A stretch of DNA of 64,000 nt from Roseobacter ponti (GTDB taxonomy: Bacteria; Pseudomonadota; Alphaproteobacteria; Rhodobacterales; Rhodobacteraceae). Numbering within the stretch: position 1 is the stretch's first letter; each line of letters starts with the position of its first letter. A program made the position numbers and the translations under genes. The stretch covers positions 3,472,001 to 3,536,000 of the forward strand of contig NZ_CP048788.1 in the NCBI RefSeq assembly GCF_012932215.1, read 5' to 3'. Shown here piece after piece: positions 1 to 64,000 of this stretch. The notes under the pieces were generated by a model. It saw only the letters and a list, made by a program, of their open reading frames with translations, was not told the DNA's origin and did not search any database.

Positions 1-1
1 T

Positions 2-1213
2 GTCGATGCCGTTCTGCATGACATTCTAATTCCACGTGCGCTGCTGCGCGATGACGCGGGCTTTGGCGGCACGCCTGCGGGCGACTGTCTGCGCGGCGAT
101 CTGCTGATCCGCGACGGCAGGGCCCGCAGGCTGCAACCCGGGACGCCCGGTGACGCGCCCCGCATCGTGCTGCCTGCCCTCACCGAGGCGCACTGCCATC
201 TGGATAAGTGCCACACCATCGCACGTCTCGGCACTGTGGGCGGCGATCTGATCGCGGCCATTGCGGCACAGAAAGAGGACAAGGCAAACTGGAGCGAAGC
301 CGACCTGTCCCGCCGCGCCCGTATCGGGCTGGCCGAAGCACAGGCCGCCGGCTGCATCGCGCTGCGTACCCATGTGGACTGGGGCGATACGGTGGAGGCG
401 CCGCTGAACTGGTCGGTGCTGACAGGTCTCGCGCAGGAGACTTCCGGTCTGACACTGCAATGCGCGGCCCTGACCGGGATTGATCAGCTCGCAGAGGATG
501 GTTTCTGTGATCAGGTGGCGCGCCGCCTGGCACAGGACGGCGGTGTTCTGGGAGCCTTTGTGCTCGGGCATAAGCGTGTGCAGGACGGGCTGACTGCGAT
601 GATCACGTCTGCTGACAAATACGGTCTCGCGCTGGATTTTCACGTCGATGAGGGCCTCGGCGACTACAACGGGCTGGAAACCATCTGCGACGCACTCATT
701 GCTGCACGGTTCGCGGGGCCAGTGCTCTGCGGCCATGCGGTCAGCCTGATGGACCGGCATGGTGATGACCTCACCCGCATTCTCGACAAACTGGCGCGGG
801 CGCAGGTGTCGGTCTGCGCGCTGCCCACCACAAACCTCTATCTGCAGGACCGGCGGAGCGGTACACCGGACCGGCGCGGTCTGACGCGGCTGCGCGAAAT
901 GCAGGCAGCGGGTGTGCCGGTTGTGGTCGGCTCCGACAATGTCGCCGATGCTTTCTGCCCGATGGGCCAGCATGACCCGATGGCAGCCCTGCATCTCGCG
1001 GCGCTGACGGGCCACCTTGATCCACCTATGGGTCGCTGGCTGCGGTCGGTGACGGTGGATGCCGCCACAGCACTTGGCCTTGATCCTGTCTTCGTCGATG
1101 GCGCGCGCGCAGACGATCTGCGCCTGAGCACGGCCCCCGATCTCGCCGGTCTTGTTGCCGGCCGCGCCCCTCTTCTTAAGCTGACCGATGTATTGCAGGA
1201 GACTGTTCAATGA
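2..1213 (+). CDS. Amidohydrolase, cytosine-deaminase-like (N-terminus outside window)
   Basis: The frame is open from the first bases of the window, so the true start lies upstream; 403 residues are visible. A metal-ligand motif HCHLDK is encoded at 191-208, GHAVSL at 731-748 and GSDN at 929-940. This spacing fits the cytosine deaminase branch (CodA type) of the amidohydrolase TIM-barrel superfamily, which removes an amino group or opens a ring in nitrogen heterocycles. The natural substrate cannot be read from sequence. Its stop overlaps the start of the next gene by four bases (ATGA), so it is translated together with the FAD oxidase and the dioxygenase. An internal GTG at 167 is rejected as the start because the N-terminal beta segment typical of the family precedes it. 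Confidence 0.8.
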   Translation, partial: VDAVLHDILIPRALLRDDAGFGGTPAGDCLRGDLLIRDGRARRLQPGTPGDAPRIVLPALTEAHCHLDKCHTIARLGTVGGDLIAAIAAQKEDKANWSEADLSRRARIGLAEAQAAGCIALRTHVDWGDTVEAPLNWSVLTGLAQETSGLTLQCAALTGIDQLAEDGFCDQVARRLAQDGGVLGAFVLGHKRVQDGLTAMITSADKYGLALDFHVDEGLGDYNGLETICDALIAARFAGPVLCGHAVSLMDRHGDDLTRILDKLARAQVSVCALPTTNLYLQDRRSGTPDRRGLTRLREMQAAGVPVVVGSDNVADAFCPMGQHDPMAALHLAALTGHLDPPMGRWLRSVTVDAATALGLDPVFVDGARADDLRLSTAPDLAGLVAGRAPLLKLTDVLQETVQ

Positions 1214-2616
1214 CCTCCATTTCCGGAAAAACCGATATCGACTGGACCGCCTTTGCCGCTGATCTCGCCCCCGTCGAGGTGATCAGCGAAACGGTGCTGG
1301 TGAAAAAGCGCAGCCGGGATTTCTTCTGGTACAGCCCGGTGCTAAATGCCGAGCTGAAAAAATGCTTTGGCGATCTGGTGGCCCGACCGAAAACGCCCGA
1401 AGAAATGCGCCACTGCCTTGCTGTGGCGTGGAAATACAAAAGCCCCGTGGTGCTGCGCGGTGGAGGTACCGGCAATTACGGGCAGAGCGTGCCGATGGAC
1501 GGCGGGCTGATCATCGAAACCACAGCCATGAACCGCATCCTTGAGACCGGGGATAATTTCGTGCGGGTCGAGGCCGGGGCGCTCATGGCGGACATCAACG
1601 CCGCCCTGACCCCCCGGGGCCGGGAGATGGCGATGTTCCCCTCCACCCAGGATATCGCGACCGTCGGAGGCTTTGTGGCAGGCGGGTCGGCAGGCATCGG
1701 GTCGGTCGCAAACGGCGCGCTGCGCGACCCCGGCAACCTCATCGCACTCCGGGCGCAGTCGGTGGAAAAGGTCCCGCAGGAGCATGTGTTCGAAGGCGAA
1801 GACGTTCTGCAGATTCACCACGCCTGGGGTCTCAACGGGGTGATCACCGAAGTGACCCTGCGCACGGTGCCGGCGCGTGACTGGGTCGGCTGCCTTGCAA
1901 CCTTTGAGACTTATGAGGCGGCCTATGCCGCAGGGTATCAGCTCGCACAGGCCACCGATATTGGGCGCAAGCTGGTCACCACGGTCGATGCACGCATCTG
2001 TTCCTATTTCCCGCGGCTCGAAGGGCATATCCGCCCGGAACACCACCTGCTGGTCTCGTTGCTGCCATCCGAAGATGTGGGCCGGTTCCGCACGCTGATC
2101 GAAGAGGCCGGTGGTCACGTGGACCTGACCCTGACAGAAGAGGAACGCCAGACCGCGAAACTGCCGCATGTCTTTGATTTCTCCTACAACCACACGACGC
2201 TGCAGGTGCTGAAAGCCGACCGCAGTGCCACCTATCAGCAGGTCGGCTGCCCTGTGCCTCCCGATCCTGCCGCCATCGCAGACCTGCGCCCGAAGCTCGG
2301 CGAAGACGTCTGGATGCACCATGAGTTTGCGCGGGTGGGCGGTGAGATCGTGACCTTTGATCTGCCGATCATCTGGTACACGACGCCCGAACGGCTGGCG
2401 GAAATCAATGCGACATATGAGGAAAACGGCTTTCCGGTCTATGACGCGCATACCTGGCGGGTCGAGGGCGGTGGGTTGAAGAACGCGGACTACCGACATC
2501 TGGCCGTTAAGAAGCGCATGGATCCGGACGGGCTGCTCAATGCCGCAAAATCCGCCGTCTGGGAGAGCGTCAAAGACCTTTCGCCGGAAGAAATAGCCGC
2601 AAAGGGAGCAGAATAA
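1210..2616 (+). CDS. FAD-binding oxidoreductase (PCMH-type FAD-linked oxidase)
   Basis: A 468-residue soluble protein with the PCMH-type FAD domain in its N-terminal half: PKTPEE near the start of the domain, the flavin-contacting VVLRGGGTGNYGQ segment, and GFVAGGSAGIGS. The C-terminal half resembles FAD-linked oxidases of the GlcD/VAO superfamily, which oxidise alcohols, hydroxy acids or amines. The ATG overlaps the upstream amidohydrolase stop (ATGA), and its own TAA shares a base with the ATG of the dioxygenase, so the three genes form one translational unit. A role in oxidising a product or precursor of the amidohydrolase reaction is inferred from context only. Confidence 0.8.
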   Translation: MTSISGKTDIDWTAFAADLAPVEVISETVLVKKRSRDFFWYSPVLNAELKKCFGDLVARPKTPEEMRHCLAVAWKYKSPVVLRGGGTGNYGQSVPMDGGLIIETTAMNRILETGDNFVRVEAGALMADINAALTPRGREMAMFPSTQDIATVGGFVAGGSAGIGSVANGALRDPGNLIALRAQSVEKVPQEHVFEGEDVLQIHHAWGLNGVITEVTLRTVPARDWVGCLATFETYEAAYAAGYQLAQATDIGRKLVTTVDARICSYFPRLEGHIRPEHHLLVSLLPSEDVGRFRTLIEEAGGHVDLTLTEEERQTAKLPHVFDFSYNHTTLQVLKADRSATYQQVGCPVPPDPAAIADLRPKLGEDVWMHHEFARVGGEIVTFDLPIIWYTTPERLAEINATYEENGFPVYDAHTWRVEGGGLKNADYRHLAVKKRMDPDGLLNAAKSAVWESVKDLSPEEIAAKGAE

Positions 2617-3527
2617 TGCAGCTCAGAACCACACCGCTCGCGGAACGCTTTGGCGTGATCGTCGAGGATTCTGACCTCAGTGCGACGGACGCGGCAGGCT
2701 ATGCGGCGATCCGGGCAGCGTTTGAAGAGCATTCGGTGCTGCTTTTTCGCGGTCAGGAGATTGATGATGAGGCGCACCTCAGGCTCGCGCGCATGTTCGG
2801 GCCCGTTGAGGATCGCCTCTCGGATGAGCGCAAAAAGGGCGAGGCCTATAAAGTGCCTGAGGTGTCAAACATCCTTGAAGACGGCTCGGTGACCTCGGAG
2901 AGTGATCTGCACACGCTGAACCTCAAGGCCAATATGCTGTGGCACTGCGACAGCACCTTTCTGCCGGTGCCGGCGCTCACGAATATCCTGATCGGGCGCG
3001 TCGTGACGGAAACCGGGGGCGAAACCCAGCTTGCATCTGCCCGCGCAGGTTGGGCCGATATGCCCGAAAAACTGCGGGCAAAGATTCGCGATAAAGGGCT
3101 CTGGCACCGATATGCGCACTCGCGTGCAAAAATTTCGCCGGAACTGGCGAAATTACCGATGTTTCACAAATGGCCCGATCAGCTCTGGCGGGCCGTCTGG
3201 ACCAACCCGGTGAACGGGCGGGAGGCGCTTTATATCGCCAGCCACGCATTCAGAGTGGAGGGAATGGATCAAGGTCCGGGAGCGACACTGATAGACGAGT
3301 TAGCGTCATTTGTGACCCGGCCGGCGTACGTTTACAGCCATAAGTGGCGGGCCGGGGATGTTCTGATCTGGGACCAGCGCGCCGTGCTTCACCGTGCCAC
3401 ACCTTGGGATTACGCCCGGCCCCGCCGGCTCTCAAGCCTTTGTGTCTCCACGGGCCCCCAAGATGGGCTTGACGCCATGCGCCTCACTGTTGAAGATCAC
3501 CCCGTCCCCCGCTCAGGGGTGTCGTAA
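2616..3527 (+). CDS. TauD/TfdA-family Fe(II)/2-oxoglutarate dioxygenase
   Basis: A 303-residue protein with the complete facial triad and co-substrate arginine of the TauD family: His110 and Asp112 in LWHCDST, distal His259 in AVLHRAT, and Arg270 eleven residues later, the usual TauD spacing. The segment [12 protein letters not shown] and the GETQ turn are also family marks. Such enzymes hydroxylate small acids, sulfonates or ethers using O2 and 2-oxoglutarate. A good ribosome binding site (AAAGGGAG) precedes the ATG, which overlaps the oxidase stop as TAATG. Together with the amidohydrolase and the oxidase this looks like an oxidative route for one compound, whose identity is unknown. Confidence 0.88.
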
Positions 3528-3571
3528 AAGCAGACCAACTGCATCACCAGACCGGAAAACATCCGGCACGC

Positions 3572-3589
3572 GTACGGCCCGGGCCGTAC
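3572..3589. promoter_or_regulatory. Perfect 18-bp palindrome upstream of the solute-binding protein
   Basis: GTACGGCCCGGGCCGTAC is an uninterrupted dyad 18 bases before the solute-binding protein ATG. With no loop it looks more like a protein-binding operator than an RNA hairpin. No regulator gene is adjacent in the window. Confidence 0.4.
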
Positions 3590-3607
3590 ACAACAGAGAG
3601 GAAGAAA

Positions 3608-5266
3608 ATGACATTTTTGACCCGCACCGGCAAACCGCTGCCGCAGTCCATCCTGGACGGCGCCGCGAAGTCCGGCACAGACGCTGTCAGCCGCCGCGAA
3701 TTCCTGGCACTGGCCAGCGCATTCGGCGCCACAGCGGCGACCGCATATTCGATGCTTGGCATGGCACGCCCCGCGCAGGCCGCCGGCCACACGATGGGCG
3801 GCACCGTCCGCATCCAGCAGGAAGTGCGCGCTCTGAAAGATCCGCGCACCTATGACTGGAGCCAGATTGCCAACTTCAGCCGCGGCTGGCTTGAGTATCT
3901 CGTGCACTATGAAAACGATGGTACCTTCACGCCCAAGCTGCTTGAAAGCTGGGAAATCAACGATGATGCGACGGTCTATACACTGAACGTCCGTCAGGGC
4001 GTTAAGTGGAATGACGGCAGCGATTTCACCGCAGAAGACGTCGCCCGCAACATCACCGGCTGGTGTGACAAGAGCCTTGAAGGCAACTCGATGGCCGGTC
4101 GCTTCGCGACGCTGATCGACCCGGAAACCGAAAAAGCTCTGGACGGGGCGATTGAAGTTGTCGACAGCCACACCGTGCGCCTCAACCTGCCCGCAGCCGA
4201 CATCTCGCTCATCCCCGGGATGGCTGACTATCCGGCGGCGATCGTGCCTGCGTCCTATACCGCGGACACAGCGCTTTCCAACCCGGTCGGCACCGGCCCC
4301 TACCTGCCTGAGACACTGGAAGTGGGCGTCAAGGCCGTTCTCGTGCGCAATGAGGACCACACGTGGTGGAACGAAGGCAACGGTGCCTGGATGGACCGTG
4401 TCGAGTTCATCGACTATGGCACGGATCCTTCTGCCTTTGTGGCGGGTGCGGAAGCCGAAGAGATCGATATGACCTATTCGATCGAAGGCGACTTCATCGA
4501 TATCTTCGACACGCTCGACGGCTGGCAGCAGAACTCGGTTGTCACCGGATCAACCATCGTGATCCGGCCCAACCAGCTGGCCGAAGTCGATGGCATGAAA
4601 CCCTATGAGGACAAGCGCGTCCGTCAGGCGATTGCCATGGCCGTGGACAACGCGGTCCTGCTTGAACTGGGATATGCCGGGCGCGGCGAAGTGGCTCATA
4701 ACCACCACGTCGGTCCGATGCACCCTGAATACGCCGATGTACCGGCACCCAAGTTCGATCCGGCAGCCGCCAAGGCGCTTATGGACGAAGCGGGCATGGG
4801 TGATTTCGAGCACGAGCTCTTCTCGATCGATGACGCATGGCGCAAGGACACCACCGACGCGGTGGCCGCCCAGCTGCGTGACGCAGGCATCAAGGTCAAA
4901 CGGACGATCCTGCCCGGCTCCACGTTCTGGAACGACTGGACGAAATATTCCTTCTCCTCCACGAACTGGAACCACCGCCCGCTCGGTGTTCAGATCTGGG
5001 CGCTGGCCTATCGCTCCGGTGAGGCCTGGAACGAGTTTGGCTGGTCAAACGAAGAGTTCGACGGGATCCTGACCCAGGCGCTCGCGACACCAGACGTGGA
5101 AAAACGCCGCGAACTGATGAAGCAGGGTGAGATGATCATTCAGGACGAGGGCGTCACGATCCAGCCTTACTGGCGGTCGCTCTATAACCACACCAAAGAA
5201 GGTCTGGTCGGTGGCGAGCATCACATCTCGTTTGAGATCCGTCCCGAGCAGATCGCCTGGACGTGA
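3608..5266 (+). CDS. ABC transporter substrate-binding protein, family 5, Tat-exported
   Basis: A 552-residue protein with a long n-region, a twin-arginine motif SRREFLA at residues 28-34, a hydrophobic stretch and a likely cleavage site after ARPAQA near residue 58, so it should fold in the cytoplasm and leave by the Tat route. The mature part has the family 5 (peptide/nickel) layout, including LLESWEIND and a central [14 protein letters not shown] segment. It is preceded by AGAGAGGAAGAAA as ribosome binding site and followed at once by an intrinsic terminator, with no permease downstream. The cognate permeases and ATPases are presumably upstream of the window. The ligand is probably the substrate of the preceding three enzymes, by inference. 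Confidence 0.85.
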
Positions 5267-5282
5267 TCTGACGCTATACTGC

Positions 5283-5313
5283 AAAGGGCCGTGCATTGCG
5301 CGGCCCTTTTTTT
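5283..5313 (+). terminator. Intrinsic terminator of the amidohydrolase-SBP cassette
   Basis: GGGCCG (5286-5291) pairs with CGGCCC (5301-5306), with a T run at 5307-5313. It lies 17 bases after the solute-binding protein stop. Confidence 0.85.
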
Positions 5314-5348
5314 GTCACGCAGACGCTTTGCCATGAAAGGACCCGGAA

Positions 5349-5837
5349 ATGGACGTTACGATTTTACTCGCACAGCTTGTTGCGACCGGGGCCATTGCCG
5401 CCTGGCTTACGACCGGTCTGCGCGACAACCTGCTGCATCCGGCGCTGAACGAGACCTATACCGCAGAGGTGTTCAGCATGGCGCGCATGCGAAGCGAATA
5501 CCCCGACGCCTTTGAGATGGTTGCCCATCGCGCCATTACGACCCGCAGTACCCAGCAGCTGGCCTTTCGCGCGGTTGTCGCCGCCGAAGCGCTGGCCTGC
5601 ATTCTGCTCTGGGTCGGCGTTGTGGCGTTGCTGATGGCAATGGTGGGGACGGCGGCGGCTGAAACGGCGCGCGTTCTCGCCCTGCTCGGGGCCACTGCAT
5701 TTACCGCGATCTGGGCCGGGTTTCTTGTGGTCGGGAACTACTTTTATTACTGGTTCTGTCACGAGGGCGCGCAGAATACGCATTACCAGATGACGCTCTG
5801 GGGCCTCGGCACCATGATCCTGATCAGTCTGTCCTGA
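5349..5837 (+). CDS. DUF2165-family small integral membrane protein
   Basis: A 162-residue protein with about four hydrophobic helices. The pattern VFSM..(R)..YP, then HRAITT, then VVAAEALACILLWVG, and a terminal NYFYYW..HEGAQNTHYQMTLWGLG segment matches the DUF2165 family of predicted inner-membrane proteins. Function is unknown. It sits after the terminator of the solute-binding protein, so it is probably transcribed on its own. Its last 14 bases overlap the convergent 3HCDH-like gene. Confidence 0.75.
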   Translation: MDVTILLAQLVATGAIAAWLTTGLRDNLLHPALNETYTAEVFSMARMRSEYPDAFEMVAHRAITTRSTQQLAFRAVVAAEALACILLWVGVVALLMAMVGTAAAETARVLALLGATAFTAIWAGFLVVGNYFYYWFCHEGAQNTHYQMTLWGLGTMILISLS

Positions 5838-6456
5838 ACCGGCCCTTACCTGCTGCCGCAGCCGCAATCAGCGGCGCGGGCACCTGCCCTGTCTGTTCTG
5901 AAATCTGAGCACAAAGCGCCACCGCCCCTGTCTCATCTGCCAGCGCAAAAAGGCGCGGTATGCCTGCAGAACGGCAGGCGTCGTCGATGTCTGTGATCCG
6001 GCACCGCTTTTGCGTGACGATCCGGGCGGCTGCATTTGTCAGCCCCGCAATCAGGTAAGACCCCAGCGCGCCTGACGGCCGGTCAAGGCGCGTGACACCG
6101 GCAAAGCGCGCCTCTTCGCGCAGCAGGTCTTCGACAAGCGGGTCAATGACCAGACCGCCACCGCCCGGGTACCGGTACCAGCCGACTCCGATGCTCCGCC
6201 CGAGGCGCCCTTCGCCGACCATACGCACAAGCACCGGGTGGGACTGCTGCACAGGCGTGACCGCGTTGCGTGCGACGCGGGTGAGTTCAGGTTCCAGACC
6301 TTCGTTATCCCAGGCCTCGCAGACGCCGGTGGTAAAGCCTGCGGAAAGCATCGCTTCATCAAGCTCCCACGGGTTGGTACTGGTCAGCAAAAGATGCTGA
6401 GCAAGCCCGCGCAGGGCTGCTGTCAGCGCATCTGTAAGGTCCGGTGCCGGGCTCAC
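5824..6456 (-). CDS. Stand-alone 3-hydroxyacyl-CoA dehydrogenase C-terminal domain protein
   Basis: A 210-residue protein that looks like only the C-terminal helical region of 3-hydroxyacyl-CoA dehydrogenase. PWELDEAML and GRLGRSIGVGWYRYP...DPLVEDLL resemble the first repeat, and RCRITDIDDACRSAGIP resembles the second, as in the end of FadB/FadJ. The Rossmann NAD-binding domain and the crotonase part are absent, so it cannot be a complete dehydrogenase alone. It begins with GTG, overlapping the boxR stop as GTGA, and is therefore translationally coupled to the regulator and is the last gene of the benzoate cluster. It could bind an acyl-CoA intermediate or partner another subunit; this is inference. 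Confidence 0.65.
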   Translation of the reverse strand: MSPAPDLTDALTAALRGLAQHLLLTSTNPWELDEAMLSAGFTTGVCEAWDNEGLEPELTRVARNAVTPVQQSHPVLVRMVGEGRLGRSIGVGWYRYPGGGGLVIDPLVEDLLREEARFAGVTRLDRPSGALGSYLIAGLTNAAARIVTQKRCRITDIDDACRSAGIPRLFALADETGAVALCAQISEQTGQVPAPLIAAAAAGKGRFRTD

Positions 6457-7343
6457 GCGCCGGGCACTTCCAGAAACCGTTTAGAGGCAATAACCGCCAG
6501 CAGATCATTAAGAGAGGAGGAGACCGTCCGGTTAGATGTGTTGACCTGAGCGCTGGCTTTCTCATAGGCCGGTGCGCGCGCTTCCAGCAACCCGCGCAGC
6601 TGCTGCATGGCTGCCGGATTACCCTGCATGGGGCGCAGATCCCCCTGGGCGCGGACCCGCTGCATATGCTCTGCCGGCGATGTTCTGATCCAGATCGTAT
6701 GAAACCGCTCAATCAGGCGGGCATAGGTCTGCTCGCCCGCGACGATGCCACCGGCGACGGCAAGGATCATCCGGTCATGGCGTTCGATCACGCGGGCCAG
6801 TGCCTCGGCTTCAAGGGCGCGATATCCGTCCTCTCCGTAGAGCGCCATCACCTCAGAAAGCGGCATAGCGGTCTGCGTCTCAATCTCTGAGTTCAGCTCG
6901 ACGAACGGCAGACCCAGAGTTTCGCCCGCAAGCTTGCCAAGGGTCGATTTCCCCGCCCCTCTGAGCCCCGTAAGGCAGATACGACTGGCCCGCAGGGCTG
7001 CGGGGTTCTGCACAGCCAGCACCCGGCGCACCTCGTCCTGAACCGTGGCAGGGGCCTGGCGGTAGAGCGTCACCACCCGTTGCAGATCGCTGTCCCAGGC
7101 CGCACTTTCCGACATCAGCGCTTCGATGCGCAGGTCAAGCGCCGTGGCGATGCGCTGCAGCAGAGCGATCGAGATATTGCCTTCCCCGGCCTCAAGCTGG
7201 GCCAGATACCGCGGGGAAACGCCGGACAGCTCAGACAGTTCGCGACGCGGCATGCCTTTTGACCTGCGCGCTTCACGCACACGGGCCGCAACGCGGGCAA
7301 TCAGCAAAGCAGCCGCATCAGCTACAGCAGGACTGTCTTTCAT
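6453..7343 (-). CDS. boxR: BoxR-type transcriptional regulator (HTH_XRE plus shikimate-kinase-like domain)
   Basis: A 296-residue two-domain regulator. Residues about 22-75 form an XRE-type helix-turn-helix (GMPRRELSELSGVSPRYLAQLE), and from residue 120 onward lies a shikimate-kinase-like domain with Walker A GLRGAGKST at 126-134. This fusion is typical of BzdR/BoxR, repressors of benzoyl-CoA pathways that respond to benzoyl-CoA. The ATG at 7343 has GGAG nine bases upstream. An in-frame TTG 36 bases earlier is rejected because it would sit inside a 26-bp inverted repeat that looks like the operator. The gene lies downstream of boxA and overlaps the following gene by GTGA. Confidence 0.9.
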   Translation of the reverse strand: MKDSPAVADAAALLIARVAARVREARRSKGMPRRELSELSGVSPRYLAQLEAGEGNISIALLQRIATALDLRIEALMSESAAWDSDLQRVVTLYRQAPATVQDEVRRVLAVQNPAALRASRICLTGLRGAGKSTLGKLAGETLGLPFVELNSEIETQTAMPLSEVMALYGEDGYRALEAEALARVIERHDRMILAVAGGIVAGEQTYARLIERFHTIWIRTSPAEHMQRVRAQGDLRPMQGNPAAMQQLRGLLEARAPAYEKASAQVNTSNRTVSSSLNDLLAVIASKRFLEVPGA

Positions 7344-7357
7344 CGCAACTCCGGCGT

Positions 7358-7383
7358 TTAATTGTGTAATACTGCACAATTAA
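7358..7383. promoter_or_regulatory. Candidate BoxR operator (9-bp perfect arms)
   Basis: TTAATTGTG (7358-7366) and CACAATTAA (7375-7383) are perfect inverted arms separated by eight bases, 15 bases upstream of the boxR ATG. The right part contains TGCA, the core element described for BzdR operators. The adjoining stretch also has GTGAAGCGCCTCAC (7406-7419) and the dyad TTGCGCAA (7421-7428). Autoregulation of boxR is the simplest reading. Confidence 0.5.
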
Positions 7384-7450
7384 GCCTCAGCGCCGGGCTT
7401 ACAACGTGAAGCGCCTCACTTTGCGCAATATGTCGCACATTTCTTACGTC

Positions 7451-8647
7451 TCAGTAGGTCTCGACGTGGTACTGGCCGGCCTCGCGCAGGCTGTCGCGCA
7501 GGCCCCGCCATGACAGACCCACACCCGCTGCAATGTCGCTGAGCGCAGCGTCCACACCCGCTTCCATCGCCCGCAACCCGCAGACATAGATGTGCAGTTT
7601 GTCCCGCGCCAGCAGGGTGGCAATGTGATCCGACTGTTCGCGCAGCTTGTCCTGCACGTATTGCTTCGGGCTGCCGTCCTCGCGGCTGAAGGCGAATTCC
7701 TTGCGCAGGAAGCTGTCAGGCACCTTTTTCAGCGGCCCGAAATACGGCAGATCGCGCGGGCTGCGCGCTCCGAACACCAGCGTCATGCTGTCACGTGCCG
7801 CAGGCGTCTCGCGCTGGCGCCGCATGGTGAACCCGCGGAAGGGCGCCGATCCGGTACCGGTACAGATCATCAGCAGATGCGCCTCCGGATCAGATGGCAT
7901 GAGAAAGGTCGATCCGAAAGGCCCGGTCAGCTGCACCTCGTCGCCTTTGGCCAGATCGCAGACATAGCCGGAGCATATGCCGTCCTCTTCGCGCTTTACC
8001 GTCAGGGAGATGTTGTTGAATCCCGGTCGTTCCCCGTCGCGCGGGCTTGAGACCGAGTAGAGTCTCGGCAGGTGCGGCCTGCCCTCTGCATCTGTGCCGG
8101 GCGGAATAATGCCCAAACTCTGACCTTCCAGCACCGGGAATGGCAGCCCTGCAAGATCGAGGATGATATGACGAACGTCCCCGTCACTGCCGGCCTCCGT
8201 CAGCCGGTAGTTACCCTGCACGACAGCCCGCGCAGGTTTGCCGGTGTTATAAAGGTTGATGGTGGGCTTTGTGGCCGAGGCGGGCGCGCGGGATTTGCCG
8301 CCTGCCCCTTTGTGTGCATCCGCGAGCAGAGCGGCGATGGCCTCGTCATGCGCCTCATTACCGTCCCCGTCAGGCTGCGCCTCAAGACTGATGTCTTCCT
8401 GTTCAGGAAGTTCTTCAAAACCGTACTGTTCATCAAGGGTATAAGGGGTATCGACGACACGCCATTCGTCGATTGAGCCGGTCGGACAGACCGGGATGCA
8501 ATCCATACAGAAATTACATTTGTCGGGGTCGACGACGACGTTGTTGTCGTCATGCTCGATCGCACCGATGGGGCAGGTCATCTCGCAGGTGTAGCAGCGG
8601 ATGCAGATTTCAGGGTCGATAAGGTGTTGCTTGACGGGTTTGTTCAT
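7451..8647 (-). CDS. boxA: Benzoyl-CoA 2,3-epoxidase reductase component BoxA
   Basis: A 398-residue iron-sulfur flavoprotein that passes electrons from NADPH to the di-iron oxygenase BoxB. The N-terminus carries two [4Fe-4S] ferredoxin motifs, CIRCYTCEMTCP (Cys15, 18, 21, 25) and CNFCMDCIPVCP (Cys44, 47, 50, 54). After a variable linker comes a ferredoxin-NADP reductase module with the FAD motif RLYSVSS and the NADP-binding CTGTGSAPFRGF. The start MNKPVKQ is chosen because it has a GGAG site and overlaps the stop of the preceding microprotein as ATGA. A longer in-frame extension toward boxB is non-coding in character. An FNR-like site about 225 bases upstream may control this gene separately from boxB. 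Confidence 0.93.
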   Translation of the reverse strand: MNKPVKQHLIDPEICIRCYTCEMTCPIGAIEHDDNNVVVDPDKCNFCMDCIPVCPTGSIDEWRVVDTPYTLDEQYGFEELPEQEDISLEAQPDGDGNEAHDEAIAALLADAHKGAGGKSRAPASATKPTINLYNTGKPARAVVQGNYRLTEAGSDGDVRHIILDLAGLPFPVLEGQSLGIIPPGTDAEGRPHLPRLYSVSSPRDGERPGFNNISLTVKREEDGICSGYVCDLAKGDEVQLTGPFGSTFLMPSDPEAHLLMICTGTGSAPFRGFTMRRQRETPAARDSMTLVFGARSPRDLPYFGPLKKVPDSFLRKEFAFSREDGSPKQYVQDKLREQSDHIATLLARDKLHIYVCGLRAMEAGVDAALSDIAAGVGLSWRGLRDSLREAGQYHVETY

Positions 8648-8781
8648 CCGGCTCCGACGGACCGGTGCAACACAGTATCGGGAACGGAAATCATGTCGAG
8701 AAGTGCGGCACACATGCCTTTGCAGTCTTTGCAACCGATGCAAAGCGCGCGGGAAATTGTACCTGAGTTCTGTGTCTGCAT
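8644..8781 (-). CDS. 45-residue CxxCxxCxxxC ferredoxin-like microprotein between boxB and boxA
   Basis: A short open frame of 45 codons starts at an ATG preceded by AGGAG nine bases upstream and ends in a TGA that overlaps the boxA ATG (ATGA). The product holds four cysteines (14, 17, 20, 24) in CIGCKDCKGMC, the spacing of a [4Fe-4S] ferredoxin half-motif and the same spacing as both clusters of BoxA. The proline that normally follows the fourth cysteine is an alanine here. It could be a small electron carrier, a cluster-maturation helper, a metal sensor or a translational leader for boxA. I do not recognise a named family, and no function is assigned. Confidence 0.6.
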   Translation of the reverse strand: MQTQNSGTISRALCIGCKDCKGMCAALLDMISVPDTVLHRSVGAG

Positions 8782-8864
8782 GGGTCCGGTCTCCTATTAA
8801 AGCTACAAGGTCACGGGGTGAGGCGTGACGCAGGCCAGTATCGACAGTGCCCGCGCGCATTTCA

Positions 8865-8878
8865 TTGATCTGGATCAA
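8865..8878 (-). promoter_or_regulatory. Perfect FNR-type box upstream of microprotein-boxA
   Basis: On the coding strand the site reads TTGATCCAGATCAA, matching TTGAT-N4-ATCAA at all ten conserved positions, and it overlaps the boxB stop codon. A GATACT hexamer at 8842-8837 is exactly where a -10 would lie for a class II FNR promoter centred at -41.5. FnrL is encoded elsewhere in this window. Confidence 0.65.
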
Positions 8879-10326
8879 GCCATATGGAGTTTCACATAGT
8901 CGAAATCACCGGGCTTGTTGTCGATGCCCACCTTGGGTGCTGCAATCCAGGACGCATATTTTCCGGGCTCAAAACACGGCACCATCAGAGACTGGATAAA
9001 GTCTCCGTCAGCTTTGGTGGGCAGCCATTCGGCGCGGCGTTTTTCCCATTCTTCAGACGAGATGATGTTACCATCGGGATCAACGCAAACAGTTGAAAAG
9101 ACACCGATCTGACGGTGGAAGCCTTCGTGCGGCAGTTTCAGTTCAAACGCCACACCCGCGCGGGCAATCGCCTTGTTCCAGCGGCCGACACCCCCTGCGG
9201 CATCGCGCACATAATCATCGCGCAGCCGCATGTTGATCGCCGTCAGCGCCGGCACGTCTTCGGTCAGGATCTTTCCGTCTTTGATCGAGGTGACCGCATA
9301 GGTGTCATTCTGCAGCTTGTGATCATCGTCAATCCTCAGCTCCATATACCGGCCTTTTATACCTGCGTTGAAGGCATTGGCAGCATTGGTCGAGACCTCC
9401 TGGCCAAAAAGATCAAGGCTTAGCGTATAGTGCAGGTTGAGCTTTTTCTGGATCGTCGGCAGGTCGATCACGCCCAGATCGCGGATTTTATTGATGTCAT
9501 AAGGGTCGGTGATGCCGTTTGCGTTCATCGCCTCAAGCGTCGCCTGGATCGTGCGGCCCACGCCGGTTTCGCCGACGAACATGTGATGCGCCTCTTCGGT
9601 CAGCATAAACCGGCAGGTGCGGCTCAGCGGGTCAAAGCCCGATTGCGCAAGGCTTTCGAGCTGCATTTTGCCGTCGCGGTCGGTGAAATAGGTGAACATG
9701 AAAAACGACAGCCAGTCAGGGGTCTCCTCGTTAAAAGCGCCCAGCATGCGCGGCGCCTCTTCGGACCCGGAGGAGCGGACCAGCAGATCGTCGGCCTCTT
9801 CGCGCCCGTCGCGGCCAAAGTATTTCTGCAGCAGATAAACCATCGCCCAGAGGTGACGGCCCTCTTCGACGTTCACCTGAAAGAGGTTGCGCATGTCGTA
9901 AAGCGAGGGTGCTGTGAGACCGAGAAACCGTTGCTGTTCCACCGAGCCGGGTTCGGTATCGCCCTGGATCACGATGAGGCGCTTGAGCATGTTCCGGTAC
10001 TCGCCCGGCACCTCCTGCCAGGCGGCCTCGCCGACGTGCTCACCCATGGGGATTTTGCGGTCCTCCACGGCTGGTGCCAGCAGCACGCCCCAGCGGTACT
10101 CGGGCATTTTCACATAGTCGAATTTGGCCCATCCCTTGGGGTCGACCGAAACCGCTGTGCGCAGATAGACCATGCTGTCCTGAAAGTTCTGCGGGATCAG
10201 ATCGTTCCACCAGTTAATGTACCCCGGGTGCCATTTCTCAAGCGCCTTAAGCACCTTGCGGTCGGAGCTCAGGCCCACATTATTGGGGATCTGACTGTCA
10301 TAGCTTACGTTGATCAGGTCTGCCAT
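8875..10326 (-). CDS. boxB: Benzoyl-CoA 2,3-epoxidase oxygenase component BoxB
   Basis: A 483-residue class I di-iron oxygenase that inserts one oxygen atom into benzoyl-CoA to form the 2,3-epoxide, with BoxA as reductase. Two ExxH iron-ligand motifs are visible, Glu155-x-x-His158 in EEGRHLW and Glu245-x-x-His248 in TEEAHHMF, as expected for BoxB. The start MADLINVS has a GGAGAAGAGACA ribosome binding site; the longer open frame reaching into boxC is not used. Fifty-five bases separate it from boxC. Length and motifs are normal for the family. Its stop codon is embedded in an FNR-like site serving the next genes. Confidence 0.95.
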   Translation of the reverse strand: MADLINVSYDSQIPNNVGLSSDRKVLKALEKWHPGYINWWNDLIPQNFQDSMVYLRTAVSVDPKGWAKFDYVKMPEYRWGVLLAPAVEDRKIPMGEHVGEAAWQEVPGEYRNMLKRLIVIQGDTEPGSVEQQRFLGLTAPSLYDMRNLFQVNVEEGRHLWAMVYLLQKYFGRDGREEADDLLVRSSGSEEAPRMLGAFNEETPDWLSFFMFTYFTDRDGKMQLESLAQSGFDPLSRTCRFMLTEEAHHMFVGETGVGRTIQATLEAMNANGITDPYDINKIRDLGVIDLPTIQKKLNLHYTLSLDLFGQEVSTNAANAFNAGIKGRYMELRIDDDHKLQNDTYAVTSIKDGKILTEDVPALTAINMRLRDDYVRDAAGGVGRWNKAIARAGVAFELKLPHEGFHRQIGVFSTVCVDPDGNIISSEEWEKRRAEWLPTKADGDFIQSLMVPCFEPGKYASWIAAPKVGIDNKPGDFDYVKLHMA

Positions 10327-10381
10327 TGTCTCTTCTCCATCTGTTCCTGCGGGGCGCGCGCCCTTCGTGTCCGGTGCGGGC

Positions 10382-12040
10382 TCACACCCGCTGTTTGTTG
10401 TAATCAGCCCTGAGACCGGTGCCATAGCGTTGCAGGGCACCCTCGGGACCGACCGCATTCGGTCTTTGAAAAATCCAGTTCTGCCAGGCGGTGAGACGTC
10501 CGAAAATGCGCGTCTCCATGGTTTCAGGCCCGGCAAAGCGCAGGTTGGCCTCCATGCCGGTCAGCGCATCGGGCGAGAAGCTCGCGCGCTCTTCCATGAA
10601 AAGGCGCACCTCGTCTTCCCAGTCGATGTCGTCATAAGCGTATGTCACAAGGCCAAGTTCTTCTGCTTCAGGGGCCTGCAGCGGGTCACCCGTCCGCTGG
10701 CGCAGCACCTCCACCTGCTCGGGAGTGGCCAGAAAACGCGTCTCCAGACGGGTAAGCGCATTGCCCATCGGATAGCGCCCGAAACTGGCCTCCGTGAGGG
10801 TGATCGTCGCCAGCGGGCGGTCGTCGTCCTCGAATTCGTCCAGCATCATATAGCTGCGATCGACAGCCCAGAGGATTTCCGCAAGGGGACCGGCGAAACA
10901 GGAGCCGTGTTCCACCAGTGCCACGAGGCTGCGCGAGGTCATATCGATGCGTTTGAGCACGCGTTTCCAGAGGGTCAGCACCTCATTGGCCAGCCAGTGG
11001 TCCGCGTTGTCCAACAGCAGCGCTTCGTGAGCGACCACGGCCTGCGGGTCGCCTTCGGTGCGAAATGCAATGAGCCCGATATCGTCCTCATTACTGCGCA
11101 GGTGCAGGATGGCGTCGTCCAGTTCGCGCGCGCACCGCAGCATCCACGCCCGGGCGCCGTGCTCCGTAAACGCGTCCATGTCGTGCGGCGCGGCCTCGGA
11201 GGGCCCGGTTATCGTTATGTCTGCCCGGCGCCCGGTGCGGTCGATCTGCAAAGCGACTGTGGAATACGTCACGCTGTCCGCGCCAAAGCTGCGCTCCAGC
11301 GCTGTCAGGCGAATGCCTTGGCTGGCGCCACGACCGGAGGCGCTCTGTGCCAGTTCCCGCGCACGGGCGGTGACCCTTTCGTCAAATGTTGCGTTTGGGA
11401 TGAGTTCATCCACCAGACGCCATTTCAGAGCGCGGCTGCCTTTGACTCCTTCCTCGACCGAACAGAAAACATCCGCCAGATCGCGGCGCACTCTGCGCTT
11501 GTCTGTGACCCTTGTCAGCCCGCCGGTGCCAGGCAGAACGGCCAGCAGCGGCACCTCGGGCAGCGCCACGGAGGAGGTGCTGTCATCGGTCAGCATGATG
11601 TGATTGCAGGCCAGCGCCAGCTCATATCCCCCCCCCGCGCAGGCGCCTCTGATCGCACAGATGTAGTTCTGGTCGCTGTCTTCAAGTGCCGCTTCGAAGG
11701 TGTTTCGCGTCTCATTGGTGAACTTGCAGAAGTTGACCTTATGGGCGTGAGCCGCACCACCCAGCATGCGGATGTTGGCACCCGCGCAGAATACCTTTTC
11801 CTTTGCGGACCGCATCACGACCACGCGCACCTCAGGATGCTCAAAACGCATGCGCTGAACGATATCTGCAAGCTCGATATCCACGCCGAGGTCATAGGAA
11901 TTGAGTTTCAGCTCATAGCCGTCAAAGAGCCCGCCGGCCTCATCGACATCCATCAGCAGAGTGGCCACAGGGCCGTCATACGCTACGCGCCAGTGGCGCA
12001 TCTTGTCCGGGTCAGTCTGGAAATCAATTCTGTCAGCCAC
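10382..12040 (-). CDS. boxC: 2,3-epoxybenzoyl-CoA dihydrolase BoxC
   Basis: A 552-residue enoyl-CoA hydratase/isomerase superfamily protein, twice the size of an ordinary crotonase, as expected for BoxC. It opens 2,3-epoxybenzoyl-CoA hydrolytically to 3,4-dehydroadipyl-CoA semialdehyde and formate. The crotonase core is in the first half: CAGANIRML is the first oxyanion-hole loop and GACAGGGYELALACN the second. The start codon is GTG with GGGGAG eight bases upstream. It lies directly upstream of boxB on the same strand. The semialdehyde dehydrogenase (BoxD) that would act next is not in the window. Confidence 0.93.
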   Translation of the reverse strand: MADRIDFQTDPDKMRHWRVAYDGPVATLLMDVDEAGGLFDGYELKLNSYDLGVDIELADIVQRMRFEHPEVRVVVMRSAKEKVFCAGANIRMLGGAAHAHKVNFCKFTNETRNTFEAALEDSDQNYICAIRGACAGGGYELALACNHIMLTDDSTSSVALPEVPLLAVLPGTGGLTRVTDKRRVRRDLADVFCSVEEGVKGSRALKWRLVDELIPNATFDERVTARARELAQSASGRGASQGIRLTALERSFGADSVTYSTVALQIDRTGRRADITITGPSEAAPHDMDAFTEHGARAWMLRCARELDDAILHLRSNEDDIGLIAFRTEGDPQAVVAHEALLLDNADHWLANEVLTLWKRVLKRIDMTSRSLVALVEHGSCFAGPLAEILWAVDRSYMMLDEFEDDDRPLATITLTEASFGRYPMGNALTRLETRFLATPEQVEVLRQRTGDPLQAPEAEELGLVTYAYDDIDWEDEVRLFMEERASFSPDALTGMEANLRFAGPETMETRIFGRLTAWQNWIFQRPNAVGPEGALQRYGTGLRADYNKQRV

Positions 12041-12143
12041 GGCCTGTCTCCCCGCCCGCCTGTCTGCGCGATATTACCTGAAATATTGAACTATACTTCA
12101 CACAGGAGTCCACGAAACCCGAACTTCTCTACTCAAATTCTAC

Positions 12144-12614
12144 TTATTTTGCACTATGATGCAGTTCGCCCTGCGCACGGGTTTCATGAACCCAGGCGCG
12201 CAGGGCTCTCGGATCAAGCCCGAGGGGCTGCTGTCCGGACGGGCATCGCGACAGATGCGCCTCCACCATATCGCAGAGCCGGCGCGCCGCATGCGGGCGC
12301 AGCATCAGCAGTTTCAGCCGCGCATTGGCCAGCTGGATCAGCGCCTGCACAATATCGCGCTCCGGGCTGGGATCAGACGTCTGCATCCAGACCGCTTCCA
12401 GCACTTCGTGGCACTCCCAGTAGTATCCCGCGTCGAAATAGGCCCTGCCACAGCGCAGAGCGAAACTGCCCGCCAGCGCATCACTGCCCGCCTGGTCAGG
12501 CACCGTCCGTCTGATCGGGTCAAACCAGTCCTCCGGGTGACGCGCGGTGCGTCCGGGGATATACGCGTGCGACGGCACCGGCACATCGCGGGGCAGATCA
12601 CGCAGGCGCGACAT
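12144..12614 (-). CDS. DUF309 domain-containing protein in the box cluster
   Basis: A 156-residue helical protein with the DUF309 signature YYWECHEVLEAVWM near residues 68-81, followed by the second family segment DIVQALIQLANARLKLLM. DUF309 proteins are small alpha-helical proteins without an assigned biochemical role. Here the gene starts 17 bases inside the end of the alpha/beta hydrolase gene and precedes boxC, so co-expression with benzoyl-CoA oxidation is very likely. A specific function in the pathway is not known to me. Confidence 0.8.
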   Translation of the reverse strand: MSRLRDLPRDVPVPSHAYIPGRTARHPEDWFDPIRRTVPDQAGSDALAGSFALRCGRAYFDAGYYWECHEVLEAVWMQTSDPSPERDIVQALIQLANARLKLLMLRPHAARRLCDMVEAHLSRCPSGQQPLGLDPRALRAWVHETRAQGELHHSAK

Positions 12615-13425
12615 CGGCTTTTTCGAGACGTATCAGACGGTCGGTAAAGTCACGCACCGCCGCAAGCACCGCATCGGGCGCTTCAAGGTGGGGTGCGTGA
12701 CCGCAGTTCGCAGGGATAAGCGTTTCCAGCGGGGAATATATGCGCGTCTCAATCTCATCAATCTGCGCGCGGCTGCCATAGGGGTCCTGCCCGCCCTGGA
12801 TGGCGAGCACGGGCACGCGCCAGTGATCGATGCAGTCCGCCACATTCCAGGTCGCAAAGCCCGGATCGGTCCAGGCATCGTGCCAGCCGTTAAATGCCAT
12901 CTCTGCATCACTGTGCCAGCGCGCGAGCCTTGCGCGCAGATCGCCGGTGCGAAACGCTTCGCCGGCCCCGCGGATCGCCTCCAGCCCCTGTGGCTCTGTA
13001 AAGAAATGCGGCGCCATCAGGATCAGGCCGCGCACCCGCATGTCGCTGACAGATCCCGCGTAGATCGCGGCGATTGTCGCGCCATCGGAATGTCCCAGAA
13101 GGATCACGTCCCGTAGCCCGGCGGCATCCATCACAGGGCCCAGCGTTTCAACCGCTTCGCGGGTCATGTAATCAGGCGGCCGGGGCAGCGTCACAGCCTC
13201 CGAGTTCCCGTATCCGGCGCGCGACCAGACAAAGACACCCAGTCCGGTCTCAGCAGCCAGGCGCACAGGAAAGTCCCGCCAGAGTGCTGCACTGCCCAAG
13301 CCTTCGTGCAACAGCACAAGTGTCGGGGCGTCGGGTCCCGGCGGCGGACCATAGCAGGCATATTCCAGCGACTTACCGCCTGCTTTCAGGCGGCCATCGG
13401 GGTTCTCTGACCAGGCGATACTCAC
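12598..13425 (-). CDS. Alpha/beta hydrolase of the box cluster
   Basis: A 275-residue alpha/beta hydrolase fold protein. The nucleophile elbow is GHSDG, the oxyanion region is LLHEGLGS, the acid candidate lies in GQDPYG and the catalytic histidine in CGHAPHLEAP. The GTG start at 13425 is chosen because it overlaps the ligase TGA as GTGA; a longer frame would run about 95 bases into the ligase. Putative lactone or ester hydrolases occur in other box clusters, so a role in handling a ring-opened or dead-end intermediate, or in thioester release, is plausible. The substrate is not shown by the sequence. Confidence 0.82.
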   Translation of the reverse strand: MSIAWSENPDGRLKAGGKSLEYACYGPPPGPDAPTLVLLHEGLGSAALWRDFPVRLAAETGLGVFVWSRAGYGNSEAVTLPRPPDYMTREAVETLGPVMDAAGLRDVILLGHSDGATIAAIYAGSVSDMRVRGLILMAPHFFTEPQGLEAIRGAGEAFRTGDLRARLARWHSDAEMAFNGWHDAWTDPGFATWNVADCIDHWRVPVLAIQGGQDPYGSRAQIDEIETRIYSPLETLIPANCGHAPHLEAPDAVLAAVRDFTDRLIRLEKADVAPA

Positions 13426-14963
13426 TGACCGGCCCCGCGCAGCCGGAACCGCTGGATTTTGCCCGTGGCCGTTTTGGGCAGTTCGTCCACGATGCTGATC
13501 CAGCGTGGATACTTCCATTTGCCGATGCGGTCTTTTACATGCTCTTTCAGGTGCTCGGCGATCCCGCTATCTGCAGCATCCTGCAGCACGACAAAGGCCT
13601 TCGGCTTATCCAGACCATCCTCTCCGGGGGCGGCAACGACAGCAGCTTCGAGCACCGCCGGGTGGCTGACGAGCGCCTGTTCGACCTCAAAGGGCGAGAC
13701 CCAGATACCGGACACCTTGAACATATCATCTGTGCGGCCGCAGTAGACGTAGCGCCCGTCTTTGCGGCGTTCGTATTTATCGCCGGTGCGGGTCCATTCG
13801 CCCTCGAATGTTGTGCGGGATTTTTTGCGCTGGTTCCAGTAGCCAGCGGCAGCCGAGGCACCGCGCACCAGCAACTCTCCGATTTCATCATCACCGACCT
13901 CAGTGCCGGTCTCATCCACAAGGCGCATGTCATAGCCGGGCACCGCAACACCGGAGGTGCCATAGACGTTGTCCCCGGCGCGGTTGCTGAGAAAGATGTG
14001 CAGCATTTCAGTGGAGCCTACGCCATCCAGAATGGCGACGCCGGTATGCGCCTCCCACCGCATACCGACGTCTTCGGGAAGCGCCTCCCCCGCTGAGATT
14101 GCTCTGCGAAGCAGGGTGGCGGGCGTACCCGCTTTGTCCATCCCGGCCACCATTGCGGCATAAAGCGTTGGCACGCCGCAAAAGACAGTCGGCTGCTCAG
14201 CCGTCATGACCGCGAGCATATCCGCCGGTGTGGGACGCCCCGCAAAAAGCACAGTTGTGGCCCCTGCGGCAAGTGGAAATGTCATCGCATTCCCGAGCCC
14301 GTAAGCAAAAAACAGTTTGGCCGCTGAGAAGACCACATCATCTTCCCGCAGGCCGAGGATATGCGCGCCGTAAGTATCGGCGGTGGCCTTCATGGCGGAG
14401 TGAACATGCGGAACGCCTTTGGGCTGCCCGGTCGAGCCTGAGGAGTAGAGCCAGAAGGCAACCTCATCATCGGATGCGGGCTGGGTTTCAAGCGTTCCGG
14501 CATTCCGCAGAAATGCGTCAAAAGAAGTGCAGCCCTCTGGTGCCCGGTCGCTGTTCACAATGATCACCCGCAGGGTGGGGTGGCCCTTGAGAACAGATGA
14601 GATCGTGTCAAAAAGCGCCTCAGAGACAAAAAGAACTGTGGCGCGGCAATCGCGCAGGATGGCATCATAAACAGGCGCGGCAAGCAGGGTGTTGAGCGGC
14701 ACCGGAACAACGCCGCACTTCAGAGCGCCGAAGAATATCTGCGGAAATTCGATTGTATCGGTCACCAGCATGGCGGCGCGCTCTTCGGGGCGCACACCGG
14801 CGCGACGGAGGGCCGCCGCGACCTGTCCGGACCCCTCTGCGAGGCCCTGATAGCTCAGCGATCTGCCGCCGCCGGCCTCGCGGAAAGCGACCTTGTCGCC
14901 CCGCCCTTCACCGGGGTGACGGTCAACAAACCATGTGGCGGCATTTCCGGCAACATCCGTCAT
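13422..14963 (-). CDS. Benzoate-CoA ligase family protein
   Basis: A 513-residue member of the ANL adenylate-forming superfamily. The AMP-binding P-loop is WLYSSGSTGQPKGVPH, and later hallmarks are GVGSTEMLH, YVYCGRTDDMFKVSG (hinge region) and the C-terminal TGKIQR with its catalytic lysine. Size and context match benzoate-CoA ligases (BclA/BadA type), which make the CoA thioester that starts the box pathway. Two inverted repeats and a helical-phase direct repeat lie in the 119 bases upstream, so this gene probably has its own regulated promoter in addition to read-through from the TRAP genes. Preference for benzoate over hydroxy- or aminobenzoates cannot be told from sequence. Confidence 0.88.
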   Translation of the reverse strand: MTDVAGNAATWFVDRHPGEGRGDKVAFREAGGGRSLSYQGLAEGSGQVAAALRRAGVRPEERAAMLVTDTIEFPQIFFGALKCGVVPVPLNTLLAAPVYDAILRDCRATVLFVSEALFDTISSVLKGHPTLRVIIVNSDRAPEGCTSFDAFLRNAGTLETQPASDDEVAFWLYSSGSTGQPKGVPHVHSAMKATADTYGAHILGLREDDVVFSAAKLFFAYGLGNAMTFPLAAGATTVLFAGRPTPADMLAVMTAEQPTVFCGVPTLYAAMVAGMDKAGTPATLLRRAISAGEALPEDVGMRWEAHTGVAILDGVGSTEMLHIFLSNRAGDNVYGTSGVAVPGYDMRLVDETGTEVGDDEIGELLVRGASAAAGYWNQRKKSRTTFEGEWTRTGDKYERRKDGRYVYCGRTDDMFKVSGIWVSPFEVEQALVSHPAVLEAAVVAAPGEDGLDKPKAFVVLQDAADSGIAEHLKEHVKDRIGKWKYPRWISIVDELPKTATGKIQRFRLRGAGQ

Positions 14964-14988
14964 GAATCTCTCCCCCCGATGCGACCTG

Positions 14989-15005
14989 CGATAGATGCTC
15001 TATCG
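14989..15005. promoter_or_regulatory. Inverted repeat upstream of benzoate-CoA ligase
   Basis: CGATAGA (14989-14995) and TCTATCG (14999-15005) are perfect arms around TGC, 26 bases before the ligase ATG. A second dyad, TGCGAC-N5-GTCGCA, follows at 15012-15028. Confidence 0.45.
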
Positions 15006-15047
15006 TGCACCTGCGACTGCCTGTCGCAAGCGGTTCTGCCGAAAAAA

Positions 15048-15064
15048 GCACTTTAATGCACTTT
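15048..15064. promoter_or_regulatory. Direct repeats GCACTTT one helical turn apart
   Basis: GCACTTT occurs at 15048-15054 and again at 15058-15064, ten bases apart and flanked by A/T runs. A TGCA lies at their junction. The position between dctM and the ligase gene suits an activator or repressor site. Confidence 0.35.
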
Positions 15065-15082
15065 TTAGCCGGCGGCAGGGGC

Positions 15083-16438
15083 TCAGCCCGGCAGGAGAAA
15101 GAGCGTGATGGCAGGGAACATGACGAGGATCACCACCCGCAGGATATCCGATCCGACAAAGAACATCACAGCCTTGTAGGTCTCAGTCATCGGCGTTTCA
15201 CGGTCCATTGCATTGATGATGAAAAGGTTCATGCCCACAGGCGGGGTGATCAGCCCGACCTCGACGACGATCAGCACGAGGATGCCGAACCAGATCGCCA
15301 CATGTTCGGGCGACATGCCGAAATCCATGGCGGAGATCACCGGAAAGAAAATCGGCACGGTAAGCAGGATCATTGAGAGGCTGTCCATCAGGCAGCCGAA
15401 GATCAGATAAAAAACAAGAATGATTGAGAGTACCAACCAGGGCGAGAAGCCCTGCGTTAGCACCCAGTCGGCCATGAACTGGGGCACGCCTGAGAGGGCG
15501 AGAAAGCCATTGTAGAATGCCGCCCCCAGCACGATGAAAAAGATCATCGCCGTGGTGCGCGCCGTGCCCAGCAGGCTGTCACGGAATACCGGCCAGTTGA
15601 GACTGCCGGAGAGGAGTGCGACAAGCCCGGTGCCCATCGCGCCGATGGCCGAGCCTTCAGTCGGTGTGAACCATCCCAGGTAAATACCGCCCACGACAAC
15701 CGCAAAGATTACAAGCACCGGCCAGGTGGCCCCCAGCGCTTTCCAGCGGTCCGCCATGGGCACCGGCGGGCGCGTGCCGGCGGATTTCGGAAAGAGCCGC
15801 ACATAGACGGAGATCGTCAGCATATATCCGAGGGCCGCAAGGATGCCCGGGATGAAGGCGGCGAGGAAGAGCTTGGCGATGTTCTGCTCGGTGATGATCG
15901 CATAGATCACCAGAATGACGGACGGAGGTATCAGGATCCCGAGCGTGCCGCCGGCGGCAAGCGTTGCCGTGGAAAAGCCGCCCGAATATCCGTAGCGGCG
16001 CAGTTCCGGCAGGGCCACGCGTGACATGGTGGCGGCCGTGGCAAGCGATGACCCGCAGATCGCACCGAACCCCGCACAGGCACCCACGGCGGCCATGGCC
16101 ACACCACCGCGCCGGTGGCCGAGAAAGCTCTCGGCAGCCTTGAAAAGCGCGCTGGAAAGCCCGGAGAGGGTCGCAAACTGGCCCATCAGCAGAAACATCG
16201 GAATGATGCTGAGCGAGTAGCTGGAGAAGGTCGTATAGGTTTCGGATTTCAGCTTTGCCAGCAGCGGCACCGGGTTGCCGTTCATCGCGTAATACCAGCC
16301 GCCAAAACCACAGAGCAGCATGGCAAGGCCAATGGGCGCGCGCAGAAAGATCATGCCCAGCAGCACGGCAAAGGACCAGAATCCCAGCTCAAGCCGGCTC
16401 ATATCCGCAAAGGGCAGCAGATCGAGGAAAGCGCCCAT
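15083..16438 (-). CDS. dctM: TRAP transporter large permease (DctM)
   Basis: A 451-residue, highly hydrophobic protein of the DctM family with roughly a dozen membrane helices and the usual segments GFGAICGSSLATAATM, GTLGILIPPSVILVIYAIITEQN and GLITPPVGMNLF. It forms the sodium-driven translocation channel with DctQ. It begins six bases after the dctQ stop. The neighbouring ligase and box genes suggest an aromatic or cyclic carboxylate as cargo; the fold alone does not reveal it. Confidence 0.92.
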   Translation of the reverse strand: MGAFLDLLPFADMSRLELGFWSFAVLLGMIFLRAPIGLAMLLCGFGGWYYAMNGNPVPLLAKLKSETYTTFSSYSLSIIPMFLLMGQFATLSGLSSALFKAAESFLGHRRGGVAMAAVGACAGFGAICGSSLATAATMSRVALPELRRYGYSGGFSTATLAAGGTLGILIPPSVILVIYAIITEQNIAKLFLAAFIPGILAALGYMLTISVYVRLFPKSAGTRPPVPMADRWKALGATWPVLVIFAVVVGGIYLGWFTPTEGSAIGAMGTGLVALLSGSLNWPVFRDSLLGTARTTAMIFFIVLGAAFYNGFLALSGVPQFMADWVLTQGFSPWLVLSIILVFYLIFGCLMDSLSMILLTVPIFFPVISAMDFGMSPEHVAIWFGILVLIVVEVGLITPPVGMNLFIINAMDRETPMTETYKAVMFFVGSDILRVVILVMFPAITLFLLPG

Positions 16439-16444
16439 CTGACC

Positions 16445-17014
16445 CTATTCCTGCGGCATCAGTGCGCGGCCTGTAAGGCTTTCTGCAACACGCAGATAGG
16501 CGCACCAGAGCGCCACGATGCAGGTCACGACCGAAGCTGCAAAGCTCGCTGAATAGGCCCACCAGACCGGGAACTGCAGAAAGAAGGTCGTCTCGCCATT
16601 ACCGTAGTAGCGCTGCACACCGCCAAAGAGCTGCACGGAGATCAGGATGAGTGCCGCGGTCAGCGCCACTTCCCAGAAGGCCGCCAGCGCGCGGTTGGCG
16701 GCACCTGGCAGCTGCGACGTGAAGATGTCCACAGTGGCATGCGCCCGGCTGAGCTGGCAGATCGGAAAAAAGGAGAAGATCGCAAAAGCGATTCCGGCCT
16801 CCAGCAGTTCATAATTGCCATTGACCTCACCGATGCCGCTGTCGATCAGCGTGCGGGCCAGGTCTCCCAGTGTGCGTTCAGCAAAATCCGAGTGCAGCCA
16901 TTTGTTCGCAGACCGCCCGATGATCGAGACCGTGGTCAGCAGAACCAGGCCGGTCAGGACAAGACCGCCGATCACTGCGGTGGCGCGGGCAAGAAGTCTG
17001 ATGGCCTGATGCAT
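16445..17014 (-). CDS. dctQ: TRAP transporter small permease (DctQ)
   Basis: A 189-residue membrane protein with four predicted helices, the usual size and layout of DctQ. It has a GGAG ribosome binding site seven bases before the ATG. It lies between the binding protein gene and dctM, separated from the former by a hairpin that probably lowers expression of the membrane subunits relative to the binding protein. Confidence 0.88.
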   Translation of the reverse strand: MHQAIRLLARATAVIGGLVLTGLVLLTTVSIIGRSANKWLHSDFAERTLGDLARTLIDSGIGEVNGNYELLEAGIAFAIFSFFPICQLSRAHATVDIFTSQLPGAANRALAAFWEVALTAALILISVQLFGGVQRYYGNGETTFFLQFPVWWAYSASFAASVVTCIVALWCAYLRVAESLTGRALMPQE

Positions 17015-17033
17015 AAAGCGCTCCGGGAGGCAT

Positions 17034-17068
17034 GAAAAAGCCCGCGGCGCGGGATGCGCACCGCGGGC
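17034..17068 (-). terminator. Terminator or attenuator between dctP and dctQ
   Basis: GCCCGCGG (17040-17047) pairs with CCGCGGGC (17061-17068); on the transcribed strand the stem is followed by TTTTT. It would allow partial read-through and more binding protein than permease. Confidence 0.7.
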
Positions 17069-17083
17069 CGGGTGTGACCGGAG

Positions 17084-18124
17084 TTATTCGGTGTACTTAT
17101 CGATGAGCATACGCGCCTCGTCGATCAGCGCCTGACCGTCGATGCCCTTTTCATTCATCTCAGCGACCCATTCGTCATAGATCGGCTGAGCGACGGCCTT
17201 CCACTCGGCCGTTTCGGCCTCATCGAGTGTGACGATGTTGTTGCCGCGCGCCACAGCGGCCTCGCGGGCAGGTCCGTCGCTGTCAGCCTGGGTGCCCCCG
17301 GCAAAGACCGAGAACTCAAGGCCGGAGTTATCGTCGATGACCTTTTTCAGATCATCGGGCAGGCCTTCATAGCGGTCTTTGTTCATCGCCAGCACAAAGG
17401 TAAGCACGTAAAGCGCATTGCCCGTGAACTCGGTGTGGTTGGTCACCAGTTCCGGAATTTTCAGCGCGGCAGTCACCTCCCAGGGAATCGTCGTGCCGTC
17501 GATCACGCCTTTGGAAAGGCCTTCGGGCACAGCGGGTACCGGCATGCCAACGGGTGTCGCGCCGACCTTGCTCAGGAGCGCATTGGCCAGCCGCGACCCG
17601 CCGCGGATTTTCAGCCCTTCCATGTCGGAAGGTGCGCGCACTTCTTTGTTGGCGTGGATGAGGCCCGGGCCGTGCACCCAGGTGCCGAGAATGTGCACAT
17701 CTTTAAACTCTGTGTCCTTCATATGGGTTTCGAACATCTCCCAGTAGGCGCGCGAGGCGGCCCGGGCGTTCGTCATCATGAAAGGCAGCTCAAAAACTTC
17801 GGTGCTCGGGTAGCGACCCGGCGTATAGCCGACGACCGTCCAGACGATATCGGCAACGCCGTCGATTGCTTGGTCCATCAGCTCCGGCGGGCTGCCGCCA
17901 AGCTGCATGGACGGATAGCGGTCGACCTTGATGCGTCCGCCGCTGTCTTTCTCGACATTGTCGGCCCAGACATCCAGCACCAGCTTGGGCACATTGGCCT
18001 GCGGTGGCAGGAACTGGTGCATCGTGAGTGTTACTTCCTGCGCGGCCAGCGGTGCAGCACCGAAGCCAGTGGCAAGTGCAGCAGCACCCACCAGATTCAA
18101 AAGATTCCTGCGTGAGATTTTCAT
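17084..18124 (-). CDS. dctP: TRAP transporter substrate-binding protein (DctP)
   Basis: A 346-residue periplasmic binding protein of the DctP family. The first 28 residues form a signal with a twin-arginine-like SRRNLL motif and AQE after the hydrophobic core. The central LKIRGGSRLANALLSKVGATPVGMP and later GVIDGTTIPWE segments match the region around the arginine that holds carboxylates in this family. The ATG has a strong GGGAGG site. It is the first gene of the transporter-ligase-box run, and about 195 bases separate it from the tRNA. An aromatic acid is the inferred ligand. Confidence 0.9.
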   Translation of the reverse strand: MKISRRNLLNLVGAAALATGFGAAPLAAQEVTLTMHQFLPPQANVPKLVLDVWADNVEKDSGGRIKVDRYPSMQLGGSPPELMDQAIDGVADIVWTVVGYTPGRYPSTEVFELPFMMTNARAASRAYWEMFETHMKDTEFKDVHILGTWVHGPGLIHANKEVRAPSDMEGLKIRGGSRLANALLSKVGATPVGMPVPAVPEGLSKGVIDGTTIPWEVTAALKIPELVTNHTEFTGNALYVLTFVLAMNKDRYEGLPDDLKKVIDDNSGLEFSVFAGGTQADSDGPAREAAVARGNNIVTLDEAETAEWKAVAQPIYDEWVAEMNEKGIDGQALIDEARMLIDKYTE

Positions 18125-18319
18125 GTGTTTCCTCCCTGAAAACCCGGGTTCGTCGCGTATTCCGCGATCTCAGATCCGATCATCCCTGACAAATTGCTAT
18201 TGCAGACGGGGCGGATTGTCACCTGTCTTTGTAACTATTGCCCCCGTCAGGGAAATCGCAGCACCCGCAGGCGCAGGCGTTGGGCCCGGTTCAGGCGCTG
18301 ACAAAAAGCGGAGAAAAGA

Positions 18320-18396
<77 letters not shown>

Positions 18397-18449
18397 ATCG
18401 GCGCGTGACCTATGACAGCCCGGCTGCCGGGTCAAGGCTGAAATGCCGG

Positions 18450-19484
18450 TTATGTGTCGCGAACAGCGTCAATCATCCGCTGCACATTGTCGGGGTCTGC
18501 ATCCGGCGTGATGCCATGGCCGAGGTTGAATATGTGCGGCCCGCCCGAGAAGGCTTTGACGATTGCCTTTGTCTCATCAACCAGCGCCTGCCCGCCTGTC
18601 ACCATATGGCTCGAGGCGAGATTGCCCTGTACGCAACCATCAATCTGCACGTGCTGTGCGGCCCAGTCAGCGCTCACCGAATTGTCCAGTGCCACGCAGT
18701 CCACGCCCGTGGCTTTCGCAAAGCCGATGTATCCGTCACCTGCCTCGCGCGGGAAACCGATGACCGGAATGCCGGGGTGCTTTGCCTTGAGCGCCGCGGT
18801 GATCGCGCGCGCCGGTTCCAGCGCGTATTTCCGGAAGTCATCGTCCTTGAGCGATCCGGCCCAGCTGTCGAAGATCTTCACCACTTCGGCTCCGGCTTCG
18901 ATCTGTTTTGACAGATAATCGATGGTGCCTTCGGTAATCCGGTCCATCAACGCCTCAAAAACCGCGCGATTTTCGTTTTTGAGAGCATGCGCCGGCCCCT
19001 GATCGGGCGTGCCGCGACCGGCAATCATATAGGTGGCAACGGTCCAGGGCGCGCCCGCAAATCCGATGAGCGTGGTCCCGGCGGGCAGTTCGCGCCGCAG
19101 GATCCGCACCGTTTCATAGATGGGGTTGAGGGTCTCATGGATGTCGTCCACGGGGCCCAGTTTATCAAAATCCGCCTGCGACGTGATCGTTGAGAGGCGC
19201 GGGCCTTCACCTGTTACAAACCAAAGATCGGCCCCAAGCGCCTGGGGCAGCAGCAGGATGTCGGCAAAGAGGATCGCCGCGTCAAATCCGTACCGCCGGA
19301 TCGGCTGCAGTGTCACCTCTGCGGCAAGCTCCGGATTGTAGCAGAGCGACAGAAAATCTCCGGCCTGCGCGCGGGTGGCGCGGTATTCCGGCAGGTACCG
19401 TCCTGCCTGGCGCATCATCCAGACCGGCGGGGTGGGCAGGGTCTCTCCCGCGAGAGCGCGCAGTATCGTTTTCCGGGGGGCCAT
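18450..19484 (-). CDS. hemE: Uroporphyrinogen decarboxylase
   Basis: A 344-residue cytoplasmic enzyme that removes four carboxyl groups from uroporphyrinogen III to give coproporphyrinogen III. The substrate-binding N-terminal [16 protein letters not shown] is intact, as are the [10 protein letters not shown] and [14 protein letters not shown] segments. The second of two closely spaced ATGs is preferred because GAGG lies at proper distance; a much longer in-frame extension would cross the promoter shared with hemC. It diverges from hemC, with about 100 bases between the starts, and the tRNA follows downstream. Confidence 0.96.
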
Positions 19485-19531
19485 GGTCATCCTCTTTTTA
19501 ACAGGCCCTTGGTCAGGGCAGCAGCAGAACT

Positions 19532-19555
19532 TGTCAAGTGACAGACGGGTTGTCA
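19532..19555. promoter_or_regulatory. Three TGTCA half-sites between hemE and hemC
   Basis: TGTCA (19532-19536), TGACA (19539-19543) and TGTCA (19551-19555) form two overlapping inverted repeats in the divergent hemE/hemC intergenic region. No regulator consensus known to me fits exactly. Confidence 0.3.
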
Positions 19556-19585
19556 GCCCAAATTGACGCGCATAAAGATGGGCGC

Positions 19586-20530
19586 ATGACATTGACCCTC
19601 CCCACCCCCGACTCTCCGCTGAAAATCGGCACCCGCGGCTCTCCGCTCGCTCTGGCACAGGCGTATGAGACCCGTGCACGCCTCGCGGAGGCGTTTGAGG
19701 TCTCTGAGGAATGCTTTGAAATCGTCGTGATCAAGGTGACGGGGGATGCGATTCAGGACCGCCCGCTCAAAGAGATCGGCGGCAAGGGGCTTTTCACCCG
19801 CGAGATCGAGGAAGATCTGCTGTCAGGCAAAATACACATCGCGGTGCATTCGATGAAAGATATGCCGACGCTGCAGCCCGACGGGCTGATCCTCGACACC
19901 TATCTGCCGCGTGAGGACGTGCGCGATGCCTTTGTGGCCCATGGCCTCAAAGATATCGCCTCGCTTGCAAAGGGCGCGGTGGTCGGCACATCGAGCCTGC
20001 GGCGGCGCGCGCAACTGCTGCACCGACGTCCTGATCTGCAGGTCGTTGAGTTTCGTGGCAATGTGCAGACCCGACTGAAAAAGCTCGCCGACGGGGTTGC
20101 AGAATGCACTTTTCTGGCGGCTGCCGGGCTCAACCGCCTGGGCATGTCGGAGGTACCCGCCACGCCGGTCGATCCCGGGGATATGCTGCCTGCCGTGGCC
20201 CAGGGTGCCATCGGGATTGAGCGCCGCATCAGTGATGAGAACACCGCAGCGTTGCTGGCAGAAATCCATGACACACCCACCGGTCAGAGGCTCGCGGCGG
20301 AGCGCAGCTTTCTGCTGACCCTCGACGGTTCATGTGAAACACCGATTGCGGGGCTGGCGGAGCTGAGCGGCGATACTCTCGCGCTGCGTGGAGAGGTGCT
20401 GCGCCCGGACGGGTCTGGGGCGATTTCAGGATCGCGAACAGGCCCGGTGTCAGAGGGTGCTGCCATGGGCAAAGACCTCGCAGAGGAACTGCTCGCCAAA
20501 GCCGGTGACGGCTTTTTTGACTGGCACTGA
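19586..20530 (+). CDS. hemC: Hydroxymethylbilane synthase (porphobilinogen deaminase)
   Basis: A 314-residue enzyme that polymerises four porphobilinogens into hydroxymethylbilane. Diagnostic segments are [14 protein letters not shown] at the N-terminus, [24 protein letters not shown], and the dipyrromethane-cofactor cysteine Cys250 in [11 protein letters not shown]. The ATG at 19586 is chosen because it starts just before the first strand; an upstream GTG would lie in the regulatory region. It diverges from hemE, so two consecutive haem-synthesis steps may share control. Confidence 0.96.
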
Positions 20531-20585
20531 GTCCCGCGCCGGACGCAGCAGATCAGTTTAACGTACCGGGGTCGGGCCGCGCCGC

Positions 20586-21479
20586 TCAGACCCACTTGGC
20601 CAGAGGCGGCAGACTCATCAGCACCGCATTGGCATCGTGTCCGGTTTCCAGGCCGAACTTTGTGCCGCGGTCATAGACGAGATTGTATTCCGCATAGAGA
20701 CCGCGATGCACAAGCTGCGCGTCTTTATCCGCCTCTGACCATGCCTGCACCCGGCGTTTGCGCACCAGCGGCACATAGGCCGGCAGAAAGGCCCGCCCGA
20801 TGTCCTGCGTCAGGCTGAAATCAGCCGCCCAGTCGCCGGTGCAGAGATCGTCCATGAAAATTCCGCCCACGCCGCGCGCCCTGTTACGGTGCGGTACATA
20901 AAAATACTCATCAGCCCAGGCTTTGAGCTTCGGGTAATGCGCCGGCCCGTGCGGATCGAGGTGCTCTTTCTGTGTGGCGTGAAAATGCGCCGTGTCCTCA
21001 TCATATTCGATGCAGGGGTTCAGATCAGATCCACCGCCGAACCACCAGGCGTGCGGGGTCCAGAACATGCGCGTGTTCATATGAACCGCGGGCGCATGCG
21101 GGTTCTGCATATGCGCCACGAGGCTGATGCCGCTGGCCCAGAAACGCGGGTCGTCCTTCATGCCGGGAATGCCTTTGCGCGCGGCCATAGCCATCTGCGC
21201 ACGTTCTCCAAGGGTACCGAAGACGGTCGAGATATTCACGCCGACTTTTTCAAAGACGCGGCCGCCCCGCATGACGCTCATCAACCCGCCACCGGCGTCT
21301 GATCCGTCGTCGCTGGTGCGCTGCGTCTCAGAGACCTCAAAACGACCCGGAGAGGCATCAGAGAGCGGCCCTTCGCTGTGATCGCTCTCAAGCGTCTCAA
21401 AGGCCGCGACGATGTCATCGCGCAGGGTGCGGAACCAGGCGGAGGCCTTGTCTTTTTCGGTGTCGAATGTGGATGTCAT
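20586..21479 (-). CDS. hemF: Coproporphyrinogen III oxidase, oxygen-dependent
   Basis: A 297-residue aerobic enzyme converting coproporphyrinogen III to protoporphyrinogen IX with O2. Family marks include GGLMSVMRGGRVFEKVGVN, VHMNTRMFW and WFGGGSDLNP. It is convergent with hemC. The oxygen-independent counterpart hemN is also in this window next to fnrL, so the cell can make haem with or without oxygen. Nothing unusual is seen in the protein. Confidence 0.96.
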   Translation of the reverse strand: MTSTFDTEKDKASAWFRTLRDDIVAAFETLESDHSEGPLSDASPGRFEVSETQRTSDDGSDAGGGLMSVMRGGRVFEKVGVNISTVFGTLGERAQMAMAARKGIPGMKDDPRFWASGISLVAHMQNPHAPAVHMNTRMFWTPHAWWFGGGSDLNPCIEYDEDTAHFHATQKEHLDPHGPAHYPKLKAWADEYFYVPHRNRARGVGGIFMDDLCTGDWAADFSLTQDIGRAFLPAYVPLVRKRRVQAWSEADKDAQLVHRGLYAEYNLVYDRGTKFGLETGHDANAVLMSLPPLAKWV

Positions 21480-21553
21480 GATGCGCCCGGAGTGTCAGTT
21501 TTCTCTGACACACTTTCTATCGTCAAAACCGGGCGGACGAAAACCCGCAATCG

Positions 21554-22354
21554 TCAGTGCGCGGGTGCCAGTACAGGATCTAGCAGGCTGCGCCCGCCAT
21601 CAACGGTGATAATCTCGCCGGTCATGAAAGCGGAACTCTCGGCGGCCAGAAACTGCACGGCCTCTACCAGTTCGGTTGGCCCCGCGATGCGGCCCAGCGG
21701 CGTGTGAGTCCGGATATCCTCGCGCCAGTCGCTGTGGTCAACCAGCGAAGATTTCAGCGAGGCGCTCATCACCGACCCGAAGGCCACAGCATTCACGCGG
21801 ATCCGTTCGGGCGCCAGGGCCAGGGCCATTGAGCGTGTCATCTGATCAAGCGCCGCGGAGGCGATAGAGTATCCCATCAGTTCCGGACGGGTATGGCGCG
21901 ACACAATCGAGCTGAGGTTGACGATTGCGCCAAGCTGCCCTTCGGGCTGGTCCGCGCCCTGTTTGATCATACGGCGTGCGACCTGTTGTGAAAGCTGCAG
22001 CGCCGTCATCAGGTTCTGTTCCAGCAGCACCGAGACCGAATTGTCTTCCACGTCCAGCGCATCGGTGGGCATCACCTGACGCGAGGCGTTCACCAGAATA
22101 TCCACCCGGTCAAAAGCGTCGATCGTGGCCGAGACCAGATTGGCGATCGTCAGCCGCTGGCGCAGGTCACCGGCGAAATACCGCAGCGTGGCGTCATCCT
22201 TTTCGGCGCCCCATTCCTCGCTGAGCTTTCGTTCGTCCATATCGGCGCACATCACATTGGCGCCGCGGTCGGCAAACTGCCGCGCAATCGACAGGCCGAT
22301 GCCGTTAGCGGCGCCGGTCACGATGGCGGTTTTGCCTTTGATGGAAAATGACAT
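21554..22354 (-). CDS. SDR-family protein lacking the catalytic lysine
   Basis: A 266-residue short-chain dehydrogenase/reductase fold protein. The NAD(P) motif TGAANGIG is intact near residue 15, the catalytic serine region is NLSSIVS and the catalytic tyrosine is present, but the canonical YxxxK reads YSIAS: the lysine is replaced by serine. The C-terminal GEIITVDGGRSL is typical of the classical SDR family. Loss of the lysine usually abolishes or alters dehydrogenase activity, so the protein may bind cofactor without turnover or use another base. It precedes hemF and follows rsmC on the same strand. Confidence 0.82.
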   Translation of the reverse strand: MSFSIKGKTAIVTGAANGIGLSIARQFADRGANVMCADMDERKLSEEWGAEKDDATLRYFAGDLRQRLTIANLVSATIDAFDRVDILVNASRQVMPTDALDVEDNSVSVLLEQNLMTALQLSQQVARRMIKQGADQPEGQLGAIVNLSSIVSRHTRPELMGYSIASAALDQMTRSMALALAPERIRVNAVAFGSVMSASLKSSLVDHSDWREDIRTHTPLGRIAGPTELVEAVQFLAAESSAFMTGEIITVDGGRSLLDPVLAPAH

Positions 22355-22387
22355 GGTATCCTTTCTGACACCGCATGCGCGGCGGCC

Positions 22388-23383
22388 TTACCGGCCACGT
22401 TTGCGCAGCGGGCGTGCTGCATGAAAGAGTTTGAAACGGTGATCACCGCCGGTCTCACTGACCCTTGAGAAGAAACTGCCCAGAGTTGCTTCATACGGCA
22501 AATGGCGATTGGCGACCATCCAGAGCTGTCCCTGCGGGCCAAGCATACCGGCCGCCGCCGCGACAAAGGCCTGACCCAGAGCCGGGTCGGCCGCCCGTGA
22601 GGTGTGAAACGGCGGGTTCATGATCACACAGTCCACCGCCTCCTGCGGCCGCCACCGTGTTGCATCTGCCCAGTGAAACTGTGCACGCGGATCAGTCACA
22701 TTGTGCCGGGCGCATTCAAGCGCCATGTGGCCGGCTTCGACAAGGTGCACGGCCTCAACCGCCTCGCGGGTCAGGATATGCGCGGAAAGATATCCCCAGC
22801 CCGCGCCCAGATCGACTATGCGACGTCCGATCTTGTCCGGCAGTGCCCGGACCAGCAGATCCGATGCCGGATCCACTGCATCCGCGGAGAACACACCCGG
22901 CGCAGTCCAGAACCCGCCGGGCTGCAAAGCCGGACCGGCACGCCAGTCTTCGAACTGCTCCGGCGCGGCCCCGGGAATTACAAAGAGCTTGCCGTGCGCC
23001 TTTGACACCGGCCCCTCTACCGGCACCCTGTTGCGGACCTCGCGCAGGATGCTGTCTATTCCATCGGTTTTCTGTCCGTCGATGAAAACAGGCCCGTCTG
23101 TCACCGCCAGCGCATCGGCAATCAGCGCACGCGATTCGTCTTTTGACCGCACGAGGCAGACAACAGCAGCACTGAAACGGCCTTCCGCCGCGGTCGCACA
23201 CTCGTACCCGCGTGCCGTCCAGGCATCATATGCCGGGCGGAACCCTTCGATGATCACGGTTTTGTCCTGCGGTACTCCCGGCAGAGCTGCTTGTGCAGGT
23301 GGCCGGAATACGGCCACCCTGCCGCCATCGGACAGCGCTTTGCCACTGCCGTCTGCCAGCAGCGGCAACCGGGCGTCTATCAT
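22388..23383 (-). CDS. rsmC: Class I SAM-dependent methyltransferase, RsmC/RlmG family
   Basis: A 331-residue protein with the two-domain layout of RsmC: a degenerate N-terminal half and a C-terminal catalytic domain with IVDLGAGWGYLS (SAM motif I) and NPPFH (the NPPF/Y motif of base amino-group methyltransferases). The end RHLPYEATLGSFF is also typical. RsmC methylates G1207 of 16S rRNA; the related RlmG acts on 23S rRNA, and sequence alone does not fully separate them. It starts four bases after clpS ends. Confidence 0.85.
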   Translation of the reverse strand: MIDARLPLLADGSGKALSDGGRVAVFRPPAQAALPGVPQDKTVIIEGFRPAYDAWTARGYECATAAEGRFSAAVVCLVRSKDESRALIADALAVTDGPVFIDGQKTDGIDSILREVRNRVPVEGPVSKAHGKLFVIPGAAPEQFEDWRAGPALQPGGFWTAPGVFSADAVDPASDLLVRALPDKIGRRIVDLGAGWGYLSAHILTREAVEAVHLVEAGHMALECARHNVTDPRAQFHWADATRWRPQEAVDCVIMNPPFHTSRAADPALGQAFVAAAAGMLGPQGQLWMVANRHLPYEATLGSFFSRVSETGGDHRFKLFHAARPLRKRGR

Positions 23384-23387
23384 CTGA

Positions 23388-23729
23388 TTATTCTTCTTTT
23401 TCCATGGTGCACTGCAGCGGATGCTGGTGCCGGCGGGCGAAATCCATCACCTGCGCCACTTTGGTCTCGGCAATCTCATGGCTGAAAACGCCGACGACAG
23501 CCACGCCCTTTTTGTGCACGGTCAGCATGATCTCAAAGGCCTGCGCGTGATTGAGCCCAAAGAAACGCTCCAGCACATGCACGACAAATTCCATCGGCGT
23601 GAAGTCATCGTTCAGAAGCAGGACCTTATAAAGCGGCGGGCGCCTGGTCTTTGGCTTCGTCGCGGTCAGGACGGAAGAATCGCCCTCGTCATCTGACTGG
23701 TCTGACATCATGATGGCGTCGCGGTGCAT
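23388..23729 (-). CDS. clpS: ATP-dependent Clp protease adaptor ClpS
   Basis: A 113-residue adaptor that hands N-degron substrates to ClpAP. After an acidic, disordered first 30 residues comes the core with [19 protein letters not shown] and the [20 protein letters not shown] region. The ATG at 23729 has AGGAG five bases away. clpA is not beside it here. It diverges from the HAD hydrolase gene. Confidence 0.95.
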
Positions 23730-23813
23730 TGCTGCTCCTGATCTGGTGGTTTTTGCGAGTCGTGATCCGGTGTATATAACCCGTCTGGAAATTTAGAAAA
23801 GGGGGCGCGTGCC

Positions 23814-24515
23814 GTGGTTAACCGGGTGAGCACCGTGGGGTTTGATGCCGATGATACCCTTTGGCACAATGAACGCAGCTTTCAGATGACCCATGCTCTC
23901 TTTGCGGGGCTGCTGGCGGATTACACCGACCGTGACACGCTGATGGCACGGCTTGTCGCGGCTGAACGGCGCAACCTCGGACATTACGGCTTTGGCGTCA
24001 AAGGATTCACCCTGTCGATGATCGAGACCGCAATCGAAGTGACCGATGCACGGGTACCCGCAGCAGTACTGTCGGAAATTCTGGAGGCCGGTCGCGAGAT
24101 GCTGTCCCATCCGGTCGATCTGTTGCCACATGCGCAGGACGCCATTGAGCAGATCGCGAAAACCCATCGTATTGTGCTGGTAACAAAGGGGGATCTGCTG
24201 GATCAGGAACGCAAGCTGGCCCAGTCGGGTCTGGGCGATCTTTTTGATGCGGTCGAGATTGTGTCGGACAAGACCCCGGCCGTGTATCACACTGTTTTCA
24301 ACCGCCACGGGGATGCGCCCGGACGCGGCATGATGGTGGGCAATTCGATGAAGTCCGATGTTCTCCCGATGATCGAAGCCGGCGGCTGGGGCGTGTACGT
24401 GCCGCACGAAATGACCTGGGAGCTTGAGCGCGCCGCGGCTCCGGATGTCACAGAGCGGTTCCGCGCTGTTGCCGATCTCGGAGAGCTACCTGGTCTGCTT
24501 TCTGATATCGGCTGA
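23814..24515 (+). CDS. HAD-family hydrolase
   Basis: A 233-residue haloacid dehalogenase-like phosphatase. Motif I is GFDADDTLW, with the Asp nucleophile and the second Asp two residues later; motif II threonine is in VLVTKG; a late lysine in VSDKTP and the acidic motif IV region in MVGNSMKSDV complete the site. The long helical cap after motif I suggests type C1, acting on a small phosphorylated metabolite. The start may be GTG at 23814 or a second in-frame GTG at 23826. A good -10-like TATATAAC lies about 40 bases upstream. Confidence 0.85.
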   Translation: MVNRVSTVGFDADDTLWHNERSFQMTHALFAGLLADYTDRDTLMARLVAAERRNLGHYGFGVKGFTLSMIETAIEVTDARVPAAVLSEILEAGREMLSHPVDLLPHAQDAIEQIAKTHRIVLVTKGDLLDQERKLAQSGLGDLFDAVEIVSDKTPAVYHTVFNRHGDAPGRGMMVGNSMKSDVLPMIEAGGWGVYVPHEMTWELERAAAPDVTERFRAVADLGELPGLLSDIG

Positions 24516-24583
24516 ACGCCCCGGATTGTGGTCTTTATCGCCCGGGGGTGCGGGTATGCCACATAATTGCGCTTCACTTAAAG

Positions 24584-24601
24584 TTAACGCAATTCCGTTA
24601 A
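24584..24601. promoter_or_regulatory. Inverted repeat upstream of D-Ala-D-Ala carboxypeptidase
   Basis: TTAACG (24584-24589) and CGTTAA (24596-24601) are perfect arms around six bases, about 95 bases before the ATG. The TTAA spacing is ten, not the seven expected for a CtrA site. Confidence 0.3.
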
Positions 24602-24696
24602 AACAATGACTTTATTGGAGTCAATTCCTGTGATAGCCTCAGAGGATAAAGCCAGTCGAAACAAATCGGCGGCATGAGGCAGAAAAGGCAGTAATC

Positions 24697-26211
24697 ATGA
24701 AGGTTCGGCGCGCATTGCCGGCCCGTTACGGGCTATTTGTATTCGCAGCTTTGTGGATGATTGTCATCCTCCCCCTGACCGCGATGGCCGCGCCCTATGC
24801 GGCGATGGTCATGGATGCCAGAACGGGCGAAGTGCTGCACTCCCGGAATGCAGACACACGGTTGCATCCCGCATCTCTGACAAAAATGATGACGCTCTAC
24901 ATCGCGTTTGAAGCGGTTGAGCGAGGTGAGATCTCCCTTGATACCAAGGTAAAGATTTCACGTTTTGCAGCATCCGAGCCGCCGTCAAAGCTGGGTCTTA
25001 AATCCGGACAACGCATCGCATTCCGTTACCTGATCCGTGCCGCAGCTGTGAAATCCGCAAACGACGCGGCCACAGCCATCGGCGAGGCGCTGGAAGGTTC
25101 CGAGGCCGCTTTTGCCCGCCGGATGACGCGCACTGCCAAAGCTCTTGGTATGACGCGCACAACATTCAAAAATGCCCATGGCCTGACGGAGAGCGGACAT
25201 CTTTCCACTGCGCGGGACATGTCGATAATGGGGCGTCATATGCTTTATGATTACCCTGAATATTATAATCTGTTCTCACGCCAGTCGACCCACGCCGGCG
25301 TGCGCAACGTGTCTAATACCAACCGTCGCCTGCTCTCTGCCTACCGTGGCGCTGACGGCATCAAAACCGGGTATACCCGGGCTGCAGGCTTCAACCTTGT
25401 GGCCTCTGCAGAGCGTGGCAACGAGCGTATTATCGCCACGGTCTTTGGCGGCACCTCGACAACGGCGCGCAACAAACGCGTGGCAGAACTGCTGGACATG
25501 GGCTTTAAACGCGCGCCGAGCCGCGCCCGACTGCAAAAGCCGCACATGCCTGTCTATAACGGACAGCCGGCACCCGCCGAGACCGTTCTGGCGTCCAGCC
25601 TGCGTCCCAGAGTACGGCCTCTTACGGATGCGCCCGTGGATCCGCTGCTGATCGCAAAAACCAACGAGGCGATTACCGCGGCACTGGCCGGAGCATCTGA
25701 GGCACCTGAAGCGACGCCGGCCGCTGTGACGCCCGCAGCGCAGGCGGCCGCAGCAGCCAGCACGGCAGGGATCATCCCCGCAGACACAACAGCCGCTCTT
25801 GTGGCAGCTCAGGGCACCCCCCCGGTTCAGGTTGATGAAGTTGAGATCGAAGAATTTATCTCACTGCGTCCTGCCCTGCGCCCGACAGAAGCCGGCGCAG
25901 AGCCTGTCCTTCAGGAAGCGGCAGTCACCGAAGAGCCTGAGATTGAGATCGTTACACGGTTGTCGACATCTGGCGGTCATCAGTGGGGCGTGAACGTGGG
26001 ACGCTATCCCAGCCGTTACAGTGCAGAACGGGCGCTCGTAACCACGGCGCTTGCTGAAATGGCGACGCTGGACGGTGCACTGCGCAAGGTTGTGAAACGG
26101 CCGACCGGATTTGACGCAAACTTCCTCGGACTGACCCGGGAAAGCGCTGATCTGGCCTGCCGCAGGCTCTCTGCCCGCAACGTCAGTTGTCAGACGGTCG
26201 GTCCTTCCTGA
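24697..26211 (+). CDS. D-alanyl-D-alanine carboxypeptidase with C-terminal SPOR domain
   Basis: A 504-residue penicillin-binding protein of the DacA type. An N-terminal signal/anchor (residues about 10-32) is followed by the active-site motifs SLTK, SAN and KTG of serine peptidase family S11. An alanine- and proline-rich linker leads to a C-terminal SPOR-like domain (the last ~75 residues, from QWGVNVGRYPS), which binds denuded glycan at the division septum. It trims pentapeptides in peptidoglycan. Its end overlaps the convergent ccoS gene by 29 bases. SPOR-tailed carboxypeptidases are common in alphaproteobacteria. Confidence 0.93.
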   Translation: MKVRRALPARYGLFVFAALWMIVILPLTAMAAPYAAMVMDARTGEVLHSRNADTRLHPASLTKMMTLYIAFEAVERGEISLDTKVKISRFAASEPPSKLGLKSGQRIAFRYLIRAAAVKSANDAATAIGEALEGSEAAFARRMTRTAKALGMTRTTFKNAHGLTESGHLSTARDMSIMGRHMLYDYPEYYNLFSRQSTHAGVRNVSNTNRRLLSAYRGADGIKTGYTRAAGFNLVASAERGNERIIATVFGGTSTTARNKRVAELLDMGFKRAPSRARLQKPHMPVYNGQPAPAETVLASSLRPRVRPLTDAPVDPLLIAKTNEAITAALAGASEAPEATPAAVTPAAQAAAAASTAGIIPADTTAALVAAQGTPPVQVDEVEIEEFISLRPALRPTEAGAEPVLQEAAVTEEPEIEIVTRLSTSGGHQWGVNVGRYPSRYSAERALVTTALAEMATLDGALRKVVKRPTGFDANFLGLTRESADLACRRLSARNVSCQTVGPS

Positions 26212-26383
26212 CCTGACCGGCGTCATCAGGCCTGGGGTGCTGATCCCAGGTATCGCTCAGAATACGGCGACTGTCGCCTTCCGGGTCCTCGTACTGGCTG
26301 CTGCGCAGGGTATAGATAAACCCTGCAAGCCCCAGTCCGCCGAGAATCAGCGACACCGGAATAAGATAGGCAAGTACGTTCAT
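26183..26383 (-). CDS. ccoS: cbb3 oxidase assembly protein CcoS
   Basis: A 66-residue protein with one N-terminal membrane helix (VLAYLIPVSLILGGLGLAGFIYTL), followed by the family's YEDPEGDS.RIL segment. CcoS is needed to put haem and copper into the catalytic subunit of cbb3 oxidase. Its start overlaps the ccoI stop by ATGA. It is the last gene of the cco run and ends inside the convergent carboxypeptidase gene. Confidence 0.93.
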   Translation of the reverse strand: MNVLAYLIPVSLILGGLGLAGFIYTLRSSQYEDPEGDSRRILSDTWDQHPRPDDAGQVRKDRPSDN

Positions 26384-28563
26384 CGCTTTGCCCCGCCGAC
26401 GCGGAGCGCGTTGAGCGATACGGTAATGGACGACAGCGACATCGCAAGCGCCGCAATCAGGGGCGTCGCAAAACCCGCCACCGCCAGCGGCACCGCTACG
26501 ACATTGTAGAGCGTCGCGATGCGGAAATTTTCCGATATCCGGCGTCTGGCTTTCCGCGATGTGGCGATGGCATCGGCGACAGGTGAAAGATCCTGCCCCA
26601 GCAGAACGATATCTGACGCCGCGCGCGCCGCATCGAGTGCCTGAGCGGGGCTGATGGATACATGTGCGGCGGCAAGTGCGCCGGTATCATTAAGACCGTC
26701 CCCGATCATCAGCACGCGCGCACCCTGTTCCGTAAGATCACTGATATAGCGGATTTTGTCCGTGGGCAGCATCTCGGCCCGGGCTGTCGCGATGTTCAGT
26801 TCTTCGGCCACGCGCTGCACTGCTGCAGGCCGGTCGCCCGACAGCAGGATCACCCGCGCGCCGTCCGCCTGCAGCGACCGGATCAGATTATGCGCGCCCC
26901 GGCGCAGATTGTCCTCAAACATAAGCAGAACAGGTGCTGCATCACCGATCTGAAGTGCCGTGCAGAGTTGCGGCTGACCGGTGTCAGTGCCGAGCCATGC
27001 CGGACGCCCCAGCCTTACGGTTTTGCCCTGCCATGTCCCGGAGGTGCCATAGCCCGGATGCTCCTGCAGGCCGGTCACCGGCGCCGGGGTCATCGCATGA
27101 GGCACCGCAGCCATGACCGCTTTGGACAGGGGATGCGAAGATCCCTGCGCCAGAGCCGCCGCTACAGCCATCCTATCGGGGGAAAGGGCCGCTGCATCAA
27201 TCAGGCGCGGGGTGCCTTCGGTCAGTGTGCCGGTTTTGTCAAAAACGACCGTATCGACCTCAGCGAGGCGTTCCAGCGCGGTAGAATCCTTAATCAGCAG
27301 CCCTTTGGAAAAGAGCCGCCCGGAGGCTGCGGTGGTCACGGCAGGCACGGCAAGGCCTAGCGCGCAGGGGCAGGTGATGATCAGCACGGCAGCAGCGATA
27401 TTTGCAGCAACCCGCATGTCGCCCGACCAGATGAGCCAGCCGAGAAACGCCAGCGCGGCCAGAATATGGACCCCGGGCGCATAAAGTTTCGCTGCCCGGT
27501 CGGCCAGCGACGTGTACCGCGACCGGCCGCTTTCGGCCACAGCCACGAGAGCCGCAAGCTGGTGCAGCGAAGTCTGCTGCCCGACGGCGGTGGCCTCAAT
27601 ATGTAAAGGGCCGGTAAGATTGACCTCACCGGCGCTCATGTGGTCTCCGGCCGTGCGCAGGACAGGCAGCGTTTCTCCGGTCAGCGCGGAGCGGTCCACT
27701 TCTGAAGCGCCGTCCGTGATGATGCCGTCAACCGGGGCCCGCGCACCGGGACGTACCAGAATATGATCGCCGGTGCGCAGTTCCGCAACCGCCACTTCCT
27801 GCGTCTCAGATCCGCGGACCACAAGCGCGCGCGGCACTTCCAGCGCGGTAAGTTCTTCGGCAGCGGAACGTGCGGCGGCACGGGCACGTGCCTCAAGCCA
27901 GCGCCCGGCGAGCAGGAAAAACGTCAGCGTCAGAGCCGCATCAAAATAGGCATGCGCGCCTGAAAGCCAGGTTTCCCAGAGCGATGTTGCAACCGCCAGC
28001 GCGATGGCAAGGCTGATCGGGACATCCATGTTAAGACGCCCGGCTGACAGTGCGCTCCAGGCATTGCGGAAAAAAGGCTGGGCCGAAAACGCGAGCGCCG
28101 GCAACGTGATTGCCGCCGAGATCCAGTGGAAAAGATCGCGTGTGGCATCTGCCGCCCCGGACCAGACGGCGACCGAGAGCAACATGACATTCATGGCAGC
28201 AAACCCGGCAACTGCCATACGCATGAGCAGATCGCGACCGGCGCTGTTGGTGTGGGTTTCCTGCAGGGCTGCGGGATCGAGTTCCCAGGCCTCGTGTCCC
28301 GCATTTCTGACACATGCCGCGAGATCTTCTGCTGTGAGACCAGGTGCCGCATTCACCGACACCTGACGGCGGGTGAGGTTTACCCGGGCAGAGCGCACGC
28401 CGGGTACCGAATTCAGGGCCGCTTCAACCGTCGCGATGCAGGACTGGCAGTGAATTCCGGGCAGCGACAACATCAGCGTTGCTTCAGCAGGCGGGACCTC
28501 AACGCGGTCCGCCGGGGCGGCCATGCACCCCGGGCATCCCATGGCTGCGGGCTGGCCTGTCAT
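26380..28563 (-). CDS. ccoI: Copper-translocating P1B-type ATPase CcoI
   Basis: A 727-residue pump that supplies copper for cbb3 oxidase assembly. It has an N-terminal heavy-metal domain with CQSC at 39-42, an additional CPGC near the start, membrane helices, the intramembrane CPC motif in ITCPCALGLAVP, the phosphorylated aspartate in DKTGT, and GDGLNDTGAL. Four-base overlaps join it to ccoH and ccoS. FixI/CcoI proteins are a subgroup of copper exporters specialised for oxidase biogenesis; position in ccoGHIS supports that assignment. Confidence 0.96.
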   Translation of the reverse strand: MTGQPAAMGCPGCMAAPADRVEVPPAEATLMLSLPGIHCQSCIATVEAALNSVPGVRSARVNLTRRQVSVNAAPGLTAEDLAACVRNAGHEAWELDPAALQETHTNSAGRDLLMRMAVAGFAAMNVMLLSVAVWSGAADATRDLFHWISAAITLPALAFSAQPFFRNAWSALSAGRLNMDVPISLAIALAVATSLWETWLSGAHAYFDAALTLTFFLLAGRWLEARARAAARSAAEELTALEVPRALVVRGSETQEVAVAELRTGDHILVRPGARAPVDGIITDGASEVDRSALTGETLPVLRTAGDHMSAGEVNLTGPLHIEATAVGQQTSLHQLAALVAVAESGRSRYTSLADRAAKLYAPGVHILAALAFLGWLIWSGDMRVAANIAAAVLIITCPCALGLAVPAVTTAASGRLFSKGLLIKDSTALERLAEVDTVVFDKTGTLTEGTPRLIDAAALSPDRMAVAAALAQGSSHPLSKAVMAAVPHAMTPAPVTGLQEHPGYGTSGTWQGKTVRLGRPAWLGTDTGQPQLCTALQIGDAAPVLLMFEDNLRRGAHNLIRSLQADGARVILLSGDRPAAVQRVAEELNIATARAEMLPTDKIRYISDLTEQGARVLMIGDGLNDTGALAAAHVSISPAQALDAARAASDIVLLGQDLSPVADAIATSRKARRRISENFRIATLYNVVAVPLAVAGFATPLIAALAMSLSSITVSLNALRVGGAKR

Positions 28564-29030
28564 CCGCTGGTGTTCTTCTTGGGGACATGCAGAATAACGC
28601 GCTGGCGGAACCGGGCACCTTCACTGTCCATCGCCACCATGCGCACATTCCAGTTGCCCGGCCCCAGCGTCAGCGGGGCGACATAGGACCTGCCGTCAAA
28701 AACGAACGCAGGCGTGGTGTCATCGCGCACATGCGTCGCGCGCCCCACAGTTGCCTGCATGTCCGCGACCTCGACGGGCTGTCCGGCGGTGTCAGTGATC
28801 GACAGAACCACCTCATCGCCACGGGCTGTGGCCAGAACAGACCAGCCAAGGGCCTGCTGTACCGCCCGGTCACGGTCGAAATGCTGGCTCGCCACGTAAG
28901 AATTTTTGACTTCAAGCCCGGGAAAGGTGCTCACCGCGTTAAACGCGAGGGTCAGATTGACCGCGATAATGATCGAAAAGCCTGTGCCGAACATGGCCGC
29001 GACATGCCATCCTTTGAGTTCTCTGGTCAT
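28560..29030 (-). CDS. ccoH: FixH/CcoH family cbb3 assembly protein
   Basis: A 156-residue protein with a single N-terminal membrane helix after TRELKGWHVAAMFG and a periplasmic beta-rich domain, as in FixH/CcoH, which stabilises the cbb3 complex during assembly. The ATG at 29030 overlaps the ccoG stop as ATGA; the longer frame is not needed. Its own stop overlaps the ccoI start. Confidence 0.92.
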   Translation of the reverse strand: MTRELKGWHVAAMFGTGFSIIIAVNLTLAFNAVSTFPGLEVKNSYVASQHFDRDRAVQQALGWSVLATARGDEVVLSITDTAGQPVEVADMQATVGRATHVRDDTTPAFVFDGRSYVAPLTLGPGNWNVRMVAMDSEGARFRQRVILHVPKKNTSG

Positions 29031-30460
29031 GGCTGGTTTCCTGTTCCGATAAAGCTGCTGTCTTTCCACGCGCGGTCACCGTTGGTGAGATCCTCAATCC
29101 AGAACCGCAGGTCCTGCCGGTCGGTCTGCGCAGGGGGCGACCCCGGCGGGGCAATGACATAGACCCGCTGCAGGAAAGACGTGTCCGCAGGCACTTCGAT
29201 GGAGCCGTAGGGCGTGCCTTCAAGAGTGATGCGCAATGCCGGATCACCTTTGACAAAGAGCCGGAAGAGCCGGGCGTCGTTGTTTTTGTTGCGCAGACGG
29301 ATCTCGTAGGTGTTGCGGATCGATCCGTCCGCCAAGGTCACAAATGTCGGATTGCGCACCGGCGCCACGGTCATTTCGATGTCAGACCTGATAAACAGTG
29401 CGACGATCAGTGCCGCACCAACGCCCGCCCAGAGGAAGGTGTAAAACATCGTGCGCGGCCGGAAAATATGCTTCCAGACGGATCTGGGCGCAGCCCCGCC
29501 CCGTTCCGCGACCTCGTCCGAGAGCGCGATATAATCAATCAGCCCGCGCGGTTTGCCGATGCGCTCCATCACATCGTCGCAGGCATCGATGCAGAGCGCG
29601 CAGGTGATGCATTCCAGCTGCTGGCCGTCGCGGATATCGATGCCCATCGGGCAGACATTTACGCAGGCCATGCAGTCAATGCAGTCGCCCTGGGGCGCGG
29701 TTTTTGCCTCCTGGCTGTGTTTGCGCGGCTCACCGCGCCATTCGCGATAGGCGACGGTGATCGTGTCTTCGTCCATCATCGCGGCCTGAATGCGTGGCCA
29801 TGGACAGGCGTAGATGCAGATCTGTTCACGGGCAAAGCCGCCGAAAATAAATGTCGTGGCCGTCAGGATCGCGACGGTAATATAGGCCACGGCCGCGGCC
29901 TGACCGGTGAAAAGATCCACCAGCAGCGTCGGTGCATCGGCGAAGTAAAATACCCAGGCGCCGCCTGTTGCGACCGAGATCAGCAGCCAGAGCACCCATT
30001 TCGTGAGCCGCAGTCTCAGCTTGCGGGCGTCCGTCTTTTCCTGACGGTGCAGGCGCAGGCGGGCATTTCGGTCGCCTTCCACCATGCGCTCGACCTTGAT
30101 AAAAAGGTCGGTCCACACGGTTTGCGGGCAGGCATATCCGCACCAGACCCGGCCAAGCGCCGAGGTAAAGAGAAAGAGCCCCAGCCCCGCCATAATGAGC
30201 AGCCCGGCCACGAAATAGAACTCATGGCTCCAGATCTCAATCCAGAAGAAATAGAAACGCCGGTTGGCCAGATCGAGCAGCACCGCCTGATCGGGCAGTT
30301 CCGGGCCCCGGTCCCAGCGGATCCAGGGCACCAGATAATAGATGCCCAGGGTCACCGCCATGATCACCCATTTCAGGTTTCGGAACGGACCTGAGACCCG
30401 CCGCGGGAAAATCGGCTCGCGGGCGGCATAAAGGCTTGGCGGTGGCACCTGATCGGTCAC
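29027..30460 (-). CDS. ccoG: Cytochrome c oxidase accessory protein CcoG (RdxA/FixG)
   Basis: A 477-residue membrane protein with about five helices and a cytoplasmic loop holding two [4Fe-4S] ferredoxin motifs, CIDCMACVNVCP and CITCALCIDAC. CcoG is described as a copper(II) reductase that supports copper delivery to cbb3 oxidase. The C-terminal third is an Ig-like periplasmic domain. It starts 47 bases after ccoP ends, so it is probably cotranscribed with the oxidase genes. Confidence 0.96.
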   Translation of the reverse strand: MTDQVPPPSLYAAREPIFPRRVSGPFRNLKWVIMAVTLGIYYLVPWIRWDRGPELPDQAVLLDLANRRFYFFWIEIWSHEFYFVAGLLIMAGLGLFLFTSALGRVWCGYACPQTVWTDLFIKVERMVEGDRNARLRLHRQEKTDARKLRLRLTKWVLWLLISVATGGAWVFYFADAPTLLVDLFTGQAAAVAYITVAILTATTFIFGGFAREQICIYACPWPRIQAAMMDEDTITVAYREWRGEPRKHSQEAKTAPQGDCIDCMACVNVCPMGIDIRDGQQLECITCALCIDACDDVMERIGKPRGLIDYIALSDEVAERGGAAPRSVWKHIFRPRTMFYTFLWAGVGAALIVALFIRSDIEMTVAPVRNPTFVTLADGSIRNTYEIRLRNKNNDARLFRLFVKGDPALRITLEGTPYGSIEVPADTSFLQRVYVIAPPGSPPAQTDRQDLRFWIEDLTNGDRAWKDSSFIGTGNQP

Positions 30461-30507
30461 TGGTGTTCCTTTGCGGCGTTATCGTGCGGAGGTCCGCCGG
30501 AGGCGGC

Positions 30508-31374
30508 CTATTCGCCGCCGCCGAGCTGGTGCACGTAAAGAGATACTGCGCGCAACTCTGCCTCAGACAGGCGCTGTTGCCAGGGGGGCATAACGCCATA
30601 GCGACTGTAGGTCACAGTCTCGACCAGCGTGTCATAATCCCCGCCGTAAAGCCAGATCTGGTCCGCGATGTTGGGTGCGCCAAGGTCATTGTTACCCAGA
30701 CCGTTATCGCCGTGACAGGCCGAGCAGTTATCCGCATAGATGGCCTCACCCGCCTGAGATGCTGCCGCATCAACAGGTGTGCCGCCCGAAAGTGTCATGA
30801 CATAATTGGCGACCTGAGCGATCTCTTCCTCTTCGAGGATATCACCGAAGACAGGCATTTCTGAGTAACGCGCATCGGGGTCTTCTTCGTTGCGGATGCC
30901 ATGCGCCACGGTTGAGTAGATGGCCTCGACACTGCCGCCCCAGAGCCAGTCGTTGTCCAGCAGGTTGGGATAGCCGACAGCACCGCCCGCGCCTGATCCG
31001 TGACACTGCGTGCACCATGTGCGGTACACCGCAGCCCCGGCGGACACCGCGTAGCTGTTGAGCTCAGGGTTCAGGCTGATTTCGGTGATTTCGGCCTCAG
31101 CAAGCTGTGTGTTGATCCCGGCGTTGGCTTCTTCCACTGCCGCGATGTCACTGATTACTTCACCGCGGGTCGAGTATCCAAGGATGCCCGCTGTCGCCGA
31201 GGAGACCAGAGGCCAGGCAGGATAGGCAATGGTATAAGCGACCGCCCAGATGATGGTGATGTAAAAAGTCCAGAGCCACCAGCGTGGCATCGGGTTGTCA
31301 AACTCCTCGATGCCGTCCCAGGTGTGGCCGGTGGTGTCCGGATCGCCGTCTTGTTTTGGTGGTACTTTGGTCAT
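30508..31374 (-). CDS. ccoP: cbb3-type cytochrome c oxidase subunit III (CcoP)
   Basis: A 288-residue di-haem cytochrome c. An N-terminal membrane helix around residues 33-58 anchors it, and two CxxCH sites follow at Cys121-Cys124-His125 (CTQCH) and Cys217-Cys220-His221 (CSACH). It takes electrons from soluble or membrane cytochrome c and passes them to CcoO. Its ATG overlaps the ccoQ stop. Confidence 0.96.
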   Translation of the reverse strand: MTKVPPKQDGDPDTTGHTWDGIEEFDNPMPRWWLWTFYITIIWAVAYTIAYPAWPLVSSATAGILGYSTRGEVISDIAAVEEANAGINTQLAEAEITEISLNPELNSYAVSAGAAVYRTWCTQCHGSGAGGAVGYPNLLDNDWLWGGSVEAIYSTVAHGIRNEEDPDARYSEMPVFGDILEEEEIAQVANYVMTLSGGTPVDAAASQAGEAIYADNCSACHGDNGLGNNDLGAPNIADQIWLYGGDYDTLVETVTYSRYGVMPPWQQRLSEAELRAVSLYVHQLGGGE

Positions 31375-31556
31375 TTCCTGTCCTCCCCGGGCGGAGCCGG
31401 TCGGTCGTCATTGCGAAAAATCATATTGGCAGTGTCCCGGTGAACGGGCCGGCTGCCCGGCCGGAAGACCCAGAAGGCAATGCCGACAAAGATCACGAAG
31501 AGCAGCAGCAGCATCCAGCTGTCTGCAAATTCGCGCAGCAGGGAATAGGTTTCCAT
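31371..31556 (-). CDS. ccoQ: cbb3 oxidase subunit CcoQ
   Basis: A 61-residue protein with one membrane helix (SWMLLLLFVIFVGIAFWVF) and a short charged tail, the standard CcoQ form. It helps stabilise the core complex. Fourteen bases separate it from ccoO, and it overlaps ccoP by four bases. Confidence 0.93.
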   Translation of the reverse strand: METYSLLREFADSWMLLLLFVIFVGIAFWVFRPGSRPVHRDTANMIFRNDDRPAPPGEDRK

Positions 31557-31570
31557 GTTTTACGGTCTCC

Positions 31571-32296
31571 TCAGCGGCTGGCGTCCGGGGTGAAGGTCGA
31601 GAAATCGACCAGCGTGCCCAGCATCTGCAGATAAGCGATCAGTGCGTCAGCCTCGGAGATCCCGGGCTGGCCGTCAAAGTTGCGGACCTGCGCACCCGGA
31701 TACCGTTCCAGCAGCGCATCATAATCACTGTCCGGATCGGCCTGAGCGCGGAAATCCGCAGCGGCTGTGTCAATCATTTCCTGGGTATAAGGCACCCCGA
31801 CAAACGCATGGGTCGCCAGCAGTTCGTCCACGTGTTCAGGCCGGATCAGCTTTTCTTCGAGGAAAGCGTATTTCGGCATGATCGATTCCGGTACCACCGA
31901 TTGCGGATCGCGCAGGTGCACCAGGTGCCAGTCATCCGAATACCGACCGCCGACACGGGCCAGATCGGGGCCTGTGCGTTTAGAGCCCCACTGGAACGGA
32001 TGGTCATACATCGATTCCGCCGCCAGAGAGTAATGCCCGTAGCGTTCCACCTCGTCGCGCATCGGCCGGATCATCTGGCTGTGACAGACATAGCAGCCCT
32101 CCCGGATGTAGATGTCGCGGCCGGTGAGCTCCAGCGGGGAGTAAGGGCGCATTCCCTCGACTTCCTCGATGGTGTTTTCGAGATAGAAGAGCGGCACAAT
32201 CTGCACCAGCCCCCCGATCGTCACCACCAGAAAGCTGAGCACCAGCAGGAGGGTTGCGTTGGTTTCAATGAACTTATGTTTTGCAAGGATCGACAT
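31571..32296 (-). CDS. ccoO: cbb3-type cytochrome c oxidase subunit II (CcoO)
   Basis: A 241-residue mono-haem cytochrome c with an N-terminal membrane anchor (residues about 14-36) and the haem site CYVCH at 68-72, followed by the conserved [14 protein letters not shown] segment. It transfers electrons from CcoP to the haem b of CcoN. It lies 13 bases after ccoN. Confidence 0.96.
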
Positions 32297-32309
32297 CTCT
32301 GCTCCCTCC

Positions 32310-33926
32310 TTATTCAGCGGGGACAGCTGTGGCGAGCGCGTCTTTGGCAGGCGCGGCCTTCACAGTCATCCACAGGTTATAGCACATGATCACAGCGCCG
32401 GAGAGGAACATGACCCCACCCAGACCGCGCACCACATACATCGGGAATTTGGCGCTGACGGTGTCGGCAAAGCTGTTCACGAGGAAACCGTTGGCATCCA
32501 CTTCGCGCCACATCAGGCCTTCCATGATGCCTGTCACCCACATCGATGCCGCGTAGAGCACGATGCCGATCGTTGCGAGCCAGAAGTGCCAGCTGACCAG
32601 AGTGAACGAGTAGAGACGCTCACGTTTCCACAGCACCGGCACCAGATAGTACAGCGCGCCAAAGGTGATCAGCCCGTTCCAGCCGAGCGCACCGGAGTGC
32701 ACGTGGCCGATCGTCCAGTCTGTGTAATGCGACAGCGAGTTCACCGAGCGGATCGACATCATCGGCCCCTCAAAGGTGGACATGCCATAGAACGCAAGGC
32801 TGGTGACCATCATCCGGATGACCGGATCGGTGCGCAGCTTGTCCCAGGCACCCTGCAGCGTCATCAGACCGTTGATCATTCCGCCCCAGCTTGGCATCCA
32901 GAGCACGATCGAGAAGACCATCCCCAGTGTCGCCGCCCAGTCGGGCAGAGCCGTGTAGTGCAGATGGTGCGGGCCGGCCCAGATATAGAGGAAGATCAGC
33001 GCCCAGAAGTGGATGATCGACAGTTTATAGCTGAAGACCGGGCGTTCGGCCTGTTTGGGAATAAAATAGTACATCATGCCCAGAAAGCCGGCGGTCAGGA
33101 AGAAACCAACGGCATTGTGGCCATACCACCACTGGACCATAGCGTCCTGAACGCCCGAGAAAACCTGCACGGATTTGCTGCCCCAGATGGAGACCGGCAC
33201 CGACAGGTTATTGACCACGTGCAGCATTGCCACTGTGACTATGAACGCCAGATAGAACCAGTTGGCCACATAGATATGCGGCTCGCGGCGCCTGATGATC
33301 GTGCCCAGAAAACAGGCCAGATAGGCGAGCCAGACCACGGTCAGCCAGATGTCGACGTACCATTCGGGTTCTGCGTATTCCTTGGACTGTGTGCCGCCCA
33401 GAAGATAGCCGGTGGCCGCCAGAACGATAAAGAGCTGGTAGCCCCAGAAAACGAACCAGCCCAGATTGCCGCCCCAGAGACGGGCAGCCGAGGTGCGCTG
33501 AACCACAAAGAACGACGTGGCGATCAGGGCGTTGCCCCCGAAAGCAAAAATCACCGCCGAGGTGTGCAGCGGGCGCAGGCGGCCAAAGTTGGCGTACCCT
33601 TCTGCCCATTCGAAATTGAGTGACGGAAAGGCGAGCTGAAACGCGATCACCACGCCGACCAGAAACCCGACAACACCCCAGAAGGCGGTGGCTATGACCC
33701 CGGCGCGCACGACGCTGTCAAAATACTCGTTTTGCGGGGCTGCCGGGGCTGCCGGCTCATCTGTGGACCGCAGCGTGACAAGAAAGAGCCCTGCCGCCAC
33801 GATCATAAAAATGATCATGTGAACCTGATAGGCCAGATCTCTTGCGTAACCGGCGGCAATCATCGCCACCAGCGTCACAAGCCCCAGCACCACCAGCTTC
33901 ATATAGTTTCCTGTTCCGGTGTTCAT
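32310..33926 (-). CDS. ccoN: cbb3-type cytochrome c oxidase subunit I (CcoN)
   Basis: A 538-residue polytopic haem-copper oxidase subunit that holds low-spin haem b and the haem b3-CuB centre and reduces O2 at low tension. [11 protein letters not shown] contains the CuB histidine region, and [19 protein letters not shown] contains the late haem ligands. The gene opens the ccoNOQP-GHIS run. Upstream lies a perfect FNR box, consistent with induction at low oxygen by FnrL. Confidence 0.97.
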
Positions 33927-34029
33927 TAATCCGGCTCCCTTTTATCCGGCGCGCCGGGCGCACCACTACTGGCAGGCCCGGCGTCTTGTTCCTTTGAACT
34001 GTTAATGCCCCGCAGCCTCAGGGCGGACC

Positions 34030-34043
34030 TTGATCTGCATCAA
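34030..34043. promoter_or_regulatory. FNR box between ccoN and usp
   Basis: TTGATCTGCATCAA matches TTGAT-N4-ATCAA at all ten conserved positions. It lies 104 bases from the ccoN start and 92 from the usp start, so it could serve either or both divergent genes. Confidence 0.9.
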
Positions 34044-34135
34044 CATTTTTCTGTTTTTTCCGTGATAGCAATCAAAGCCCGGCGCAGCCCGATCGCCTAA
34101 TCCTGTGCCACAGACAATTCTGAAAGGAGCCAGAC

Positions 34136-34975
34136 ATGTCCTATAAGACGATTCTGACCGTACTCACATCTGCTGATACAAAAGCTTCGGCCCTCAGCGA
34201 AGCTGCTGCCCTCGCTACTGCGCAGGACGGCCATCTGGAGGTACTCTGTCTGGGCCTTGATCAGTCACATGGCTCTTATTACGAACTCGGCACCAACCCC
34301 GCAGTGATGCAGGCCGCGATCGAACATGCACAGAACCGCGCGCAGGAAGTCCGGGATGCTGCCGTGCCGGAGCTGAAGAAAACCGATGCGCGCTGGGACG
34401 CGCATACCGCTGTTGCCGCGGGGAATGATGCCGGTCACGCGGTCGTGGCACGCGGGCGGTTTGCAGATATCGCCGTGCTGCCGCTGCCTTACCGCGACGG
34501 CGCCGGGCCCGAAGAAAGCGCGGTTCTCGAAGGGTTGCTCATTCAGGCCGGGTGTCCGGTTCTGGTGGTGCCGCCAGGCGCTTCTGCCGATATGGCGCCG
34601 GAACGGGTTGTGATCGGGTGGAACGAAAGCCCCGAAGCACTGCGCGCTGTGCGCGCCGCGATGCCGGTTCTGAAACAGGCCAAAGAAGTGCATATCGCGA
34701 TCATCGACCCGCCCGGCCATGCGCCCGACAGGTCAGACCCGGGTGGCAGCCTTGCAGTCTGGCTGAGCCGGCACGGGGTTAACTGTGACATTCAGGTTAT
34801 GTCCGCCAGCGGCGAGCGGGTCAGTGCCAAAATGGCGCGCCATGTTACTGAAACCGGCTCAGAGCTTCTAGTGATGGGTGGCTACGGTCATTCGCGCTTC
34901 CGCGAGGCTCTGCTGGGTGGCGCAACCCGCGACACCCTCGCAGACAGCAGGGTTCCGGTGCTGATGATGCACTAA
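34136..34975 (+). CDS. Universal stress protein, tandem UspA domains
   Basis: A 279-residue protein of two Usp domains. The second ends with the nucleotide-binding signature GGYGHSRFREALLGGATRDTL (G-x2-G-x9-G), while the first lacks a clear copy, so ATP binding is probably confined to the C-terminal domain. It is preceded by AAAGGAG. It diverges from ccoN across an FNR box and is followed by fnrL on the opposite strand; usp genes in this position are typical low-oxygen genes in Rhodobacterales. Confidence 0.92.
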   Translation: MSYKTILTVLTSADTKASALSEAAALATAQDGHLEVLCLGLDQSHGSYYELGTNPAVMQAAIEHAQNRAQEVRDAAVPELKKTDARWDAHTAVAAGNDAGHAVVARGRFADIAVLPLPYRDGAGPEESAVLEGLLIQAGCPVLVVPPGASADMAPERVVIGWNESPEALRAVRAAMPVLKQAKEVHIAIIDPPGHAPDRSDPGGSLAVWLSRHGVNCDIQVMSASGERVSAKMARHVTETGSELLVMGGYGHSRFREALLGGATRDTLADSRVPVLMMH

Positions 34976-34997
34976 AAAGGGCCCGGCGGTGGTCTGC

Positions 34998-35741
34998 TCA
35001 GAAGAGCAGCCCGCCGTCGCTGTCATCACCTGCTTCTTCCATGAGCCGGCGCATATCCGGCACTGTGATATGCCGTTTGCCTTCCAGCACGATCACCCCG
35101 TCCTTTTTCAGCGCGGAGACCTGGCGGCTCACCGTCTCCAGTGTCAGGCCCAGATAATCCGCCATCGCTTCGCGGGTCAGCATCAGATCGAACGTGATGG
35201 ACTGACCGGCCTTTTTATTGCTCAGATCCGCAATGCGGCGGCCGATGATAGACAACAGGCTCGCGATCTTTTCGCGCGCGGTCTTGCGACCGAGGACCAG
35301 CATCCATTCGCGCGCGGCGTCAAGCTCATCAAGTGTCATCTCAAGCAGGCGGTGCGCAATATGAGGCGTGTTGGCGATCATGTGCTCAAACGGTTTGCGG
35401 CGGAAACAGCACATCACCACGTCACTGGCCGCCGTCACGGTGTAAGTGGCGGTGTCGCGCTGGGGGCGGCCGACGAAATCCGACGGCAGCAGCAGGCCGA
35501 CCATCTGGCGGCGCCCGTCTTCCATCGTCTGGGTCAGCGTGGCGACACCTGACACCACCGAGGCCACGAATTCCATTCTGTCCCCAGCCCACATGACTGT
35601 CTGTCCGGCGGAAAAGCTGCGGTAGTATTTGATATCTTCCAGCAGAGCGAGTTCATCGGTCTCGCACTTCGCACATACCGCTCTGTGGCGGATCGGACAG
35701 TCGCTGCAGTCTTTGATTTCTGGCGCAAGACTTTGCGTCAT
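34998..35741 (-). CDS. fnrL: Crp/Fnr-family oxygen regulator FnrL
   Basis: A 247-residue regulator with cysteines 12, 15, 23 and 26 at the N-terminus (CSDCPIRHRAVCAKC) and Cys111/112 in the sensory domain, enough to hold the oxygen-labile [4Fe-4S] cluster of FNR. The C-terminal helix-turn-helix reads LTREAMADYLGLTLETVSRQVSALKK, whose E..SR recognition residues are those of FNR. It activates anaerobic and microaerobic genes. An FNR-like box starts 17 bases upstream of its ATG, close enough to block its own promoter. GGAG precedes the ATG. Confidence 0.95.
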   Translation of the reverse strand: MTQSLAPEIKDCSDCPIRHRAVCAKCETDELALLEDIKYYRSFSAGQTVMWAGDRMEFVASVVSGVATLTQTMEDGRRQMVGLLLPSDFVGRPQRDTATYTVTAASDVVMCCFRRKPFEHMIANTPHIAHRLLEMTLDELDAAREWMLVLGRKTAREKIASLLSIIGRRIADLSNKKAGQSITFDLMLTREAMADYLGLTLETVSRQVSALKKDGVIVLEGKRHITVPDMRRLMEEAGDDSDGGLLF

Positions 35742-35757
35742 TCAGAACACTCCGGAT

Positions 35758-35771
35758 TTGATCTGTGTCAA
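35758..35771. promoter_or_regulatory. FNR-type box between fnrL and hemN
   Basis: TTGATCTGTGTCAA has nine of ten conserved positions. For hemN a TATTAA hexamer at 35794-35799 lies exactly at class II -10 distance, predicting a start point at about 35806, the hemN ATG itself. For fnrL the box is promoter-proximal and probably repressive. Confidence 0.75.
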
Positions 35772-35805
35772 GGAAAGCTGACAGGTCTCTTCTTATTAAA
35801 TCAGT

Positions 35806-37161
35806 ATGCACATGACACCTGAATTAGCCAAGCTGGGTCTTTTTGACGCAAAAGTGCCCCGCTACACGAGCTACCCGACCGCCCCGCAGTTTACACCCGC
35901 TGTAGGTCCCGCGCAGATGCGGGACTGGATTGCAGGCATTGCGCCCGGTGCGCGGGTGTCGCTTTATCTGCATATCCCGTTCTGCCGGCGGCTGTGCTGG
36001 TTCTGTGCCTGCAGAACCCAGGGGACCAAGACCAACAGCCCTGTTGCCGCATATCTGAAAACCCTCTTTGAGGAACTGGAGATCCTGGGTGCGCATCTGC
36101 CGGAAGGTGTGCAGCTGAACCGAATGCACTGGGGCGGCGGCACACCCACCCTTCTGACGCCCAAGATGACCCGAAAGCTCGCCAGACGAATCCGGAAAGT
36201 GCTGCCACTGGCGCCCGGCGCCGAATTCTCCGTCGAGATTGACCCCAATGAGATCGATCAGCCACGGGTTGACGCCCTGGCAGAGGCCGGCATGAACCGC
36301 GCCTCGATCGGCGTACAGGATTTCGACGATGAGGTGCAGTCGACCATCGGGCGCATCCAGGGGTTTGAGACCACACGGAACGCTGCTGATATGTTGCGGG
36401 CCGCCGGGATCCGGTCGCTCAACGCCGATATCCTTTTCGGACTGCCCCACCAGGATCAGGCGCGGCTGTCGGCCACAGTGCAGAAACTTCTGACGCTGAG
36501 CCCGGACCGCGTGGCGCTTTACGGCTATGCGCATGTGCCGTGGATGGCCCGCCGCCAGGCGCTGATCCCGTCAGACGCCCTGCCCCAGCCCGAGGAACGC
36601 CTGGCCCTGTTCGAATCGGCACGACAGCTATTTGAATGGGACGGGTATAAACAGATTGGTATCGATCATTTTGCGCTGCCGGATGACACGCTGGCGGTTG
36701 CCGCCCGTACCGGCAGACTGCGCCGCAACTTTCAGGGCTATACCGACGAGCCCTGCGACGTGCTGATCGGTCTTGGCGCCTCTGCCATTTCGCGGTTTCC
36801 CGAAGGCTATGCGCAGAATGAGCCGGCAACCTCGAAATACACCGCCGCTGTGCGCGAGGGCCGTTTTGCGACTGTCCGCGGTCATGCCTTTACCCAGGAG
36901 GACCATCTGCGCGCCCGCCTGATCGAGGCTCTGATGTGTGATTTCAGGATTTCGACCGACGAGACTGAAACGCGTTTTCCCGGCACGCAGGCGCACGTGG
37001 CGAAGATGCTGCGCGATGTGGCGAAAAAATTCGGCGATACAGTGCAGCTGACCACCAGCGGGCTCGAGGTGCATCCCGACGCGCTGGCGCTGACGCGTAT
37101 CATCGCGCGCGAGTTCGATGCCTACAGCATGTCGGAGAACGCCCACGCTTCAGCGATCTGA
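35806..37161 (+). CDS. hemN: Oxygen-independent coproporphyrinogen III oxidase (radical SAM)
   Basis: A 451-residue radical SAM enzyme with the cluster motif CRRLCWFC (Cys60, 64, 67) in YLHIPFCRRLCWFCAC and the HemN-specific SVEIDPNEID and GVQDFDDEVQ segments. It makes protoporphyrinogen IX without O2. No Shine-Dalgarno sequence precedes either of two nearby ATGs (35806 and 35812), and the FNR box geometry places the transcription start at or next to the first ATG, so translation may be leaderless. It is divergent from fnrL. Confidence 0.95.
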   Translation: MHMTPELAKLGLFDAKVPRYTSYPTAPQFTPAVGPAQMRDWIAGIAPGARVSLYLHIPFCRRLCWFCACRTQGTKTNSPVAAYLKTLFEELEILGAHLPEGVQLNRMHWGGGTPTLLTPKMTRKLARRIRKVLPLAPGAEFSVEIDPNEIDQPRVDALAEAGMNRASIGVQDFDDEVQSTIGRIQGFETTRNAADMLRAAGIRSLNADILFGLPHQDQARLSATVQKLLTLSPDRVALYGYAHVPWMARRQALIPSDALPQPEERLALFESARQLFEWDGYKQIGIDHFALPDDTLAVAARTGRLRRNFQGYTDEPCDVLIGLGASAISRFPEGYAQNEPATSKYTAAVREGRFATVRGHAFTQEDHLRARLIEALMCDFRISTDETETRFPGTQAHVAKMLRDVAKKFGDTVQLTTSGLEVHPDALALTRIIAREFDAYSMSENAHASAI

Positions 37162-37163
37162 CT

Positions 37164-38744
37164 TCAGGTCGCGGCCTGGAGCAACGTACGGGTGTATTCG
37201 TCGCGCGGCGCGTCAAAGATCTGCTCCACAGGGCCCTGTTCGATAACATCTCCGCGTTTCATGACCATCACGTGATGCGACATCGCACGCACGACTTTGA
37301 GATCGTGGCTGATGAAAATATAGGCCAGCCCGTATTTTTCCTGCAGCTTGCGTAACAGATCGACGATCTGAACCTGAACGGTCATGTCGAGCGCAGAGGT
37401 CGGCTCATCGAGCACCAGAAGGCGCGGCCGCAGAACCATTGCGCGCGCAATCGCGATCCGCTGTCGCTGACCGCCGGAAAATTCATGCGGGTAGCGGTCC
37501 ATCGTTTCGGGGTCGAGCCCCACCTCGATCATCACGTCCCGCACCAGATCACGCGGGGCGCGGTCGGGGTCAACTCTGTGAATACCCAGTCCTTCAGAGA
37601 TGATCTGGGCGCAGGTCATGCGCGGGCTGAGTGATCCGAACGGGTCCTGAAACACGATCTGCATGTCCTTGCGCAGGCTGCGCAGCTGCCGGGTGCTCCA
37701 TTTGCGTACGTCATCGCCCATAAAGGTGATCTCACCCTCAGAGGAAATCAGGCGCATCAGGGCAAGGGCCAGCGTGGTTTTGCCCGAGCCGCTCTCCCCC
37801 ACGATGCCGATGGTCTCTCCGGCGCGCACCGACAGACTCGCATCGTTAACCGCTTTGACGTACCCGACCGTGCGGCGCAGCAGACCTGCCTGGATCGGGA
37901 ACCACACCTTGAGGTGCTCCGTGCGCGCCACGGGTTTTGCGTCCCCGGGCAGCGGCGCGGGCGCGCCAGAGGGCTCGGCACTCAGCAGTTTGATCGTATA
38001 GGGATGTTTCGGTGCGTCAAAGATTTCTGCTGTGGGTCCGGTCTCCACGATCTCGCCGTTCTGCATCACACAAACGCGGTCGGCAATGCGCCGCACCACG
38101 CCAAGATCGTGCGTGATGAACAACAGCCCCATGCCCATCCGGTCCTTGAGGTCTTTCAGCAGATCGAGGATCTGCGCCTGGATCGTGACATCCAGCGCCG
38201 TTGTCGGCTCGTCGGCGATCAGCACATCCGGCTCATTGGCAAGGGCCATGGCGATCATCACGCGCTGGCGCTGGCCGCCAGAGAGCTGGTGTGGGTAGCT
38301 GGTCACGCGGGTGGCCGCGTCCTGAATGCCGACCTGCTCCAGCAGTTCAATGATCCGCGCGCGTGCCGCATCGCCGGTCAGTCCCTGGTGAAGGGCGATG
38401 CTCTCACCCAGCTGCTTTTCGATGGTGTGCAGCGGATTAAGCGAGGTCATCGGCTCCTGAAAGATGAAGCTGATGTCATTGCCGCGCACCTTGCGCAACA
38501 GTTTCTCATCCGCCCCGATCATCTGCTGACCATCATAGGTAACGGAGCCGGAGACTTCCGCGCTGTCCCCGAGCAGGGAAACGGTGGAAAGGGCAGAAAC
38601 AGATTTGCCCGAGCCGCTCTCACCCACGAGAGCGACGGTCTCACCACGTTCGACAGAAAAGCTGACGCCGCGCACGGCTTCTGTCAGCTTTCCGTCCTGG
38701 CGAAACCCAACGCGCAGATCCTTGACGTCAAGAAGGGCGCTCAT
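37164..38744 (-). CDS. yejF: Microcin C/oligopeptide-type ABC transporter, dual ATPase (YejF-like)
   Basis: A 526-residue fusion of two ABC ATPases. Each half has Walker A (GESGSGKS, then GESGSGKTT), an LSGGQRQR or FSGGQRQR signature and Walker B. Single-gene dual ATPases are characteristic of YejF. It overlaps yejE by four bases and is the last gene of the operon, ending two bases from the convergent hemN. Confidence 0.92.
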
Positions 38745-39925
38745 GCAAAGGTCTTTCTGGGATCAAAGGCATCGCGGACACCTTCGAAGATGAACACCAG
38801 CAGCGACAGCATGATCGCAAAGGTGAAGAAGGCGGTGAAGGCGAGCCAGGGCGCCTGCAGGTTCTGTTTGGCCTGCAGGGTCAGTTCTCCCAATGAGGGG
38901 GCCGAGGACGGCAGACCAAAGCCCAGAAAATCGAGCCCAGCCAGTGTGCCGATGGTTGCGGTGACAAGAAACGGCAGCATCGTAAGCGTTGCCACCATCG
39001 CGTTGGGCAGCATGTGGCGAAACATGATGGTCAGGTTGCTGACCCCCAGCGCCCGGGCGGCGCGCACGTATTCAAGATTGCGTGCGCGCAGGAATTCGGC
39101 GCGCACCACGCCCACAAGAGACATCCAGCCAAAGAGCACCATGAGAAAAACGAGCAGCCAGAAACTTCGCCCGAGGATCGCGAAGAGGATAATGATCACA
39201 TAAAGCTGCGGCGTCGAAGACCAGACCTCGATGATGCGCTGGAAAATCAGATCCACCCAGCCGCCGAAAAAGCCCTGCACAGCACCGGCGGCAATCCCGA
39301 TGAGCGAGGCCGCCCCGGTGACGATCAAAGTGAAGAATATAGAGAGCCGGAAGCCGTGTACCACCCTGGCGAGCACATCGCGTTTGGTGCCGTCAGTGCC
39401 CAGCAGGTTCTGTGCGTTGGGCGGCAGCGGGGCCGCACCGGGGCGGTCCACGGCCGTGTCATAGGAATAGGGAATAAGCGGCCAGAGGGCCCAGCCTTTT
39501 TCAATCTCTTCGCCTTCGACAACGCCGTCTTTTGCGTCTTCGATATACGCTTCGGGATCATCGAAACACAGGTCCAGCCCGCCCGTGGCGATCAGGCACT
39601 TTACTTCCGGATCGCGATAAACGGCTTCTGTCTGAAAATCTCCGCCAAATGCGGTCTCGGGGTAGAAATTCCAGATCGGTGTGTAAATCTCGCCGCGATA
39701 GCTCACAAGGATCGGTTTGTCATAGGCGATGAATTCGGCGAAAAGCGACAGCCCGAAGAGGATCGAGAATATCCACAGCGACCAGTAGGCGCGGCGGTTA
39801 CGGCGGAAATTGCGCCAGCGCCGCTGGTTCAGGGGCGACAGGGAGAAGCGCTTTGGCTTTTCTGGGACAGGCGGCGGTGCGTCCTGTCCGGGCAGGCGTG
39901 TGGGCAGCGGATCAGTCATCGCCAT
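38741..39925 (-). CDS. yejE: ABC transporter permease (YejE-like)
   Basis: A 394-residue inner-membrane permease with a cytoplasmic N-terminus ending in PLNQRRWRNFRRNRRAYWSL, a long periplasmic loop after the first helix, and the EAA-loop region EFLRARNLEYVRAARALGVSN. The segment NLLGTDGTKRDVLARVVHGFRLS is typical of YejE/DppC-type proteins. It lies two bases after yejB. Confidence 0.92.
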   Translation of the reverse strand: MAMTDPLPTRLPGQDAPPPVPEKPKRFSLSPLNQRRWRNFRRNRRAYWSLWIFSILFGLSLFAEFIAYDKPILVSYRGEIYTPIWNFYPETAFGGDFQTEAVYRDPEVKCLIATGGLDLCFDDPEAYIEDAKDGVVEGEEIEKGWALWPLIPYSYDTAVDRPGAAPLPPNAQNLLGTDGTKRDVLARVVHGFRLSIFFTLIVTGAASLIGIAAGAVQGFFGGWVDLIFQRIIEVWSSTPQLYVIIILFAILGRSFWLLVFLMVLFGWMSLVGVVRAEFLRARNLEYVRAARALGVSNLTIMFRHMLPNAMVATLTMLPFLVTATIGTLAGLDFLGFGLPSSAPSLGELTLQAKQNLQAPWLAFTAFFTFAIMLSLLVFIFEGVRDAFDPRKTFA

Positions 39926-39927
39926 GC

Positions 39928-41016
39928 TCAGCCCTCCCGCCGTTCAAAGTCGATGCGCGGATCGACCAGCACATACATCAGATCCGACAGGATGCCGACC
40001 ACCAGCCCCATCAGACCGAAGATGAAAAGCGTGCCGAAAACAATCGGATAATCGCGCGCCACCGCCGCCTCGAAACCCAGACGACCCAGCCCATCGAGGC
40101 TGAAGATCGTCTCGATGATCAGCGAGCCGCCGAAAAAGACGCCGATAAACACGGCCGGAAAACCTGCGATCACAATCAGCATCGCGTTGCGGAACACATG
40201 GCCGTAGAGAACACGGGCCTCCGACAGCCCCTTGGCGCGCGCAGTCATGACGTAGTGCTTTTTCACCTCGTCGAGGAAGCTGTTTTTGGTCAGCAGCGTC
40301 AGCGTGGCAAAGGCGGAGATGGTGGAGGCAAATACCGGCAGGGTAATGTGCCAGAAGTAATCGATCACCTTTCCCATCGGCGTAAGCTGGTCAAAATTGT
40401 CGCTGGTAAGGCCCCTGAGCGGGAAGATCTGGTAATAGGATCCGCCGGCAAAGAGCACCAGCAGCAGGATCGCAAAGAGAAAGCCGGGGATCGCATAGGC
40501 CGCGATGATCACGCCCGACGTCCATGTGTCAAACCGCGAGCCGTCGCGGACCGCCTTGCGGATGCCAAGCGGGATCGACACCAGATAGGCGATGACCGTG
40601 GACCAGAGCCCGAGCGTGATGGAAACGGGCAGTTTCTCCTTGATCAGTTCCAGCACGGAGATCGACCGGAAATAGCTCTCTCCGAAATCAAAGCGCATGT
40701 AGTTCCAGATCATATTCAGGAAGCGTTCGACAGGAGGTTTGTCAAAGCCGAATTCGGCTTCTAGCTCCGCGATGAACTCAGGCGGCAGGCCGCGCGCGCC
40801 GATGTATTCGCTCTCATTGCTGCCCAGATCAACAGAACCTGCGTCATTGTTGGTGCCGGCGAACCCTTCAAACACGTCGCCGCCACCCTGAATGCGGGCG
40901 ATGGCCTGTTCGACGGGGCCACCCGGCACGAACTGCACCAGCGCAAAATTGATCAGCATGATCCCCAGAAGGGTCGGGATGATCAGCAACAGCCTTCGGA
41001 TAATATAGGCGCCCAT
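39928..41016 (-). CDS. yejB: ABC transporter permease (YejB-like)
   Basis: A 362-residue permease opening with [19 protein letters not shown], the standard YejB N-terminus, with a periplasmic loop carrying a GGGD stretch, and [20 protein letters not shown] as EAA loop. It pairs with YejE. It follows the binding protein gene by four bases. Confidence 0.92.
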
Positions 41017-41020
41017 GGGC

Positions 41021-42952
41021 TTATCTCAGCGCTCCTGCCGCTCGCAGCGCATCCGCTTTGTCCTGATTGTACCACCAGAAATCCAGCTGCCCGAGGGCAA
41101 AGGGCGGGATCTCTTCGGGATGTTCGTACTGGTCGTAAAAGGCGACCCAGTGGCTGGGATTGTACCAGACCGGGATCATGATGAACTCGTAGCGCAGCGC
41201 GCGGTCGAGCGCCATAAGAGAGGCCTGTTCCTCTTCGCGGGTCTCGGCAACGAGCGAGCGTTCGATGATCGCATCCACAAGCGGGCTGGCAAGGCCCGCA
41301 GGATTGAAAAGACTGAATTCGGCAGCCTCAGATCCATAGCGTTGCATCAGACCGGTGCCAGTGCCGAGAAAGGCGCCATAGGCGTCGAACACCAGATCGT
41401 AATCGCGGTCACGTTCGCGCAGGGTGTATTGCGAGGCATCGACCTTTTCAAAGGTGATATCGACACCAAGGCCCTGCACGTTGGAAACGAAGTTTTCCAT
41501 GACAGCACTCAGAGTGGGCGAGGTGGCACTGTTGAAGAGAAAGTTCAGCCTGAGCGTATCGCCTGCGTCATTGCGGCGGATGCCATCATCACCGACACCC
41601 CAGCCTGCCTCATCAAGCAGTTTCATCGCTGCACGGGCATTGCGCCGGTCGAGCAGACGCTCCGGCTTTGAGGTATGGGGCTCCAGCGCGGGCTCGCTGA
41701 TCATTTCAGGCGGCACCAGATCACCGAGTTCCTGCAGAAAGGCAAGCTCGTCACCTTCCGGCAGGCCGGTGGCCATAAGCGGTGTATCCTGAGTAAAGGA
41801 GGCACGCTGCTTAAAAAGCCCGTACTGCAGACTCTCGTTCGTCCATTCGAAGTTAAAGGCAAGGGCGATGGCCTGCCGGACGCGGCGGTCTTTGAGCACG
41901 TCGCTGCCAAGGTTGAAAACGATGCCCGAGGGCGACGGCGGGGAGCCGTCCGGCAGGTCTTTGGTCACGACATGGCCCTGATCAACCTTCGGGAAGTCGT
42001 AGCCGGTGGCCCATTTGCGCGAGTCCCCTTCACTGCGGAAGGTATATTCGCCGGCTTTGAATGCCTCGAAGGCGGCGGTGTCGTCACCGAAGTATTCGAT
42101 GCGGATGCTGTCGAAGTTGTTGCGCCCGACATTAAAGGCAAGGTCTTTGCCCCAGTACTCAGGGTTGCGCTTATACACGATGCGGCGGTTCACATCGACG
42201 CTCTCGATCATATAGGGGCCGGACCCGGGCGAAACCTCAAGCCGGCTTTCGTCGAGACCCGCGCCGGTTTCCTCATACCACTTTTTCGACCAGGCAGGCA
42301 CGAACCCGACCTGATCAATGAGACTGCGCCGGGAGATGCCTTCGGTGAAGTAGAATTTGATGGTGTGGTCATCGATTACTTCGACTTCGGGGATGCGCTG
42401 GCGCACGGCATCGGCATAGGATTTCAGCCCCTCATCCAGCAGCAGGTTGTGGCTGAACGCGATGTCATGGGCGGTGACGGGCGAGCCGTCTGAAAACCGT
42501 GCCTCGGGACGCATGTAGAAGATTACCCAGTCCTTCGTCTCAGGGTATTCCACCCGCTCGCAGAGCAGGCAGAGATATTCGCCGTAAGCATCCGCAGGGG
42601 CGGCCGCGCCGCCGGTGCCCTCGCCCAGAAGGCTTTCATACATCACGGTCGACAGCGCCCCGGCCCGGCCTTTGCGGGTGTAAGGGTGCATGGAATCAAA
42701 CGTGCCGACGACGCTGAGAGAAATTTCGCCGGCCTTGGGTGCGTCGGGGTTCACGTAGTCGAAATGCGAATAGTCTTCGGGGTATTTCAGATCGCCGTAA
42801 AAGGAATAGCCGTGGCTTACCACCATATTGTCCTGCGCCCGCAGCGTCGTCGTCCAGAACAGAGCAACCGCAGCGGTCAGTGCGCCCAGGGCTGCGAGGG
42901 TGCGGGCCCTGCGATAAGGTGCCGCGATGGTCCGGGTCCGGGGGGATGTCAT
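41021..42952 (-). CDS. yejA: Oligopeptide ABC transporter substrate-binding protein (YejA-like)
   Basis: A 643-residue periplasmic binding protein of family 5. A signal peptide spans residues about 14-40 (hydrophobic core [13 protein letters not shown], then AQD), followed by the YejA hallmark [29 protein letters not shown]. The ATG at 42952 has a strong AGGAGG. YejABEF systems import oligopeptides and, in enteric bacteria, microcin C. It is transcribed first in the operon. Confidence 0.93.
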
Positions 42953-43080
42953 CTGGAAATTCCTCCTGTGTGCCACCGTGTTCTTCCGGCGTCTTGCTCT
43001 GATGTAAGCTAACGGGACGCCGGGCCAAGATACAAGTTGCGAAAATGTGATTGCCCGGGTTCCGCACTATCCTGCACAGC

Positions 43081-43111
43081 AAAAAGGCCGCCTGCATCAC
43101 AGCAAGCGGCC
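43081..43111 (-). terminator. Intrinsic terminator of cycM
   Basis: GGCCGC (43086-43091) pairs with GCGGCC (43106-43111); on the transcribed strand the stem is followed by TTTTT. It lies 25 bases after the cycM stop and separates it from yejABEF. Confidence 0.8.
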
Positions 43112-43135
43112 CTTATGGTTAATTCGGGGTAAATA

Positions 43136-43642
43136 TCAGTCGTCGAGGCTGTCGAGATAGGCGATCACATCGGCCCGGTCCTGAACCTTGTTCAGACCTG
43201 CAAAGCCCATGGATGTTCCTTCTGCCCATGAAGAGGGTTTCTCAAGAAAGCCGCTGAGATTTTCAGGGGTCCAGTCGCCGTCCATGCCTGCCAGTGTTTC
43301 AGAATAGCTGAAGCCGTCTGCAGCACCGATACCGCGACCGACGACACCGTAAAGGTAAGGGCCAACGCCGTTCGCGCCCTGCTCCAGCTTGTGACACGCA
43401 GAGCACTTGCGGAACACCTTGGCGCCATCATCGACGCTGGCGGATGCCAGAACGGTTGCAAAATCAACGACTTCCTCGACCTCTGCGGTATCGGCATCGT
43501 CTTCAACCTCAATGACGTATGAGGCTTCGCCATGCGAATCCACATGATACAACTCTTCGGCAGCCCATTTGCCGAGAAGGAACACAAGCAGTGCGCCGCA
43601 CACGCCGCCTGCCGCTTTGGTGAATGTCATTGTGTCAAACAT
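43136..43642 (-). CDS. cycM: Membrane-anchored cytochrome c (CycM/c552 type)
   Basis: A 168-residue protein with an uncleaved N-terminal helix (AAGGVCGALLVFLLGKWAAEELY), an acidic linker, and a class I cytochrome c domain with haem site KCSACHKLE and a distal methionine in GTSMGF. Such anchored cytochromes shuttle electrons from bc1 to terminal oxidases. The ATG at 43642 is chosen over an upstream extension that would overlap the divergent pheA gene. The position next to pheA is usual in Rhodobacterales. Confidence 0.92.
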   Translation of the reverse strand: MFDTMTFTKAAGGVCGALLVFLLGKWAAEELYHVDSHGEASYVIEVEDDADTAEVEEVVDFATVLASASVDDGAKVFRKCSACHKLEQGANGVGPYLYGVVGRGIGAADGFSYSETLAGMDGDWTPENLSGFLEKPSSWAEGTSMGFAGLNKVQDRADVIAYLDSLDD

Positions 43643-43763
43643 TGAATCACGGTCCGTTGTTTTTGTTCCCGCGGTATCTATTGCTTCCCCTTCGCCGTGG
43701 CAAGGTGTAGTTACCGCGACCAAACGACCGGTTTCCAAAGAATTCAGCCAGGGATCCTCTCCG

Positions 43764-44609
43764 ATGACTGCCGATACCCCCGCCCGCATCGCTTTTCAGG
43801 GAGAGCTCGGCGCCTACAGCCACGAAGCCTGTCACGCCGCACGCCCGGAAATGACACCTGTTCCCTGTCGGACCTTCGAGGATGCAATCGATGCAGTGCT
43901 CGAGGGCAGGGCAGAGCTTGCCATGCTGCCGGTGGAAAACTCAACCTACGGACGGGTTGCGGATATTCATTCGCTGCTGCCGCAGTCCGGCCTGCACATC
44001 ATCGAAGAATCTTTCGTCCGGGTGCACATCAACCTGCTGGCGCTGCCGGGCACCGCCCTCAAAGACATCAAAAGCGCGATGAGCCACACGGTGCTGCTGG
44101 GTCAGTGCAAGAGCTTTCTGGCCAGACACGGCATCCGGCGTGTCACGGGCGCGGATACGGCCGGCTCAGCCAAGGATGTTGCTGCCGGCGGGGACCCCTC
44201 GATGGCAGCGCTTGCCAGTGAGCTTGCCGGCGACATCTACGGCCTGGACCTGCTGGCCCGGCACATCGAAGATCAGGGCAATAACACCACCCGCTTTCTG
44301 CTGATGTCGCCCCAGGCTGATCACAGCCGGCGGGGCGATCACGGCATGATCACAAGCTTCGTTTTTGAGGTGCGCAACATTCCTGCTGCGCTTTATAAGG
44401 CGATGGGCGGCTTTGCCACCAACGGGATCAACATGACCAAGCTGGAAAGCTATATGGTGGGCGGCTCTTTCACGGCGACACAGTTCTATGCGGACATTGA
44501 GGGCCATCCGGAGGACCCGGCTGTGCGGCGCGCGATGGAAGAGCTGGAGTACTTCACCAATATGATCGAGATCCTTGGCGTTTACCCCGCCAGCCCTGAC
44601 CGCGACTGA
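43764..44609 (+). CDS. pheA: Prephenate dehydratase
   Basis: A 281-residue monofunctional enzyme that makes phenylpyruvate from prephenate in phenylalanine synthesis. The catalytic domain holds the family's FQGELGAYSHEA, LPVENSTYGRV and EDQGNNTTRFLLM segments (the TRF threonine is catalytic), and the C-terminal ACT domain from about residue 200 carries the phenylalanine-binding GxNMTKLESYMV. No chorismate mutase domain is present. The start is MTADTPARIAFQG, since the upstream frame overlaps cycM. Confidence 0.95.
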   Translation: MTADTPARIAFQGELGAYSHEACHAARPEMTPVPCRTFEDAIDAVLEGRAELAMLPVENSTYGRVADIHSLLPQSGLHIIEESFVRVHINLLALPGTALKDIKSAMSHTVLLGQCKSFLARHGIRRVTGADTAGSAKDVAAGGDPSMAALASELAGDIYGLDLLARHIEDQGNNTTRFLLMSPQADHSRRGDHGMITSFVFEVRNIPAALYKAMGGFATNGINMTKLESYMVGGSFTATQFYADIEGHPEDPAVRRAMEELEYFTNMIEILGVYPASPDRD

Positions 44610-44617
44610 CAGCCCCG

Positions 44618-45085
44618 TCAGGTCCTGCGGTCATGCCTGTCGCTGAGCGTCTGAACGAAACCGGCGATGCGGTCCTCGTATTTGCGCAGAATGGCGCCTT
44701 TGCTCAGCTTCAGCGACTGCACCAGCAACCGCGCTGACAGGCTGTGCGGTTGCAGCTCCAGCCCGACCAGCAGGCGCGTGCGCGACGGCGAGAGCGCAAT
44801 GAGCTCAAAGGCGATGCTTCCGGTCAGCCCGGATGAGGCCAGCGCAAGCGCGAGATGATCGGGCGGATCGCAGCGGGTGATCTCAAGCGTCACGTCCCGC
44901 ATGCGCCCGCGCAGGAAAAACCGGGCTTCCCAGGACACTCCGACTGCCGGTGCCGTATGACCATCTGTCCGACGCACTTCGGCGCCGCGCCGCATTGCCG
45001 CGCGCTCAAAGGTTTCAAAATCGGTGAGCATTTCAAAGACATGGCCCACGGGTGCGTCGATGTCTTCCTGGGTCTCAAACTTCAT
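44618..45085 (-). CDS. SRPBCC-family protein
   Basis: A 155-residue protein with a START/Bet v1-like layout: an opening MKFETQEDIDAPVGHVFEMLTDFE, typical of polyketide cyclase/coenzyme Q-binding-like SRPBCC proteins, followed by alternating beta strands and a final long helix. These proteins bind a hydrophobic ligand in a cavity. The ligand here is unknown. It is convergent with pheA and downstream of nudC. Confidence 0.78.
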   Translation of the reverse strand: MKFETQEDIDAPVGHVFEMLTDFETFERAAMRRGAEVRRTDGHTAPAVGVSWEARFFLRGRMRDVTLEITRCDPPDHLALALASSGLTGSIAFELIALSPSRTRLLVGLELQPHSLSARLLVQSLKLSKGAILRKYEDRIAGFVQTLSDRHDRRT

Positions 45086-45124
45086 TGCCGGGGCCTGCTG
45101 CGTCAGATGAACGCCACTGTCGTG

Positions 45125-46093
45125 TCAATCAAGTCTGTCCGCAAGCCAGTTTTCGATGAGAAAATGTGCAATCGCGCCCTTGCGCGCCGGCAGTATGGTG
45201 GGATGTTCCCCCGACATCGCCTGCATCATCTCCTCGCGGCTGACCCACATGGCCTGCTCGATTTCCACCGGATCGATGGTGATCTCCTCGCTGGTCGCCT
45301 CTCCGGCACAGCCCATCATCAGGGAGGCCGGAAAGGGCCAGGGCTGGCTGGAGAGATAGGTGACCTGTCCTACCCGCACCCCTGCTTCCTCAAACACCTC
45401 GCGGCGCACTGCAGCTTCAAGGGTCTCGCCCGGCTCAACAAAACCCGCCAGCAGTGAGAACATCCCATCAGGCCAGCCAGGCGAACGGCCCATCAGCACA
45501 CTGTTGCCACGGGTGATCAGCATGATCACAACCGGGTCGGTACGCGGAAAGTGCGACCCCCCGCAGGCGATGCATTTACGCTGCCAGCCGGCCTGTTCGA
45601 TCGCAGATTCCGCACCGCAGCGGGCACAGAACCGGTGCGTTTCGTGCCAGCCGAGAATGGCCTTACCGGTTGCTGCAAGCTCTGCATCGCGCGCGCTGAG
45701 CCATGTCATTACGCGGCGCAGCTCGGCAAAGACCTCAGTATCGCCAAGCGCCGGGTGCTGCTGTTCTGTCGGGTCCAGAAAGCCGCCGAGCAGGCCGGGG
45801 TCGAGATCGTCCGGCGACCAGGAGGAAATATCGAATGCAAAGCGCGCAGCACCGTCTTCGCGCCCCAGCAGAACAGGCGCTTCGGCGGCCGCCTCAAGCA
45901 CCGGATGATCCATTGGGAGCCGCACCAGAGATGCCGGCTTTTCATTCGATATCAGTGGCTTACCCCGCCAGAACAGGATCGCCCGCGCAGCGCTGTCGGC
46001 CCGGGCGGTTGCCACAGCGGACGCATCCGCACGCACTTCTCCCGCACGATCAAGTCCGGAGCCGCCGAATGTCACCGCTTCTGCAATTTTCAT
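45125..46093 (-). CDS. nudC: NAD(+)/NADH diphosphatase NudC
   Basis: A 322-residue Nudix hydrolase. A zinc ribbon (FCARC and KCIAC) precedes the Nudix box GFVEPGETLEAAVRREVFEEAGV, and the NudC-specific SQPWPFPAS motif follows it. NudC splits NAD(H) and removes NAD caps from RNA. The ATG at 46093 has GAGGAG; an upstream extension runs into the divergent promoter region and is rejected. Confidence 0.95.
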   Translation of the reverse strand: MKIAEAVTFGGSGLDRAGEVRADASAVATARADSAARAILFWRGKPLISNEKPASLVRLPMDHPVLEAAAEAPVLLGREDGAARFAFDISSWSPDDLDPGLLGGFLDPTEQQHPALGDTEVFAELRRVMTWLSARDAELAATGKAILGWHETHRFCARCGAESAIEQAGWQRKCIACGGSHFPRTDPVVIMLITRGNSVLMGRSPGWPDGMFSLLAGFVEPGETLEAAVRREVFEEAGVRVGQVTYLSSQPWPFPASLMMGCAGEATSEEITIDPVEIEQAMWVSREEMMQAMSGEHPTILPARKGAIAHFLIENWLADRLD

Positions 46094-46233
46094 CTGCGGA
46101 TCTCCTCTGCGCGCGTCCTTTTGGTGCGAAACCCGTCGCATGGCGCACAAAGTGTTGCAAGATGAAAGCTGAACGGCGTCGCCACTGGACTTTCCAACCC
46201 CTGCGTGATCTTCTTTGACCAATCGCACGTAAT

Positions 46234-46253
46234 GGTTGCTAATTTCAGCAACC
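46234..46253. promoter_or_regulatory. Inverted repeat before the phosphodiesterase gene
   Basis: GGTTGCT (46234-46240) and AGCAACC (46247-46253) are perfect arms around six bases, ending three bases before a GGGAG ribosome binding site at 46256-46260. Either an operator or an RNA hairpin that could mask the site. Confidence 0.35.
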
Positions 46254-46314
46254 CCGGGAGATCAAGACGATTAACGACCGCCACTCTTCGCAGGACCGCG
46301 AGACGACCGCCGGG

Positions 46315-48135
46315 GTGACCCTGCTCGCGACAAGCGATCTCCACATGCAGATCACATCTTATGACTATGTGCGGGACTGCGCCGGTGAGGGTCCGAGCCT
46401 GTCACGACTTGCCGCTCTGATTGCATCGGCGCGACATGAAGCTGCCGACACCGGACGTGAAAGCTTCCTGCTCGACAACGGTGATATCCTGCAGGGCACC
46501 CCGCTTGCGGCCTATCTCGCACACGCCGGACGCGGGACGCCGAACCCGGTGCCCGACTGTCTGCAGATGCTGGGATATGACGCGGTGGGTCTTGGCAATC
46601 ACGATTTTGATCACGGGCTGGATTACCTGGATGCCACGCTGTCGCGATACAGGATGCCGGTGGTCTGCTCCAACCTCGGCGGTGCGGGCATTCCCTCTAT
46701 CCGGTCGCGTGCTATCCTTGAGCGCGATGTGCTCTGTTCTGACGGCACCCGGCGCCGGTTACGGATTGGCGTGGTTTCCGTGCTGCCCCGTCAGACGATC
46801 AGCTGGAACCGGCACCAGCTGTCCGGACGCGCGTCTCTGTGTGATCCGGTGCAGGCGACTGCAGATGCCGCCGAAGCTGCGCGTGCAGAGGGCGCTGAGC
46901 TGATTGTTGTGCTGGCACATATGGGGATTGCACGGTTTGACGAAGGCCTGCAGCCACAAAACGAAATCGTCGAAATTGCACAGCTGAGCAGCGTGGATGC
47001 AGTGATCGGCGGTCATACACACCTGGTGTTTCCGGGGCCCGATCACGAAACCAACCGCAACACCGACAGCCGTCAGGGTAAGGTATACGGCAAACCCGTT
47101 GTACTGCCCGGCTTTGCCGGCTCACACCTCGGCATGATTGATCTCGACCTCGCCTGGCCGGCAGATGGCGGCAGCATCAAAATCACCCGATCAGAAAGCC
47201 GGCTGGTGCAGAGTGCGGCGGACACGCCCGAAGACCCGGACGTTGTTGCGCTGGCGTCAGATGCCCATCATGCAACGCGCGACCATCTCAATCACGAGGT
47301 GGGGCGGCTGGTACATCCGATGAACAGTTACTTCGCGCTCGCCCAGCCCGGCCCTGTCTCTGCCCTTATCGCAGAGACCAAACGTCATGTCATCCGGCAG
47401 GCGATGGCTGGCAGCGATCTGGAAGATCTGCCCTTGCTGGCCTCGGGCTCCACCGCCTCGACCGGTGGTTTTGACGGACCGGATAACTTCATCTCTTTGC
47501 CGGGTGGCACGGTAAAGCGGCGCCATATTGTGGGGCTTGACCCCTATTCAAATCAGGTCTGGGCCGTTCGGACGACAGGCGCGCGTCTGACAGACTGGCT
47601 GGAACGGTCGGTGGTGATTTTCAATACACTGCGCCGGGATGATCCTGATCAGCTTCTGCTGAACGAAAACATCCCCGGGTTCCGCTATGATGCGATCTAC
47701 GGGCTGAACTATGTCATCGATCCGACGCAGCCACCGAAATACGACCCCGCCGGCCGGCCCGGCGGGCTGGGCGAGGGACGGATAAGCAACGTGACGTGGC
47801 AGGGCAGGCCACTCGAACCGGATCAGGAGTTTCTCGTTGCGACGTCGGACCACCGCACAGGTGGTGGCGGACAGTTACGCGCCTTCTCTGAGGATGAGAT
47901 TGCTTTTCGCGGGCGGGCGCCGCTTGAGGACGGACTGGTGAGCTATCTGCAGGCGCCCGATTGCGCTGCGGTTCGCGGGGCCGCGCCCTGGCGTTTCCGC
48001 CCGGGTCTGAATGTGTCGGCCATCCTGCTGACCTCTCCCGACGCGGTAACGCATCTGTCTGAGATCGCGGGACTGCGCCCGGAGCCCTGTGGCACGTCGG
48101 AAAACGGTTTCGCCCGGATCCGGCTGCACCTGTGA
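46315..48135 (+). CDS. 2',3'-cyclic-nucleotide 2'-phosphodiesterase/3'-nucleotidase (CpdB-like)
   Basis: A 606-residue protein with an N-terminal metallophosphatase domain (TSDLH, DNGDILQG, GNHDFDHG, GGHTH metal motifs) and a C-terminal 5'-nucleotidase domain with GLNYVIDPTQPPKYD near residues 460-475. The start is uncertain: the GTG used here has a poor ribosome binding site and begins only three residues before the first strand, while an in-frame ATT at 46270 lies nine bases after GGGAG and would add 15 residues. No signal peptide is seen with either start, which is unusual because CpdB enzymes are periplasmic. Confidence 0.85.
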   Translation: MTLLATSDLHMQITSYDYVRDCAGEGPSLSRLAALIASARHEAADTGRESFLLDNGDILQGTPLAAYLAHAGRGTPNPVPDCLQMLGYDAVGLGNHDFDHGLDYLDATLSRYRMPVVCSNLGGAGIPSIRSRAILERDVLCSDGTRRRLRIGVVSVLPRQTISWNRHQLSGRASLCDPVQATADAAEAARAEGAELIVVLAHMGIARFDEGLQPQNEIVEIAQLSSVDAVIGGHTHLVFPGPDHETNRNTDSRQGKVYGKPVVLPGFAGSHLGMIDLDLAWPADGGSIKITRSESRLVQSAADTPEDPDVVALASDAHHATRDHLNHEVGRLVHPMNSYFALAQPGPVSALIAETKRHVIRQAMAGSDLEDLPLLASGSTASTGGFDGPDNFISLPGGTVKRRHIVGLDPYSNQVWAVRTTGARLTDWLERSVVIFNTLRRDDPDQLLLNENIPGFRYDAIYGLNYVIDPTQPPKYDPAGRPGGLGEGRISNVTWQGRPLEPDQEFLVATSDHRTGGGGQLRAFSEDEIAFRGRAPLEDGLVSYLQAPDCAAVRGAAPWRFRPGLNVSAILLTSPDAVTHLSEIAGLRPEPCGTSENGFARIRLHL

Positions 48136-48179
48136 GCCTGCGCTCTTGCACCTGAGACGCGCTTTGCCTATATGACCGG

Positions 48180-48280
48180 TCGAGAGGTTGGCGCGGGCGA
48201 GCGCCTCGCCAACCCGGTCAGGTCCGGAAGGAAGCAGCCGTAACGAGCCCCGCTTGGGTCGTTGTCCAGCCTCTCACCTT
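48180..48280 (+). ncRNA. ffs: Signal recognition particle 4.5S RNA
   Basis: The conserved apical part GGTCAGGTCCGGAAGGAAGC and CAGCCGTAACGAG, which binds Ffh, lies within a long hairpin closed by GAGAGG (48182-48187) and CCTCTC (48270-48275), followed by a T-rich stretch. Size (about 100 nt) and position before dnaX are typical of alphaproteobacteria. End points are approximate. Confidence 0.93.
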
Positions 48281-48285
48281 TTCCC

Positions 48286-49125
48286 TCACAGCTGTCGTGC
48301 GCTGAATGTGTCACATGAGGCCATCTGGCCGCTGTCAAATCCGCGCTCAAACCAGCGTGCGCGCTGCTCTGATGTGCCATGTGTAAAGGTGTGGGGCTGC
48401 GGCACCCGCCCGGCCTGGCGCTGCAGATGATCGTCGCCGATCTTGCGGGCTGCGTTCAGTGCCTCGGCCAGATCGCCACGTTCCATCAGGCCCTGCACAG
48501 ACTGCGCCCAGACACCGGAGAGACAATCGGCCTGCAGCTCCAGCCGCACGGTCAGCGCATTGGCGTCGGCCTGCGACGACTGCCGGCGCATCTGATCGAC
48601 CTTGCCGAGAATGCCGAGTTCGTTCTGGATGTGGTGCGCAACTTCATGCGCGATCACGTAGGCCGCAGCGAAATCACCGCCCGCGCCCAGTTGTTGCTCC
48701 ATCTGCCGGAAAAACGTCGTGTCGAGATAAGCCATCTGATCGGCCGGACAGTAAAACGGCCCCGTTGCCCCGGATGCGCCGCCACACGCGCTTTGTGTCA
48801 CGCCGGAAAAGACAACAAGCTGTGGCGGCTGGTAAGGTCGGCCCACCTGCTGCTCAAATTTGCGCGTCCAGACGTCCTCAGTGGTGGCAAGAACACGGGC
48901 AACAAACTGCACCATCTCATCATCCTCGACCGTCACCGTGCGGCTTTCCTGCGTGACCGGCGCACCGGTTCCGGTCAGCAGGGGCGACACGTCAATGCCG
49001 GTAAAATAGCCGATTGCAAGAACAGCCAGCACACCAACAAGACCCAGCCCGCCTGCGCGTCCACCGCGCCCGGAGCCCCTCCTGACACGCACATTTTTGC
49101 TGGATCTGATGCCTCTTAACCGCAT
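48286..49125 (-). CDS. ypfJ: Neutral zinc metallopeptidase, YpfJ family
   Basis: A 279-residue membrane-anchored protein. Basic N-terminal residues and one helix (GGLGLVGVLAVLAIGYFTGI) precede a periplasmic domain with the zinc site AHEVAHHIQNELG (HExxH) and the family's CGGASGATGPFYCPAD segment. The substrate is unknown. The ATG at 49125 is chosen over an extension into the divergent DUF202 gene's promoter. It ends just after the SRP RNA on the opposite strand. Confidence 0.92.
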   Translation of the reverse strand: MRLRGIRSSKNVRVRRGSGRGGRAGGLGLVGVLAVLAIGYFTGIDVSPLLTGTGAPVTQESRTVTVEDDEMVQFVARVLATTEDVWTRKFEQQVGRPYQPPQLVVFSGVTQSACGGASGATGPFYCPADQMAYLDTTFFRQMEQQLGAGGDFAAAYVIAHEVAHHIQNELGILGKVDQMRRQSSQADANALTVRLELQADCLSGVWAQSVQGLMERGDLAEALNAARKIGDDHLQRQAGRVPQPHTFTHGTSEQRARWFERGFDSGQMASCDTFSARQL

Positions 49126-49187
49126 TATCTTCGCTCCCTGTGGCTCTGACACCTTGCATCCTAACGCACGAGCCACACAATAGGTTC

Positions 49188-49550
49188 ATGGCAAACAGCA
49201 ATGAAATGGCCGAGGACAGGACCGACTGGGCGGAGGACAGAACAATCCTCGCGAATGAACGGACCTTTGCGGGGTGGATGCGGACCGGGATGGCCTGCGT
49301 GGCGCTGGCCATAGGTCTCAAGGCTGTCTTCGGGCCTTTTGAGCCCACGTGGGTACCGAAATCTGTCGCCAGTTTCTTTATCCTGATCGCGGTGTTCATC
49401 TTCTGGGCGGCACGGCGGCAGGCCTGCGCCACCCAGTCGCGGCTTAACCAGCACGAGGCTCAGGCCCAGACCCGAAGCTACTTCACGGCTCTGAGCATTT
49501 TTCTTAGCTGCGCCTCGCTGCTCACAGGCCTCATTTTGTGGTGGCTCTAG
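49188..49550 (+). CDS. DUF202 family inner-membrane protein
   Basis: A 120-residue protein with the DUF202/YidH N-terminal motif RTILANERTFAGWMRTGMACVALAIG and three hydrophobic helices. Function is unknown; the family includes stress-linked inner-membrane proteins. The ATG at 49188 is preferred to a more distant upstream start. It lies 64 bases before dnaX and may share its transcript. Confidence 0.85.
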   Translation: MANSNEMAEDRTDWAEDRTILANERTFAGWMRTGMACVALAIGLKAVFGPFEPTWVPKSVASFFILIAVFIFWAARRQACATQSRLNQHEAQAQTRSYFTALSIFLSCASLLTGLILWWL

Positions 49551-49614
49551 TTTACGTCCCGTCCCCGAGGACATACCCTGAATACAAGCGCGCGAATCTT
49601 GCCCGGGGCCTTCC

Positions 49615-51381
49615 ATGACCGACAGCGAAAAAACTGAATACCAGGTTCTGGCGCGGAAATACCGCCCCGAAACTTTCGCCGATCTGGTCGGTCAGGACGC
49701 GATGGTGCGCACGCTGAAAAACGCTTTTGAGGCCGACAGGATCGCCCAGGCCTTTGTGATGACCGGTATTCGCGGAACCGGCAAAACCACGACGGCGCGG
49801 ATCATTGCCAAGGGGATGAACTGCATCGGGCCGGACGGCGAAGGTGGCCCCACCACCGAGCCCTGCGGCACCTGTGAGCACTGCACCGCCATTATGGAAG
49901 GCCGGCATGTCGATGTGCTCGAGATGGACGCGGCCTCAAACACCGGTGTGGCCAATATCCGTGAAATCATCGATTCCGTGCATTACCGGGCGGCTTCGGC
50001 GCGCTACAAAGTGTACATTATCGACGAGGTGCACATGCTCTCGACCGGTGCTTTCAATGCGCTGCTCAAGACGCTGGAAGAGCCGCCCGCCCATGTGAAA
50101 TTCATCTTTGCCACGACCGAAATCCGCAAAGTGCCGGTGACGGTGCTGTCGCGTTGTCAGCGCTTTGATCTGCGCCGGATTGAGCCGGAGGTGATGATCG
50201 CGCTGATGTCCCGGATCGCAAAAGCGGAAGGTGCGCAGATCACTGATGACGCTCTGGCGCTGATCACCCGCGCCGCAGAAGGTTCCGCGCGCGATGCGAC
50301 CTCACTGCTGGATCAGGCGATCAGCCATGGCGCGGGTGAGACCACCGCCGATCAGGTGCGCGCAATGCTGGGACTGGCCGACCGGGGCCGGGTGCTTGAT
50401 CTCTTTGACATGGTGCTCAGGGGGGATGCCGCCGCAGCACTCAGCGAGCTTTCGGGCCAGTATGCCGAAGGCGCGGACCCGATGGCGGTGCTGCGCGATC
50501 TGGCGGAAATCACGCACTGGGTCTCGGTGGTCAAGATCACGCCCGAGGCCGCCGAAGACCCGACAGTCTCTCCCGATGAGCGTGCGCGTGGCCTTGCTAT
50601 GGCGGAAAAACTGCCGATGCGGGTGCTTACACGTCTGTGGCAGATGCTGCTCAAAGCGCTCGACGAAGTCGCAACAGCGCCGAATGCGATGATGGCCGCC
50701 GAGATGGCAGTTATCCGGCTGACCCATGTGGCGGATCTGCCCGCGCCTGAGGATCTGCTGCGCAGGCTCAGCGGCACGACCCCGCCGGCCCCCGGGCCCT
50801 CCGGTGCATCCGCTGGCACTGCGGCATCATCCGCGCCGGTGCGCGCAGATGCCCCGGCAGGTAGCTTCAGTACAGCACCGCGCGCGTCAGGCGGATCAGG
50901 AGCCGGCCCCGCAACAGCTCTGGCAGCAGACGCCGATGCAGCGCTCGCGCGGTTCCCGACATTTGAACATGTGGTCGAACTTATCCGTGCCAACAAAGAC
51001 GGCAAACTTCTGGTGGATGTGGAAACCGACCTGCGCCTTGTCACCTACCAGCCCGGGCGCATCGAATTTCAGCCCACCGACCGCGCACCGCGCGATCTGG
51101 CGCAACGCCTCGGTCAGCGGCTGCAGAACTGGACCGGCAATCGCTGGGCGGTGACTGTTGTCAGCGAGGGCGGCGCGAAAACGATCGACGAGATCCGAAA
51201 CGCCGCGCGCTATGCCATGGAAGAGCAGATCCGGCAGCATCCGCTCATGCAGGCGGTTCTGGCGCAGTTTCCTAAGGCCGAGATCGGCACCGTGCGCACG
51301 CCCGGGGACATTGCCGCCGCAGCCCGTCAGGAAGCGCTGCCTGAGGTCGAGGACGAATGGGACCCCTTTGAGGACAGCTGA
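49615..51381 (+). CDS. dnaX: DNA polymerase III subunit gamma/tau
   Basis: A 588-residue clamp-loader ATPase with Walker A GIRGTGKTT (residues 51-59), zinc-binding Cys70, 84, 87 and 90, IIDEVHML as Walker B, and the SRC motif in LSRCQRFDLRR. An alanine-, proline- and glycine-rich linker near 385-440 leads to the tau-specific C-terminal domain. No obvious slippery sequence for a programmed frameshift to gamma is seen, so probably only the long form is made. Confidence 0.97.
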   Translation: MTDSEKTEYQVLARKYRPETFADLVGQDAMVRTLKNAFEADRIAQAFVMTGIRGTGKTTTARIIAKGMNCIGPDGEGGPTTEPCGTCEHCTAIMEGRHVDVLEMDAASNTGVANIREIIDSVHYRAASARYKVYIIDEVHMLSTGAFNALLKTLEEPPAHVKFIFATTEIRKVPVTVLSRCQRFDLRRIEPEVMIALMSRIAKAEGAQITDDALALITRAAEGSARDATSLLDQAISHGAGETTADQVRAMLGLADRGRVLDLFDMVLRGDAAAALSELSGQYAEGADPMAVLRDLAEITHWVSVVKITPEAAEDPTVSPDERARGLAMAEKLPMRVLTRLWQMLLKALDEVATAPNAMMAAEMAVIRLTHVADLPAPEDLLRRLSGTTPPAPGPSGASAGTAASSAPVRADAPAGSFSTAPRASGGSGAGPATALAADADAALARFPTFEHVVELIRANKDGKLLVDVETDLRLVTYQPGRIEFQPTDRAPRDLAQRLGQRLQNWTGNRWAVTVVSEGGAKTIDEIRNAARYAMEEQIRQHPLMQAVLAQFPKAEIGTVRTPGDIAAAARQEALPEVEDEWDPFEDS

Positions 51382-51445
51382 TCCTCTTGTTCCCGGCGCG
51401 CGCCTTCACATATAAAACGCAAACTGTCTCACAAAGGATGATCAG

Positions 51446-51790
51446 ATGTTCAAAGGTTTAGGGGGTCTCGGCGATATGGCCGGGATGATGAAGAAAGCCC
51501 AGGAAATGCAGGGCAAAATGGCCGAGATGCAGGAAGATATGCAGAACATCACGGTCGAAGGCGAGTCCGGCGCCGGCCTCGTGAAAGCCACCTGCACGGC
51601 AAAAGGCGAGCTGAAAGGCCTCGACATCGACCCGTCGATCTTTAACAGCGACGACAAGGAAGTTGTGGAAGATCTCATCCTCGCCGCGATCAAAGACGCG
51701 CAGGGCAAAGCGTCCCAGCGCGCGCAGGAAGAGATGGCGAAACTGACCGAAGGCCTTGGCCTGCCGGCAGATATGAAGCTGCCCTTCTGA
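51446..51790 (+). CDS. ybaB: YbaB/EbfC family nucleoid-associated protein
   Basis: A 114-residue protein with glycine- and methionine-rich start (MFKGLGGLGDMAGMMKKAQEMQ), then GESGAGLVKATCTAKGELKGLDIDPS, typical of the family. It binds DNA as a dimer. The dnaX-ybaB-recR order is widely conserved. Confidence 0.95.
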   Translation: MFKGLGGLGDMAGMMKKAQEMQGKMAEMQEDMQNITVEGESGAGLVKATCTAKGELKGLDIDPSIFNSDDKEVVEDLILAAIKDAQGKASQRAQEEMAKLTEGLGLPADMKLPF

Positions 51791-51869
51791 AACGGGTTCT
51801 GGCGCTTTTGGGGTCGCCCGCGGGTGGTCCCGGTTTCTTCCGGGCCAGCCCCTCTGAAAGGCGCAGGGT

Positions 51870-52463
51870 TTGAGCAGCACGCAAGACATCGATGCTCTCA
51901 TTGAGCTGATGGCCAAGCTGCCTGGCCTCGGGCCGCGTTCGGCGCGGCGTGCGGTGCTGCACCTGATCCGTAAACGCAGCCTGTTACTTATGCCTCTGGC
52001 CGACACCCTTCGCACCGTCGCAGAAACGGCGCGCGAGTGTCTGAACTGCGGGAATGTCGGCACCACGGATATCTGCGACATCTGCACTTCGGAAAAGCGT
52101 GCCACCGGAGAGCTTTGCGTGGTCAGCGATGTGGCGGATCTCTGGGCGATGGAACGCTCGGGCGTCTTCAAAGGGCGGTATCATGTGCTGGGCGGCACAC
52201 TTTCAGCACTTGATGCCATCGGGCCCGAAGAACTGCGCATCCCGCGACTGCTCGATCGCATTCCGTCAGAGAACATTACCGAGGTCATCCTCGCGCTCAG
52301 CGCCACAATCGACGGGCTGACCACCGCACATTACATTGCCGATCAGCTTGAGGGACAGGTGCGGCTGACGTCGCTGGCCCAGGGCGTACCGGTGGGAGGT
52401 GAACTAGATTACCTTGATGACGGCACCATCACCGCCGCGATGCGCGCAAGAACCACTCTGTGA
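51870..52463 (+). CDS. recR: Recombination protein RecR
   Basis: A 197-residue zinc-binding recombination mediator of the RecFOR pathway. The N-terminal helix-hairpin-helix is [18 protein letters not shown], the C4 zinc finger is [16 protein letters not shown], and a Toprim domain with [12 protein letters not shown] follows, ending in [15 protein letters not shown]. The start codon is TTG, placed directly before the conserved first helix. Confidence 0.96.
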
Positions 52464-52465
52464 CC

Positions 52466-53359
52466 CTATGCTCCGGCCGCTGACGTCTCCGGTGCAGCCT
52501 CCCCGCGCAGCGGCAAGGGCTCCTTGAACGTCAGCGTCCTGTAAGGGAACGGGATTTCAATACCGGCATCGTCGAGAGCCCGTTTAACCGCAGACACAAC
52601 TTCATCACGCGATCTGCGCACGTCAACGGGCGTGGATCCGGTCCACCAGGTAACCTCGAAATTGATCGACGACGACGCAAACTCCTGAGCGAAAATCTGA
52701 ACAGGCCGGCCATCGCGCACAACTGTTTCACAGGTCTCAACAGCGCTTTCGATGACACTCCGCGCCTCGTCCACATCGACGTCATATGCGACGCCGCAGA
52801 TCACGGTGACACGGCGGACATCCTGATCGGTACGGACGATCAGAGGATTTTTGAAAAGGATCGAGTTCGGCACGATGACCAGTTGTCCGTCGGTCTGCCG
52901 TATGTGGCTTTCACGGATGGCGATCTGGGCGACTTTGCCTTCAATGCCCTCACAGGCGATGTGATCCCCGATGCGCATCTCGCGCCGGAACAGAATGATT
53001 ATCCCCGCAAGGAAATTCTCGAACACATCTTTGAAGGCAAAACCAATGGCGACAGAGCCGATGCCGAGACCCGCGAGAATGCTGCCCGGGGTCAGTCCGG
53101 GAAAGAGGATCACCGCGGCTATCATAATCCCCAGGGTCCAGATGGCGATAGACACGAGCAGGGAAAACAGGCTCTTGAGGCTTTCACGCAGGCGCGTGCG
53201 CGCCATCACCTTGCCGAGGACATAGCGTCCGAGACCGGCCAGACCCCAGGTCACCAGAATGACCAGAAGGGCGACGGCGATCTGCGGCAGAATTTCGATT
53301 GAGGATCTCGCGATGGATCGTAACTGATCCATCAGTATTTTAACCGGCTCCAAATTCAT
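52466..53359 (-). CDS. Small-conductance mechanosensitive channel, MscS family
   Basis: A 297-residue protein with three membrane helices; the third, lining the pore, has the glycine/alanine pattern GSILAGLGIGSVAIGFAFKDVFENFLAGI. The cytoplasmic beta domain follows (VEGKVAQIAIRESHIRQTDGQLVIVPNS-like). It opens on membrane tension to release solutes. It ends three bases after the recR stop on the opposite strand. Confidence 0.93.
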   Translation of the reverse strand: MNLEPVKILMDQLRSIARSSIEILPQIAVALLVILVTWGLAGLGRYVLGKVMARTRLRESLKSLFSLLVSIAIWTLGIMIAAVILFPGLTPGSILAGLGIGSVAIGFAFKDVFENFLAGIIILFRREMRIGDHIACEGIEGKVAQIAIRESHIRQTDGQLVIVPNSILFKNPLIVRTDQDVRRVTVICGVAYDVDVDEARSVIESAVETCETVVRDGRPVQIFAQEFASSSINFEVTWWTGSTPVDVRRSRDEVVSAVKRALDDAGIEIPFPYRTLTFKEPLPLRGEAAPETSAAGA

Positions 53360-53583
53360 TCTCCATCGGTTGCACCGGGTTAACGACCAGACCGGCGGAA
53401 AAGTTCAGATGAGCACCGGAAAACCGAAAAGACACGGCACCATCCAAAGGAATTGTGATGAAAAGTGTCGCCCCTGCAGCACCTGATCCTACACAGTTGT
53501 ATCGCGCTCTGTGACGCGACCTGGTATAAGCGCTGCGGCGGCACCGGACGACCGCCGCGCATCCGCAAAGAAAAGGAGACCCC

Positions 53584-54267
53584 TTGCAGCTCAACGCAGA
53601 TTTCAACCGCCGGGCCGTTGTGCATGCGGCGGATCTGGACTGGACACCCTCACCTATGGCCGGGGTTGACCGGCGGATGCTTGACAGGATCGGGGATGAG
53701 GTCGCGCGGGCGACCTCAATCGTGCGCTACGCACCCGACAGCCGATTTTCCGCCCACACTCATACGGGCGGCGAGGAATTTTTTGTGCTGGAGGGTGTGT
53801 TCCAGGATGAGCATGGCGATTATCCCGCCGGGACGTATGTGCGCAACCCGCCGACCACCAGCCATACGCCGGGATCTCAGGCCGGCTGCGTGATCTTTGT
53901 AAAGCTGTGGCAGTTTGACATGGCCGACCGCACACAGTTCAGCGTGGATACCCGCGCTGGTGACTATGCGCCGGTCGGAGACACGCCCGGTGTGACGCGG
54001 CTGGCGCTGCACAACGACAGCAATGAAAACGTCTGTGTCGAGCGATGGGCTGCGGGCACCACGCTGGCGCTGGAGGCACCGGACGGGCTGGAACTGCTGG
54101 TGCTCGAGGCCGGGTTCACCGCAGAGGGCGAGACATTTGGCGTGCAGTCATGGCTGCGCCTGCCGCGCGGTGCCCGGATGACAGTCGAAGCCGGGGAGAC
54201 AGGCGCAAAGGTCTGGATCAAACGGGGACATCTGGCGCGCCCCCCGCAGGCGCCGGCGCGCCCCTGA
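53584..54267 (+). CDS. ChrR-like cupin-domain protein
   Basis: A 227-residue protein of two cupin domains. The first, ChrR-like, has [46 protein letters not shown], with the histidine, glutamate and later HTPGS residues of a metal site. The second domain lacks this pattern. In ChrR the cupin domain is joined to an N-terminal anti-sigma domain; that part and an adjacent ECF sigma gene are absent here, so this is a stand-alone cupin. The start codon is TTG, with AAGGAG six bases upstream. An intrinsic terminator follows. Confidence 0.82.
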
Positions 54268-54274
54268 AACAGCA

Positions 54275-54311
54275 AGCCGCCCACCCCTCCCAAGGTGGAC
54301 GGCTCTTTTTT
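54275..54311 (+). terminator. Intrinsic terminator after the cupin gene
   Basis: AGCCG/CGGCT and CCACC/GGTGG form one stem with a single mismatch and an eight-base loop, followed by TTTTTT at 54306-54311. Confidence 0.85.
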
Positions 54312-54331
54312 CCAGGGCGATGTGTTCGCTG

Positions 54332-55504
54332 CTACAGAACGATCACATCCAGCGGTGGAAATCCGTTGAACCCGACAGAGCTGTAGCTTGAGGTATAGGC
54401 ACCACAGTTGCGGATCACGATCCGGTCGCCGTCGCGCAGCGACATGGGCAGCTGCACGGGGCGTTTTTCATAAAGGATATCCGCACTGTCACAGGACGGG
54501 CCGGCCAGAACGCAGGGGCCGGTCTCTGTGCCGTCGTGACGGGTCACAAACTGGTAGCGGATTGCTTCGCCTTCGGTCTCAGCAAGACCGGAGAAACGGC
54601 CAATGTCGAGATAAACCCAGCGGTGCAGGTCGTCTTCGGATTTTTTCGACACCAGCATCACTTCGGCCACGATGTGGCCGGCTTCTGCGACCATACCGCG
54701 TCCGGGCTCTGCCATAACTTCTGCGACGTCACCGAAACGCTCTTTGACCGACGCCATAACAGCCGCAGCATAGGCGCGGGGCGCCTGGACGGTCTGGCCG
54801 TAAAAAGCCGGGAAGCCGCCGCCGATGTTGAGAAGCTGCAGGTCGTGACCAGCGGCGCGTGCGGCGTGCCACAGCGGTGCAACCTGATCCAGAACCGGGT
54901 TCCAGTGCGCGGCTTCGCGGGTCTGCGATCCGACGTGGAAGGACAGACCGTAGGGCTGCAGGCCCACGGCGACCGCATGATCGAGAAGCGACGGCAGCAT
55001 GGACGCGCCGCACCCGAATTTGCGGCTGAGCGGCCAGTCGGCCTGGCTGTTTTCGACGATCAGGCGGATATAAACGCGGGCGCCCGGTGCGTGGCGGGCG
55101 ATTTTGTCGAGCTCAGCTTCGCTGTCTGCGGCGAAAAGGGTCACACCGGCGCTTGCCGCGAATGCGATATCGGAGGCGCGTTTGATGGTGTTGCCGAAAG
55201 AGATGTTCTCCGGGCGCGCGCCCTGGCTGAGGCAAAGCTCGATTTCCTGGCGGGAGGCAGCATCAAAGCCGGAGCCTTTTTTGACCAGCATGCGGATCAG
55301 TTCCGGCGCGGGGTTCGCTTTGACGGCATAATGGATGTGCGCGGCACCCAGACCGGCGTGCAGCGCGTCATACTGTGCGGAGACGCGATCGCGGGAGATC
55401 ACCAGCGTCGGTTTGTCAAAGAAGTTCGCCGCGATGTAGGCCGCTGCCTGATCGACGAATACGGGGGATGCGGCGCGCAGGGCGCCGGGGACTGTAGCGT
55501 TCAT
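54332..55504 (-). CDS. Ornithine/lysine decarboxylase, fold III PLP-dependent
   Basis: A 390-residue alanine-racemase-fold decarboxylase of the eukaryotic ODC type (group IV). Lys62 in YAVKANP binds PLP, GGGFP binds phosphate, and Cys338 in GPSCDSADILYE is the catalytic cysteine; the final GAYTSSYSSVGFNGF is typical. It makes putrescine or cadaverine; the residues that decide ornithine versus lysine cannot be judged safely. The ATG at 55504 has GGAG at proper spacing; two upstream in-frame ATGs are closer to that site. The 240-base leader has a nested hairpin. Confidence 0.93.
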   Translation of the reverse strand: MNATVPGALRAASPVFVDQAAAYIAANFFDKPTLVISRDRVSAQYDALHAGLGAAHIHYAVKANPAPELIRMLVKKGSGFDAASRQEIELCLSQGARPENISFGNTIKRASDIAFAASAGVTLFAADSEAELDKIARHAPGARVYIRLIVENSQADWPLSRKFGCGASMLPSLLDHAVAVGLQPYGLSFHVGSQTREAAHWNPVLDQVAPLWHAARAAGHDLQLLNIGGGFPAFYGQTVQAPRAYAAAVMASVKERFGDVAEVMAEPGRGMVAEAGHIVAEVMLVSKKSEDDLHRWVYLDIGRFSGLAETEGEAIRYQFVTRHDGTETGPCVLAGPSCDSADILYEKRPVQLPMSLRDGDRIVIRNCGAYTSSYSSVGFNGFPPLDVIVL

Positions 55505-55582
55505 GGTCATCTCCAAAGAGCAGGTGGGGGGGAGGTCCCCAAGAGTCGTTTCAAGAGACGTTACCGTCGCTACATAAACGCG

Positions 55583-55616
55583 GGTCAGTCAGGATCCCTT
55601 AACAGGGTGGCTGACC
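55583..55616 (-). promoter_or_regulatory. Nested hairpin in the decarboxylase leader
   Basis: GGTCAG (55583-55588) pairs with CTGACC (55611-55616), enclosing CCCT/AGGG around TAAC. The gene-free region 55505-55748 upstream of the decarboxylase is otherwise without coding potential. Alphaproteobacterial ornithine decarboxylase genes often carry the speF leader RNA; whether this is one needs a covariance search. Confidence 0.4.
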
Positions 55617-55748
55617 GGCCAGAGGCGCGTGCGTTGGCGTCTGTGTCCGTGCACTTACGCCTGTTTGAGATTCGTACAAGTCCCAATCTGCAGGCACAGT
55701 TAATTATTTCCACAGCGCGTCCGGGTGCGTTCAGAATGCAACACCCGG

Positions 55749-56849
55749 TCAGCCGTCTTCCCAGTCCTCGCCGATGGGCGAGCGTGGTTTTGCGCGTTCC
55801 TCGCGGATCATCCGGCGGGTCTCGCTTTCTTCGGCGGCATCAGACGGCTCAATCTGATCATCGCCGCGTCTGGTCTCGGTCAGCGCCAGTTCAAAGTACA
55901 AAGGGAAGTGGTCAGACCCGATGTGTTCGAGCCGCTCAAGCAACACAAGCCGGAACCGCGCGTCGTGAAACACATGATCCAGCGGCCAGCGCAGCAGGGG
56001 ATAAAAAGCATGAAAAGTATTATAGAGCCCGCGCCCGACGCGCGGGTCCAGCAGGCCGGACAGGCGCTGAAACCGCCGGGTCGTCGTCGACCAGGCAACA
56101 TCGTTGAGATCGCCCGCGATCACTGCCGGCAAGGCAGACTCCCGTGCCTGCATTCCGGCCAGAGCGATCTCGCTGTCGCGTCCCAGACTTGTATGACCGA
56201 TTGCCGGCGGCTCGGGGTGCAACACGAAAAGCCGCAGTTCGTCTCCGCAGGGCAGCGTGACAGTGGTGCGCACCGACGGCACCGCCTGCACCACCAGAAA
56301 ATCAACCGCTGTGTCACTCAGTGGCAGTTTTGACATAACGCACAGGCCGTATCCGTTATCCTGGGGCTGGCGGATAATCTCCGGATAATCCTCTTCAAGC
56401 GCATCACCCAGAGCGGCAATCCAGGGTTCGTCTGTCTCAAGGGCCAGCACGATATCGGGCCGGCGCGCGCGCACCAGGTTTACCAGCCGGTCATACTCCC
56501 GGTTGGACATTTTGACATTAGAGGACAGAACTGACAGCTGCCGTGAGAGGTCAGCTTTCAGCGATCCGGTCGCCGGGCGCGACTGCTGCGGCCAGAGCGG
56601 CGTGAATTTCACGATATAGCTTAAATGCGCAACCGCATTCAGCGCAAAGAGCACTGCGGCGATCTGAAGTGCAGCGCCGGGACCCGCAATAAGGGCTGCG
56701 ACAACCCCGGCGAGAGACAATACAAAAAGCTGCAGGCGCGGGAATGCGAGGCCCCGGATGACCCCCAGCGGGATCCGGGTGAGTGGCAGCAGCGTTGCGA
56801 GCGTTATCGCAAAAGCCAGCGCCCAGATCATTCCCTGAATTACTGTCAT
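55749..56849 (-). CDS. Endonuclease/exonuclease/phosphatase family membrane protein
   Basis: A 366-residue protein with two or three N-terminal membrane helices and an EEP catalytic domain: SSNVKMSNREYDRLVNLVRARRPDIVLALE contains the metal-binding Asn and Glu, GDLND is the core motif, and GSDHFPL holds the final Asp-His pair. The domain faces the periplasm if the topology is as predicted. Substrate is unknown; the family includes nucleases and lipid phosphatases. The C-terminal tail is charged. Confidence 0.88.
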   Translation of the reverse strand: MTVIQGMIWALAFAITLATLLPLTRIPLGVIRGLAFPRLQLFVLSLAGVVAALIAGPGAALQIAAVLFALNAVAHLSYIVKFTPLWPQQSRPATGSLKADLSRQLSVLSSNVKMSNREYDRLVNLVRARRPDIVLALETDEPWIAALGDALEEDYPEIIRQPQDNGYGLCVMSKLPLSDTAVDFLVVQAVPSVRTTVTLPCGDELRLFVLHPEPPAIGHTSLGRDSEIALAGMQARESALPAVIAGDLNDVAWSTTTRRFQRLSGLLDPRVGRGLYNTFHAFYPLLRWPLDHVFHDARFRLVLLERLEHIGSDHFPLYFELALTETRRGDDQIEPSDAAEESETRRMIREERAKPRSPIGEDWEDG

Positions 56850-56917
56850 ACTCTTATCCGGATCTGCGGCGTCGGAAATGCTCCGTCGGCTCCGCCGGTT
56901 CTAGCGGGTAGCGGACA

Positions 56918-56948
56918 TAAAAAAAACCCGGCGCGCAAAGGCACCGGG
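56918..56948 (-). terminator. Intrinsic terminator of the DUF1013 gene
   Basis: CCCGG (56927-56931) pairs with CCGGG (56944-56948); on the transcribed strand it is followed by at least seven T residues. It lies 24 bases after the stop. Confidence 0.8.
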
Positions 56949-56971
56949 CATTTTTACGCTTGTCGAAGGCA

Positions 56972-57769
56972 TCAGCCGGCGGATTTCCCGGCCTTTTCCT
57001 CGTCCTCGTCTTCGTCGTCGTCCCGCGTGCCTTCGGGAAGATTAAAGAAGCTTTCCGCATCCGAGAAATCGCCGGCACTGGCCTCTTCTTCTTCCTTGCT
57101 GTCTGCCTCGGTGTCACCCGAAAGGGTAAATGTCTCGAGGCCTTCGATGGCGGTGGGGATCTTCGGCTCGGCATCCATGCCAAGGCTCTGCTCGGTGCTG
57201 ACCAGCTTGCGGCGCTCGTCATCGCTCATCACCGGCGCATCGGCGGCTTTCTTGGCGGCGGCTTTCTGAACAACCGCATCAAGCTCTGACTGCTTGCAAA
57301 GCCCCAGAGCAACCGGATCGATCGGCTGGATGTTTGAGATATTCCAGTGTGTGCGCTCGCGGATTGCCTGAATGGTGGGTTTGGTCGTGCCCACCAGTTT
57401 GCTGATCTGTGCGTCGCTCAGTTCGGGGTGGAATTTCACCAGCCACAGGATCGACGCCGGACGATCCTGACGCTTGCTGAGCGGTGTATAGCGCGGCCCG
57501 CGGCGTTTTTCCTCGCCCTGGGCTGCGGCGTTAAATTTCAGCTGCAGTTTGTGCGTCGGGCTTTCCTGTGCTGCATCAATCTCATCCTGCGTCAGCTGAT
57601 TGTTGGCGATGGGATCAAAGCCTTTGACGCCCTGGGCCACGTCTCCGTCCGCAATACCCTGAACCTCCAGCTCGTGCATGCCGACAAAATCAGCGATCTG
57701 CTTGAAACTGATAGTGGTGTTATCGACCAGCCAGACGGCGGTGGCTTTTGCCATGATCGGTTGTGCCAT
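56972..57769 (-). CDS. trcR: DUF1013 family transcriptional regulator (TrcR-like)
   Basis: A 265-residue alphaproteobacterial protein of the DUF1013 family. WLVDNTTISFKQIADFVGMHELEVQGIADG near the N-terminus and WLVKFHPELSDAQISKLVGTTKPTIQAIRE in the middle resemble helix-turn-helix segments, and the last 60 residues are very acidic and low complexity. Family members are annotated as cell-cycle transcriptional regulator TrcR; I rely on memory for that name. The ATG at 57769 has AGGAG eight bases upstream. It diverges from the RNase T2 gene. Confidence 0.85.
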   Translation of the reverse strand: MAQPIMAKATAVWLVDNTTISFKQIADFVGMHELEVQGIADGDVAQGVKGFDPIANNQLTQDEIDAAQESPTHKLQLKFNAAAQGEEKRRGPRYTPLSKRQDRPASILWLVKFHPELSDAQISKLVGTTKPTIQAIRERTHWNISNIQPIDPVALGLCKQSELDAVVQKAAAKKAADAPVMSDDERRKLVSTEQSLGMDAEPKIPTAIEGLETFTLSGDTEADSKEEEEASAGDFSDAESFFNLPEGTRDDDEDEDEEKAGKSAG

Positions 57770-57907
57770 TTTTCTTCTCCTGCGACATCTCTTTCGGCCC
57801 ACATCTTCCCCGTCGCCTGGAAGGGCGGTCCCGGGTCCGGGACGGGTTTCCGTTGTGGGGGAACTCGGGCGCTGTATAGTCGCGAAAACGGGATAAGGAA
57901 AGACCCA

Positions 57908-58537
57908 ATGCGCGCGCTTGTGATCTGGCTGCTGGCCGCCCTGCCCGTCATGGCAGAAGACGACCGCGCCGGTGCGTTCGACTATTATGTCCTGTCGCTG
58001 AGCTGGTCACCGAACTGGTGCCTGCGCGAAGGCGACGACCGGAATTCACCGCAGTGTGAGCGCGGCACGGGCCACGGCTGGATCATGCACGGGCTGTGGC
58101 CACAGTATGACCGCGGCTACCCTCAGTACTGCCGGACCCGCGAGCGTTCGCCTTCGCGCCGCATGACCGATGAGATGGCTGATGTTATGGGCACCCCGGG
58201 ACTGGCCTGGCACCAGTGGAAAAAACACGGCGTCTGCTCCGGTCTGGATGCCACGGATTATTATGCGCTGTCACGCGAGGCCTACCGGCGGGTGGTGCGG
58301 CCTCAGATCTTCAGACAGCTGACGGATCCGGTGCGGTTGCCGGCCTCCGTCGTCGAGGAGGCCTTTCTGGAGGCGAACCCGCAACTGAGCCCCGACATGG
58401 TTACAATCACCTGCAAAGAGGGCCAGATCCAGGAGGCCCGCATCTGTCTGTCGCGCGATCTTGAGCCGCGCAAATGCGGGCCTGATGTATTACTTGACTG
58501 CCCGTCACCGAGTGCACTCTTTCAGCCGGTCCGGTGA
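57908..58537 (+). CDS. Secreted ribonuclease T2 family protein
   Basis: A 209-residue protein with a short signal peptide (cleavage near AEDD) and the two catalytic segments of RNase T2: WIMHGLWPQY (CAS I) and WHQWKKHGVC (CAS II). In CAS II the usual HEW reads HQW, so the conserved glutamate is replaced by glutamine while both histidines remain. Six or more cysteines suggest disulfides. It should act on RNA in the periplasm or outside. The stop overlaps the next gene's GTG as GTGA. The chosen ATG is the one that begins the signal peptide. Confidence 0.9.
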   Translation: MRALVIWLLAALPVMAEDDRAGAFDYYVLSLSWSPNWCLREGDDRNSPQCERGTGHGWIMHGLWPQYDRGYPQYCRTRERSPSRRMTDEMADVMGTPGLAWHQWKKHGVCSGLDATDYYALSREAYRRVVRPQIFRQLTDPVRLPASVVEEAFLEANPQLSPDMVTITCKEGQIQEARICLSRDLEPRKCGPDVLLDCPSPSALFQPVR

Positions 58538-58818
58538 GGTTGCCGCCGGTGCTTGCGGTGGCCCTGGTCAACATCGCCCTGCCCGCCGCACTGTCTGCAG
58601 GCCTTCGGCAGCTGACCGCGCCCCGATTGCAGCTCGTTGCATTCGCGATCTGTGTGATCCTGATCTTTTCGCTCAATCAGGTGTCCGGGCTGGCGCGGCG
58701 CTGGCTATGGCCGCTGCAGACGCTGAATATCGCGGCCGCACTCTTGTTGGGCAGCCTGACGGCATTTTCTGCCCTACCGGCACTCGGGCTGCTTTTGCGG
58801 ACCATGACAGGTGCGTAA
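58534..58818 (+). CDS. Small membrane protein coupled to RNase T2
   Basis: A 94-residue, strongly hydrophobic protein with about three membrane helices and no recognisable family. It begins with GTG overlapping the RNase T2 stop (GTGA), so its translation depends on that gene. It ends eight bases before the convergent quinone oxidoreductase gene. Function is unknown; a role in export or restraint of the RNase is conceivable but unsupported. Confidence 0.6.
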   Translation: MRLPPVLAVALVNIALPAALSAGLRQLTAPRLQLVAFAICVILIFSLNQVSGLARRWLWPLQTLNIAAALLLGSLTAFSALPALGLLLRTMTGA

Positions 58819-58825
58819 ACCTGCG

Positions 58826-59812
58826 CTAACCGCCGACTTTCAGGACGATCTTGCCGATATGCCCTGAGCTTTCCATGCGGGTATGCGCATCCGCGGCGTT
58901 CTCCAGCGCGAATTCCTGATCCATAACCGGTGCGACACGACCCGCGCTGATCAGCGGCCAGACGGCCTCCCGCAGATCTTCGGCAATCCGGGCCTTGGCC
59001 AGATCGCTTTGCGGACGCAGGGTGCTGCCGGTCATCGTCAGCCGCTTTGTCATAAGCTGCACAAAATTCACTTCGACCTTCGGCCCGTCCAGAAAGGCGA
59101 TCTGCACCAGCCGCCCGTCATTGGCGAGCGTTTTCAGGTTGCGCGGGATATAATCGCCGCCGACCATATCAAGTATCAGATCAGCGCCGCCCTCAGCCCT
59201 GATGCGCTCCACGAAATCCTCTTCGCGGTAATTGATCGCGATCTCGGCGCCAAGCCTCAGGCAGGCTTCGCACTTTTCGGCAGACCCGGCCGTCGTGAAG
59301 ACCCGCGCGCCAAAGGCGCGGGCCAGCTGGATCGCCGTCGTTCCGATGCCGGACGAGCCCCCGTGTACAAGAAACTTTTCGCCTGCTTTCAAACCGCCCC
59401 TGCCAAATACATTTGACCAGACCGTAAAGAAGGTCTCAGGCAGACAGGCGGCCTCTTTGAGCGACAGCCTGTCCGGCACCGGCAGACAGTGCGCGGCAGG
59501 TGTTGCAACGTATTCGGCGTATCCTCCACCCGGCAAAAGAGCACAGACCATGTCTCCGGGTGCCACTTCTGATACTCCCGCGCCCACAGCCACAACCTCT
59601 CCCGAAGCTTCCAGACCGGGCAGGTCGCTGGCACCTGCGGGCGGGTCGTAAAGGCCCGCACGCTGCAGTGCGTCCGGGCGGTTCACGCCGGCGAAGGCAA
59701 CTTTGATTACCACCTGACCATGTGCCGGCTGCGGCACCGGTCGTTCGGTGATCTGCAGCACATCCGGACCGCCTGCTCCGGTAATTTCAACGGCGCGCAT
59801 CATCTCGGTCAT
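58826..59812 (-). CDS. NAD(P)H-quinone oxidoreductase, zinc-independent MDR family
   Basis: A 328-residue medium-chain dehydrogenase/reductase of the QOR/PIG3 type. GVNRPDALQRAGLY is the N-terminal family mark, VHGGSSGIGTTAIQLARAFGA the NADPH-binding motif, and zinc ligands are missing, as expected. It reduces quinones with NADPH. It diverges from nothing close and lies downstream of the COQ9 gene on the same strand. Confidence 0.92.
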   Translation of the reverse strand: MTEMMRAVEITGAGGPDVLQITERPVPQPAHGQVVIKVAFAGVNRPDALQRAGLYDPPAGASDLPGLEASGEVVAVGAGVSEVAPGDMVCALLPGGGYAEYVATPAAHCLPVPDRLSLKEAACLPETFFTVWSNVFGRGGLKAGEKFLVHGGSSGIGTTAIQLARAFGARVFTTAGSAEKCEACLRLGAEIAINYREEDFVERIRAEGGADLILDMVGGDYIPRNLKTLANDGRLVQIAFLDGPKVEVNFVQLMTKRLTMTGSTLRPQSDLAKARIAEDLREAVWPLISAGRVAPVMDQEFALENAADAHTRMESSGHIGKIVLKVGG

Positions 59813-59918
59813 CGGCAGCGTCCTTCGGTTCTGTTATCTGTCTCTAACAGGCCTGACGCCCGCAGAAAACCGGATGTGCCACGGCACCCGGATGGTCGCT
59901 GCTGCCTGTCATGACGTA

Positions 59919-60632
59919 TCAGGGTCTGTCTGCCTCTCCGCGCGGGGCCGTCCAGCTGCCCGGCATTGTGTCGCGCTGTGCACGCGCCGGCGGTCTGATC
60001 CGACCCAGCACCCATTCCGGTCCGGCCATCAGGCGGCTCAGCGTCGGGCTTTTACGAACCTGCGATTTGAGCTTTTCGATCTGCATCACGTCCCCGATCC
60101 GGCGCTCAAGAAAGGCGCGCGTAGCCATCGCATCGGGGCTGTCATCCCCCAGCCAGTAAAGCACTGTGGACGAATAAACACCGCTGAGCGTCGCGCGCTT
60201 GGTGTACCAGTTATAATCCTCTGAAGTGTCGCCGAGGGCCGTCCAGATGTGATCTGCCGTGCCCCAGATCAGCCGCGCGCCGTCACCGGCATAGACCGGC
60301 AGCGCAAAGAGCGTGGTGCCCCGGCGCACAGCCTCTTTATTTTCACTGGCCCCGATGCGCATCCACACCGACTCAGTCACTTTCTCGCTGAACTTCAGGC
60401 CGGACATATCGATCGCGCCAAGCCTGTCGAGCATCACCTGATCACCGTTTTTGTGAAAGGCGATCGCGAGATCGACAGCGCCGCGCGGACAGACTGCCCG
60501 GGCCACGCCGGGGGCCATTTCCGCATCGCGTATTGCGGCCTGAAAAGTAGCCTCCGACCAGCCGTCAAAGGGTACGTGCAAAAGGGCTGCGTCCAGCAGC
60601 GCGGTTCTGGCCTCGTCATATGAAACGGTCAT
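59919..60632 (-). CDS. COQ9 family protein (ubiquinone biosynthesis)
   Basis: A 237-residue protein of the COQ9 family: HVPFDGWSEATFQAAI near residue 20, VWMRIGASENKEAVRR, and WTALGDTSEDYNWYTKRATLSGVYSSTVLYWLGD, the family's lipid-binding surface region. COQ9 supports the COQ7 hydroxylation step in ubiquinone synthesis. The ATG at 60632 (MTVSYDEAR) is preferred to an extension lacking family similarity. It diverges from rpsU. Confidence 0.93.
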   Translation of the reverse strand: MTVSYDEARTALLDAALLHVPFDGWSEATFQAAIRDAEMAPGVARAVCPRGAVDLAIAFHKNGDQVMLDRLGAIDMSGLKFSEKVTESVWMRIGASENKEAVRRGTTLFALPVYAGDGARLIWGTADHIWTALGDTSEDYNWYTKRATLSGVYSSTVLYWLGDDSPDAMATRAFLERRIGDVMQIEKLKSQVRKSPTLSRLMAGPEWVLGRIRPPARAQRDTMPGSWTAPRGEADRP

Positions 60633-60745
60633 GGGTCTGCTCCCGGGTAAAATACGCGTTGTACTGGACAAGATAGTGCGTCCTTGCTATATGCCCACTT
60701 CCTGCAAATCCTTGCAACTCAACTTAGAAAGGTGGTGAAAACCAC

Positions 60746-60952
60746 ATGCAGGTTAGTGTTCGCGACAACAACGTCGATCAGGCGCTTCGTGCCCTGAAGA
60801 AAAAGCTGCAGCGTGAAGGTGTCTTCCGCGAGATGAAGCTCAAGCAACATTTCGAGAAGCCGTCCGAGAAAAAAGCGCGCGAGAAAGCTGAAGCGATCCG
60901 CCGTGCCCGTAAACTGGCACGCAAAAAAGCACAACGCGAAGGAATGCTCTGA
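60746..60952 (+). CDS. rpsU: 30S ribosomal protein S21
   Basis: A 68-residue, very basic protein beginning [25 protein letters not shown], the standard S21 sequence, with a lysine- and arginine-rich tail. An AGAAAGGTGG site precedes the ATG. A strong terminator follows, so it is probably monocistronic. Confidence 0.97.
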
Positions 60953-60983
60953 GCATACCTCCGGATGTGACCGGACTTAAAAA

Positions 60984-61024
60984 AACCCCCGTATGGCCTG
61001 CGCCATGCGGGGGTTTCTTTTTTT
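60984..61024 (+). terminator. Bidirectional terminator after rpsU
   Basis: CCCCCG/CGGGGG and ATGGC/GCCAT build a long stem with T-rich sequence after it on the plus strand and A-rich sequence before it, so it may also stop the convergent VPLPA-CTERM gene. Confidence 0.9.
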
Positions 61025-61059
61025 GCGCGGGGGTCCGGGACAGGCCGGACCGTGCCGGT

Positions 61060-61578
61060 TCAGCTTTTGCGGCGACGGCGCAGCATCACGCCCGCCACGC
61101 CGAAGCCTGCAAGCATCAACGGCAGGGTGGCCGGCAGCGGAACGGCCTGAACCGCCCATGTGGCAGATACGGCGATATTGTCGCCCGCCTCGCTGAAATC
61201 AAAGATCAGCTCATTTTCCGACACGGTTACAGCCGGTTCACGGTCAAATCCGTTCTGAAAGATCGTCAGGCTGCCGAAAGCCGGCAATAGATCGTAGGTG
61301 TCCTGGATCACCAGACCGTTGCGGCCCCGGTTCTGCAGGAAGAACCTGTTTTCATCCAGTGTCAGCCGGACAAGATCGTGCAGCAGGTCGATCGTGTAGA
61401 ACTCAAGGAAGATGCCTTCACCGGCAGCAACCTCGCGTTTTCCCCACTCGCGCTGATGCGGAAGGTTATCTTCGAAATACTGAAAAATGGTAACGGTCTC
61501 GCCGTTAAAGGTCGCAGCCTGCGAGGCGCCGGTCCAAAGGCCGGCCGCGGCGACGACAGAGAGTAGCCCTCTGAACAT
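61060..61578 (-). CDS. VPLPA-CTERM sorting domain protein
   Basis: A 172-residue exported protein. The N-terminal signal is FRGLLSVVAAAGLWTGASQA; the middle is beta-rich with no recognised domain; the C-terminus is VPLPATLPLMLAGFGVAGV followed by RRRRKS, the tripartite VPLPA-CTERM sorting signal of Rhodobacterales. Such proteins are thought to be processed by an exosortase-type enzyme and delivered to the envelope. No exosortase is in this window. Confidence 0.88.
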   Translation of the reverse strand: MFRGLLSVVAAAGLWTGASQAATFNGETVTIFQYFEDNLPHQREWGKREVAAGEGIFLEFYTIDLLHDLVRLTLDENRFFLQNRGRNGLVIQDTYDLLPAFGSLTIFQNGFDREPAVTVSENELIFDFSEAGDNIAVSATWAVQAVPLPATLPLMLAGFGVAGVMLRRRRKS

Positions 61579-61901
61579 CGTAAACTCCGTAACTTGTTAA
61601 ACATACTGTGTACTTACAGCGTTAAAGATGGACCGGAACGCAGTTGATTTCAATCGTTCCCGCCGATACCCGCCGGCCCGTATTTTCAGGTTTTCTCGGA
61701 AACGTGCTGTATTTGACTGAAATACAGGGAAAAAAATTCCGCCCGCCGCGAAAACGCCCGGCGGATGTTATTTCAGCCGGCGGTTTGCTGTTTCGCCGTG
61801 CGCGCCAGTGACGTTCAGCCTGCCCGATTGTGTCTCTTCGCGACGTTCTTTCGGACTCACGGGAATCGACGCCGGGGTTTTCAGGGCCCCGTCAGGCCGG
61901 A
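61579..61901. other. Gene-free stretch with an inverted repeat
   Basis: No supported gene in 323 bases between the VPLPA-CTERM gene start and the Lrp gene end. It holds a perfect 8-bp inverted repeat CTGTATTT-N5-AAATACAG at 61707-61727, followed by an A/T-rich GGA-A-run-TTCC dyad. The promoter of the VPLPA-CTERM gene should lie at its left end. Confidence 0.6.
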
Positions 61902-62360
61902 TCAGACCGGAAGGGCGGTGGTTCGGAAAACCGTGCGTAAGGCAAAGCTCGACTGCATCTGTGCCACCCCTGGCAGACGCGCAAGATACTGTCGGTGGAT
62001 CCGGGCAAAGTCTTCGGTATTTTCCGCAACCACTTTCAGCAGATAATCCGCACTGCCGGCCATCAGATGACATTCCAGCACATCCGGGATGCGCCGGACG
62101 CCCTTTTCAAAGGCATCAAGTACCTCATCTGCCTGTCCCTGCAGGGTAATTTCGACAAAGACCGTTGTCGGCACGCCCATTTTCCTTGCGTCCAGCAGGG
62201 CCACATACCCATGGATGTAACCTTCCTTTTCGAGCCGCTGAACCCGCCTGTGACAGGCCGAGGGCGAGAGGTTCACATCTTCGCTGAGATCTGAATTGGA
62301 CAACCGCCCTTTCGTCTGCAGTGCGCCGAGGATTCGCCGGTCTGTTGGATCGAGAGCCAT
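61902..62360 (-). CDS. Lrp/AsnC family transcriptional regulator
   Basis: A 152-residue regulator with an N-terminal winged helix (TDRRILGALQTKGRLSNSDLSEDVNLSPSACHRRVQRLEKEG) and a C-terminal RAM domain whose ECHLMAGSADYLLKVV segment binds amino acids. It diverges from alanine dehydrogenase across 139 bases, which strongly suggests it is the alanine-responsive activator of ald (AldR type). Confidence 0.92.
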   Translation of the reverse strand: MALDPTDRRILGALQTKGRLSNSDLSEDVNLSPSACHRRVQRLEKEGYIHGYVALLDARKMGVPTTVFVEITLQGQADEVLDAFEKGVRRIPDVLECHLMAGSADYLLKVVAENTEDFARIHRQYLARLPGVAQMQSSFALRTVFRTTALPV

Positions 62361-62499
62361 TTGTGCAAAATTCTTTCGCCTGCGTGTGGATTCTCAGAAG
62401 ACTATTCGCAAAAGCACCCCCTTTACGAGGGATTTTTAATGCCCGATTGCACAGAGACGGGCGTATGCATCAGGAAATCAGGTCAGGGAGAAGACGGCG

Positions 62500-63618
62500 A
62501 TGATTATCGGTTGCCCCAAAGAAATCAAACCACAGGAATTCCGTGTCGGCATGACGCCCAATGCCGCGGGCGAGGCCGTCGCACATGGCCACCGCGTGCT
62601 GATCGAAACCGGTGCCGGTAAAGGCGCAGGATTTGAAGACAGCGATTATACCGACGCCGGCGCAGAGATCGCCGCAACGGCAGCTGACGTATTCAGCACC
62701 GCCGATATGATCGTAAAGGTGAAAGAACCACAGGCCGGGGAGCGCCGAATGCTGCGTGAAGGTCAGGTGCTCTTTACCTATCTGCACCTGGCACCGGACC
62801 CTGAGCAAACCCGCGATCTGATCGCTTCGGGGGCAACATGTATCGCCTATGAAACTGTGACCGATGACCGCGGCGGCCTGCCTTTGCTGGCGCCGATGTC
62901 GGAAGTGGCAGGGCGTCTGGCCCCTCAGGTCGGGGCCTGGACCCTGCAGAAAGCCAACGGCGGGCGCGGTGTTCTGATGGGCGGTGTGCCCGGTGTCGGC
63001 CCGGCGCGTGTGCTGGTGATCGGCGGCGGTGTCGTCGGCACCCATGCGGCCCGGATCGCGGCCGGTATGGGCGCGGATGTAACCGTGCTCGACCGTTCGC
63101 TGGCGCGTCTGCGCTATCTCGATGATGTCTTCGGGCAGCAGTTCAAAACCAGCTATGCCTCCGCCGGCAACACCATCGAGCTTGCCCGTGCTGCGGATAT
63201 GATTGTCGGCGCTGTCCTGATCCCCGGGGCCGCTGCCCCCAAGCTGATCAGCCGCGCGCAGCTTTCCGAACTGAAACCCGGCGCGGCCCTCGTCGATGTG
63301 GCCATTGATCAGGGTGGTTGTTTTGAAACCTCGCGTGCGACCACGCACCAGGATCCGGTCTATGATGTGGACGATATCATGCACTATTGCGTGGCGAATA
63401 TGCCCGGTGCTGTGGCTCGCACCTCGACGATTGCACTGGGCAACGCGACGATGCCTTTCATGCTGGCGCTGGCGGATAAGGGCTGGAAACAGGCCTGTCT
63501 CGATGATCCGCACCTGCTGGACGGGCTTAATGTGCATGCCGGCCAGCTGACCTATTTCGCCGTCGGCAAGGCGCTGGGGATCGATGTGGTCTCGCCCTCC
63601 ATAGTTGTAAAACAGTAA
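62500..63618 (+). CDS. ald: Alanine dehydrogenase
   Basis: A 372-residue NAD-dependent enzyme interconverting alanine and pyruvate plus ammonia. Lys75 (in KVKEPQ) and His96 (in YLHLA) are the catalytic residues at the positions known from the Mycobacterium enzyme. [22 protein letters not shown] is the NAD motif, and DVAIDQGGC holds the catalytic aspartate. GGAG lies nine bases before the ATG. The gene is followed by a strong terminator. Confidence 0.96.
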
Positions 63619-63680
63619 CGATTGCGGGTCGTTAGCGGGCAAATGCCTGCTGCGTCCCGCCACGCCGGCTGAACTTCAGA

Positions 63681-63734
63681 AGCCCGGGGCACGGCGGATC
63701 TGCGCCGTGAAGCCCCCGCGACCCGGGCTCTTTT
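63681..63734 (+). terminator. Intrinsic terminator of ald
   Basis: AGCCCGGG (63681-63688) pairs with CCCGGGCT (63722-63729), enclosing a second stem CACGGCG/CGCCGTG, followed by CTTTT. Confidence 0.8.
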
Positions 63735-63810
63735 CTCAGAAAACCAGTGCTTTGATGGCTCGAATCGGGTTTAATCGGGTCAGAAAATTCATTTTTTGCG
63801 GGATATAACA

Positions 63811-63857
63811 ATGAAACAGAGTAACCGGATTTCAATGAAACAGAGTAACCGGATTTC
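63811..63857 (+). repeat. Tandem 24-bp repeat duplicating a start region
   Basis: The 24 bases at 63811-63834 recur at 63835-63857 with 23 of 23 matching positions. Each copy starts with ATG and encodes MKQSNRIS, so the product begins with two identical octapeptides. Confidence 0.95.
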
Positions 63858-64000
63858 TGCAGCCCTTGCCGCTGCAATGATGCTGACGACCACGACCGCC
63901 ATGGCCGATTCTAACCTCGGTGCCTTTGCTGTCGGGGCCGCTGTGGGCGCAATCGTGAACCAGCAGGTCAACAACAACAAAAAGAAGCGTACAACCACGA
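63811..64000 (+). CDS. Small exported protein with duplicated N-terminus (truncated by window end)
   Basis: The visible 63 codons give a tandem MKQSNRIS octapeptide, then a signal-peptide core (AALAAAMMLTTTTAMA) with cleavage expected before DSNLG, then AFAVGAAVGAIVNQQV and an asparagine- and lysine-rich stretch. The glycine-alanine segment resembles glycine-zipper membrane or envelope proteins. Because each repeat begins with ATG, translation could start at either copy; GGGAT precedes the first and GGAT the second. No family is recognised from this fragment. Confidence 0.7.
   Translation, partial: MKQSNRISMKQSNRISAALAAAMMLTTTTAMADSNLGAFAVGAAVGAIVNQQVNNNKKKRTTT

Follow-up and report, generated by a model that had tools for sequence, protein, structure and literature searches.

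An FNR-type operator conserved at the boxB-boxA junction of Roseobacter ponti and its congeners points to an FnrL-dependent promoter for boxA

Background

FNR proteins are best known for turning on anaerobic routes, and several described systems resemble the locus considered here. The FnrL regulon of Rhodobacter sphaeroides and R. capsulatus (PMC2908626, PMC4634722) uses the same motif, TTGAT-N4-ATCAA, and an orthologous regulator, and some of the 14-mers found in this study are identical to sites bound in vivo in R. sphaeroides. The extended FnrL regulon is reported to differ even between close species (PMC2908626). The main texts of the two reports (PMC2908626, PMC4634722) contain no benzo- or aromatic word that would indicate a box target. 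In Dinoroseobacter shibae, a relative of Roseobacter, a TTGAT-N4-ATCAA site for FnrL/Dnr lies in the napF transcript before napD, likewise inside a transcribed unit, where it serves the downstream gene (PMC5398030).

Two further systems involve the metabolism of benzoyl-CoA. The bzd PN promoter of Azoarcus sp. CIB has an AcpR/FNR activator at -41.5, serves benzoyl-CoA genes and is active without oxygen (PMC6678401). In Bradyrhizobium diazoefficiens, benzoyl-CoA-dihydrodiol lyase, a box-type enzyme, was up at low oxygen with a log2 fold change of 3.1, and it carries no FixK2-target mark in the table concerned (PMC6515984). In the open-licence literature, including passages of PMC9765128, PMC6449761, PMC10803450 and PMC9873259, no report of FNR control of boxA was found, which is no proof of absence.

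The current study follows up a first-pass annotation of a 64,000-nucleotide stretch of R. ponti DNA, referred to here as the window, in which an FNR-type promoter had been proposed at the junction between boxB and boxA.

Results and discussion

The box cluster and the microprotein

The minus strand of the window carries a cluster encoding a benzoate-CoA ligase, an alpha/beta-hydrolase-like protein, a 156-residue protein, BoxC, BoxB, a microprotein, BoxA and a BoxR-type regulator. Matches to TIGR03224, TIGR03225, TIGR03222, TIGR02262 and NF006015, each over its cut-off, identified the cluster as a box operon in which boxA, boxB, boxC, the benzoate-CoA ligase and the BoxR-like regulator all occur together. 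The alpha/beta-hydrolase-like protein scored below all cut-offs and the 156-residue protein had no NCBIfam match. boxB (8875..10326, minus strand; TIGR03225, 895.6 bits) encodes the epoxidase component and boxA (7451..8647, minus strand; TIGR03224, 523.6 bits) the reductase component of benzoyl-CoA 2,3-epoxidase. Between them, at 8644..8781 on the same strand, lies the gene for a 45-residue microprotein with a CxxCxxCxxxC motif, preceded by the ribosome-binding site AGGAG (8791..8795, minus strand), of which AGGA is invariant in 14 aligned junctions. The stop codon of the microprotein overlaps the boxA start codon as ATGA, so one promoter would feed both genes. Both lie downstream of the site described below and are the genes that it had been proposed to serve.

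A small CxxCxxCxxxC reading frame recurs in the 109 other junctions compared (with the window's own, 30 of the 54 family boxB places and the best 80 of at least 593 relatives), where it was found in 57 of the 59 with a gap of at least 150 bases, in none of the 34 with a shorter gap and in 6 of the 16 in which boxA was not found nearby. The microprotein is very variable apart from its cysteines, and its similarity to Fer4_21 is weak (E 0.005, under the curated cut-off). The presence of one half-ferredoxin motif could suggest that it forms a dimer or is a partner of BoxA.

A perfect palindrome, TTGTGTAATACTGCACAA, is located just before the boxR-like gene (7362-7379) and is possibly an autoregulatory operator; at up to one mismatch it occurs twice in the window, with 1.63 occurrences expected. 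The second contig of the genome (G000:C2, L147; 100,942 bases) resembles the Roseobacter litoralis photosynthesis plasmid; in a 20-kb comparison, 86% of the length matched at 76.8% identity.

The FNR-type site and its chance expectation

The 3' end of boxB on the minus strand reads ATG GCT TGA TCCAGATCAA. Re-reading of the minus strand from 8878 to 8865 gave TTGATCCAGATCAA, which matches TTGAT-N4-ATCAA at all ten FNR positions and spans the boxB stop codon, exactly as the first-pass annotation had it. The TTGA of TTGATCCAGATCAA consists of the last base of the final boxB alanine codon followed by the TGA stop (8877..8875), so that the final GCT TGA of boxB is part of the first half-site. The window holds two internal comparisons, an exact FNR site upstream of ccoN (34030..34043, minus strand), which is a classical FnrL target, and the FNR-type site TTGATCTGTGTCAA before hemN (35758..35771, plus strand).

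A chance expectation of about 0.06 matches per 64 kb had been given for such a site. Dinucleotide shuffles of the window gave a mean of 0.03 against the two exact matches seen (the boxB-boxA junction and ccoN). The genome-wide counts make the match a weaker proof than 0.06 suggests. There are 13 exact N4 sites in the genome, compared with a total of 23 for the other eight spacings (N1-N3 and N5-N9; mean 2.9, nine of them with N3). The enrichment is thus about 4.5-fold and chance may account for about one fifth of the exact sites. The other spacings served as control, while a control with the reversed pattern, which gave no match in the genome, was set aside because that pattern contains CTAG, a tetranucleotide that is rare in such genomes. 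At up to two mismatches the window holds 22 sites where 16.45 were expected, a number reached by 9 of 100 shuffles and thus no clear enrichment. In addition, four of the ten motif positions fall on the end of the boxB frame. Given this overlap and the ratio of 13 to 2.9, the exact match alone is weak proof; the proof of the site comes from its conservation across genomes.

Conservation within the genus

Nineteen genomes of the genus were searched, 13 of which have boxA. All 13, which as members of one genus are not independent samples, carry TTGAY-N4-RTCAA at the identical place in the junction. The half-sites are TTGAT..ATCAA in ten, TTGAC..ATCAA in two and TTGAT..GTCAA in one, so that the consensus is matched at 127 of the 130 specified bases. 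The three departures are C or G variants that also occur among the FnrL-bound sites described. The spacers (CCAG, CCAC, CCAA, CCAT, CTGA, GTGC and CTGC) vary. By column, the most frequent base was found in 12, 13, 13, 13 and 13 of the 13 junctions across the 3' half-site and in 12, 10, 10 and 5 across the spacer. The 3' half-site, with 64 of 65, exceeds every five-column window across the next 38 columns (61 of 65 at most).

The last boxB alanine codon provides, with its third base, the first T of the site. This codon is GCT in all 13 genomes, as compared with 20 of 398 alanine codons elsewhere in the boxB stretches compared. Within 54,522 bases of genus loci, the degenerate motif with N4 occurs 14 times, 13 times at the junction and once in boxB of L122, and versions with N0-N3 or N5-N10 were never found at the junction place in the 13 loci. 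A chance resemblance at a stop codon could draw on the palindromes counted at other spacings and on the fact that TGA supplies part of the motif, yet it would have to produce the conservation in every boxA-bearing genome, the free spacer and the biased GCT codon, and is scarcely credible. Judged by this conservation, the FNR-type operator is genuine and under selection.

Distribution outside the genus

The comparison was extended to 110 further junctions (104 different junction sequences), including the window's own (L005), that were drawn from 30 of the 54 boxB places in 248 family genomes and from the best 80 of at least 593 relatives. Among the 109 others, TTGAY-N4-RTCAA was present in only one, L014, which belongs to another genus and has the site at the same place. 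The first-pass annotation had proposed conservation in relatives sharing the gene order as a test, and the expectation held for all 13 boxA-bearing members of the genus but failed beyond it, with the site in 1 of 109 junctions. The site is therefore a clade-specific addition, and the comparison indicates that a single clade within the Roseobacter group acquired it. A search of other clades with the site as a pattern was rejected, the pattern being too short and the matches mostly unrelated; only the coordinates that coincided with boxB places were used, by eye, and these gave 2 of the 54 boxB genomes, R. ponti itself (G000) and G188, the source of L014.

Six more of the 109 junctions have the strict motif with two mismatches within 25 bases of the boxB stop: L040 and L075 at the same place as the junction site, L096 and L110 ten bases further on, as TTGATCTG(A/C)CGCAA, and L023 and L051. 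The sequences in L096 (TTGATCTGACGCAA, offset 11) and L110 (TTGATCTGCCGCAA, offset 10), about ten bases past the boxB stop in two other genera, are possibly a related Crp/Fnr-type site with a different half-site. When 80 named box loci were examined whole, there were 12 N4 motifs (eight at a single coding position in boxB), against 27 with N3 and 0-4 for each of the remaining spacings. N4 is thus not enriched over other spacings, indicating that FNR control does not extend to box operons in general.

A BoxA tree was built from 103 rows, comprising the 13 genus rows and 90 of the 109 others; junctions with no boxA nearby or with fewer than 330 residues were excluded. The 14 site-bearing rows require two changes on this tree, and none of 500 shuffles gave a number as low. 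The simplest history that fits is one gain before the split between L014 and the genus, followed by one loss in L037 (Sulfitobacter sabulilitoris), which has no site although its BoxA groups within the site-bearing clade. Two independent gains are a possible alternative. The placement of L014 has a support of only 95/63, and the bootstrap had not converged. The L037 junction has a different type of microprotein, hinting that this junction was replaced.

Promoter geometry

The first-pass annotation had placed GATACT at the -10 position for a site centred at -41.5. The hexamer was found there, at 8842..8837 on the minus strand, 22 nt downstream of the site, and by this spacing the predicted transcription start is at 8830 (minus strand). 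GATACT is a modest -10 match (4 of 6). When 36 offsets after the site were scored in all 13 junctions with textbook E. coli -10 frequencies, offset 22 ranked first, with a mean score of 2.33 (next best -0.77). Position 2 of the candidate -10 is A in 10 of the 13 junctions and position 6 is T in all 13; these bases overlap a stem-loop that may itself constrain them. L014 fits poorly, with CTAGCC at offset 22 and TAGCCT one base further.

The same scoring was applied to other FNR-type sites of the genus. On the hemN side of the site between fnrL and hemN, offset 22 ranked first (2.22; 19 genomes), and on the ccoN side it ranked third (-1.36; 18 genomes). The raw bases at this offset are TAT in 17 of the 19 hemN sequences, and A occupies position 2 in all 18 from ccoN. 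On the fnrL and uspA sides offset 22 ranked 19th and 23rd. The TAT -10 of hemN (35758-35806 of the window, plus strand) would place the start used with FnrL roughly on the ATG, which suggests that the hemN transcript is leaderless.

A scan of 8400-9100 for the sigma-70 consensus revealed no promoter, as expected because there is no -35 element here. Taken as sequence, the junction has an operator predicted to be centred at -41.5 with a candidate -10 at a fixed distance, poor in L014, which is good but indirect evidence for the geometry of a class II promoter.

Directly after the predicted start is an inverted repeat, GTCAC-N10-GTGAC(C) (8809..8829, minus strand). By eye, a GTCAC..GTGAC repeat with a shorter or similar spacer is present in 10 of the 13 genus junctions, R. 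ponti included, and in L014. An operator and a 5' stem are candidate roles; a general box operator was rejected, there being only one copy in the window.

The stem-loop after boxB

A stem-loop with an eight-pair run (8828..8856, minus strand; register 46) follows boxB and has the -10 hexamer in its loop. In the R. ponti junction its own fold is no better than shuffled sequence (z 0.1), whereas it is stronger in most congeners. One register is common to ten of the 13 genus junctions; that of the window and of L116, its nearest relative, is shifted by two, and L126 has a third. The -10 falls either within the loop or where the 3' arm begins. That the register moved by two in the window and L116 with the -10 kept at 22 nt suggests that the promoter spacing is held independently of the stem-loop.

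The stem-loop could instead be an RNA element that tunes the mRNA of boxB relative to that of boxA, the palindrome being just a part of its 5' flank. Stem-loops after boxB are indeed common among relatives: the 91 of the 110 junctions that were folded (gap of at least 60 bases or of unknown length) had a median z of -2.1 against mononucleotide shuffles, with 47 below -2, and in the genus helix 77.8% of cells pair, compared with 31-40% when it is slid. However, the palindrome lies outside the stem-loop and is absent from relatives that have one. The T-to-C changes that yield the TTGAC..ATCAA variants are uncompensated, so the palindrome does not behave as RNA. The fold of the junction alignment has six pairs, and the covariation of the helix is not above that of shuffles (84 of 500 were as high), for which reason a covarying RNA was rejected. 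Together with the poor fold of the window itself, these observations make such an RNA element very improbable.

An intrinsic terminator was also rejected, since the single terminator-like site detected in 8400-9100 is on the opposite strand, leaving the minus strand with none. A search of 5500-16500 against Rfam 15 gave no match to a described RNA family at the gathering threshold.

The regulator

FnrL is encoded in the window, as had been stated, at 34998..35741 on the minus strand, 26 kb from the box genes. The protein scores 447.1 bits against NF045989 (cut-off 300) and has both the N-terminal cluster cysteines (CxxCx7CxxC) and an ETVSR recognition helix, so that the genome holds a candidate cognate regulator of the E-SR type. 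FnrL is above the curated cut-off in all 19 genus genomes. Compared by eye, 12 of the 13 boxA-bearing genomes have fnrL on the contig of boxA at a distance of 26-28 kb, G248 being the exception.

R. ponti has five Crp-type proteins below E 1e-9 and two more that pass the cut-off weakly. Of the five, only FnrL and a FixK-like paralogue at G000:C1:3130638 have the ETVSR helix, the other three having no E-SR. A genuine site might be used chiefly by a different member of the Crp/Fnr family, for example this paralogue, and the signal would then not be oxygen sensed directly by FnrL. The paralogue shares the recognition helix of FnrL and scores 135.3 bits to the FnrL model, and in D. shibae FnrL and three Dnr proteins are described as acting at such sites (PMC5398030). 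But proteins of the FixK-like kind (E < 1e-30) are present in only 8 of the 13 boxA-bearing genomes, while the site and FnrL are present in all 13. The paralogue thus fits the site less well than FnrL and is an unlikely reader of it; FnrL, the regulator originally named, is the likeliest by comparison. In the region G000:C1:3130638-3136516, two exact FNR-type sites, at 3132547 and 3135003, lie at most 5 kb from the FixK-like gene, which possibly has a small regulon of its own.

Three of the junction 14-mers equal sites listed as bound by FnrL in R. sphaeroides by ChIP (PMC2908626): TTGATCTGGATCAA at coxI, which is the R. ponti junction site on the other strand, TTGACGCAGATCAA at ompW, which is the 14-mer of L014, and TTGACCTGCATCAA at dksA, which is that of L127. 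The coxI target is marked there as repressed (PMC2908626). On this precedent FnrL could bind the junction and repress boxA, for example by blocking read-through from boxB, or have no effect. This outcome is improbable, as the conserved -10 at the exact class II distance is needed by an activator site but not by a roadblock.

Proposed mechanism

In sum, the original interpretation stood as to a selected site, class II geometry, FnrL as the likeliest regulator and the genes served, but it had missed the stem-loop and the FixK-like paralogue with the same recognition helix. The boxB-boxA junction is probably a clade-specific, class II FnrL-dependent promoter for the microprotein and boxA. The site, its conservation, the geometry, the presence of FnrL and the gene order are read directly from the sequence; from these we infer FnrL binding, the start site, the direction of the response and its purpose.

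According to the proposed mechanism, FnrL would keep its iron-sulfur cluster and dimerise at low oxygen. The dimer, bound to TTGAT-N4-ATCAA at -41.5, would recruit RNA polymerase to the -10 located 22 nt downstream, and a transcript beginning near 8830 would span the microprotein and the overlapping boxA. Otherwise, the Box enzymes would be made from the upstream operon transcript that passes the post-boxB stem-loop. The predicted outcome is more BoxA reductase and microprotein relative to BoxB at low oxygen. At low oxygen, cells would thus probably produce more of the protein that supplies electrons to an oxygen-using enzyme.

A more tentative proposal, which we consider possible but hold with less than even confidence, is that in this clade the post-boxB stem-loop restricts read-through into the reductase genes and that the FnrL promoter, with its -10 in the loop, restores and raises synthesis of the microprotein and BoxA when oxygen is scarce, so that the electron supply per epoxidase is tuned to oxygen. 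If true, oxygen would set the subunit ratio of an oxygen-using enzyme. The junction offers a concrete single-site test of such low-oxygen tuning via electron supply, and it gives the recurrent microprotein a physiological context.

Comparison with known systems

At this junction an FNR protein seems to activate the reductase of a ring-opening pathway that is aerobic and consumes oxygen. A switch of the FNR type is in keeping with a role of the box pathway at low or fluctuating oxygen, and the distribution of the site shows how a regulatory link was gained by one clade. The Azoarcus PN promoter differs in that it drives an oxygen-independent reductase pathway from the head of its operon together with BzdR (PMC6678401), whereas the junction site lies inside an operon for the oxygen-using box pathway. 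The D. shibae napF site shares the internal position but serves nitrate respiration rather than aromatic catabolism (PMC5398030). The junction is best described as a familiar type of regulation applied to an unusual target, the boxA gene of an aerobic pathway.
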